Shown: piece by piece, positions 1 through 36,997 of the stretch
How positions within the stretch are numbered: position 1 is the stretch's first letter
Layout: each line of letters begins with the position of its first letter
Assembly: GCA_040219085.1 (NCBI GenBank)
Contig: JAVJTC010000025.1
Location: 1-36,997 of the forward strand
From: Acidimicrobiales bacterium
GTDB taxonomy: Bacteria > Actinomycetota > Acidimicrobiia > Acidimicrobiales > JAVJTC01
DNA length: 36,997 nt
Direction: 5' to 3'
Position numbers and translations under genes: made by a program
The notes under the pieces: generated by a model
Database searches by the model: none
What the model saw: the letters and a program-made list of their open reading frames with translations, nothing else
What the model was told of the DNA's origin: nothing

Positions 1-302
1 AGGTCCTCGACCTCGGCCAGAGAACCCGCACACCCCCACCAGCCATGTGGGACGCGCTCGTCGCCCGAGACCGCTGCTGCACCGAACCCGACTGCACCAC
101 ACCAGCCGAATGGTGCGACGCCCACCACATCGTCCACTGGGCCAACGGAGGCCCCACCAGCCTCGCCAACCTCACCCTCCTCTGCCGCCGCCACCACACC
201 GCCCTCCACAACGGCCAACTCGCAGTCACCGGCACCGCACCCAACCTCACATGGCACCACCGAGCCAACGCACCACCCCACCAGGCCGATGCAGCAGCGT
301 GA
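1..302 (+). CDS. HNH endonuclease domain protein, 3' part
   Basis: The open frame enters from the left edge (first full codon at base 3) and stops with TGA at 300-302, so only about the last 99 residues are seen. It carries an HNH nuclease fold: a Cys-containing segment (RDRCCTEPDC), then AHHIVHWANGG with the catalytic-type His pair, Asn in NLTLLC and the closing RRHH. In actinobacteria this arrangement is typical of the C-terminal HNH domain of DUF222/13E12-repeat proteins, which are abundant, multicopy and of unclear cellular role. The N-terminal half that would confirm DUF222 lies outside the window. An ATG at 45 is in frame, but the open frame upstream of it also translates sensibly, so it is probably internal. 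It is unrelated in function to the catabolic genes that follow on the other strand. Confidence 0.85.
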   Translation, partial: VLDLGQRTRTPPPAMWDALVARDRCCTEPDCTTPAEWCDAHHIVHWANGGPTSLANLTLLCRRHHTALHNGQLAVTGTAPNLTWHHRANAPPHQADAAA

Positions 303-357
303 ACCAACCACACCGATGAACTCCTCGCGGCCTGACGACGGCGAGCGCACTCGGAGG

Positions 358-390
358 TCAGCCCTCCAGGGGTCGGTCTCAGCCCTCCAG
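358..390. repeat. 12-bp direct repeat at amidohydrolase stop
   Basis: TCAGCCCTCCAG occurs at 358-369 and again at 379-390, a 21-base period. On the minus strand each copy reads as the last codons plus TGA stop of the amidohydrolase, so the end of that gene including its stop codon has been duplicated just downstream. Confidence 0.7.
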
Positions 391-1389
391 AAGGTGAGGC
401 GCGCGCCGATCCAGGCGCAACAGCCGGGCCGCGTTCGCGTTCAAGGTGTCCGTGTAGTTGGTGACGTCGGCACCGGTTCCGCGGTCCCAGCCGCCGAAGT
501 TCGTTCCGTAGACGAGGTGATCGGTCCCGATCTGGGAGATCACGAAGTCGAACTCCCGGCCACCTGTCACGTGGCAGTCGAACCAGAGTCGGCGGTAGTG
601 CTCGTCGAACGCACCCGGTTCCTTGATCCACTCGGGCGAGGCCGGACGGCGCTCGGCCAGCTTGCGCAGCTTCGACATGGCGAGCGGTGTCGAACCGCCA
701 CCGTGCGAAAGGCAGATGTCCAGGTCGGGGTGGCGCCGTGTGACGCCACCGAAGACGAGCGTGGCCGTCGCCACCATCTCCTCGAAGGAGTACTCGAGCA
801 CGAGATCGAGGTCCCACTTGCGCAGGCGCCGGTCCCGCAACGGACCGTCGATACCGGACTGGCATGGATGCATGAACAGCGGGACGTCGAGGTCGACGCA
901 TGTGGCGTAGAGCTCGTCGAGACCCGGGTCGTCGAGGTCGGTGCCGAAGTCGGTGCCGATGTAGCCGCCCAGCAGGCCGAGGTCGGTCACGATGCGCGTC
1001 AGCTCCTCGCACGCGGCCCCGATGTCCTGCATCGGCAGCGCCCCCAGTCCGACGAAGCGGTCGGGGTGGGCGCGGACCGTCTCGGCGAGGTCGTCATTGT
1101 GGGCGCGGCAGAAGTCCACGGCGAGGGGAGCGTCGATGAAGTGCAGGTAGGTCAGCGGGTTCGGCGACAGCGCCTGGACCCGGATCCCCTGCTCGTCCAT
1201 CGCCGCGAGACGCAGATCGGTCTCGATGAACAACGATCCCCGGTAGGCGACACCGTCCAGCTGGTAGTTCCCCACCCGGAACCAGGCGGTTCCGTCGTCG
1301 TGGGTGCCGATCTCAGGACCGCACCACCCGGCCGTCCCCATGGATCCCTCGAGGACGATGTGGCCGTGGACATCGATCAGGCCGGTCAC
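379..1389 (-). CDS. Amidohydrolase-2 family metal-dependent hydrolase
   Basis: A 336-residue TIM-barrel hydrolase of the amidohydrolase_2 (ACMSD-like) family. These enzymes decarboxylate or hydrolyse carboxylated substrates in the cytoplasm. Visible metal-site elements are DVHGH near the N-terminus (His8, His10), FMHP (His174) and LSHGG (His229). The fourth expected position, normally the Asp of a G(S/T)D(Y/W)P motif, reads YGTNFGG, so the Asp is Asn296 and the following Pro is lost. Activity may therefore differ from the family standard. The start is GTG at 1389 with only a weak ribosome site. It is the last gene of the minus-strand operon, 45 bases after the alcohol dehydrogenase. Its place at the end of a CoA-ester catabolic operon suggests a role in substrate entry or side-product handling, but the substrate is unknown. 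Confidence 0.85.
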   Translation of the reverse strand: MTGLIDVHGHIVLEGSMGTAGWCGPEIGTHDDGTAWFRVGNYQLDGVAYRGSLFIETDLRLAAMDEQGIRVQALSPNPLTYLHFIDAPLAVDFCRAHNDDLAETVRAHPDRFVGLGALPMQDIGAACEELTRIVTDLGLLGGYIGTDFGTDLDDPGLDELYATCVDLDVPLFMHPCQSGIDGPLRDRRLRKWDLDLVLEYSFEEMVATATLVFGGVTRRHPDLDICLSHGGGSTPLAMSKLRKLAERRPASPEWIKEPGAFDEHYRRLWFDCHVTGGREFDFVISQIGTDHLVYGTNFGGWDRGTGADVTNYTDTLNANAARLLRLDRRAPHLLEG

Positions 1390-1434
1390 GGAAGAACCGC
1401 CGAGCCCGGTGCACGCCTGGTGATCTCCGTCATC

Positions 1435-2490
1435 TCAGCCTCCAATGTCGACCATGATCTTCATCGCCTTCTGATCCCGCAGCACCATGATCCCCTCGTT
1501 GACGAGATCGTCCATGGCGATGTGGGTCACCCACCCGTCCATCGGGTAGCGCCCGTTGGCCATGTGCTCGAGCACACGGGGGTAATCGTCCTTGTAGGCC
1601 ATCGACGAAGTCATGACGACCTCGCGGAACAGGATGTCGTTCGGGTTGAACTGCACCGGCTCGGGGAACACGGCGATGGTGATCACCCGACCGTGCGCGG
1701 CGGTGGACGCGATCGCCGCGTTCAGGCTGGCCGGTACCCCGGCGGCGTCGAGTTGCGCGTCGGCGCCCTTGCCGCGGGTGTGCGACATGATGGCCGCGGC
1801 CACGTCGTCCGCGCCCGGGTCGAGCACCACCGGTGCGCCGAGCTTCTCGACGGCGGCGCGGCGCGTCGGCGACGGCTCCACCACGATGACGTCGTCGATC
1901 CCCTCGGCGCGCAGACCGAGATAGGCCCCGATCCCGATCGGACCGGCACCATGGACAACCGCCGTCTGGCCCGGCTCGAGCTGGGCGCGCACCACTCCGT
2001 GGAAGGCGACGCACATCGGTTCGGCCAACGCGGCAAGTTCAGGGCCGACACCGTCGGGCGCCTTGTGCGCCATGCGCCGGGGAATCACCGTGTACTCGGC
2101 GAGACCCCCACCGTGGCGGTGCACACCGTGGAATGCGATCTTGGGGCAGAGGTTGTAGTGGCCGGCGAGGCACTGCGGACACTCGTTGCACCACTCGATC
2201 GGCTCCACGGCGACGAGGTCGCCGACCGCGAGGTCATCGACGCCTTCGCCCACCTCGACCACCGTGCCGCCGAACTCGTGGCCGATGACCACAGGCAGGT
2301 GCGCGCCCGTGAGCGGGTGCGGCGCCTCCGGAGTCGGAATGAACACCGGCCCCCAGAAGAACTCGTGGAGATCCGTCCCGCAGATGCCGTTGTGGGGAAC
2401 CGAGATCTTGACGTGTCCCGGCTCGACTTCGGGCTCGGGAACGTCCTCGATCCGCACGTCCTCACGGCCGTGGTAGACGGCTGCCTTCAT
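1435..2490 (-). CDS. Zinc-dependent medium-chain alcohol dehydrogenase
   Basis: A 351-residue MDR-superfamily NAD(P)-dependent dehydrogenase of the threonine/butanediol/sorbitol dehydrogenase type. Catalytic zinc residues are Cys37 (GICGTD), His71-Glu72 (GHEFGG) and Glu157 (AEPMCV). The structural zinc loop is intact with Cys101, Cys104, Cys107 and Cys115. The Rossmann motif GAGPIG is at 181-186. Length is normal for the family. ATG at 2490 is preceded by a strong GAGGGGGA ribosome site. It oxidises a secondary alcohol or reduces a ketone; resemblance to butanediol/threonine dehydrogenases is at family level only. It lies between the enoyl-CoA hydratase (69 bases upstream in reading direction) and the amidohydrolase, in a CoA-ester degradation operon, so a hydroxy intermediate of that pathway is the likely substrate. 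Confidence 0.92.
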   Translation of the reverse strand: MKAAVYHGREDVRIEDVPEPEVEPGHVKISVPHNGICGTDLHEFFWGPVFIPTPEAPHPLTGAHLPVVIGHEFGGTVVEVGEGVDDLAVGDLVAVEPIEWCNECPQCLAGHYNLCPKIAFHGVHRHGGGLAEYTVIPRRMAHKAPDGVGPELAALAEPMCVAFHGVVRAQLEPGQTAVVHGAGPIGIGAYLGLRAEGIDDVIVVEPSPTRRAAVEKLGAPVVLDPGADDVAAAIMSHTRGKGADAQLDAAGVPASLNAAIASTAAHGRVITIAVFPEPVQFNPNDILFREVVMTSSMAYKDDYPRVLEHMANGRYPMDGWVTHIAMDDLVNEGIMVLRDQKAMKIMVDIGG

Positions 2491-2559
2491 CAGATCCCCC
2501 TCGTGATGTCGTCTCGTGTCGATCCCGGTCGCCGGGACCCGTCGCGTACTTCGTTCAGC

Positions 2560-3321
2560 TCACGCGTCATCGCGGCGTTGCTGCAACAACATGAGCAGAG
2601 TGTCGAGTTCCTTGCCGAGGCCGGCGTCGAGAGGCAGTCGCTGGCTCGCTGCGAGCAGGTCCTTCGCGGCACGAACGGCCGCGGGTGGCTTCTCGGCGAT
2701 CGCCGTCGCAACCTCCGCCACCGCATCGTCGAGGTCCCCCACCGGCACCGACCTCCGGGCAAGACCGGCTTCGACGATCTCGGGACCCGTCAGCATGTCG
2801 CCGAGCAGGATCATCTCCGCGGCGCGCGCGTAACCCACCACGAGCGGCAGACGTTGCGTGGCGCCGCCACCGGGGACGAGGCCGATCTTCACCTCGGGCA
2901 GTGCGATACGGGCCGTGTCCGCAACCACGCGGATGTCGCAGGCCAGGGCCATCTCGAACCCGCCGCCCATGGCCGCACCGTTCACGGCGGCGATCGTCGG
3001 AACCGGCAGCGAGGCGAGGATGTCGATGTCACGCCCCTGGGAGAGCCGGGCCTTCTGTTGAGCAAGTGTCTCGGGTCCGCCGGCCTCCTTGAGGTCCATT
3101 CCGGCACAGAAGTGCCGCTCCCCCGCAGCGCCAAGCACGACCACCCGCACATCAGGGTCGGCGGCGATGCCCGCGTACAGGTCCAGCAGTTCGCGTCGCA
3201 TCGCCTGGTTGCGTGCGTTGGCGGCGTCGGGTCGGTTCAGCCGGATCCAGGCGATGCCCGGTTCACGCCACTCGAACGACACAGCCTCGAGATCGTCGGG
3301 AACCCACTGCGGTTGCGTCAC
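2560..3321 (-). CDS. Enoyl-CoA hydratase/isomerase (crotonase family)
   Basis: A crotonase-fold protein of 253 residues from the preferred GTG at 3321. That start follows the upstream gene's stop by 10 bases and uses the GAGGG overlapping that stop as ribosome site. An ATG at 3381 in the same frame would add 20 unremarkable residues and overlap the upstream gene by 50 bases, so I reject it. Oxyanion-hole segments are HFCAGMDL and NGAAMGGGFEMA. Both hydratase glutamates are present, Glu123 in GGGFEMA and Glu143 in LPEVKIGL, so true hydratase activity (trans-2-enoyl-CoA to 3-hydroxyacyl-CoA) is likely. It sits directly after the 3-hydroxyacyl-CoA dehydrogenase gene, the next step in beta-oxidation, and would be the BadK-equivalent in an alicyclic acid pathway. 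Confidence 0.9.
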   Translation of the reverse strand: MTQPQWVPDDLEAVSFEWREPGIAWIRLNRPDAANARNQAMRRELLDLYAGIAADPDVRVVVLGAAGERHFCAGMDLKEAGGPETLAQQKARLSQGRDIDILASLPVPTIAAVNGAAMGGGFEMALACDIRVVADTARIALPEVKIGLVPGGGATQRLPLVVGYARAAEMILLGDMLTGPEIVEAGLARRSVPVGDLDDAVAEVATAIAEKPPAAVRAAKDLLAASQRLPLDAGLGKELDTLLMLLQQRRDDA

Positions 3322-3331
3322 AGTCGGGCCC

Positions 3332-4204
3332 TCACTTGTCGATCCTCTTGCCTGACTCGTCGTAGTCGTAGAGGCCGGCACCGGTCTTGCGGCCGAGCAG
3401 CCCCGCCGAGACGAGATTGTGCAGGATCGGCGGCGGCCGGAAGCGGTCGCCGTGGCTGGCGCTCAGGGCCGTACATGCCTTCAGGAAGGTGTCGTGGCCG
3501 TTGAAATCGCCCAGTTCGAGCGGACCCATCGGATGGTTGAAGGCGAGCTTGATCGCCTTGTCGATGTCGGCGGCCGAGGCAAGCCCCTCCTCGAGCATCC
3601 GGAACGCCTCCAGGCGCAAGATGGCGGCGACGCGGCTCGTGAGGAAGCCGGGGACGTCCTTGAGGCAGACCACCGTCTCCTTGCCGAGGCCCTCGGCGAA
3701 GGCGACCGCCCGGTCGACCGACTCCTGGCTGGTCCGCAGACCGGCGATCAGCTCCACGAGACGCATCAGGACCGGCGGGTTGAAGAAGTGCATCCCGATG
3801 AGGCGCTCCGCGTCGTCACCGAGCTCGCCACCGATGGTGGTGATCGACAGCTGGCTCGTGTTCGTGCCGAGGAGAGCGTGCGACGGCGCAGCGGCGACGA
3901 CCTCGGCGAAGATGTCACGCTTCACCCCGAGGTCCTCGGTGACCGCTTCGACCACGACGTCGGCGTCACTCACAGCCGCAGCGAGGTCGGTCGTCGTCGA
4001 CAGACGCTCGAGGGTGCCGTCGTGATCAGCCTGGCTGATGCGCTCCTTGGCGAGGAGGCGGCTGAGGCTGTGCGAGATCGTGCCGGTGGCCCTTTCCAGG
4101 GCCGCCTCGTCGATGTCGACGAGCGAGACCTCGTGTCCGGCGGTCGCGGAGATCTGGGCGATGCCGTTGCCCATGATCCCCCCACCGATGACTGCAACCT
4201 TCAC
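3332..4204 (-). CDS. 3-hydroxyacyl-CoA dehydrogenase
   Basis: A 290-residue single-function NAD-dependent dehydrogenase of the 3-hydroxybutyryl/3-hydroxyacyl-CoA family. It oxidises 3-hydroxyacyl-CoA to 3-ketoacyl-CoA. The N-terminal Rossmann motif GGGIMG is at 7-12 and the active-site Ser is in NTSQLS. The catalytic dyad is His139 (GMHFFNPP) and Glu151 (VELI). The C-terminal domain has the usual NHPMGPLELGD. One oddity is that the conserved PGF-x-x-NR segment reads PGFLTSR, so the active-site Asn is Ser190. The start is GTG at 4204 behind GAGGAGA. It lies between the carboxymuconolactone-decarboxylase-like gene (73 bases upstream) and the enoyl-CoA hydratase (10 bases downstream), consistent with consecutive beta-oxidation steps. 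Confidence 0.92.
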   Translation of the reverse strand: MKVAVIGGGIMGNGIAQISATAGHEVSLVDIDEAALERATGTISHSLSRLLAKERISQADHDGTLERLSTTTDLAAAVSDADVVVEAVTEDLGVKRDIFAEVVAAAPSHALLGTNTSQLSITTIGGELGDDAERLIGMHFFNPPVLMRLVELIAGLRTSQESVDRAVAFAEGLGKETVVCLKDVPGFLTSRVAAILRLEAFRMLEEGLASAADIDKAIKLAFNHPMGPLELGDFNGHDTFLKACTALSASHGDRFRPPPILHNLVSAGLLGRKTGAGLYDYDESGKRIDK

Positions 4205-4277
4205 GTGCGTTCTCCTCGTTCGATGCGATGTGGTCTGTCGATCTGATGTGCGCTGCCGGTGTCGTGTGCGCTGCGAC

Positions 4278-5000
4278 TCACGTGCGGCCCTCCATGATCC
4301 CGTCGGCGCCGGTCAGCCATGTCGCCAGTCCCGCCACGGGGACGGCGCACAGAACCGCCTCGACGATCTGCGCCTCCGAGCAGCCCGCCCGACGGGCACC
4401 GTTGGCGTGGACGTTGATGAACCGGCTCGAGAACTCGGCGGCGTTGATGGTGCACAACAACAGCTCGGAGTGCTCGGCGGCGAGCGTGTTCTCCGCCAGG
4501 GACCACTGGCGCATCAGCACGTAGCCCTCGAGAGCGCGCGACGCCTCGTCTGCCATCAACTCGACGTAGCCGGGCACGGTCTCGAACACCGACGCGAAGT
4601 AGTCGCGGGCGGCCTGCTCATCGACGGCGAAGTCCGGAACCTCACCGACGGGTTCGCCGATCGTCTCGTCGAAGACCTCGTCGATGGCGGCGGCGAGTGT
4701 CGAATAGACCCCTTCGCCCCGCGAGATCAGCACGGTGAGCGCCGCCCCGCGGGCATCGGACACCACGAGTCCGAGGTCCCTGCTGCGGCTGAGTTCGTGG
4801 CGGGTCATGTCGGCGTGGCCCTTCACCGCGGAGGCGCACGCCATGTACAAGGCCTTGAAGCGCGCCTCACACGCACCGTCGGTGTCGCAGACCTCGCGGA
4901 TACGCGCGTAGCCCTCGGCGAACTTCGGGCTCACGGCGGCGATCTCACCGGAACGCAGGACGGGGCTGCCCAGCGTCGTGTGATCCGCGTTCTGTGACAT
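4278..5000 (-). CDS. Carboxymuconolactone decarboxylase-like protein
   Basis: A 240-residue all-helical protein with two CMD/AhpD-like units. The first is around 45-100 (ALYMACASAVKGHADMTRHE) and the second around 175-235 (LLLCTINAAEFSSRFINVHA). Each has the helix-turn-His pattern of the family but neither has the CxxC of AhpD peroxidases. A disulfide-based peroxidase role is therefore unlikely, and a decarboxylase, hydrolase or structural role is open. ATG at 5000 follows a strong AGGGGGAG. It lies in the middle of the CoA-ester operon, separated from the SDR by 115 bases, the largest gap in the operon, so a secondary promoter there is possible. The substrate cannot be told from sequence. 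Confidence 0.8.
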   Translation of the reverse strand: MSQNADHTTLGSPVLRSGEIAAVSPKFAEGYARIREVCDTDGACEARFKALYMACASAVKGHADMTRHELSRSRDLGLVVSDARGAALTVLISRGEGVYSTLAAAIDEVFDETIGEPVGEVPDFAVDEQAARDYFASVFETVPGYVELMADEASRALEGYVLMRQWSLAENTLAAEHSELLLCTINAAEFSSRFINVHANGARRAGCSEAQIVEAVLCAVPVAGLATWLTGADGIMEGRT

Positions 5001-5115
5001 CGGCTCCCCCTGTGATGCGCGACGACTATCGAGCTCAGTCCGAGTTTGACGCAGTCAGCGCTGCGTTGCGATTCGAGCCGGGACTCCGGTCACCCGGCAA
5101 CGGCGACGTCGGCCG
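5001..5115 (-). promoter_or_regulatory. Possible internal promoter before CMD gene
   Basis: The 115-base gap between the SDR and the CMD-like gene holds a -10-like GATAGT on the minus strand (5025-5030) and a small palindrome TGAC-N3-GTCA (5047-5057). No good -35 lies at the right distance. This is a weak candidate based only on these words and the unusually long gap within the operon. Confidence 0.2.
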
Positions 5116-5868
5116 TCAGAGCTTCGCGACCTCGCCGCCGTCGATGACGAAACACGACCCGGTCGCGAACTCCGACAACGGCGAAGCCAGGTAGCAGACC
5201 AGGGGCCCGATCTCTTCGGGTCGCCCCATGCGACGCGCCGGGATCTTCTTCAGGCGCGCCTCGAGGAACTTCGGGTCCGACACCACGGCGTCCTGGGCCG
5301 CCGTCTCGAACGCGCCGGGGGCGATCACGTTCACGCGGATCTTGTGCTTGGCCCACTCCCCCGACAGGGCCTCGGTGAGCCGCAACAGGCCGCCCTTGGA
5401 CGACGAGTAGGACACGAGCATCGGCTTTCCCTTCGTGGCCGACGTCGACGCGATGTTGATCACCGAGCCCGGCTTGCCGGCCTCGATCCAGTGGATCGCC
5501 GCGGCCCGTGCGAGCGTCGCCGGCGCCACCAGGTTGATGGCGAGGACCTTCTCCATGAGGTCGATCCCCTGATCGATGAACTTCCCGCCCGGCGCGATGC
5601 CGGCGTTGTTGACGATCGCGTCGAGCCGGCCGAATCGGTCCAGGGCGACACCCACGAGCCCTTCCACCGCTTCACGGTCCGCCATGTCGCACTGGGCGAC
5701 CTCGTACGCGTCGGGGTTCTCGGCGGCGAGCGCCTCGAGGTCGTCGAGGCTGCGGGCCGCCACGACGACCTTCGCCCCCTCGGCGACCAGCGCACGCGCG
5801 GAGGCCTCCCCCAGGCCACGGCTGGCACCGGTGACGATCGCGACGGTTCCTTCGAGTTGCAGATCCAT
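5116..5868 (-). CDS. SDR family NAD(P)-dependent oxidoreductase
   Basis: A classical short-chain dehydrogenase of 250 residues. The cofactor motif TGASRGLG is at 13-20 and NNAG at 87-90. The catalytic set is Ser in the IASTSA segment near 141-143, Tyr154 and Lys158 (YSSSK). The C-terminus, TGSCFVIDGGEVAKL, is the usual substrate-loop end. It starts one base after the acyl-CoA dehydrogenase stop, so the two are translationally linked. With a dehydrogenase, a hydratase and a MenB/BadI-like crotonase nearby it fills the place of a 2-hydroxycyclohexanecarboxyl-CoA dehydrogenase (BadH is an SDR) or of the IpdF-type SDR in steroid breakdown. That role is inference from context; SDR motifs do not give the substrate. 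Confidence 0.9.
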   Translation of the reverse strand: MDLQLEGTVAIVTGASRGLGEASARALVAEGAKVVVAARSLDDLEALAAENPDAYEVAQCDMADREAVEGLVGVALDRFGRLDAIVNNAGIAPGGKFIDQGIDLMEKVLAINLVAPATLARAAAIHWIEAGKPGSVINIASTSATKGKPMLVSYSSSKGGLLRLTEALSGEWAKHKIRVNVIAPGAFETAAQDAVVSDPKFLEARLKKIPARRMGRPEEIGPLVCYLASPLSEFATGSCFVIDGGEVAKL

Positions 5869-5869
5869 G

Positions 5870-7015
5870 TCAGTCGACCTCCTGGACGAGACGGGCCGCC
5901 ACGCCGAGGCGCAGGACCTCCGACGCGCCTTCGTACACCCGCATCGGACGGGCCTGGCGGTAGTACTTCTCGATCTTCGAGCCGCGGATCAGGCCCCAAC
6001 GACCCATCACCTGCACGCAACGGTCCACCACCTTGGTGGCCGACTCGGTGGCGTCGAGCTTGGCGAGCGACGACCGGTCGAGGTTCGCAGCCGGATCGAC
6101 CCGGGCCCGCGAGGCGGTCTGGTAGGTCAACAGACGCGTGGACTCCAGGTCCGCGTAGGCGTCGGCGAGCAGGCTCGCCACCGGCCCGAGCTTCGCCAGC
6201 GGTCGGCCGAACTGTTCACGCGAGCGCGTGTGACGCACGGCCTCTTCGATCGCCCCCTCCATCACACCGATCGCGGCGCCGGCGACGGAGATCCGGAACA
6301 CCGACAAGGTGGCGAGCACGTGACGGAAACCCTTGCCGGGCTCACCGAGGCGAGCGGACGCGGGCAGTCGGACGCCCTCGAAGTCCACCTCGCCGAGAAC
6401 GTGGGGGGCGATGATCTCGGGACTCGTGCCGATCTTCACGCCGTCGGCGTCGGCCGGCACGAGGACCAGCGAGTACAGGTCGTCGCCGTCGGGGCCGTCC
6501 TCACGACACAACGTGGTGAAGAATCCCGCCGATCCGGCGTTGGAGATGAACGACTTCTGCCCCGAGACGACGATCTCGTCGCCGTCGACCCGTAGGCGGG
6601 TGGTGAGCGACTTCAGGTCCGACCCGGCCACCGGCTCGGTGAGAGCCAGCGCGGCCAGCACCTCGGCGGACGCCACCTTGGGGAGCCAGTGCGCCTTCTG
6701 CTCTTCGGTACCGGCCACCGAGACCGCGTAGGAGCCGATGCCCTGGAGGGCGAAGATCGAGTCCAGGTGCGACGACACCTTCATGCACGCCTGACGGGCG
6801 AGACACACGGCCAGAGGGTCGACCCCCTCGAAGCGCCCACCGTACGCCGCGGGCACCATCAGCTCCGAGAGCCTGCTGCCACGCAGCACGGCGAGTGTGG
6901 GCTCGTGGATCTGCGAGCACTCGTCGGCCTCCATGGCGAACGGCTCACACCGTGCCGCCACCTCCCGTGCCTCTTCGAGAATCTCAATGTCGGGCGGGTC
7001 GAGTTCGAAAGCCAA
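5870..7015 (-). CDS. Acyl-CoA dehydrogenase
   Basis: A full-length (381-residue) FAD-dependent acyl-CoA dehydrogenase that introduces an alpha-beta double bond into an acyl-CoA. The middle domain has the family signature ALTEPVAGSDLKSL (about 124-137). The C-terminal helix domain carries RVYEGASEVLRL with the catalytic-base candidate Glu362. The start appears to be TTG at 7015, preceded at a good distance by AGGAAGGA; no in-frame ATG or GTG fits better. It is the first gene of the seven-gene minus-strand operon and divergent from the MenB/BadI-like gene at 7071, with only 55 bases between. It is probably the first oxidation step after CoA activation, with electrons passing to ETF. Chain- or ring-type substrate preference cannot be read. 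Confidence 0.93.
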   Translation of the reverse strand: MAFELDPPDIEILEEAREVAARCEPFAMEADECSQIHEPTLAVLRGSRLSELMVPAAYGGRFEGVDPLAVCLARQACMKVSSHLDSIFALQGIGSYAVSVAGTEEQKAHWLPKVASAEVLAALALTEPVAGSDLKSLTTRLRVDGDEIVVSGQKSFISNAGSAGFFTTLCREDGPDGDDLYSLVLVPADADGVKIGTSPEIIAPHVLGEVDFEGVRLPASARLGEPGKGFRHVLATLSVFRISVAGAAIGVMEGAIEEAVRHTRSREQFGRPLAKLGPVASLLADAYADLESTRLLTYQTASRARVDPAANLDRSSLAKLDATESATKVVDRCVQVMGRWGLIRGSKIEKYYRQARPMRVYEGASEVLRLGVAARLVQEVD

Positions 7016-7070
7016 CTGTGTTCCTTCCTAGGATGCGCTGGCACAGTACACAATCCATCAGGGGGGACTC
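7015..7070. promoter_or_regulatory. Divergent promoter region with inverted repeats
   Basis: These bases separate the two divergent catabolic operons. They contain ACTGTG (7015-7020) and its complement CACAGT (7042-7047), and the 8-base palindrome TCCTAGGA at 7026-7033. The minus-strand ribosome site (AGGAAGGA) and the plus-strand one (the G-run just before 7071) occupy much of the rest. Shared control of both operons is likely from the geometry, but no convincing -35/-10 pair is visible. Confidence 0.35.
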
Positions 7071-7856
7071 ATGGCCGACGTCATCGTCGACCGGCGCGAT
7101 CAGGTTCTGTGGCTGACGCTGAACCGGCCGGAGCGGATGAACTCGTACGACCGCGGGACCATCGACGAGCTCGTCGAGGCCTTCTACGAGAACGCCGACG
7201 CCAGGGTCACCGTCATCACCGGCACCGGCCGTGCGTTCTGTGCGGGCGGCTACCTCGCCAACCTGTCGAACCCCGACTTCTGGGAGATCCGGAAGATGTT
7301 CACGGGCTCCATGCTGCTGTTCGACACGATCCGCCAGGCCCCGATGCCCGTCATCGCCGCCGTCAACGGGGGCGCCTTCGGCGGCGGCAACGAACTGGTC
7401 GTGTGCTGCGACCTCGCCATCGCAGCCGAGAGCGCCCAGCTCGGCCAGACCGGGGTCAAGGTCGGCTCGGCGCCGGTGCTCGGCGGTACGAACCTGCTCG
7501 CGATGACCATCGGCGAGAAGCGCGCCAAGGAGATCTCGTTCCTGTGCCGCAAGTACACGGCGCAGCAGGCCTACGACATGGGCTGGATCAACGCCGTCGT
7601 CCCCGACGACCAGCTCGAGGCCGAGGTCAACCAGTGGTGCGACGAGATCATCTCGATGTCGGCGCGCTACATGGAGGTCGCGAAGGCGTCATCGAACCTC
7701 TACTACAACGCCAACCGGGACAACATGTTGACGAGCCTCGGCGCTCTCCTGCAGGCCGTCGGCTCGCCGGACATGTTGGAGGGGGCACGTGCGTTCATGG
7801 AGAAGCGCAAGCCGCAGTTCCCGCCACGCGACACGGGCACCGGCGGTGCCGGGTGA
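7071..7856 (+). CDS. MenB/BadI-like crotonase, possible ring-cleaving hydrolase
   Basis: A 261-residue crotonase-superfamily protein closest by eye to 1,4-dihydroxy-2-naphthoyl-CoA synthase (MenB) and its relative BadI (2-ketocyclohexanecarboxyl-CoA hydrolase). The diagnostic stretch is GQTGVKVGS at 125-133, followed by FLCRKYTAQQAYDMGWIN, which matches the MenB-branch pattern rather than ordinary hydratases. Oxyanion-hole segments are FCAGGYL and NGGAFGGGNE. The hydratase glutamate of the second position is absent, so simple enoyl hydration is unlikely. With no menaquinone genes nearby, and an adjacent CoA ligase, acyl-CoA dehydrogenase, hydratase and SDR, a retro-Claisen ring-opening hydrolase is the best inference. 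It opens the plus-strand operon, 64 bases before the ligase. Confidence 0.88.
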   Translation: MADVIVDRRDQVLWLTLNRPERMNSYDRGTIDELVEAFYENADARVTVITGTGRAFCAGGYLANLSNPDFWEIRKMFTGSMLLFDTIRQAPMPVIAAVNGGAFGGGNELVVCCDLAIAAESAQLGQTGVKVGSAPVLGGTNLLAMTIGEKRAKEISFLCRKYTAQQAYDMGWINAVVPDDQLEAEVNQWCDEIISMSARYMEVAKASSNLYYNANRDNMLTSLGALLQAVGSPDMLEGARAFMEKRKPQFPPRDTGTGGAG

Positions 7857-7920
7857 CCCGTCCCCGCCCACGACCGACGACGACCACCCCGCTGGGGCGG
7901 CAAGACCAGGGAACCCGACG

Positions 7921-9609
7921 ATGACCAACTACTACACCGAGTTCTCACCGACGTTCGAGGACCGCTCCGACTGGGCGTCGCCGACGGTGCTGCGCCACCA
8001 CGCGGAGGCCCGACCCGACTCCGTCTACCTCGACGTGCCGTGGGAGGGGATCTCGCTGACCTACGCCGAGACGCTGGCACAGGCCACGGCGATCGGCCGC
8101 GGGATGCTCGAGGCCGGCGCGTCGCCCGGTGACCGGCTCCTCATCATGATCCCGAACTGCTCCGAGTACATCCTCGGCTGGCTCGGCTCGGCCTGCGCGG
8201 GCCTCGCCGAGGTCCCGATCAACACCGCCTACAAGGGCGCGTTCCTCGAACACCAGACCCGCACCGTCACGCCCACGCTCGCGCTGGTGGATCCCGCCTA
8301 TGCGGACCGGTTCGTCGACGTCGCCGACGCCGCCGAGACTGTGAAGCGCTTCGTCCTCGTCGGCGGGGACGACGCCTCCCGTGCCGAGGCCCGTTCCCTG
8401 CTCGAAGGTGCCGGCTTCGCCGTGGGGACGTGGGAGGAACTCGTCGCCGCGGGCGAGGCGAGCGACGCGGAACTCCCGGAGGTGCGCTACTGCGACCTCG
8501 GCTCGGTGTTCTTCACCTCGGGCACCACGGGCCTGTCCAAGGGCGTGATGATGCCCCACGCCCACATGCACATGTTCGCCGACCAGGCCGTGTCGCTCAC
8601 CCGCTGCACACCCGACGACGTCTACATGACGACCGGTCCCCTGTTCCACGGCAACAGCTCGTTCCTCGGTGCGTACCCTGCGCTCATCGCGGGCGCCCGC
8701 TACGTGATGCAGGAACGTTTCAGCGCCACCCGCTGGATCGACCAGATCCGCGACAGCGGCGCCACCATCACCAACTTCGTCGGCGTGATGATGGACTTCG
8801 CCTGGCAACAGGAGGAGCGTCCCGACGACGCCGACAACGACCTGCGCTGCATCTTCGCCGCTCCCACCGCCCACTCGTTCATGGACGGGTTCAAGGAACG
8901 TTTCGGCGTGGAGGAGTTCGTCGAGGTGTTCGGACTCACCGAGACCTGTTGTCCGATCCTCAGCCCCTACGGGGTGGAGCGGCCGCCCGGCGCTGCGGGG
9001 CTCGTGAACAACGAGTGGTTCGACGTCCGCCTCGTGGACCGCGAGACCGACGAGGAGGTCCCCGTCGGTGAGGTCGGCGAGATGGTCGTCCGTGGGAAGG
9101 TCCCGTGGATCCACTCGACCGGCTACTTCGCCATGGGTGACAAGACGGCCGAGAGCTTCCGCAACCTGTGGTGGCACACCGGCGACGGCCTGCGCCGCGA
9201 CGAGTACGGCTGGCACTACTTCGTCGACCGGATGAAGGACGCCATCCGCCGAAGGGGCGAGAACATCTCCAGCTTCGAGGTCGAGCAGGCGCTGCTGCCG
9301 CACCCCGCGGTGCACGAGGTGTCCGTGGTCGCCGTCCCCGCCGACCAGGAGGCCGGCGAGGACGAGGTCATGGCCTTCGTCGTGTTGAGCGAGGGCGCCG
9401 AACTCGACCCGACGGAGTTCTGGGAGTACGCCGAGACACGGCTCCCCTACTTCGCCGTGCCCCGCTACGTCCGGGTGATCGACGAACTGCCCAAGACGCC
9501 CTCCGAGAAGGTCCGCAAGGTGGAGCTCCGCAACATCGGAGCGGATGACCAGACCCATGACCGTGGCCCCACCGCCCGGGGCCGCCGCGACGGCACGAAG
9601 GGGGCCTGA
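7921..9609 (+). CDS. Acyl-CoA synthetase (AMP-forming)
   Basis: A 562-residue ANL-superfamily ligase that activates a carboxylic acid through an acyl-AMP to its CoA thioester. The phosphate-binding loop TSGTTGLSKG lies at about 199-208, the FGLTE core near 336-341, the HTGD Asp near 420, and the hinge/Arg-Lys region DRMKDAIRRRGENIS near 433-447. The C-terminal catalytic Lys region is TPSEKVRK (about 525-532). The pattern, with the RRRGENIS hinge, resembles crotonobetaine/carnitine-CoA ligase-like members. I chose ATG 7921 (MTNYYTEF) rather than the in-frame ATG at 7789, which would overlap the previous gene and add a low-quality leader; an AGGGAA lies just upstream. It ends 2 bases before the next gene. 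Probably the entry step of the pathway encoded by the two divergent operons. Confidence 0.92.
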   Translation: MTNYYTEFSPTFEDRSDWASPTVLRHHAEARPDSVYLDVPWEGISLTYAETLAQATAIGRGMLEAGASPGDRLLIMIPNCSEYILGWLGSACAGLAEVPINTAYKGAFLEHQTRTVTPTLALVDPAYADRFVDVADAAETVKRFVLVGGDDASRAEARSLLEGAGFAVGTWEELVAAGEASDAELPEVRYCDLGSVFFTSGTTGLSKGVMMPHAHMHMFADQAVSLTRCTPDDVYMTTGPLFHGNSSFLGAYPALIAGARYVMQERFSATRWIDQIRDSGATITNFVGVMMDFAWQQEERPDDADNDLRCIFAAPTAHSFMDGFKERFGVEEFVEVFGLTETCCPILSPYGVERPPGAAGLVNNEWFDVRLVDRETDEEVPVGEVGEMVVRGKVPWIHSTGYFAMGDKTAESFRNLWWHTGDGLRRDEYGWHYFVDRMKDAIRRRGENISSFEVEQALLPHPAVHEVSVVAVPADQEAGEDEVMAFVVLSEGAELDPTEFWEYAETRLPYFAVPRYVRVIDELPKTPSEKVRKVELRNIGADDQTHDRGPTARGRRDGTKGA

Positions 9610-9611
9610 CC

Positions 9612-10472
9612 ATGAGCGAAGCCGGTACCGAGATCGACCGCCAGACCGAGATCTGGGTGTCGCCCACCGGTCGCGGTCGCGTGATGGCGATGGACTCCGC
9701 GTACGACGTCAACCCCGCCAACCGGGGCACTGACATCTGCGTCAACTCGTCCTACTGCGGCGTGCTGCCCGCACGTTTCATCGCGGAAGCCGCTCCCCGG
9801 GGCGCGATCGGCATGGACTGCGGCATCGGTCCGGAGGGCTCGGCGATCGCCGGGCTCTGGTATCTCGAGGCGCTCGCGATACCGGGCGCGGTCGCCGACG
9901 TAATGACCGCGCACCTGGGCGACGGGGTCCACCTCCACGACCACGGCATCATCTCGTTCCGCAACCAGCCGGCCGCCGACTGCGGCGTGGACGTCGGGAT
10001 GTCGGTGCGGGAAGCCGCCCAGGTCATGCTCGAGAACGACCCGGTCACCGCGTCCGCCTCGGAGATCACCAACCGGACGGTCATGGAGACCTCCGCCGAC
10101 GGTCGCCACGTCATCGCGACCGACTCGATCGCGTTCGGGACCGACGAGGACACCGGCCGCAACGTCCTGGTCACGGCCGGCCACACGGGCCGCAGCGCCG
10201 TCCCCTACCTGCGGCGGTGCTCACCGTGGGGGTTCATCTGCTCCGACGGTGGACGCGGCATGGACGACTCCGGCATGGCCGGCATGGTCATCGTCGAGGA
10301 GGACGGACTCGCCGGAGCCACCGTCGACGCGACGAAGGCCCGCATGGGTAGCGGGCTGTCCCACTACCACGACGGGATCATCTCGGCGGCCAACTCGCTG
10401 GCCCGGGCCCGCGGTGTCGAGATCGGGATGTCGTGCCCCGAGGCCGCACACCTCCTGCTCCAGAAGGACTGA
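9612..10472 (+). CDS. Unrecognised protein made of two similar ~143-residue halves
   Basis: I do not recognise this 286-residue protein. It consists of two homologous halves. Residues 63-143 align without gaps to 206-286, about 31 of 81 positions identical by hand count, and the similarity extends back to MAMDS (26-30) against IATDS (168-172). Each half ends with a D-H/D-GIIS segment, then GV-(D/E)-(V/I)-GMS, EAA and a Leu-rich tail. Conserved DxGxG near the start of each aligned block and several conserved Gly suggest ligand- or metal-binding loops, but this is speculation. No signal peptide or membrane segment. ATG 9612 lies 2 bases after the ligase stop, so it is co-translated with it and probably serves the same pathway. 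A set of 18-base repeats overlaps its 3' end. Confidence 0.8.
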   Translation: MSEAGTEIDRQTEIWVSPTGRGRVMAMDSAYDVNPANRGTDICVNSSYCGVLPARFIAEAAPRGAIGMDCGIGPEGSAIAGLWYLEALAIPGAVADVMTAHLGDGVHLHDHGIISFRNQPAADCGVDVGMSVREAAQVMLENDPVTASASEITNRTVMETSADGRHVIATDSIAFGTDEDTGRNVLVTAGHTGRSAVPYLRRCSPWGFICSDGGRGMDDSGMAGMVIVEEDGLAGATVDATKARMGSGLSHYHDGIISAANSLARARGVEIGMSCPEAAHLLLQKD

Positions 10473-10511
10473 CTTCTCCAGCAGGACTGACTTCTCCCGC
10501 AGGACTCAGGA
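10458..10511. repeat. 18-bp tandem repeat spanning a stop codon
   Basis: Three consecutive 18-base units begin at 10458, 10476 and 10494, each starting CTCC(A/C)G(A/C)AGGACT. The first encodes the end of the preceding gene (LQKD and the TGA stop); the second repeats that end with its stop; the third is diverged. Two more partial relatives (CTCCAGAGAGACCGACT at 10521 and CTCCAGAAGGACCG at 10540) follow. The structure is a serial duplication of the gene's 3' end into the spacer. Confidence 0.75.
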
Positions 10512-10562
10512 CCGATCCTGCTCCAGAGAGACCGACTGTCTCCAGAAGGACCGGGCGCCCGG

Positions 10563-11387
10563 TTACCGCAGAGGCGGAGTGCCGGGACGCGGCAGCAGTC
10601 CGAGCAGCACCTGCATCATCCCCCCGTCGACCTCGAGATTCTGTCCGTTGACATAGCTGGATCCGTCACTCAGCAACCAGGCGATCACCGACGCGACCTC
10701 GCGGGGGTCGGCGAACCTACGGCTGGCGACCATCGAGAGTCGCCGGGCGCGGGTCTCGGGATCGGCCAGGAAGCCCTGAGCCATCGGTGTCTCCATGATC
10801 CCGGGGCTCACGGCATTCGCCCGCAGGCCGGCAGGGCCCCATTCCACCGCCGCCTGGCGGGCGAGCATGACGACCGCCGCCTTCGTCGGGGAGTAGGCGC
10901 CGCTGTTGGGTTGGGGCGCGCCGGCGGCGACGGAACCGATGTTGACGATGCTGCCCGATCCCCGCTCGAGCATCACGCGCCCCACGTGCTGGGTGCACAG
11001 GAAGGTGCCGCGCAGGTTGACGGCGACGAGGCGGTCCCACTCCGCCACGTCGAGGTCCTCGAGGCGTTCGAAACCGATGACGCCCGCATTGTTGACCAGA
11101 CCGTCGATCCGCCCGAACTCCTCGATGGTCTCGCCGACGGCACCGCGCACCGAGCCCTCGTCGGCGACGTCGCAGCGGACGGCCCGCGCGGTGCCGCCGT
11201 CTGCTCCCACCTCGTCGACCACGCCCTGAGCGGCATCGAGGTCCACGTCGAAGAGAACGACCGATGCGCCCTGCTCACCCGCGAACCGCGCCGTCGTCGC
11301 GCCCAGGCCCTGTCCGGCACCGGTGACGACCACGACCTTTCCGTCGAGACCCGTCAGGTCGCCTCGTGCTCCCATGCCATCCCCCAT
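10563..11387 (-). CDS. SDR family oxidoreductase
   Basis: A 274-residue classical short-chain dehydrogenase. TGAGQGLG is at 22-29, NNAG at 99-102, and the catalytic residues are Ser152, Tyr165 and Lys169 (YSPTK). It ends with the typical YVNGQNLEVDGGMMQ and a short tail. ATG at 11375 (fifth residue) is an equally possible start. It is a single gene on the minus strand, convergent with the repeat-protein gene and divergent from the MFS gene. Probably an alcohol/ketone interconversion; the substrate is unknown. Co-regulation with the MFS exporter or importer across the shared upstream region is possible. Confidence 0.9.
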   Translation of the reverse strand: MGDGMGARGDLTGLDGKVVVVTGAGQGLGATTARFAGEQGASVVLFDVDLDAAQGVVDEVGADGGTARAVRCDVADEGSVRGAVGETIEEFGRIDGLVNNAGVIGFERLEDLDVAEWDRLVAVNLRGTFLCTQHVGRVMLERGSGSIVNIGSVAAGAPQPNSGAYSPTKAAVVMLARQAAVEWGPAGLRANAVSPGIMETPMAQGFLADPETRARRLSMVASRRFADPREVASVIAWLLSDGSSYVNGQNLEVDGGMMQVLLGLLPRPGTPPLR

Positions 11388-11490
11388 CGTCGTCGCCGCA
11401 CCAGCCGATTGGTATCGCAGCGGGATCGGTGATCATAGTGAGACCCGTGTCGCCGGGGGCCCGAGCCCCACGGGAGCGCAGGGGGAGGCC
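11388..11490. promoter_or_regulatory. Divergent promoter region (SDR / MFS)
   Basis: The spacer carries a minus-strand -10-like TATGAT (complement of 11432-11437) for the SDR gene. It also has a plus-strand TTGGTA (11409-11414) with CATAGT (11434-11439), a rather long 19-base spacing, for the MFS gene. The two overlap. The calls are by eye and weak. The MFS ribosome site AGGGGGAGG just before 11491 is strong. Confidence 0.25.
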
Positions 11491-12699
11491 ATGAGCCGGG
11501 CTTCAGCGGACCGGACGCCATCAACCGTTGCGATCGTCGGCGTCAGCGGACTGGCCGTCGGTCTCGGCGCGGCCGCCGTCAACACGGTCGGCTACCTCAC
11601 GCCGTTCATCCGCGACGACCTCGACATCGGTCGCGGCCTCATCGGCGCCGTGTCGAGCACGTTCTTCGCCGCCACCGGGGTCGCTTCGTTCCTACTGCCG
11701 TGGCTGGCGGTGCGTCTCGGAACGCGCCGGACTCTCGTGGCGACACTCGCTCTGATCGCGGGCGGCGTCGCTCTGGCAGCCGGCGTCGGTGCACTACTGA
11801 CGCTCTTCGTATACGCAGCGCTCGCAGGCGTCTCGTATTCACTCATCACGATCACGACCAACAGCGCCGTGGGAGCCGCGATGCCGTTGCGGCGCCGGGC
11901 GTCGGGACTCACGGCGAAGACCGCCGGTGGACCCGTGGTGTCGTCGTGCTTCGCCCTCGCAGCGGGCGCACTCGCCCCGACCATCGGGTGGCGCGGCGTG
12001 CTCGGCATCCTGGGAGGGTTCGCGCTCCTCGCAGCCGCCCTTTCGCTGCGGACATTCGGGGACCGGCGACCCGAGATAGCGACACCGGCACTCGGCGGTG
12101 ACGGCCGCGGTTCAGGGCTGGGGAGCGCGGTGCTGCTGCTCGCGGCCAGCGGCTTCTTCCTAGACGCCGGTGCGCTCCCGACGTTCGCGTGGTTGGTGGA
12201 GTTCCTCCGGGACGAGGTCGGGCTGTCATCGGGCGGAGCCGGCGTCGTCACGGCGGTGTCGACGGCCTCGGGGGTGGTGGGGATGATGGCCGTGGCCGTG
12301 CTGTCGGACCGACTCGGCCCCGATCGTCGTCTGAGCCTGCTCACGGCCACGCTGCTGTTCACCGCGCTCGCCTGCCTCGTGATGCTGACAGCGACCGAGG
12401 ACAGGCTTGCGCCGATCTTCGCCGCAGCGATCGTCGCGATCGTGATGTTCACCGGCGCCGTGGGCCTGCTGCACGCGGCCATCGTCGACCTCGCGCCCGA
12501 TTCCGTAGAGCAGGCAACGGGCATCGTGATGACCGGCTTCTATCTCGGTGGTCTCCTGTCACCGTTGGGCTTCGGGTTGCTCGTGGACGCGTCGGGATAC
12601 GACCTCGCGTGGGGAGTGTCCGCGGCCGTCCTGGGCGCCGGAACCGTGACCTCTGGGCTCGCGACGTGGCTGGGAGCCCGACGCGTCCCGACCGTCTAG
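11491..12699 (+). CDS. MFS transporter
   Basis: A 402-residue polytopic membrane protein with the hydrophobic pattern of a 12-helix major facilitator. After helix 2 there is LAVRLGTRRTL, corresponding to the family's loop 2-3 signature region. Between helices 8 and 9 there is SDRLGPDRRLS, the matching loop in the second half. The start is ATG 11491 because of the strong AGGGGGAGG in front; a longer frame from 11323 would run into the divergent SDR gene and has no ribosome site. Substrate and direction are unknown; closest in style to the CynX/oxalate-formate-like carriers of small organic anions. It converges with the SnoaL-like gene, and their stop codons share the CTAG at 12696-12699. Confidence 0.9.
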   Translation: MSRASADRTPSTVAIVGVSGLAVGLGAAAVNTVGYLTPFIRDDLDIGRGLIGAVSSTFFAATGVASFLLPWLAVRLGTRRTLVATLALIAGGVALAAGVGALLTLFVYAALAGVSYSLITITTNSAVGAAMPLRRRASGLTAKTAGGPVVSSCFALAAGALAPTIGWRGVLGILGGFALLAAALSLRTFGDRRPEIATPALGGDGRGSGLGSAVLLLAASGFFLDAGALPTFAWLVEFLRDEVGLSSGGAGVVTAVSTASGVVGMMAVAVLSDRLGPDRRLSLLTATLLFTALACLVMLTATEDRLAPIFAAAIVAIVMFTGAVGLLHAAIVDLAPDSVEQATGIVMTGFYLGGLLSPLGFGLLVDASGYDLAWGVSAAVLGAGTVTSGLATWLGARRVPTV

Positions 12700-13247
12700 A
12701 AGCGCGGCTCGGGGGTGCGCCCGTCGCCGACGTCGGCTCCGACCTGCGCTGGCGCCGGTTCCGTGCCCGGCCAACGGATCCTCAACGTGTCCGCGAAGCC
12801 CTTGTCCATCTCGGACAACTTGAGCACGTACAAGATGCGCGTCTTGCGCTCGTGGAAGAGCCACTTCCCGTCGACCCGCCGGTAGTCGTCGTGATAGCGC
12901 AGAGCCACCCAGACGGTGTCGCCCTCGATCGTCAACTCCGCGTGGGCGCAGACGAGCCCGGTGGCCACGTCGTCGTCGACGAAGGTGATCTCGTGCGAAT
13001 GTGGATAGTGGTACGAGGCCACGTACGCGTCGGTGCGGGCCTTGTAGTACTCGACGATGGCATCGGTTCCCACAGACCGGCCCATCGCCGAGTCGAACAC
13101 CGCGTCGGGGGTGTACTGACCTGCGAGCGACTCCCAGTCCCGGTCGTCGACCGAGCGTCCGTACCGTGCGACGAGTGCCCGCAGCTCCTCGCGGTCCTCG
13201 AGACGTCGTACCCGCGCCGCGAGCTCGCTCAGCTCATCTGCGCTCAT
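12696..13247 (-). CDS. SnoaL-like / NTF2-fold protein
   Basis: A 183-residue protein with the cone-shaped NTF2-like fold pattern typical of the SnoaL_4 group. It begins with an N-terminal helix ELRALVARYGRSVDDRDWESL, then FTPDA-like QYTPDAVFD, then GTDAIVEYYKAR, and strand-rich HAELTIEGDTVWVALRYHDDYRRVDGKW. Members include small hydrolases, isomerases and dehydratases acting on steroid- or polyketide-like compounds, as well as non-enzymatic proteins. No decisive catalytic residue set can be assigned. About 30 C-terminal residues after the fold are Pro/Gly/Asp-rich. ATG 13247 has GGGAGCG upstream. It is divergent from the TRAP operon; a link to that substrate is possible but unproven. Confidence 0.82.
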   Translation of the reverse strand: MSADELSELAARVRRLEDREELRALVARYGRSVDDRDWESLAGQYTPDAVFDSAMGRSVGTDAIVEYYKARTDAYVASYHYPHSHEITFVDDDVATGLVCAHAELTIEGDTVWVALRYHDDYRRVDGKWLFHERKTRILYVLKLSEMDKGFADTLRIRWPGTEPAPAQVGADVGDGRTPEPRF

Positions 13248-13295
13248 CGCAGCGCTCCCGGAACGCTGGAATCGCTTCGTCGTACGTCCGTCACC

Positions 13296-13305
13296 ATCAC
13301 GTGAT
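13296..13305. promoter_or_regulatory. ATCACGTGAT palindrome
   Basis: A perfect 10-base palindrome lies in the 216-base divergent spacer between the SnoaL-like gene and dctP. Its position upstream of the TRAP promoter candidate makes it a plausible operator half-site pair, but the cognate regulator is unknown. Confidence 0.3.
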
Positions 13306-13390
13306 CCCCCTTGTATCGAGGCCTCGCGGCCGGAACGGCCAAACTAACAAACCGCTGGCAGCGCCGGCTCAGCTCACGGGATGCCGGAGC

Positions 13391-13419
13391 TTGCAACTAC
13401 CACGGGGGCAAAGTACAAA
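13391..13419 (+). promoter_or_regulatory. Candidate promoter of the TRAP operon
   Basis: TTGCAA (13391-13396) and TACAAA (13414-13419) are separated by exactly 17 bases, a fair sigma-70-type match. Transcription would begin near 13426, about 38 bases before the dctP ATG. The ribosome site is the GGGGGAAC run before 13464. Confidence 0.45.
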
Positions 13420-13463
13420 CAGTCGGACTCAGACACCACGACGTACAACAGGGGGAACGTTCG

Positions 13464-14750
13464 ATGGCAACTGCTTCAACGGGGGATCGCGCGCGCAAGA
13501 GGCCGGTCTGGGTGTTGATCATCGCCCTACTGGCGGTCTTCTCACTGATCGCCGCGGCATGCGGCGACGATGACGACGACACTTCCGCCGGCGGCGACGA
13601 CGGAGCCGCATCCGACGACGGCAGCTCCAGCGACGACGGAGCCGCATCCGACGACGGCAGCTCCAGCGACGACGGAGCCGCATCCGACGACGGAGCCGCA
13701 TCCGACGACGGCATGGTCGAGTACGAAGAGATCGAACTCCAGATGGCGAGCTTCCTCTCGCCCACGACGTCGCAGGGTGTTGCGATCACCCGGTGGATCG
13801 AGGAGCTCGAGAGCCGCACGGACGGCGCCGTCACCGTCGAGGTGTTCTGGGACGGAGCGCTGCTGGGCGGCACCGAGATCCGCGACGCCTGCGTCGACGG
13901 CCGCATCGCCCTCTGCCACTACACCTACGCGTACACCCCGGCGGACTTCCCGCTGAGCTCGATCGTCGAGGTCCCGTTCCTCGGCGGCAACCTGGGCGCC
14001 CAGGCCGTCGCTCTCAACGAGCTGTACGCCAACAACGCCGACTTCCGCGCCGAGTTCGAAGAGGGCGCGGGCACCAAGGTCCTGTCCTTCATCGGTGTTC
14101 CGGCACCGATCACCGGCACCACCGAGCCTGTCACCTCGATCGACTGGTTCGACGGCAAGAACGTCCGCGCCAGCGGCTTCTACGTGCGGGCACTCGAGTT
14201 CGTCGGGGCGAACCCCGTCGCCATCCCGGTCAACGAGGCGTACGAGGCCATGCAGCGGGGCACGGTGGACGCCTACGGCGGCCTGATCCTCGACGTGATC
14301 GCACCGTTGTCCCTGCAGGAGGTGGGGCCCTACATCCACGACGCCGGGCTCGGCCACTTCGCCATGACCACCTGGGGCATGTCCCTCGACCAGTGGAACT
14401 CCCTGTCGCCGGAACTCCAGGCGCTTCTGGACGAGATCAACGCCATGTACCCGCAGTGGCTCGTCGAGGCCGATACGGCCTCGACCGTGACCGCCTGCAA
14501 CACCATCCTCGACGACGGCGGCGAGGTCATCATCTGGGACGAGGCCGAGACACAGCGCTGGGCCGACGCCATCGGCGACGCGCCACTCGAAGACTGGCTG
14601 GCCAAGGCCGCCGACGCCGGCGTGGCCGACCCCCAGGCGATGTACGACGAGTTCGTGGGCTACTACGAGGCAGCGAACACCACCGGCGAATTCGCCGACG
14701 TCCCGACGCCCATGGAGGCCTGCTTCGAAATCCAAGAGGCACGTGGCTGA
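13464..14750 (+). CDS. dctP: TRAP transporter substrate-binding lipoprotein
   Basis: A 428-residue DctP-family solute-binding protein of a TRAP transporter, which delivers an organic acid or similar solute to the DctQM permease. It begins with a lipoprotein signal (KRPVWVLIIALLAVFSLIAA, lipobox Cys33). An unusually acidic, repetitive linker of Asp/Gly/Ala/Ser follows at 34-83. The binding domain (about 87-428) includes KNVRASGFYVRALEFVGANP and Arg235, the position that in the family usually salt-bridges the substrate carboxylate. ATG 13464 is preferred over an upstream in-frame ATG (13311) because it follows GGGGGAAC and is immediately before the signal. Its stop overlaps the dctQ start by 8 bases. 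The leader and linker are nearly the same as in the two other binding lipoproteins in this window. Confidence 0.93.
   Translation: MATASTGDRARKRPVWVLIIALLAVFSLIAAACGDDDDDTSAGGDDGAASDDGSSSDDGAASDDGSSSDDGAASDDGAASDDGMVEYEEIELQMASFLSPTTSQGVAITRWIEELESRTDGAVTVEVFWDGALLGGTEIRDACVDGRIALCHYTYAYTPADFPLSSIVEVPFLGGNLGAQAVALNELYANNADFRAEFEEGAGTKVLSFIGVPAPITGTTEPVTSIDWFDGKNVRASGFYVRALEFVGANPVAIPVNEAYEAMQRGTVDAYGGLILDVIAPLSLQEVGPYIHDAGLGHFAMTTWGMSLDQWNSLSPELQALLDEINAMYPQWLVEADTASTVTACNTILDDGGEVIIWDEAETQRWADAIGDAPLEDWLAKAADAGVADPQAMYDEFVGYYEAANTTGEFADVPTPMEACFEIQEARG
13596..13715 (+). repeat. 36-bp coding repeat in dctP linker
   Basis: A 36-base unit starting GACGACGGAGCCGCATCC is present at 13596 and 13632, and again from 13668 in an 18-base shortened form repeated once more. 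It encodes the (G)AASDDGSSSDD type linker between the lipidated Cys and the binding domain. The number of copies is likely to vary by slippage or recombination. Confidence 0.85.
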
Positions 14751-15369
14751 CACGGCCGCTGAAGGGACGGCTGCCGGTTCGAGCCGGCAGCCGTCCCTTC
14801 GCCCTCCCGGCGCGGCGGCAGCCCACGGTGTCCGCCTGACGATTCAGTGGATCTCGCGGATCATGGCCTGGATCTCCGGGCTCATGATCCTGCTCATGAT
14901 GGGCCTCGTCGTGGCGGAGGTCGTGCTCCGCAAGTACTTCAACACCACGCTCAAGGGCACCATCGAGTACAGCGAGATACTGCTCGTCTTCATCGTGTTC
15001 GGCGCGATCGCGCACGCGCAGCAGATCGGTGGGCACGTCAAGACGGAGCTGGTGACATCGCGTCTACCGCCGCGCATCGGCGGCTACGTCCGGGCGGTCG
15101 GCCTGGTCATCGTCGCGGCCCTGCTCATCTGGATGACCCAGGCGACACTCGCCCGTGGCCTCGACTCGATGGAATCGGGCGAGTCCCGTGTGGGGGTCAA
15201 GGAGGTCCCGATCTGGCCGGCGCGCCTGGCCATTCCCGTCGGACTGTTCTTTCTGGCGCTCGAGACGCTCTTCACCGCATGGGATGCCCTGCGCGTGGCC
15301 CACGGACACGAACCGCCCTCTGACGGCCCGCCCGAGGGCGGCGACCCGACCACACCCGAGGGGTACTAG
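14743..15369 (+). CDS. dctQ: TRAP transporter small permease subunit
   Basis: A 208-residue DctQ-family membrane protein with four predicted helices: about 41-63, 78-95, 115-135 and 165-185. The EVVLRKYFN segment after helix 1 and the ESRVGVKEVPIWPARLAIPVG stretch before helix 4 are typical of the family. The start is GTG at 14743, overlapping the dctP stop by 8 bases with AAGAGG just upstream. The first 30 residues are polar and low in conservation, and are encoded across a strong hairpin (14761-14800). The only alternative start, ATG 14863, would begin at helix 1 itself. Works with DctM and DctP in sodium- or proton-driven uptake. Confidence 0.88.
   Translation: MADTAAEGTAAGSSRQPSLRPPGAAAAHGVRLTIQWISRIMAWISGLMILLMMGLVVAEVVLRKYFNTTLKGTIEYSEILLVFIVFGAIAHAQQIGGHVKTELVTSRLPPRIGGYVRAVGLVIVAALLIWMTQATLARGLDSMESGESRVGVKEVPIWPARLAIPVGLFFLALETLFTAWDALRVAHGHEPPSDGPPEGGDPTTPEGY
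14761..14800 (+). promoter_or_regulatory. Strong hairpin between dctP and dctQM
   Basis: A perfect 17-base stem (14761-14777 paired with 14784-14800) with a 6-base loop TTCGAG lies 10 bases after the dctP stop and inside the dctQ reading frame. No U-run follows, so complete termination is not expected. In binding-protein operons such hairpins commonly reduce transcription or protect the upstream mRNA so that the binding protein is made in excess; that role here is inference. Confidence 0.65.
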
Positions 15370-15377
15370 GAGCGCCG

Positions 15378-16712
15378 ATGTCGCCGAACCTGATCCTGCT
15401 CACCTCGGTCGTCGTGCTGGTGGTGATGATCCTCTCGGAGGTCCCGGTCTCGTTCTCCCTCCTGACCGCAGGGTCGCTAGGGCTGATCCTTCTCAACGAT
15501 CGCGACTACACGTACAACACGCTCGCCAACGACCCGTACTCCACGACGGCGAGCTTCACCCTCATGCTCATACCGATGTTCGTCGTGATGGGGATGCTCG
15601 TCGTGCAGGCAGGCATTGCCAGCGACGTCTACGGTTTCGCGGCCCGCGTCCTCGGGCGCTTCCCCGCGGGACTCGGATACGCGACAGTCGCCGCCTGCGC
15701 CGGCTTCGCCGCGGTTACGGGATCGAGCGCCGCCACGGTCGCCACCGTCGGCAGGATCTCCATCAACGAGATGCGCAAGCACGGTTACTCCGCGGCCTTC
15801 GCCTCAGGGATCGTCGCGGCGAGCGGCACGCTCGGGATCCTCATCCCGCCGAGCGTCGTACTCGTGATCTACGGCGTTCTCACCGGCGAATCGATCGGCG
15901 AGCTGCTGCTCGCCGGGTTCATCCCGGGAGTCATCTCCGCATTCCTGTACGCACTCGTCGTGTGGTTCCGCGCCCGCACCGAGGTCGGCCCGCAGTTCGT
16001 GGCAGAAGACCTCGACGACGTGATCCTGCCCGTCCGTTCCACGAACCTGACGCAGCTGTCCTCCGCCTTCAAGGTTCTGGTCCTGTTCTTCATCGTGGTC
16101 GGAGGCATCTACACCGGGGCGTTCACCGCCACCGAATCAGGTGCGGTGGCGGCAGCCGTCGCACTGCTGATGCTGATCTGGACCGGTGTCCGCCGAGGTG
16201 GGCTCGACGTCTTCCGGCTGCTGCGTCAGGCCTTCGAGGAGACGACCGAGGTCACCAGCATGGTCTTCTTCCTGCTGATCGGCGGCGGCATCTTCTCGTT
16301 CTTCATGGTCTCAGGCGGCTACGCCCGGGACTTCTCGGAGTGGATCACCGAGCTCGGCGTCAACCGGTACATGATCCTGATCCTGTTCCTGTTGGCCCTG
16401 ATTCCGCTGGGGATGCTCCTCGACGGGCTGTCGATCCTGTTGATCACGGTCCCGCTGATCTACCCGGTGGTGATGGACCTGGGCTTCAATGGGCTGTGGC
16501 TCGGCATCTTGATGGTCAAGATGATCGAGCTGAGCCTCATCACCCCGCCGGTCGGTATCAACGTCTACGTGGTCGTGGGAGCCGCGCCAGGCCTCAAGAT
16601 CGAAGACGCGTTCCGCGGGATCTGGCCCTTCGGGCTGATGGACCTCGCGACGATCGCGCTCCTCTTCTCTTTCCCTTCGCTCACGACCTGGCTACCCCAG
16701 GTCGCCGGCTGA
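15378..16712 (+). CDS. dctM: TRAP transporter large permease subunit
   Basis: A 444-residue DctM-family membrane protein, the main translocation subunit. The family landmarks are visible: GSSAATVATVG near 114-124, the GILIPPSVVLVIYGVLTGES loop near 154-173, DGLSILLITVPLIYPVV near 350-366 and ITPPVGINVYVV near 389-400. ATG 15378 is served by TAGGAG, which includes the dctQ stop codon, so the three TRAP genes form one operon. The 3' end overlaps the convergent P450 gene by 21 bases. The transported solute is not predictable from sequence; TRAP systems mostly take up organic acids. Confidence 0.95.
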   Translation: MSPNLILLTSVVVLVVMILSEVPVSFSLLTAGSLGLILLNDRDYTYNTLANDPYSTTASFTLMLIPMFVVMGMLVVQAGIASDVYGFAARVLGRFPAGLGYATVAACAGFAAVTGSSAATVATVGRISINEMRKHGYSAAFASGIVAASGTLGILIPPSVVLVIYGVLTGESIGELLLAGFIPGVISAFLYALVVWFRARTEVGPQFVAEDLDDVILPVRSTNLTQLSSAFKVLVLFFIVVGGIYTGAFTATESGAVAAAVALLMLIWTGVRRGGLDVFRLLRQAFEETTEVTSMVFFLLIGGGIFSFFMVSGGYARDFSEWITELGVNRYMILILFLLALIPLGMLLDGLSILLITVPLIYPVVMDLGFNGLWLGILMVKMIELSLITPPVGINVYVVVGAAPGLKIEDAFRGIWPFGLMDLATIALLFSFPSLTTWLPQVAG

Positions 16713-17873
16713 TCCGAGCAGGACCGGGAACCGGCGGAACGCGGTCCGTGCCGTCGTCGTCTCCCACTCCGGTGGGTCGTCGGGGTCGGGGCGTACGCCG
16801 TGGCGGGCGAGTTCGCGTACGACGACACCGACGAGACCGAACAGCCGGTCCTCGAACCCCCCGCCATCGGGGTCCACGCCGACGGCGAGCTCCTGGCCGA
16901 TGCAGTGGTGCATGCCGTGACCGAAGCTCAGACCATGCAGCGGCACCCCCTCAGGTAGCGCACGATCAGGATCGAAGTCGTGGGCCCGGTCGCCGAACAC
17001 GGCGGGGTCCCTGTTGGCGGACTCGATGTGGATGTCGACGCGGTCGCCCCGACGGACCACCGTGCCGTCGCCCAGCTCGAGGTCCTCGAGCGCACGACGC
17101 CCGCCGATCGGACTGATCGGCGACAACCGCAGGGTCTCGAGGATGCATCGCCTTACGAACGCCGGATCGTCGACGAGGCGGGGACGGTCACCGGGTCGCT
17201 CCTCGAGCCAGCCGAATACGTTGTGCATGGTCTTCGTGAGCGCACCGGCGCTCGTGGAGGCACCTGCTGTGAGGAAGAACGCGAGTTCGCGGGCCAACAC
17301 GTCACGGGACAGCCCGGTGTTGCTGACGAGCGCACTGAGGACGTCACGGGGGAGATCGGCACCCTCCTCGAGCAGCGCCGAGCGTCGACGCAGCGACGGC
17401 CCCACGAACTCGGCGTCGAAGGCGTCGACCGCAGCGGCGATCTCGGCGATCTTCGCGTCCCGGTCGCCCGTGTAGTGATGGATGCGGGCCCCCTCGATGA
17501 ACTCCTCGAGGAGTTCGAGGAGCCGTTCGGTCTCCGCCTCGTCGCCCACGACCCGGTCCACGCCGGCGTTCACACAGCTCAGGTTCAGCATCACACGATG
17601 CCCGAAGGCCAGGAGCTCGCATCGGCCCGCGAAGACGTGGGGGGCGAGCGCGGCCTCGAGGACCTCGGGGAACTCGACGCGCTCGTACTCCAGTTGGACG
17701 TCACGGCGAAAGAGAGGGTTCTCGATACGCCGGCGGTCGCGGTGCTCGCGCCCGTGGAGATCGATGAGCACGTCCTCCATCATCACGCTCTCGTCGAAGA
17801 GCGCCTGACGCAACGCCTTGGACCGGTACGCCTCGACGGCGGGGCCCCAGCGCGTGATCGTGTGGGTCGGCAT
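16692..17873 (-). CDS. Cytochrome P450 with variant I-helix
   Basis: A 393-residue bacterial-type P450. The C-helix segment HGREHRDRRRIENPLFRR is at 40-57, the ExxR pair is Glu246-Arg249 (ETLRL), and the heme loop FGHGMHHCIG carries the thiolate Cys324. The I-helix reads AGASTS (204-209): the acidic residue that usually precedes the conserved Thr is Ser, which may change proton delivery or the reaction type. The start is ATG 17873, overlapping the upstream flavoprotein's stop by one base (TGATG). A 60-residue in-frame extension to 18053 is antisense noise inside the flavoprotein gene. Co-translation with the KstD-like flavoprotein suggests successive oxidation of one substrate. No ferredoxin or reductase gene is adjacent. 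Confidence 0.9.
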   Translation of the reverse strand: MPTHTITRWGPAVEAYRSKALRQALFDESVMMEDVLIDLHGREHRDRRRIENPLFRRDVQLEYERVEFPEVLEAALAPHVFAGRCELLAFGHRVMLNLSCVNAGVDRVVGDEAETERLLELLEEFIEGARIHHYTGDRDAKIAEIAAAVDAFDAEFVGPSLRRRSALLEEGADLPRDVLSALVSNTGLSRDVLARELAFFLTAGASTSAGALTKTMHNVFGWLEERPGDRPRLVDDPAFVRRCILETLRLSPISPIGGRRALEDLELGDGTVVRRGDRVDIHIESANRDPAVFGDRAHDFDPDRALPEGVPLHGLSFGHGMHHCIGQELAVGVDPDGGGFEDRLFGLVGVVVRELARHGVRPDPDDPPEWETTTARTAFRRFPVLLGSAGDLG

Positions 17874-19591
17874 CAGTTCCTCCGTGTCGTCGGGTACCCG
17901 GGACCGGCTCCGGGTGTGGCCGCGGCGTCCGCGCCAGCCGCGGGTGGGCCCGCGGCGAGAGCGTCGGCAGCGAGGTAGCCGTAGGTCATCGCACGAGACA
18001 ACGAGTAGCCGCTGTTGTAGCCCGCTCCCCCGCCGCTGATCCGGGTGACGCACTCGCCCGCGGCGAACAGTCCGGGTATCGGCGAACCGTCAGGTCGCAG
18101 CACCGCGCCGGCGGCCCCCGTGACGAGACCACCGGCGGCGATGCCGGTATTGAGGAGTCGCATGCGCATCCCGTGGAAGGGTGCCTCGTCGATGGATCCG
18201 ACGTTCGGGTTGGGCTCGTGGTCCCCGTCGCCACGGAACCGCCGGACCGAGGCGTTCGATCCCCGACCGAAGTCAGGGTCCTCGCCCCGCTCGGCGGACC
18301 CGTTGAACCGTGCAACCGTCGCCGCGAGCCCGGCGGCGTCGATCCCGAGCATCCCGGCAAGGTCCTGCAACGAACCGGCCGAGGAGACCAGCCCTTCCGG
18401 ATACGCCTCACCGGGCCCGGTCGCGCCGAGTCCGTAGCGCTCGTGGTGACGCTCGTCCCAGATCATGAAGAAGGGCAGGTTCGGCCGCTCGCCCGACGCG
18501 TCCTCAGCGAGCGCGCCGGCGATGACCGCCGGGTGGAAAGAGTCGTCGCAGAACCTCTCCCCGCGCCGGTTCACCATCACCGTGTGGGGAAGGCAGTGTT
18601 CGAAGCACGCCCGGAAGCCCGTGTCGCCCTCGAAGGCGGGAACCGACAGGCGATACCCGGGGATAATCGGAGCTGCCGTCCCCGGCACCGTCGCCGTCGC
18701 CGCACCAACAGGGCCCGCAACGGCGACCACGTCACCGGCGACCGAGGCGGGAGCGACGCTGCCGCCATCCTCAGCCGGCGTACCGATCCAGCGATCGACG
18801 AGGTCGCGGGACCAGTCGTGGGCCCCGGTCGCGAGGATGACCGCGCCGCGCACCTCGAGTTCGCCGGTCGCGCCCGTGGCCCACACCCCACTGACGGCGT
18901 CGCCGTCCGTCACCAGTCCGGTCACCTCCCGGCCGGTGTACAGGAGGATCTCGCGGTCGAGCACGCCCCGCAGGAACGCCGCCGCGATTCCCTGGCCGAA
19001 GGTCAAGACGTCGTCGGCGCGCCGCCGGGCCATGACCCCGCGATCCCAGCGGTCCCGGCTCGACAACCCACCCCAGGCGAACATCTCCCCGTAGGTGATG
19101 CCCATCGGCCAGTGCGGTGCGTCCACCAGGAGCTTGCGGTCGTCGCCGAGACTCGTGCCGTCGAACGGAGCGCCCGTGAGGTAGCGCCCGGTGGGCTTCG
19201 ATCCGGGCGCATCCGGGAAGTAGTAGTCGGGATAGTCGGGGATCAGCTCCCATTCGATGACACCGACGTCGGAGAACCACCGTGTCGCCTCGACCGCGGC
19301 GCCGACCCACTCGGCCGCCCGCACCGGATCGAACAGATCAGGGTGCGCCCCGGCGATGGCCGCGACGTAGGCGAGTGTCTCGTCCACGGTGTCATCGAGT
19401 CCCGCGTCCATCGCGACGTGATTGGCCCCGACCCAGACCTGACCGCCGGACCACGCAGTCGCCCCGCCGACGTGGTCCGCCTTCTCCACGAGGGCGACCG
19501 ACGCCCCCAGGTCATGGGCCCGGATCGCCGCCGACATGCCGCCGATGCCGCTGCCCGCGACCACCACGTCCGCGACGATGCGTTCCACCAT
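17873..19591 (-). CDS. FAD-dependent oxidoreductase, KstD/fumarate-reductase-like
   Basis: A 572-residue flavoprotein of the FAD_binding_2 (succinate dehydrogenase/fumarate reductase flavoprotein; 3-ketosteroid-dehydrogenase-like) family. The N-terminal dinucleotide motif GSGIGG (13-18) is followed by the FAD ribose Glu in VALVEKADHVGGATAWSGG. The C-terminal FAD contact is PIPGLFAAGECVTRISGGG followed by SLSRAMTYGYLAAD. Such enzymes desaturate or reduce ring ketones; ketosteroid delta-dehydrogenase is one possibility, but the active-site Tyr set of KstD cannot be confirmed by eye. It is the first gene of a two-gene minus-strand unit with the P450. A palindromic site lies in the divergent promoter at 19616-19636. 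The C-terminal 25 residues are Ala/Pro/Gly-rich and probably disordered. Confidence 0.88.
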   Translation of the reverse strand: MVERIVADVVVAGSGIGGMSAAIRAHDLGASVALVEKADHVGGATAWSGGQVWVGANHVAMDAGLDDTVDETLAYVAAIAGAHPDLFDPVRAAEWVGAAVEATRWFSDVGVIEWELIPDYPDYYFPDAPGSKPTGRYLTGAPFDGTSLGDDRKLLVDAPHWPMGITYGEMFAWGGLSSRDRWDRGVMARRRADDVLTFGQGIAAAFLRGVLDREILLYTGREVTGLVTDGDAVSGVWATGATGELEVRGAVILATGAHDWSRDLVDRWIGTPAEDGGSVAPASVAGDVVAVAGPVGAATATVPGTAAPIIPGYRLSVPAFEGDTGFRACFEHCLPHTVMVNRRGERFCDDSFHPAVIAGALAEDASGERPNLPFFMIWDERHHERYGLGATGPGEAYPEGLVSSAGSLQDLAGMLGIDAAGLAATVARFNGSAERGEDPDFGRGSNASVRRFRGDGDHEPNPNVGSIDEAPFHGMRMRLLNTGIAAGGLVTGAAGAVLRPDGSPIPGLFAAGECVTRISGGGAGYNSGYSLSRAMTYGYLAADALAAGPPAAGADAAATPGAGPGYPTTRRN

Positions 19592-19615
19592 GTCGGATCC
19601 CCCCCGTCAGTGATT

Positions 19616-19636
19616 CCTGATCACACTATGGTCAGG
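19616..19636. promoter_or_regulatory. Palindromic operator candidate in divergent promoter
   Basis: A 21-base imperfect palindrome, CCTGA-n-CA-n-A-n-T-n-TG-n-TCAGG, with 8 of 10 base pairs matching around its centre. It covers a plus-strand -10-like TATGGT (19627-19632) and a minus-strand CATAGT (complement of 19625-19630). These would give leaders of about 28 bases to the P450 at 19668 and the flavoprotein at 19591. A repressor bound here would block both promoters. Confidence 0.5.
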
Positions 19637-19667
19637 GGTTGGAACGTGCATGCACACAGGGGGAACG

Positions 19668-20918
19668 ATGACCCAGACCGACAGCTCCGCACGCGTCGAG
19701 CCTGCAATCGAGGCTCTCGAGGCGATGATCGACGGAAACTCACCCGACCCGTACCCGGTCTACGCCCGGCTCCGGGAGGAGGCTCCGGTGGCCTGGAGTC
19801 CCAAGATGAACGCGTGGATCGTCTCGCGCCACGCCGACGTCGGCCGCGTCTTCACCGACGAGGAACACTTCGGGCCCCGCTTCGCCGAGATGTCGAGCTC
19901 GGCCATCTACGGCCGCACCATCCTGCACATGACCGGTACCGAGCACCGACGCAAGTCGGCCATCCTCGCCAAGGAACTGCGCAGCCCGAGGCTGATCAAG
20001 GGCGACTACAAGCAGATGGTCCTCGACATCATCGACGAGTGCGCCGAGGACTTCGACGACGCCCCCGCCGTCGTCGACCTCAAGACCACCCTGACGAGCA
20101 TCGTCCCGCTCGCCGTCATCGGCCAGCTCATGGCGCTCATGGACGCCACGGCCTTCCCCGACTGGTACCACCGCATCGTCGCGGCGAGCGTCTCCAACGT
20201 GACCGGCGACCCCGAGATCCACGCGCGCGGCGTGAAGGCCCGTGAGGACCTCTTCGAGTTCGTCACCCCGAAGATCGACGCGCGCCGCGAGTCCCCCTCA
20301 GAGGACCTCCTGTCCACCCTCGTGACCACCGAGTTCGAGGGCGAGACGCTCTCCGACGACGAGGTCAGGTCCTTCACCGCGTTCTTGATGTCCGCAGGGA
20401 TCGAGACGACGGACCGGGCGATGGTCAACCTCCTCGTCGCCCTCATGGTGAACCCCGACGAGTGGCGCAGGCTCAAGGACGACCCTTCCCTGGCCGTCTC
20501 GGCGATCGCCGAGGGCCTCCGCTACCGGGCCCCCGTCCAGGGCGCCGTCCGGGACGCCGTGAAGGAGGTGGAACTGGGCGGTGCCACCATTCGACCGGGG
20601 GAACGCCTCTTCCTCGCCCTGGGCGCAGCGAACCACGACCCCGAGGCGTTCGACGACCCCGGGCGCTTCGACATCGGTCGCTTCACCGAGTCCTCGGGTG
20701 GCCAGTTCACCCAGGCCGCGATGCTCCGCTCCTTCGGCGGGGGTTCACACACGTGCACCGGTTCGCTCGTGGCGAAGGTCGAGATGGAGGAGATGCTCCT
20801 GCACCTCCTCGAGAACTACGACCGCCTCGAGTTCGCCGGTGACGTCCCCCGCGACATCGGCTTCTACCTCCGCTCGCCGGCGAGCCTCGAGGTGCACATG
20901 CACCCCGCCGCCGGCTGA
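19668..20918 (+). CDS. Cytochrome P450
   Basis: A 416-residue P450 with all standard landmarks: I-helix AGIETT (243-248), ExxR Glu282-Arg285 (EGLR) and heme loop FGGGSHTCTG with Cys363. ATG 19668 follows GGGGGAACG; an in-frame ATG at 19650 has no ribosome site. It is followed after 16 bases by the first of two OYE-type flavoenzymes, so oxidation and double-bond reduction are genetically coupled. It is divergent from the flavoprotein/P450 unit with the palindrome between them. A hydroxylase acting on the same compound family as the neighbours is likely; the substrate is unknown. Electron donors are not encoded in the window. Confidence 0.93.
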   Translation: MTQTDSSARVEPAIEALEAMIDGNSPDPYPVYARLREEAPVAWSPKMNAWIVSRHADVGRVFTDEEHFGPRFAEMSSSAIYGRTILHMTGTEHRRKSAILAKELRSPRLIKGDYKQMVLDIIDECAEDFDDAPAVVDLKTTLTSIVPLAVIGQLMALMDATAFPDWYHRIVAASVSNVTGDPEIHARGVKAREDLFEFVTPKIDARRESPSEDLLSTLVTTEFEGETLSDDEVRSFTAFLMSAGIETTDRAMVNLLVALMVNPDEWRRLKDDPSLAVSAIAEGLRYRAPVQGAVRDAVKEVELGGATIRPGERLFLALGAANHDPEAFDDPGRFDIGRFTESSGGQFTQAAMLRSFGGGSHTCTGSLVAKVEMEEMLLHLLENYDRLEFAGDVPRDIGFYLRSPASLEVHMHPAAG

Positions 20919-20934
20919 CACCGCCGCTCACGAG

Positions 20935-22899
20935 GTGAACACCGAGGCATCCGCCTACCCCCATCTCCTGTCGCCCCTGCAGATCGGTCCCGTCGAGATA
21001 CGTAACCGGACGGTCTTCGCGGGGCACGGGTCCCGATTCGTCGACTGGCACACCCACCACCTCACCGACCGCCAGGGTCACTATCTCGCGGAGCGGGCCA
21101 AGGGCGGCGTGGGGATGGTCATCCAGGGCTCGTCGATGGTCCACCCGACAGGACTCGCTGCGGCCGGCGTCAACGAGGTCTGGAGCGACAAGTCGATCCC
21201 GACCTACGCGCGGGTCGCGGAGATGGTGAAGTCCCATGGCGCAGCCATCTTCGGGCAACTCTCACACCTCGGCCGTCAGGGCCACACGTTCGCGGCGCAC
21301 CGCGAGCTGTGGGCGCCATCTGCGATCCCCGACCCGGCCAGCCGCGTCGTCCCCCACGCGATGACGACCCGCGACATCGCAGAGATCGTCGACGCCTACC
21401 GCCAGGGGGCCCGCCGACTCGCGGCGGCCGGGTTCGACGGGATCGAGGTGTACCTCGCCCACGGCTACCTGCTGTGTGAGTTCCTGTCCCGCTTCTCGAA
21501 CCGGCGCACCGACGCCTACGGGGGCAGCATCGCGAACCGCTGCCGCCTGCCGCTCGAGGTGCTCGAGGCGGTGAACGCGGAGGTGGGCGCAGGGGTGGCC
21601 GTAGGGATACGGGTCTCCGCCGAGGAGTTCTCGCCCGACGGGCTGAACCCCGCCGAGTGCACCGAGATCGTGGACCACCTCCTCGCCCGTCAACGCATCG
21701 ACTACGTCAGCGTCAGCCAGTCCAACTACGCGTCGATCGAGACGATGATCCCCGACATGAGCTTCGAGCGAGCCCCCTACGCGCACTACGCGAAGGAGGT
21801 GCGCCAGGCATGCGGCGACGTCCCGGTCCTGACCGTTGCACGGCTCGTCACTCCCGAACAGTGCGAGGAGCTACTCGCCGCCGAGGTCGCCGACGGGATC
21901 TGCCTCGTGCGTCCCCTCATCGCAGACCCGGAGTGGGTGAACAAGGCGGCCGAGGGCCGTCGCGAGGAACTGCGCGAGTGCATCTCGTGCAACGTCGGGT
22001 GTCGGGGCGGACCGCACCGGGGCGCCCCGATCGCGTGTCTCGTGAACCCCGCCGTCGGTTTCGAGGCGGAGTGGGGAATCGGGACGCTGGAGACGGTCTC
22101 TTCACCGAGGCGGGTGGTGGTGGTCGGTGCGGGACCCGCTGGGCTGAAGACGGCGGAGACCGCAGCGGCCCGCGGTCACCGGGTCACGCTGCTCGAAGCG
22201 GCGGATCGTGTCGGCGGACAGGTCCTGGTCGCCGCGGCCGCCATGGGATACCGCGACGAGTTCGCCAACTCGGTGCGGTTCCTCGAGTTCCGCTGCCGGG
22301 CACTCGGCGTCGAGATCCTGCTCGGGACCCCGGCGACCGTCGACGTCGTCCGCGACCTCGCGCCCGACGTGGTCGTCGTCGCCACCGGCTCGTCGCCGGG
22401 GCGCCCCGACGTCCCCGGCGCGGAACGAATCATCAGCGCGCATGGCGCGATCACCGACGGCGTCGATGGCGCACGCGTGATTGTCGTCGACTCGGGAGAG
22501 GCGGACTGGAAGGTGTGCACCGTCGCCGAGCGCCTCGCCGGCGACGGTCACGACGTCATCCTCGTGACCCCGGTGTCGGTGGGCGCCGAGATGGACGCGT
22601 TCAGCCGCCCCCCGATGCTGCGGCGTCTGCGCTCTCTCGGCGTCACGTTCCTGGAGCGTCACTCGCTCGTCCACGTGGAGCCCGGCACGGCCCGGATCAC
22701 CGAGAACCTCACCGGGGAGTTCCACGATCTAGGCGCGGACGCCGTCGTCGCGGCATGGTTCGGCGTCGCCGAGGACTCCCTCGCACACGCGCTGGCCGGA
22801 CACGACGAATTGGAGGTCCACACCGTCGGCGACGCCCTGGCGCCGAGGCGCGCCATCGACGCGATCTGGGACGGCAATCGCATCGGAAGACTGGTCTGA
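20935..22899 (+). CDS. OYE/FadH-type iron-sulfur flavin oxidoreductase 1
   Basis: A 654-residue three-domain flavoenzyme of the 2,4-dienoyl-CoA reductase / trimethylamine dehydrogenase family. Residues about 7-340 are the FMN-binding old-yellow-enzyme barrel, with HGYLLCEFLS carrying Tyr178 at the place of the FadH proton donor. A [4Fe-4S] site follows with Cys349, Cys352, Cys356 and Cys368. A C-terminal FAD module has GAGPAG at 398-403 and a second, degenerate nucleotide fold near 520. The only sensible start is GTG 20935, 16 bases after the P450 stop, with a weak ribosome site. The role is reduction of an activated C=C bond or demethylation. The N-terminal YPHLLSPL resembles the mycofactocin-associated OYE-type oxidoreductases, but no mycofactocin genes are present. 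Confidence 0.9.
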   Translation: MNTEASAYPHLLSPLQIGPVEIRNRTVFAGHGSRFVDWHTHHLTDRQGHYLAERAKGGVGMVIQGSSMVHPTGLAAAGVNEVWSDKSIPTYARVAEMVKSHGAAIFGQLSHLGRQGHTFAAHRELWAPSAIPDPASRVVPHAMTTRDIAEIVDAYRQGARRLAAAGFDGIEVYLAHGYLLCEFLSRFSNRRTDAYGGSIANRCRLPLEVLEAVNAEVGAGVAVGIRVSAEEFSPDGLNPAECTEIVDHLLARQRIDYVSVSQSNYASIETMIPDMSFERAPYAHYAKEVRQACGDVPVLTVARLVTPEQCEELLAAEVADGICLVRPLIADPEWVNKAAEGRREELRECISCNVGCRGGPHRGAPIACLVNPAVGFEAEWGIGTLETVSSPRRVVVVGAGPAGLKTAETAAARGHRVTLLEAADRVGGQVLVAAAAMGYRDEFANSVRFLEFRCRALGVEILLGTPATVDVVRDLAPDVVVVATGSSPGRPDVPGAERIISAHGAITDGVDGARVIVVDSGEADWKVCTVAERLAGDGHDVILVTPVSVGAEMDAFSRPPMLRRLRSLGVTFLERHSLVHVEPGTARITENLTGEFHDLGADAVVAAWFGVAEDSLAHALAGHDELEVHTVGDALAPRRAIDAIWDGNRIGRLV

Positions 22900-22912
22900 C
22901 GAGGGGATGTCC

Positions 22913-24862
22913 ATGTCATACCCACACCTGCTGAGCCCGCTCGAGGCGGGACGGCTGAAGCTGAAGAACCGGGTCGTCTTCCCGGGTCACCAGACCCTGA
23001 TGTCACACGGCGCGGTGATCGGCGACCAGATGACCGCCTACTACGCCGAGCGCGCCAAGGGCGGGGTGGCCGCGATCATCGTCGAGGGTGGCGCCGTCCA
23101 CGACACGACGATGAAGTTCCCGGACTACCTCGCGTTCCACCGCCCCGAGATCATCCCGACCCTCGAGGCGCTCCGGGCGGAGCTGTGGCGGTACGGATGC
23201 CGCACGATCGCCCAGTTGGCCCACAGCGGCTCGCGGATGTCCGCCCACGACTCGCGCCTGCCGCTGTGGGCACCCTCGGACGTCAAGTCGGCGATCTCCC
23301 CGGAGATCCCCCATGCCATGACCGCCGATGACATCGGCGAGGTCCTCGACGGCTACGAGCAGGCGTTCCGGAACTGCGCCGAGGCCGGCGTCGACGGGAT
23401 CGAGATCCACGCCGCGCACGAGTACCTGCTCGGCCAGTTCCTCTCCCCCCTCAACAACCACCGCGACGACGACTACGGCGGAAACCTCGAGAACCGCTTC
23501 CGCCTCCTCGGCGAGGTGATCACCCTGGCCCGCAAGACCGTCGGCGACGACATGGTCGTCGGTGTCCGCATCAACGGCTCCGACCTGGTCGAGGGGAGCC
23601 TGGACAACGCCGACTACGTCGACGTGGCCGGCCATATCGCCTGGATCGGCGCGGTGGACTACATCTCGGTCAGTGCCGGCACGTCGCGGCACAACCAGAT
23701 GATCGTCCCGCCCATGGACACACCCGAGGGCCTCTACGTGGACTACGCGGCGGCCATCAAGGCGGCGGTCGATGTTCCCGTCTTCGCCGTGGGACGCCTC
23801 AAGCGGCCCGAGCTCGCCGAAGAGGTGATCGCCACCGGGCGGGCCGACGTCGTCGCGGAGGCGCGCTCTCTGATCGCCGATCCGGCCTGGGTGGCGAAGC
23901 TCGTGGAGGGGACGCCCGAGCAGATCCGCCCCTGCATCGGCTGTAACCAGGGCTGCTTCGGCTATCTCTACACGAACCGGACGATCACCTGCGCGGTCAA
24001 CCCGGCCGTGGGACGCGAACGCCGCCTCGGCATCGGTACCGCACCGGCGGGAGCGGGTCGGCGCGTACTCGTCATCGGTGGAGGACCCGCTGGGATGGAG
24101 GCCGCCATCGCCGCCGCCGAACGGGGTGAGATCGTCCGCCTCGTCGAGGCCTCTGCCGAGTTGGGCGGACAGGTCCGCGCTGCGTCGTCGATTCCCACCC
24201 GTGCGGAACTCGGCTGGATCATCGACCACCAGATCGCCGAACTCGACCGTCTCGGAGTCGAGGTGGACCTCGGAACCAGGCTCACCGCCGAGGATGTGGC
24301 AGGGAGCGGGGTCGACGTGGTCGTGATCGCCACGGGGTCCCGCCCACGCCCCGAGCCGATTCCCACCGACGGGTCGCTGACGGTGATCGCCCCGATCGAG
24401 GCGATGGTCGCACCGGCCGCCCATGCCGGGCGCCGCGTCGTGGTCGTCGACGACGTCGCCCACTTCGGCGCCTACGCCCCGGCCGAGGCTCTCCACGATG
24501 CAGGTGCGGCCGTGTCCGTCCTGACACCCAAGCTCCACATCGGCTCGAACCTGGATCAGGCGACCATGATGACGACGCTGCGACGCCTCGCTGGGAAAGG
24601 GGTCGTCCTGACCGCGAACTCGGCCGTCCTCGGGATCGTCGACGGGACCCTGCGGGTCCGCGACACCCTCTCGGACCTCGAACGCAACGAGTCGGCCGAC
24701 GTGGTCGTGGCAGCGGTCGGCAACCGCGCCGACGACGACCTCGCCCGTGCCCTGAGCGGCCTGCCAGGTGCCCCGGCCGTGGACGTGATCGGTGACGCGG
24801 CCGCACCACGGACGATCCTCGAGGCCGTCCGCGAGGGGCGCATGGCCGGGAGGGCGACCTAG
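22913..24862 (+). CDS. OYE/FadH-type iron-sulfur flavin oxidoreductase 2
   Basis: A 649-residue paralogue of the preceding gene with the same architecture: OYE barrel about 1-335 (HEYLLGQFLS, Tyr171), [4Fe-4S] cysteines 341, 344, 348 and 360, and a FAD module with GGGPAG at 389-394. The second nucleotide-binding fold near 510 begins RRVVVVDDVAHFG instead of a Gly-rich loop, as seen in the trimethylamine-dehydrogenase branch. ATG 22913 is chosen over ATG 22907 because the GAGGGG ribosome site ends right at 22907. It lies 13 bases after the previous stop, so it is co-expressed. The two proteins differ throughout, so this is an old duplication, suggesting two different double bonds, isomers or a heteromer. 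Confidence 0.92.
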   Translation: MSYPHLLSPLEAGRLKLKNRVVFPGHQTLMSHGAVIGDQMTAYYAERAKGGVAAIIVEGGAVHDTTMKFPDYLAFHRPEIIPTLEALRAELWRYGCRTIAQLAHSGSRMSAHDSRLPLWAPSDVKSAISPEIPHAMTADDIGEVLDGYEQAFRNCAEAGVDGIEIHAAHEYLLGQFLSPLNNHRDDDYGGNLENRFRLLGEVITLARKTVGDDMVVGVRINGSDLVEGSLDNADYVDVAGHIAWIGAVDYISVSAGTSRHNQMIVPPMDTPEGLYVDYAAAIKAAVDVPVFAVGRLKRPELAEEVIATGRADVVAEARSLIADPAWVAKLVEGTPEQIRPCIGCNQGCFGYLYTNRTITCAVNPAVGRERRLGIGTAPAGAGRRVLVIGGGPAGMEAAIAAAERGEIVRLVEASAELGGQVRAASSIPTRAELGWIIDHQIAELDRLGVEVDLGTRLTAEDVAGSGVDVVVIATGSRPRPEPIPTDGSLTVIAPIEAMVAPAAHAGRRVVVVDDVAHFGAYAPAEALHDAGAAVSVLTPKLHIGSNLDQATMMTTLRRLAGKGVVLTANSAVLGIVDGTLRVRDTLSDLERNESADVVVAAVGNRADDDLARALSGLPGAPAVDVIGDAAAPRTILEAVREGRMAGRAT

Positions 24863-24991
24863 AGCCGGGACACGGATTCGGTGCACGGGGGCCGGGATGT
24901 GGTTGACTCTCGGAGAGCAGAAATCGGGGGGAGGGGACCTTCTTGTGCATTCATGTGAGCAGCGGCGCGCGGTTCCCGTCCGGTTTGTCGC

Positions 24992-26491
24992 ATGACTGAC
25001 CTCATGCCCGTCCTCGAGGTGGGGTCCCTGTCGAAGACCTTCCCCGGCCAGGTCGCCCTGAGCGCCGCCAACCTGACCGCCTACGCCGGCGAGGTCCATG
25101 CGCTCGTCGGCCAGAACGGCTCGGGCAAGTCGACGTTCATCAAGATCCTCGCCGGATACCACCGACCCGACCCCGGCGCGGTGGTCAAGATCCGCGGCCA
25201 CGAGGTGGACCTCGAGTCGCTCGGCGACGAGGACAGGCGCCACCTCCACGTCATGCACCAGGACCTCGGCCTGGTACCGACGATGAGCATCATCGAGAAT
25301 CTCGCACTCGGCCGGGGCTTCCACACGGCAGTCGGTGGTCGCATCGCCTGGCGGGCCGAAGCCCGCCGGGCCAGGCAGCTCCTCGCCGAGTTCGGGGTGG
25401 ACATCGACCCCCGCCGCCCGGTCAGCACGCTCGCCGCCGCGGAGAAGGCCATCGTCGCTCTCGTGCGGGCGCTGCAGGACTGGGAGGAGGGCGACTGGGG
25501 GATCCTCGTCCTCGACGAGCCGACCGCATCCCTGCCCCGCCCCGAAGTCGAGCGACTCTTCGCCGCAGTGAGGACGGTCGCCGAGAGGGGCGCCGCGGTC
25601 ATCTTCGTCTCGCACCGCCTCGAGGAGGTGTTCGAGATCGCTGACCGGGTGACGGTCCTACGGGACGGCGTCGTCGTCGGTCACGCGATGGCCGACGAAC
25701 TCGACCACGACTCCCTCGTCGAGTTGATCGTCGGCCGCGCCGTGGAGAGCCTCTATTCGAGGCCGTCGACGGCTCCGGGCGAGGCGGTGCTCACAGTGCG
25801 GGACCTGTGGGGCGAAGAGACCGAAGGCGTGGACTTCGACGTCCGCAAGGGGGAGATCCTCGGCATCGCCGGCCTCGTCGGCTCAGGACGCGACGAGATC
25901 CCCTCCCTGCTCGTCGGTGGCAGCCGCCGCGCCCGCGGCTCGGTCCAGATCGACGGCGACACGGTCGACGGCGAGCCCCGAATCGCACTCGTCTCGGGGA
26001 TGTCACTGGTCCCGGCAGACCGCAAGACACTCGCCACCATCCCCTCGCACACGATTCGCGAGAACATCTCGCTGCCGCGGCTCGGACCTCTCGGCCGCTT
26101 CTGGTTGTCGACCCGCACCGAGCGTGCCGAGGCCCGTGCGTGGATCGACCGCTTCGAACTACGCCCGCCGGACCCCGACCGGCCGCTCAGCTCACTGTCC
26201 GGCGGCAACCAGCAGAAGGCCGTCCTCGCGAAGATCCTCCGCACGAACCCCGCTGTGATGGTGCTCGACGAGCCGACCCAGGGCGTCGACGTGGGCGCCA
26301 AGGCGGCGATCTACGACATCCTCGCCACCACGGCGTCGGACGGAACCGCCATCGTCCTCGCGTCGTCCGACGCCGAGGAACTCGCCAACGTCTGTGACCG
26401 GGTGCTCATCACCCGCAACGGACGGGTGGCCGCCGAACTGTCCGGTGACGACCTCAACCACGACCGCATCGCCAGGGAGATCCTCGCGTGA
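24992..26491 (+). CDS. CUT2-type sugar ABC transporter ATPase 1
   Basis: A 499-residue fused double-ATPase of the RbsA/MglA (CUT2) type. NBD1 has Walker A GQNGSGKST (40-48), Q-loop HQDLGLV and Walker B ILVLDEPTASL, but its signature region reads STLAAAEKAIVALVRAL rather than LSGGQ. NBD2 lacks a proper Walker A (GLVGSGRDE) and has the strong signature LSGGNQQKAVLAK near 402 and Walker B VMVLDEPTQGVDVG. This asymmetric pattern is normal for the family except that the NBD1 signature is more degenerate than usual. The ATG at 25004 is an alternative start; neither has a clear ribosome site. It overlaps the permease start by 4 bases (GTGA). The name sugar is by family only; in this catabolic setting another solute is possible. 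Confidence 0.93.
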   Translation: MTDLMPVLEVGSLSKTFPGQVALSAANLTAYAGEVHALVGQNGSGKSTFIKILAGYHRPDPGAVVKIRGHEVDLESLGDEDRRHLHVMHQDLGLVPTMSIIENLALGRGFHTAVGGRIAWRAEARRARQLLAEFGVDIDPRRPVSTLAAAEKAIVALVRALQDWEEGDWGILVLDEPTASLPRPEVERLFAAVRTVAERGAAVIFVSHRLEEVFEIADRVTVLRDGVVVGHAMADELDHDSLVELIVGRAVESLYSRPSTAPGEAVLTVRDLWGEETEGVDFDVRKGEILGIAGLVGSGRDEIPSLLVGGSRRARGSVQIDGDTVDGEPRIALVSGMSLVPADRKTLATIPSHTIRENISLPRLGPLGRFWLSTRTERAEARAWIDRFELRPPDPDRPLSSLSGGNQQKAVLAKILRTNPAVMVLDEPTQGVDVGAKAAIYDILATTASDGTAIVLASSDAEELANVCDRVLITRNGRVAAELSGDDLNHDRIAREILA

Positions 26492-27534
26492 ACATCGAGC
26501 TTCGGAAATTCTCGCCCGGCAACATCAGCATCGTCTATCTGTATGCGATCGGGTTCATCATCTTCGCGTTGTGGATCCCGGACCTGTGGATCAACTGGAC
26601 CACCCACCGTGCGACGCTGAACATCGACGTCGCCACCCGCGCGATCGTCGCCGTCGGCCTGGTGACGCCGCTGCTCACGGGGACCTTCGACCTGTCGATC
26701 GCGGGCACCATCAGCCTGTCGTCCGTGATGGTCTCGTGGCTCCAGGCGGAGCACGGCGTCTCGATCACCCTCGCCATCATCATCACCCTGCTCATCGCAC
26801 TCGGCTGCGGTGCGCTCAACGCGGTTCTGATCGTCGGGGTGCGGATGAACTCGTTCATCGCCACCCTCGGCACGGGGGCGGTGCTGGCCGCGCTCGCGGA
26901 GTATGTGACGGGCGGCGTGCAGATAACCGGCTACGACCCGAACTTCAAGAAACTCGCCATCAACGAGATATTCGGCGGAATCCAGTTGAAGGTGCTGATC
27001 CTGGTGATCATCACCGTGATCCTGTGGTACGTCATCGAACACACACCGACGGGCCGATACCTCCAGGCCACCGGTGACGGACCCGATGCCGCACGCCTCG
27101 CGGGGGTGCAGACGAGCCGCTACGTCGCCGGATCACTGCTGGTGTCGGCGTTCATCGCGGGCGTCGGGGGCATCCTCGCCGCCGCACAGACGGCGGGCAA
27201 CGCCACAGCCGGCGCACCCTTCCTGCTGCCGGCCTTCGCTGCGGCGTTCCTCGGCTCCACCCAGTTCAAGGGCCGCTTCAACGCCTGGGGGACGGTCGCG
27301 TCGGTGTTCGTCCTCGCGAGCATGGTCGCGGGGTTGAACAGGGCCATCTCCAGTACGGACATCCGCCGGATCCTCGACGACCTGTTCTTCGGCCTGGCAC
27401 TCATCGCCGCCGTCGGCCTGTCGAGCCTGCTGACCAGGTACCGGGAGTACTCGGCGTTCCGCAGTCGGGTGCGGGGGGCACACGAAGAGTCCGATTCCGA
27501 CCAGGCGTCTGTACCGTCACCCGACGAGACCTGA
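26488..27534 (+). CDS. CUT2-type ABC transporter permease 1
   Basis: A 348-residue hydrophobic protein of the BPD_transp_2 family (RbsC-like), with eight to ten membrane segments. Recognisable stretches are GTFDLSIAGTISLSSVMVSW, MNSFIATLGTGAVLAAL, HTPTGRYLQATGDGPDAARL and AAFLGSTQFKGRFNAWGTV. The start is GTG 26488 inside the ATPase stop (GTGA overlap). The C-terminal 25 residues are charged and cytoplasmic. It forms the membrane channel for the adjacent ATPase and, most likely, the lipoprotein 85 bases downstream. Confidence 0.94.
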   Translation: MNIELRKFSPGNISIVYLYAIGFIIFALWIPDLWINWTTHRATLNIDVATRAIVAVGLVTPLLTGTFDLSIAGTISLSSVMVSWLQAEHGVSITLAIIITLLIALGCGALNAVLIVGVRMNSFIATLGTGAVLAALAEYVTGGVQITGYDPNFKKLAINEIFGGIQLKVLILVIITVILWYVIEHTPTGRYLQATGDGPDAARLAGVQTSRYVAGSLLVSAFIAGVGGILAAAQTAGNATAGAPFLLPAFAAAFLGSTQFKGRFNAWGTVASVFVLASMVAGLNRAISSTDIRRILDDLFFGLALIAAVGLSSLLTRYREYSAFRSRVRGAHEESDSDQASVPSPDET

Positions 27535-27550
27535 TCTCTGTCCGATTCCC

Positions 27551-27600
27551 GTGGTGAACCACCGCGCCCGGGCAGCTGTGCTCAACTTACGGTTCTGTAA
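27551..27600 (+). promoter_or_regulatory. Small inverted repeats before binding-protein gene
   Basis: The 85-base gap before the binding protein contains GTGGT-GA-ACCAC (27551-27562) and TTAC-N6-GTAA (27587-27600). Either could be a short operator or an mRNA hairpin giving the binding protein separate expression. No convincing -35 is seen. Confidence 0.25.
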
Positions 27601-27619
27601 ACGAGGGGGAGAAACCCAT

Positions 27620-28858
27620 ATGACTACCAATGTCCGATCCGGCCGCAAGCGCTGGATGGTCCTGATTGCACTGCTCGCGGTGTTCTCGCTGATCGCCGCG
27701 GCCTGCGGTGACGACGATGACGACACCTCGGCCGGCGACGACGGCGCAGCAGCCGACGACGGTGGCTCCGACGACGGCGCAGCAGCCGACGACGGTGGCG
27801 AGATGACCGGCGTGGCACTGGCCCAGGCCCGTGTCGACCAGTGGACGAACCCGCAGTCGAGCGTGGGCATCACCGAGCCGGTCGCCGTGCCGGAAGACCT
27901 GGACATCGTCTACGTTCAGTGTTCGGTCCCGGTGTGCAACGTCATCGGCCAGGGCGTGGCCGAGGCCGCCGACGCGATCGGCGCCAACCTCGAGGTCATC
28001 ACCCACACCGACACAGCGGACACGGTCCAGTCGGCATTCCAGCAGACCGTGCAGGCCGCTCCGGACCTGGTGCTCACCTCGGGTAACCCCCGTGAGTGGT
28101 TCGCCGCAGAGCTCGAGGAGCTCGACTCGATGGGGATTCCCGTCGTCGTCTGGTCCATCCCCGAGCCCTACGTGGACCAGCCCGGCATCACCGCCAACCT
28201 CATCTCCGGTGACGACTACTGGTTCGCCGGCGTCCTGCAGGCCGACTACGTCATCGCCGACAGCGGTGGAACCGCTCAGGCCCTCTACATCACGATCCCG
28301 CAGTTCCCCGTGCTCGGCCTCGAGCTCGAGGGCTTCCAGGACGAGATGGCGGCGAACTGCCCCGACTGCACCGTGAAGGTTCTCGAGTTCACCGTGCCCG
28401 ACCTTCTCGAAGGTGCCCACATCTCCCAGACCGTCGCCGAGCTGCAGTCCAACCCGGACATCACCTACCTGGTCACCGGCTTCGGTGACATGATCCTCGG
28501 CATGTCCGAGGCGTTCTCGGGTTCCGGTGTTGGTGACGGCGTCATCGGCGTGTCCCAGGCATCCACCGAGCCGAACTACCAGCTCATCGCGGACGGCAAC
28601 CTGCAGGTGGTCGACATCGGTCTGCCCACCGAGTACCTGGCGTGGCGTGCGATGGACGAGGCCCTGCGTGGCCTCGCCGGCGCCCCGCTCGGCACCTTCG
28701 AGCAGCCGCCCCTGACAGACTTCCCCGACCGCGTCGTCGAGGTCGACAACTTCCCGTGGTTCATCATCACCCAGGACAACGTGGGTGACCCGACCACACC
28801 GTTCGAGCCCTTCCCCGGGTTCAAGGACGAGTTCCTCGCCCTCTGGGGCATGAGCTGA
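27620..28858 (+). CDS. ABC transporter substrate-binding lipoprotein 1
   Basis: A 412-residue periplasmic-binding-protein-like-I (RbsB-type) protein. The signal peptide KRWMVLIALLAVFSLIAA ends at lipobox Cys29. An Asp/Gly/Ala linker (30-60) with two identical 30-base DNA units follows. The mature domain begins around LAQARVDQW and has DIVYVQCSVPVCNVIGQG, the typical first strand and helix, and two-domain alternation. ATG 27620 is chosen because it follows GAGGGGGAG and starts the signal. It is downstream of its ATPase and permease in the same direction and followed by a strong terminator. The leader and linker are closely related to those of dctP and of the lipoprotein at 36775, although dctP belongs to a different transporter class. 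Confidence 0.93.
   Translation: MTTNVRSGRKRWMVLIALLAVFSLIAAACGDDDDDTSAGDDGAAADDGGSDDGAAADDGGEMTGVALAQARVDQWTNPQSSVGITEPVAVPEDLDIVYVQCSVPVCNVIGQGVAEAADAIGANLEVITHTDTADTVQSAFQQTVQAAPDLVLTSGNPREWFAAELEELDSMGIPVVVWSIPEPYVDQPGITANLISGDDYWFAGVLQADYVIADSGGTAQALYITIPQFPVLGLELEGFQDEMAANCPDCTVKVLEFTVPDLLEGAHISQTVAELQSNPDITYLVTGFGDMILGMSEAFSGSGVGDGVIGVSQASTEPNYQLIADGNLQVVDIGLPTEYLAWRAMDEALRGLAGAPLGTFEQPPLTDFPDRVVEVDNFPWFIITQDNVGDPTTPFEPFPGFKDEFLALWGMS
27737..27799 (+). repeat. Two identical 30-bp linker repeats
   Basis: A 30-base unit (27737-27766 and 27770-27799, separated by TCC) encodes DDGAAADDGG. Exactly the same 30 bases occur at 36964-36993 in the other binding-lipoprotein gene. Confidence 0.9.
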
Positions 28859-28869
28859 TCCACTGAACG

Positions 28870-28914
28870 CGAAGGGGCCCCGGTCACAACTGACCGGGGC
28901 CCCTTCGTCGTTTT
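28870..28914 (+). terminator. Intrinsic terminator after binding-protein gene
   Basis: A perfect 17-base GC-rich stem (28870-28886 with 28891-28907) closes a CAAC loop and is followed by TCGTTTT. It lies 12 bases past the lipoprotein stop and ends the ABC operon. It also lies between convergent genes, but there is no T-run on the minus strand. Confidence 0.92.
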
Positions 28915-28930
28915 CGGATCAGCGTGGGCT

Positions 28931-29758
28931 CTAGGAAGCCCCTGCCTCGGCGAGGGCCCGGCCGACGAGCACCCTGGCGAGGTGACGGCGGTAGGCCTCG
29001 TCCGCGTTCAGGTCGTTCGGCGGGTCGAAGCCCTCGTCGGCAACCGCGGCGGCATCGGCTGCCGACGAACCCGACGACAGGGCGGCTTCCACGGCGGCAG
29101 CACGCTGCGGCGCCGAGCCCATGTTCACCAGCGCTATCCCCGAGTTGCCGTTGTCGACGACCGCGGCCACCCCGACGATGGCCCAGTCCTGGGCACGCCG
29201 GTTGAACTTCTGGAAGGACCACCCGGCACCGGGCATCTTCGGGACCCGGACCTCGACGAGCAACTCGTCGGGGTTGATCGCCGTCTCGAGGAAACCGGTG
29301 AAGAGGTCATCGGCGGCGATCTCGCGGCGGCCGGCCGGACCCTGGACCACGACGCTGCCGCGCAGGGCCAGCAGAGTGGCGGGATGGTCCGCTGCGGGGT
29401 CACCGTGCGCCAGGGCGCCACCGAGGGTGCCACGGCTGCGGACCTGGGGGTCGCCGACCTCGCCGGTGGCGTGGGCCAACAGAGGGACCTGCGAACGCAA
29501 CAGTTCCGAGGTGGCCACTGCGTGATGCGTGGTCCCGGCACCGATGGCGATGTGGTCGCCGTCCTCGCGGATGTAGGACAGATCTGCGATCTGACCGACG
29601 TCGACGAGAACCATCGGCGAGGCCAGGCGCAGCTTCAACAGTGGGATCAGCGAGTGACCACCGGCGAGTACCTTGGCCTCGTCGCCGTGTTCGGCGAGTA
29701 CCGACAGGGCCTCCTCGACCGTCTCGGCCCGGGTGTAGTCGAACTGGGGAGGGATCAC
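28931..29758 (-). CDS. Molybdenum hydroxylase FAD subunit (CoxM-like)
   Basis: A 275-residue FAD-binding subunit of the xanthine dehydrogenase / CO dehydrogenase family. The two FAD motifs are LAGGHSLIPLLKLRL (about 31-45) and TLGGALAHGDPAAD (about 111-124). It passes electrons from the iron-sulfur subunit to the acceptor. The start is GTG 29758, overlapping the small-subunit stop by 4 bases (GTGA). Last gene of the minus-strand locus. The substrate is set by the large subunit, which lacks the true CO dehydrogenase motif, so I give no cox symbol. Confidence 0.93.
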   Translation of the reverse strand: MIPPQFDYTRAETVEEALSVLAEHGDEAKVLAGGHSLIPLLKLRLASPMVLVDVGQIADLSYIREDGDHIAIGAGTTHHAVATSELLRSQVPLLAHATGEVGDPQVRSRGTLGGALAHGDPAADHPATLLALRGSVVVQGPAGRREIAADDLFTGFLETAINPDELLVEVRVPKMPGAGWSFQKFNRRAQDWAIVGVAAVVDNGNSGIALVNMGSAPQRAAAVEAALSSGSSAADAAAVADEGFDPPNDLNADEAYRRHLARVLVGRALAEAGAS

Positions 29759-30240
29759 GCCTCCACCCCCTCGGGGTGCTCAGCGGCCCAGCGGACCGAG
29801 TCGACGATCTTCTGGTAGCCGGTGCAGCGGCAGAGGTTGCCCTCGAGCTCCAGGCGGATCTTCTCGCGGGACGGATCGGGGTCGTCGGCGAGGATCCCCG
29901 CCGACGCCATGATCATTCCCGACGTGCAGAATCCGCACTGCAGACCGTGGCACTGGCGGAACCCCTCCTGGACCGGATGGAAGTGATCCGGATCCGGCGC
30001 GAGGCCCTCGATGGTCGTGACCTCGTGGCCGTCGGCCTGCACCGCGAGGATCGTGCACGACTTGGCGGCGCGACCGTCGAAGTGGACCGTGCAGGCCCCA
30101 CAGTTGGACGTGTCACATCCGACGTGGGTGCCGGTGAGACCGCGCACCTCACGGATGTAGTGAACGAGGAGCATCCTCGCCTCGACCGTGTCGGTCCGGC
30201 TCTTGCCGTTGATCGTCACGGAGATCTCGTGGGTGCTCAT
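29755..30240 (-). CDS. Molybdenum hydroxylase 2Fe-2S subunit (CoxS-like)
   Basis: A 161-residue iron-sulfur subunit carrying two [2Fe-2S] clusters. The plant-type site has Cys42, Cys47, Cys50 and Cys62 ([10 protein letters not shown] then SC). The second site has Cys102, Cys105, Cys137 and Cys139 (CGFC then CRC). All eight ligands are present and the length is normal. The start ATG 30240 overlaps the large-subunit stop by one base (TGATG), and the stop overlaps the FAD-subunit start, so the three subunits are translationally coupled. It relays electrons from the molybdenum site to FAD. Confidence 0.96.
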
Positions 30241-32558
30241 CAGCCCTCACTTCCGTTGCCGTTGATGATTTTCCAGACCTTCTGGGGGGTGATCGCCGGG
30301 TCGACGTTCACCACGCCGTACTGGCGCAGTGCGTTGACCACCGCGTTCACCACCGCCGGGGTGGCGCCGATGGAACCGGATTCACCGATCCCCTTCGCCC
30401 CCATCGAGTTGTGCGGGGTCGGCGTATTCTCCCTGGCCTCCTCGATCTGGGGAAGGTCGGCCGCCGAGGGAAACAGATAGTCCATGAGCGTCGCCGTCAA
30501 TGGCTGACCGTTCTCGTCGTAGGTCATCTGTTCCCACATCGCCTGAGCGATGCCCTGCACGATGCCCCCCTCGACCTGGCCTTCGGCCAACAGCGGGTTG
30601 ATCACGGTGCCGCAGTCGTCGACTGCGACGAAACGCTCGATCTCCACCCGGCCGGTGTCCCTCTCGATCCCGACGATGCACACGTAGGCGCCGGAGGGAA
30701 AGGTGAACCCGGTGGGCTCGTGGAAGATCTGCACCTCGAGGCTTCCCGGGGCGATGTCGTCGGGGAGCTGGGTCGGTGCGAGGCCGGCCCAGCCGACCTC
30801 CTTCCAGGACACGGTCTTGGACGGTGTTCCGGCCACGCCGAACTGCCCGTCGACCACCTCGATGTCGTCGGGGTTGGCCTCCAGCAGGTGCGCCGCGACC
30901 TTCTTGGCGTTCTCGAACACCTGCGTGGCCGCCCGCTTGGTGGCCTCGCCGGCGATGGCGGCGGTACGTGAGCCCTGGGTACCGATACCCATGGGCACCG
31001 CGTCCGTGTCGCCGTAGTGGACGCTGATGTCGTCGAAATCCATGTGCAGGGCGTCCGCGGCAATCTGCGAGAGCGTCGTCACCGTCCCCTGCCCGTGGGG
31101 CGAGGCCCCGGTCTCGATGATCGCCGTGCCGTCAGGCTGGATCTTGACCTGGGCGGACTCGTAGCTGGCGATGTTCCCGAAGCCCTCCAGGGAGCCTCGG
31201 GGACCGAACGCGGCGATCTCGGTCCACGTGGAGAAGCCGATACCCATCAGCTTCTCGCTCGGATCGGCGTTGCGGCGGTCCCGTTCAGCCTTGAGGTTCT
31301 CGTAGTCGACGATCTCGAGCGCCTTCGCGAGGCCTGCCGGGTAGTTGCCGGAGTCATACCAGAGCTCCGCGTGGGCGACCTTGTAGGGGAAGTCCTCGGG
31401 CTGGATGAAGTTGCGCATCCGGACATCGGCCGGATCGAGGTCGACCTCGTAGGCCACGTGGTCGATGACCCGCTCGATGAGGTAGGCGGCCTCGGGACGA
31501 CCTGCGCCCCGGTAGGCCGACATCGGGCTCTTGTTCGTCACGACGAGTGTGTGGCCCGCCGCGATGGCCGGGATCTTGTAGCACCCCGACGACATCCAGT
31601 TGGTCAACGTCGGCATGCCGAAGGCGTACTTGTCCGGGTACCCACCGGCGTCCACGAGCACCTTCGACCGCAGGCCGAGGATGGTTCCCTCGTCGTCGAA
31701 GGCGACCTCGTAGTCGTGCCACTGGTCCCGCCCCGGGAACATGAGCAGAAAGCACTCAGAGCGCGTCTGGACGTACTTCACGGGACGCCCATGACGTCGG
31801 GAGAGCTCTGGGACCAGGAACAGCTCGGGGAAGGGCTGGACCTTCGCACCGAAGCCACCACCGACGTCGGGCTGGATGACCCGGCACTGGTTCTGGGAGA
31901 TACCGAAGTAGTCCGTCAGGCGGTTTCGGTAGCCGTGGGGATTCTGGACCGAGGCCCAGACGGTCAGCTTGTCACGACGCCAGTCCGCCAGTACCTGGTT
32001 GGTCTCGAGCGGAACCGGGTGCACCCGGTTGTTCCAAAGCCGCCCCGACGCCGTATGCGGTGCGCTGTCGAACACCTCGGCGAGGTCGTCGGTCCACGGC
32101 GTGTCGAGCATCACGTTGGAGGGCAGCCCCTCCATGATGATCGGGGCGTCATCGGCCAGCGCCTCGTAGGGATCGGTGACGATCGGCAGGGGTTCGTATT
32201 CGACGAAGACGGACTCCGCGGCGTCTGCTGCCAGGTAGGCGCTCTCGGCGAGTACGACAGCGACCGGATCGCCCACGAAGTGCACGGTGCCGTGAGCCAG
32301 GATCGGCCGTTCGACACCCGGCATACCCTCCATGCCGGGTAGGTGGGCGAAGTCCGCGTACGTGTAGACACCCAGGACGCCGTCGGCGGCCTCGGCCTCG
32401 GACGTGTCGATGGACAGGATCTTCGCATGGGCCTCGGTCGAGCGGACGAAGACCATCGCCGCCGTGTCGACGAGCTGGACGTCGTCGGTGTACTGACCGC
32501 GACCGGTGATCAGGTTGGGATCTTCCTTGCGGATGACCCGCGCCCCCACCATCGTCAT
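30240..32558 (-). CDS. Molybdenum hydroxylase large subunit (form II CoxL-like)
   Basis: A 772-residue molybdopterin-binding catalytic subunit of the xanthine dehydrogenase family. The active-site loop reads AYRGAGR, the form II signature, not the AYxCSFR of true aerobic CO dehydrogenase, so CO oxidation is unlikely. Other family landmarks are DVGGGFGAK, HGQGTVTTLSQIAADAL and GIGESGS with the catalytic-type Glu. Such enzymes hydroxylate heteroaromatic rings, aldehydes or activated CH groups with water. ATG 32558 follows AGGGGAA. It lies 76 bases after a P450 gene and upstream of the two smaller subunits (order L-S-M). No MoCo-insertion chaperone (CoxF/XdhC-like) gene is within the window. Confidence 0.95.
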   Translation of the reverse strand: MTMVGARVIRKEDPNLITGRGQYTDDVQLVDTAAMVFVRSTEAHAKILSIDTSEAEAADGVLGVYTYADFAHLPGMEGMPGVERPILAHGTVHFVGDPVAVVLAESAYLAADAAESVFVEYEPLPIVTDPYEALADDAPIIMEGLPSNVMLDTPWTDDLAEVFDSAPHTASGRLWNNRVHPVPLETNQVLADWRRDKLTVWASVQNPHGYRNRLTDYFGISQNQCRVIQPDVGGGFGAKVQPFPELFLVPELSRRHGRPVKYVQTRSECFLLMFPGRDQWHDYEVAFDDEGTILGLRSKVLVDAGGYPDKYAFGMPTLTNWMSSGCYKIPAIAAGHTLVVTNKSPMSAYRGAGRPEAAYLIERVIDHVAYEVDLDPADVRMRNFIQPEDFPYKVAHAELWYDSGNYPAGLAKALEIVDYENLKAERDRRNADPSEKLMGIGFSTWTEIAAFGPRGSLEGFGNIASYESAQVKIQPDGTAIIETGASPHGQGTVTTLSQIAADALHMDFDDISVHYGDTDAVPMGIGTQGSRTAAIAGEATKRAATQVFENAKKVAAHLLEANPDDIEVVDGQFGVAGTPSKTVSWKEVGWAGLAPTQLPDDIAPGSLEVQIFHEPTGFTFPSGAYVCIVGIERDTGRVEIERFVAVDDCGTVINPLLAEGQVEGGIVQGIAQAMWEQMTYDENGQPLTATLMDYLFPSAADLPQIEEARENTPTPHNSMGAKGIGESGSIGATPAVVNAVVNALRQYGVVNVDPAITPQKVWKIINGNGSEG

Positions 32559-32634
32559 GTGGTTCCCCTTTGATTGCGTCGGTTCGTGCGGACTGTAGTG
32601 CAGGGCCGGACCATGCCCGGACTCGTGGATGGGC

Positions 32635-33879
32635 TCAGAGGACGTCGAAGGTCAACTCGAGCCGTTCGAGACCCCGGGTCGCGAAGGTCGGCATGTGACT
32701 CGTGTCGGCCCCCTCGGCGAGTCGGATCTCGCCGACACGGGAGAAGAGCGTCTCGAACGCGATCCGCGCCTCGGCGCGGGCGAGTGCGGCTCCGATGCAG
32801 AAGTGTGGACCGTGGCCGAAGTCCACGTGATCGCGTGCGTTGCGCCGGTGGATGTCGAAGGTGTCCGGTGCGTCGAAGGCCTCGGGGTCCCGGCCTGCCG
32901 ATCCCCAGCCCAACATCACCATCGAGCCCGCCGGAATGGGGGTCCCTGCGATCTCGGTGTCGGTGGTGACAAGTCGGTACAGGCACTGCACCGGGGCCTC
33001 GAAGCGCAGCACCTCCTCGAGGAAGTTGGGGATCAGGGAGTGGTCCTCACGGATCTCCGCCATGGCGTCGGGATGCTCGAGGAGCATGAGCATCCCGTTG
33101 CCGATCAGGTTCTTGGTTGTCTCGTTGCCGGCGAGCAGCAGCGTCTCGGTGGCCGCCAGGATCTCGGCGAGGTCGAGTTGGTTTCCGTCGATCTCCGCGG
33201 TCGCGATCGCCGAGATCATGTCGTCGGCCGGCGATTCCCGCCGATCCGCGACGATCGACTCGAAGTACCGGCAGTACTCGACGAACGACCGGGCCACGTC
33301 GAGTCGACGGGAGTGGTCGAGCACGTCGAGGTTCCCCGCGAGGATGTCGTCACACCACCGCTTGAAGGTGAAGAGGTCTTTGCGATCCACGCCGAGCGCG
33401 TCCGAGATCACCGTCATCGGGATGACGATGGCGAACTCGTCCATGAACTCGACGCTGCCCCTGTCGGCGAAGCGCTCGACCGCCTCGACCGCGACCGAGG
33501 TGATGTCTGGTTCCATCGCGGAGACCCGGCGGGGCGTGAACGCCCGATTGACGAGTGCCCGGTGCACAGTGTGGGTGGGCGGGTCGGTCATCCAGAGGGC
33601 CTTCTTCACCGGCGGACCGGAACGGAAGACCTCGACGACGTCGTCCTCGAGGGGCTCGCCACTGACCCCGGCGGGGCAGATCTCCTCACCGAAATACGAG
33701 TTCGAGAACGTCGCCGTGTCCGAGGCGACCTTCTTGATGTCATCCATCCGGCCGACCCAGAACCCCACACCCGGCACCTCGACGACGCGGGCGTTCTGAC
33801 TGTGCATCACCCGGTAGAAGTCGTAGGGCGACTCCATGGTGGCGGGGTCGACGAGGCTGTAGTCCTCGATGGAGGTCAT
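32635..33879 (-). CDS. Cytochrome P450
   Basis: A 414-residue P450 with a fully standard motif set: I-helix AGNETT (250-255), ExxR Glu289-Arg292 (EEVLR) and heme loop FGHGPHFCIG with Cys361. The C-helix region MTDPPTHTVHRALVNRAFTP is typical of CYP families acting on steroids, terpenes and fatty-acid-like substrates. ATG 33879 has GGGAGCAG upstream. It lies 48 bases after the ABC permease and 76 before the molybdenum hydroxylase on the same strand, so uptake, monooxygenation and hydroxylation are likely co-expressed. The substrate is unknown. Confidence 0.93.
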   Translation of the reverse strand: MTSIEDYSLVDPATMESPYDFYRVMHSQNARVVEVPGVGFWVGRMDDIKKVASDTATFSNSYFGEEICPAGVSGEPLEDDVVEVFRSGPPVKKALWMTDPPTHTVHRALVNRAFTPRRVSAMEPDITSVAVEAVERFADRGSVEFMDEFAIVIPMTVISDALGVDRKDLFTFKRWCDDILAGNLDVLDHSRRLDVARSFVEYCRYFESIVADRRESPADDMISAIATAEIDGNQLDLAEILAATETLLLAGNETTKNLIGNGMLMLLEHPDAMAEIREDHSLIPNFLEEVLRFEAPVQCLYRLVTTDTEIAGTPIPAGSMVMLGWGSAGRDPEAFDAPDTFDIHRRNARDHVDFGHGPHFCIGAALARAEARIAFETLFSRVGEIRLAEGADTSHMPTFATRGLERLELTFDVL

Positions 33880-33927
33880 GTGGATCTGCTCCCGTGTGTC
33901 TTTGGGCGGGGCGGACGTCGCTGTGGT

Positions 33928-34977
33928 CTAGGCCTCGGCGGCGGCCGGGTCACTGCCGAAACGTCGCCGGTAGCCACGCCGGACCGCGCCCCAGTCGATG
34001 CTGGCTGCTGCGACCGCCACGACGAGTGCGACGCCGTTGAACAGAGGATCCACCCACACGCCGGGCGACTTCAGCTGGAAGCCGCGGGCACCGAATGCGA
34101 GCACGTAGATGGCGATCACCGTGCCCCAGACGTTCGGACGGTTCTTGATCTGCGTGGCGCCGAAGAACACGGCGGCGAACGCCGGGAACAGCAGCGGCGG
34201 TCCCGTCTGGGGCGATGCGGCACCTTGACGCATCGCCAGGATGATGCCGCCGATACCGGCGAGGACCGATGACACCACCAGCGAGGACCAGATGTAACGC
34301 CCGGTGCGCACACCGGCGAGGCGGGCGGCGTCGGGGTTGCCGCCGGTTGCGAACAACTTGCGACCCGACGGCGTGTACTCGAGCAGATACCAGATGATCA
34401 CGCTGGCGATCAGCAGGTAGATGAAGGCCTTGGGGACCCCGAACTCACCCATGGAGAAGAAGTCACCGCGGGCGATCTCACGGAAGTCGTCGGAGTAGGC
34501 GTCGGACAGTCGCTGATTGTCCGAACGCCACAACAGCGCCGCCGAGATCACCTGGCTCATGCCGAGGGTGGCGATGAACGAGTTGATCCTCAACTTGACG
34601 ACGAGGAACCCCGAGACGAAGCCGAAGGCCGCGCACATCGCCAACACGACGATGATCCCGAGCCAGACGTTGCCGGCACCCAGCTCGTTGTCCTTCTCGA
34701 TCCAGGTCAGGACCATCCCCGAGAAGCCGACCATCGCCCCCACCGAGAGGTCGAAGGTCCCCGCGGCCAGCGGGACGAGCAGGCCCAGCGTCATGAATCC
34801 GATCGTGACCCGCTCGTTGAGCGTCGTCTCGAACGTGATCGCCGTGAGGTAGTTCTCCTCCGTGAGCCCGAAGTAGAGCAGGAAGATCCCACCGAGGATC
34901 ACCGCGCTCCATCGACCGAGGCTGACACGGCGCCACCATGGGTCGCCGGCAACCGCCGATCCGTCCGTCACCGTCAT
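33928..34977 (-). CDS. CUT2-type ABC transporter permease 2
   Basis: A 349-residue RbsC-like membrane protein. Landmarks are GTFDLSVGAMVGFSGMVLTW, INSFIATLGMSQVISAALL, TPSGRKLFATGGNPDAARLAG and FFGATQIKNRPNVWGTV. They parallel permease 1 closely enough to mark paralogy. I use ATG 34977 (MTVTDGSAV), which overlaps the ATPase stop by 4 bases (ATGA); a longer in-frame extension to 35253 lies wholly inside the ATPase gene. It forms the channel of the second importer; its binding protein is most likely the lipoprotein that diverges at 36775. Confidence 0.93.
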   Translation of the reverse strand: MTVTDGSAVAGDPWWRRVSLGRWSAVILGGIFLLYFGLTEENYLTAITFETTLNERVTIGFMTLGLLVPLAAGTFDLSVGAMVGFSGMVLTWIEKDNELGAGNVWLGIIVVLAMCAAFGFVSGFLVVKLRINSFIATLGMSQVISAALLWRSDNQRLSDAYSDDFREIARGDFFSMGEFGVPKAFIYLLIASVIIWYLLEYTPSGRKLFATGGNPDAARLAGVRTGRYIWSSLVVSSVLAGIGGIILAMRQGAASPQTGPPLLFPAFAAVFFGATQIKNRPNVWGTVIAIYVLAFGARGFQLKSPGVWVDPLFNGVALVVAVAAASIDWGAVRRGYRRRFGSDPAAAEA

Positions 34978-36518
34978 GCCGTCGTCTCCTGGGTCGTCTG
35001 GAGCTGTAGTGCCTCGATGCGTTCGACCGAGATGTCCGAGCCCACGAGCTGGGTCAGCTCGCGACCCCGCAGGAGCACGATCACCCGTGAGCAGACCCTC
35101 ACGAGTTCCTCGGTGTCGGTCGAACAGACCACCACCGCGGTGCCCTCTTCGGCCGCGTGGTCGATAAGTCTGTGGATGTCGGCCTTGGCGCCGACGTCGA
35201 CGCCCTGGGTCGGCTCGTCGAGTACGAGAACCTTCGGGTCCAGCCGCAGCCACTTGGCGAGAACGGCCTTCTGCTGGTTCCCGCCGGAGAGGTTCTTGAT
35301 CTCACGCTCGGGGGCCCGGGGGCGCACGTCGAGGCGTTCCATCCAGTCGCGGACGTCGGCGCGTTCGGGCCGACGGGACAGGAAGAACCGCGTGAAGTAG
35401 TCCGACAACCGGGTGATCGTGATGTTCTCGCGGACGGTCATTTCGGGGATGATCGCCGTCTGCTTGCGATCGGCGGGGACGAAGGCCATGCCGGCTCCCA
35501 TGGCGATGTCGGGTCGCTGGTTCGCCAGGGCGGTTCCGGACACCTCCACCCTGCCGGTGCGACTCAGCGCCCCGAAGAGCAGTCGGGCGACGACTTCACG
35601 CCCCGAGCCCGTGATCCCGGCGATGCCGAGCACTTCTCCCTCGTGCACCTCGAAGTCGACGGATTCCAGCGTGAGGCCGCCGAGGCCCTGCGTGGACAGC
35701 ACGACTGGTCGATCCTGGACCTCCTCGGCCAGTGCCGCAGCGGAGCCGGCGTCCACGGCGGAACCGACGATGAGCTGGATCAGCGCCTCGTGGTCGAGTT
35801 CCGCGGTGGGGCGGTCCGCGACCTTGTGCCCGTCTCGGAGGATCGTCACGACGTCGGCGATCTCGAACACCTCATCGAGGTGGTGCGAGACGTAGACCAC
35901 ACCGACACCGCGCTCGCTGACCGCCTTGACCACTTCGAACAGCCGCGCCACGTCTTTGCCGGGCAGCGCAGCGGTGGGCTCGTCGAGTACCAGCAGATCG
36001 ACGCTCGACTCCCAGTCGTGCAACGCGCGGGCGATGGCGAGCCCGGTCCGTTCGGCGGGGGTCAGTTCCCCCACGGGGGTGCGGACGTCGAAGTCGTAGC
36101 CGAGCTCGCGCAGCGCCTCGGTGGCGATCCGGTTCTGCAGTCGCCAGTTGATCGTGCCGTAGCTCGTGCGGTAGCCGGTCCCCAGAGCGAGGTTCTCCGC
36201 GGCACCGAGGTCTTCGACGAGGCCGAGGTCCTGGTGCACGAAACGGATACCCGCGTCCTCCGCCGCCTTGGCGTCACCGAGGCGGAACTGCGAGGGGCTG
36301 GCATCGGCGTCGCGCCCCCTGCGGACGGTGGCCTGCGCTCCCGGATCCGGCGTGTGATAGCCCGCCAGGCACTTGATGAGCGTCGACTTTCCCGAACCGT
36401 TCTGCCCGACGAGGGCGTGAACAGATCCGGCATCGACCGAGAAGTCCACGTCGATGAGCGCCTTCTGGCCCGGGAACGTCTTCGAAAGCCCCCTGATATC
36501 GAGCACACGATGTGCCAC
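34974..36518 (-). CDS. CUT2-type sugar ABC transporter ATPase 2
   Basis: A 514-residue double ATPase of the RbsA/MglA type, paralogous to the one at 24992. NBD1 has Walker A GQNGSGKST, Q-loop HQDLGLV, a non-canonical signature LTPAERTGLAIARAL and Walker B LLVLDEPTAAL. NBD2 has a degenerate Walker A (GITGSGRE), signature LSGGNQQKAVLAK and Walker B VLVLDEPTQGVDVG. The start is GTG 36518, preceded by GAGGGGGAGGGG and directly followed by AHRVLDIRGLSKTF. The much longer open frame up to 36944 is antisense to the lipoprotein gene and spacer and is rejected. It is the first gene of the minus-strand unit that continues through permease, P450 and molybdenum hydroxylase. Confidence 0.93.
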   Translation of the reverse strand: MAHRVLDIRGLSKTFPGQKALIDVDFSVDAGSVHALVGQNGSGKSTLIKCLAGYHTPDPGAQATVRRGRDADASPSQFRLGDAKAAEDAGIRFVHQDLGLVEDLGAAENLALGTGYRTSYGTINWRLQNRIATEALRELGYDFDVRTPVGELTPAERTGLAIARALHDWESSVDLLVLDEPTAALPGKDVARLFEVVKAVSERGVGVVYVSHHLDEVFEIADVVTILRDGHKVADRPTAELDHEALIQLIVGSAVDAGSAAALAEEVQDRPVVLSTQGLGGLTLESVDFEVHEGEVLGIAGITGSGREVVARLLFGALSRTGRVEVSGTALANQRPDIAMGAGMAFVPADRKQTAIIPEMTVRENITITRLSDYFTRFFLSRRPERADVRDWMERLDVRPRAPEREIKNLSGGNQQKAVLAKWLRLDPKVLVLDEPTQGVDVGAKADIHRLIDHAAEEGTAVVVCSTDTEELVRVCSRVIVLLRGRELTQLVGSDISVERIEALQLQTTQETTA

Positions 36519-36774
36519 GTACTCGCCCCTCCCCCTCGTTTGCCACGGCCACCGAGCAGCCGAAAGCGGCCCGACCGTACACGCTGGGAGCAGCCGCGCA
36601 CCAACCTCGCGCGCAGCCGCCGAACGAGCACCGCGGACCCTGTCGGGAACCTGACGTCGCGGGTGTCCCCCGGTTGTGTTCGGGACCCCCGCCCACCACA
36701 ATCTGAACGCTCGGCGTACAGTCGGGCATCGCGGACGACACGTCCGCGGATTTCCTAAGCGGGGGAACTTGCAC
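36519..36774. promoter_or_regulatory. Divergent promoter region (ATPase 2 / lipoprotein)
   Basis: The longest spacer of the window (256 bases). A 12-base word GTACAGTCGGGC at 36716-36727 (plus strand) is matched 11/12 by GTACGGTCGGGC on the minus strand (complement of 36569-36580). Each lies about 50 bases before its gene's start codon, so they may be paired -10 regions or binding sites. An 8-base perfect inverted repeat with a 3-base gap, CGCGGACG-ACA-CGTCCGCG, lies at 36730-36748, at the expected transcription start of the lipoprotein gene. Confidence 0.5.
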
Positions 36775-36997
36775 ATGCGTAGGTCCAAATGGGCGATTTT
36801 CGTCGCGCTCTTGTTGTCGTTCGCGTTGATCGCGTCGGCCTGTGGCGACGATGACGACGACACCTCATCGGGTGACGACGGCACAGCAGCCGACGACGGT
36901 GGCGACGACGGCACAGCAGCCGACGACGGTGGCGACGACGGCACAGCAGCCGACGACGGTGGCGACGACGGCGCAGCAGCCGACGACGGTGGCGACG
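36775..36997 (+). CDS. Binding lipoprotein, 5' part (third importer)
   Basis: Only the first 74 codons are in the window. The protein starts MRRSKWAIFVALLLSFALIA and has lipobox Cys23 (LIASAC). A GDDDDDTSSGDDG stretch and at least four copies of a DDG-TAADDGG-type linker follow. ATG 36775 follows GGGGGAAC with good spacing. The leader is of the same kind as in dctP and the binding protein at 27620. Divergent placement from a CUT2 ATPase/permease pair that lacks its own binding protein makes this its probable partner. The binding domain itself is beyond the edge, so the family assignment is inference. Confidence 0.8.
   Translation, partial: MRRSKWAIFVALLLSFALIASACGDDDDDTSSGDDGTAADDGGDDGTAADDGGDDGTAADDGGDDGAAADDGGD
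36871..36997 (+). repeat. 30-bp tandem coding repeat
   Basis: Four full copies (36871, 36901, 36931, 36961) and the start of a fifth of a 30-base unit beginning GG(C/T)GACGACGGC(A/G)CAGC. The copies differ at one or two positions. They encode the GDDGTAADDG linker behind the lipidated Cys. The array runs off the window, so its full length is unknown. Confidence 0.93.

Follow-up and report, generated by a model that had tools for sequence, protein, structure and literature searches.

An apparently undescribed tandem-domain protein, linked to a BadI/MenB-like crotonase and with a probable DUF1805-like fold in each half

The described protein family closest to the one reported here is DUF1805/YunC (Pfam PF08827, COG3377), with the uncharacterized member TA1206 as the PDB entry 1qw2. 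The sole entry for DUF1805 in one survey is a link to Trm11 in archaea (PMC9425974), and no function emerged from a search of the literature on DUF1805, YunC, TA1206, and the apionate pathway. The 3-oxo-isoapionate pathway, the other described system of relevance, includes the kinase OiaK and the RuBisCO-like protein OiaX and was described by Carter et al. 2018, as cited in PMC6302742. In the present analysis, we focused on a 286-residue protein, designated P0001, encoded in a contig of 36,997 nucleotides from an Acidimicrobiales bacterium (JAVJTC010000025.1), the whole of which is referred to as the window.

The features of the P0001 locus are summarized in Table 1. The ATG of P0001 is located 2 nt past the stop codon TGA of the ligase gene (9607-9609), and the reading frame agrees with the earlier note on this DNA, which had placed the gene at 9612-10472 with its start 2 bases after the ligase stop. 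The product would be cytosolic. An 18-bp unit, CTCCAGCAGGACTGACTT, is repeated 2.7 times at 10458-10506 and crosses the P0001 stop codon into the 3' flank, so that the last codons of the gene are duplicated downstream, and no convincing terminator was found in the 3' flank. Tandem repeats were also observed elsewhere in the window: the genes at 13464-14750 and 27551-28855 are predicted to encode solute-binding lipoproteins of different transporters, which have almost the same signal peptide and also share a linker rich in Asp, Gly, Ala, and Ser, for which tandem repeats of 33-36 bp code. A third repeat of this kind (30 bp), at 36874-36997, is cut by the contig end. A three-gene set at 28934-32558 resembles, by eye, a molybdenum hydroxylase (medium, small, and large subunits).

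Table 1. Features of the P0001 gene and its cluster in the window.
Feature	Position	Strand	Basis or remark
Amidohydro_2 protein, same cluster	382..1389	-	in 18/38 loci; often beside second paralog
Short-chain dehydrogenase, same cluster	5116..5868	-	found in 22/38 loci
Acyl-CoA dehydrogenase, divergent, same cluster	5870..7015	-	found in 20/38 loci
BadI/MenB-like crotonase, most conserved partner	7071..7856	+	PF00378; upstream in 29/38 loci
AMP-forming acyl-CoA ligase, first upstream partner	7921..9609	+	PF00501/PF13193; between crotonase and P0001 in 19/38 loci
Shine-Dalgarno-like GAAGGGGG	9597..9604	+	inside 3' end of ligase gene; sequence
P0001 CDS, two-domain protein	9612..10472	+	286 aa, ATG start, stop included; kept in 44 loci outside this genome
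N-terminal repeat (residues about 11-146)	9642..10049	+	Tyr48 in place of His of most of family
Gap-free repeat copy 1 (residues 63-143)	9798..10040	+	offset comparison
C-terminal repeat (residues 152-286)	10065..10469	+	His191 kept; modelled alone, pLDDT 93
Candidate active-site Asp171	10122-10124	+	conservation, strand ends in model
Candidate active-site residues, C half: His191, Asp212, Ser258, Asn261	10182..10394	+	conservation, strand ends in model
Gap-free repeat copy 2 (residues 206-286)	10227..10469	+	offset comparison

The two halves of P0001 are homologous. As had been claimed, residues 63-143 align without gaps to residues 206-286, 31 of the 81 positions being identical at an offset of exactly 143, compared with 13 of 81 at the best other offset. 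The gapped score between the halves was 165, which is 25 SD above the shuffled value of 30 ± 5.4 (2000 shuffles, maximum of 62). The repeat extends beyond this 81-residue stretch to the whole protein, involving residues about 11-147 and 152-286, and the relatives carry the same internal repeat, one half of one protein matching the opposite half of another. The tandem duplication is older than the split of the P0001 paralogs. As to whether it occurred once or twice, both halves of the P0001 type were grouped together in the free tree, but a single old duplication was not rejected by the AU test (p of 0.41 and 0.30).

Profile searches of Pfam and NCBIfam gave no family that describes P0001, and sequence searches of solved structures with P0001, a full-length profile, and a half profile gave nothing credible. 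Consistent with the earlier note, in which the protein could not be placed in any known family, no strong match to a characterized family occurred, the scope of this absence being the libraries searched. The score of P0001 against DUF1805 (PF08827) was 21.3 bits, below the gathering cut-off of 29.5, and matches to this profile were obtained in 8 of the 10 relatives tested, most of them being weak and one, an Aminobacter member (L062), being above the cut-off at 31.7. The comparison of the P0001 family with eight DUF1805 sequences by hhalign gave a score of 27 against a maximum of 14.3 for shuffled columns, but with a probability of 34% and over 53 columns, with only the C-terminal part aligning. 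The signature residues of the P0001 family were looked for in DUF1805 and were not found. Judging from the sequence, P0001 appears to be a member of an undescribed family of proteins with one or two domains and a signature of its own.

The AlphaFold model of full P0001 (38 related sequences) had a pLDDT of 88, and that of the C half alone (52 half-sequences) had a pLDDT of 93 and a pTM of 0.90. In the full and half models alike, 1qw2 was the only PDB structure that stood out, and it aligned to the half model with a Z of 8.0 and an rmsd of 2.6 over 87 of 102 residues, the next chain being at 4.4, although this match concerns one small domain at a Z sometimes reached by unrelated alpha/beta proteins. 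Foldseek alone ranked 1qw2 18th and 6th (E of 0.6-0.7), and the claim of a DUF1805 fold rests on three lines taken together, namely, the second structure aligner, the comparison of profiles, and the weak Pfam matches that recur among the relatives. LarB, SteA, STAS, and Rossmann enzymes were rejected as fold matches, their Z values of 3.5-4.9 being too low for use. Each half of P0001 probably has a DUF1805-like fold, which is distinct from membership of the Pfam family. The earlier view that the protein could not be placed is, therefore, valid for sequence families but not for the predicted fold.

The signature of each domain in the P0001 family was found to consist of D-S, S-H, N-D-A-G-x-G, S-A-R-I-G-D, and G-x-I-S-x-x-N, and Asp-Ser, Ser-His, Asn-Asp-Ala-Gly-x-Gly, Ser-Ala-Arg-Ile-Gly-Asp, Ser, and Asn were near-invariant across 35 two-domain and 8 single-domain relatives. 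The P0001 type has Tyr for the N-half His and departs from the signature in parts of the S-H, N-D-A-G, and S-A-R motifs. In the predicted models, the conserved polar residues lie at the C-terminal end of successive strands or just past it, the usual place of the active site in alpha/beta enzymes, and the placement of the conserved Asp/His/Asp/Ser/Asn fits an active site, with a putative catalytic role. The glycine-rich loops were among the lowest-confidence parts of the full model, as would be the case for mobile loops. Within the P0001 subfamily, only the C half (Asp171, His191, Asp212, Ser258, and Asn261) would retain the full set, and the N half would be a partner or a modified site. Because the N half has Tyr48 for His, whereas the C half keeps His191, it is likely that P0001 has one complete and one altered site.

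Gene linkage was evaluated in the 38 related loci whose upstream sequence was long enough, and 29 of them had a crotonase homologue (72-77% identical) upstream of the P0001 homologue. The linkage is conserved well outside the source genome, in line with the check proposed in the earlier note, and P0001 belongs to a catabolic cluster that is conserved. The earlier note had based its reading on the tie to the ligase and CoA thioesters, but the strict partner of P0001 is the crotonase more than the ligase, because no ligase is present between the two genes in 10 of the 29 crotonase-linked loci, in which the P0001 homologue abuts the crotonase. Of 59 related genomes, three had the P0001 gene and precisely these three had the crotonase gene, the chance of which would be about 3e-5 if they were independent, most of the genomes surveyed being metagenome assemblies, some of them incomplete. 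Both were also present together in the actinobacterial genomes G217, G300, and G311 and the Pseudonocardia genome G347, within a few kilobases of each other where mapped. In betaproteobacterial members, the crotonase was absent and a short-chain dehydrogenase was adjacent. The best family for the upstream crotonase was BadI (2-ketocyclohexanecarboxyl-CoA hydrolase, TIGR03210), with MenB as the nearest structures; its score of 197 bits is far below the TIGR03210 cut-off of 467.6, so that it is not BadI itself, and the linkage to BadI-like genes, which the earlier note had named as a check, is conserved in other genomes with this correction. To our knowledge, the classical Bad/Ali pathway includes no counterpart of P0001. 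Taken together, it is highly probable that P0001 takes part in the pathway of the upstream crotonase. It was also observed that a 240-aa protein encoded at 4278-5000, which is AhpD/CMD-like by eye only and had no Pfam match at an E of 1e-5, is kept in 22 of the 38 loci.

Beyond the source genome, 44 loci had close relatives of P0001, most of them in Acidimicrobiia and others in Pseudonocardia and betaproteobacteria, and distant relatives were present on Rhodococcus, haloarchaeal, and alphaproteobacterial plasmids; the family was matched in 36 of 337 alphaproteobacterial genomes. Some relatives are single-domain proteins of 130-150 residues. The source genome has a second copy on another contig, which is 49% identical to P0001 and adjoins a different acyl-CoA ligase and a thiolase, and in genome G300 both paralogs are neighboring genes. 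Genes for OiaX-like RuBisCO-like protein, OiaK-like kinase, and PGDH_C are located beside relatives in haloarchaea, an alphaproteobacterium, and actinobacteria, and alphaproteobacterial relatives adjoin an acetolactate-synthase-like ThDP enzyme (14 loci), PDH-E1-type subunits (17 and 13 of 43), and TRAP transporters. Most neighbors in these other contexts cleave carbon-carbon bonds of keto compounds, a theme which was noticed post hoc and to which the thiolase beside the second paralog also conforms, and roughly 14 of the 43 loci have no keto-cleavage enzyme nearby. Some relatives, including single-domain ones, occur in pathways that do not involve CoA thioesters; specialization in such compounds is, therefore, not a trait of the family, and the tie to a CoA-thioester pathway in the earlier note does not extend to the family as a whole. 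We know of no P0001-family enzyme among the published 3-oxo-isoapionate steps.

Several observations were made beside these contexts. On haloarchaeal plasmids (L061, 8824-11474; L065, 8833-11482), OiaX-like and OiaK-like genes are present with TRAP transporters, in an apparent archaeal version of an apionate-type route. The Aminobacter member (L062, 7758-8816) differs from the others in its N-terminus, which is of the export type (twin-arginine-like), and it may act outside the cytoplasm. On betaproteobacterial plasmids (L111, 2444-2719; L113, 450-725; L114, 486-740), a DUF1805 gene is located between PAS-domain and histidine-kinase-like genes, with the kinase side only in L112, hinting at a signaling role of DUF1805 there.

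The earlier note had left the choice between an undescribed pathway enzyme and a binding or carrier protein; the undescribed family and the conserved catabolic cluster are retained, and the enzyme is favored, P0001 being very probably one, although no member with known activity was found when activity was sought for the P0001 family and DUF1805 members. We propose that the two fused DUF1805-like alpha/beta domains would act in the catabolic route to which the upstream BadI/MenB-like crotonase belongs. As the least certain step, P0001 may perform cofactor-free acid-base chemistry (tautomerization or epimerization) on an acidic keto acid or keto-acyl intermediate, delivering the form accepted by the neighboring carbon-carbon-cleaving enzyme. 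This neighbor would be the crotonase at P0001 and, in other clusters, a ThDP enzyme or a RuBisCO-like protein of the OiaX type. The specific assignment as a tautomerase or epimerase on a keto intermediate is possible, although it falls on the unlikely side.

The conserved Ser, His, and Asp could alternatively be those of a cofactor-free hydrolase (lactonase or ring-opening enzyme) with a site of the Ser258-His191-Asp212 type, giving the free acid to be activated by the adjacent ligase or kinase. This is in line with the own acyl-CoA ligase adjoining each paralog of the window type and with the frequent location of members beside lactone-capable dehydrogenases (GMC oxidoreductases, Zn-alcohol dehydrogenases, and PQQ-dependent sugar dehydrogenase). 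However, a lactonase is not needed in the ThDP clusters, the L100 cluster seems, by eye only, to have a lactonase-like gene already (4211-5125), and the crotonase in the window cluster is of the keto-ring-opening type, so that we consider such a hydrolase doubtful. The strict co-occurrence and adjacency with the crotonase would also be expected of a protein without a catalytic role that binds, carries, or scaffolds pathway intermediates or the crotonase. The lack of known activity in DUF1805 fits this as well, as does the position of DUF1805 genes on some plasmids, flanked by genes for a PAS protein and a histidine kinase, which suggests sensing. However, the number of near-invariant polar residues located at C-terminal strand ends or next to them, the stand-alone single-domain relatives with different partners in unrelated pathways, and the export-type N-terminus of one relative make this role unlikely. 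It is more unlikely still that P0001 is a carbon-carbon lyase (decarboxylase or retro-aldolase) on a beta-keto or beta-hydroxy acid: although catabolic clusters of keto compounds are the usual setting and the Aminobacter member adjoins HMG-CoA-lyase and RraA genes, that chemistry is already supplied by the neighboring crotonase, RuBisCO-like protein, thiolases, and ThDP enzymes, and the conserved residues of the family include no conserved Schiff-base Lys (the Lys of NDAGxGK being lost in P0001) and no clear metal-binding set. Finally, a relationship to Y-family DNA polymerases is negligibly probable and IMS-family membership was rejected, because the IMS model (PF00817), although matched in P0001 at 28.3 bits (cut-off of 23.2) and again in 7 of 10 relatives (5 of them above the cut-off), covers only a 28-residue motif (28 of 148 profile positions), with no other polymerase domain or architecture found and structural matches to polymerases limited to 46-60 residues at a Z of 4.0 or less. 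Because that model passes its cut-off on this motif, proteins of this family may be labeled as parts of DNA polymerases in automated annotation.

The preferred explanation as a whole, namely, a fused DUF1805-like enzyme in the crotonase route that carries out an acid-base step on a keto intermediate, is advanced tentatively, as a serious possibility somewhat short of probable. More tentatively, the family might be one of enzymes with a DUF1805-like fold that make keto intermediates ready for the cleavage of carbon-carbon bonds in three or more catabolic settings of different chemistry (crotonase/CoA, RuBisCO-like protein/phosphate, and ThDP), with P0001 as the asymmetric type having one complete and one altered site. 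The family is missing from Pfam and NCBIfam, yet about one-tenth of the sampled alphaproteobacterial species have it, as do members of the actinobacteria, betaproteobacteria, and haloarchaea, and it recurs at fixed positions of catabolic operons with known chemistry. Because the neighbors include enzymes of known reaction (OiaX and OiaK type), the missing step is directly testable in vitro, and the answer would extend to the ring-degradation cluster of the window and provide the first function for the DUF1805 fold.

In comparison with the known systems, P0001 shares with the IMS domain of Y-family polymerases a common short strand-helix motif, G-x-I-S-x-x-N-x-x-A-x-x-x-G-V-x-x-G-M, and its family shares with DUF1805 a weak profile similarity centered on GI/GV-x-x-G-M-x-x-x-E-A; DUF1805 is a single domain of about 100 residues, whereas P0001 has two longer domains in tandem, each of about 135 aa. 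In the 3-oxo-isoapionate cassette, one- or two-domain relatives of P0001 are embedded beside OiaX-like and OiaK-like genes, whereas P0001 itself is located in a CoA-ligase/crotonase cluster.
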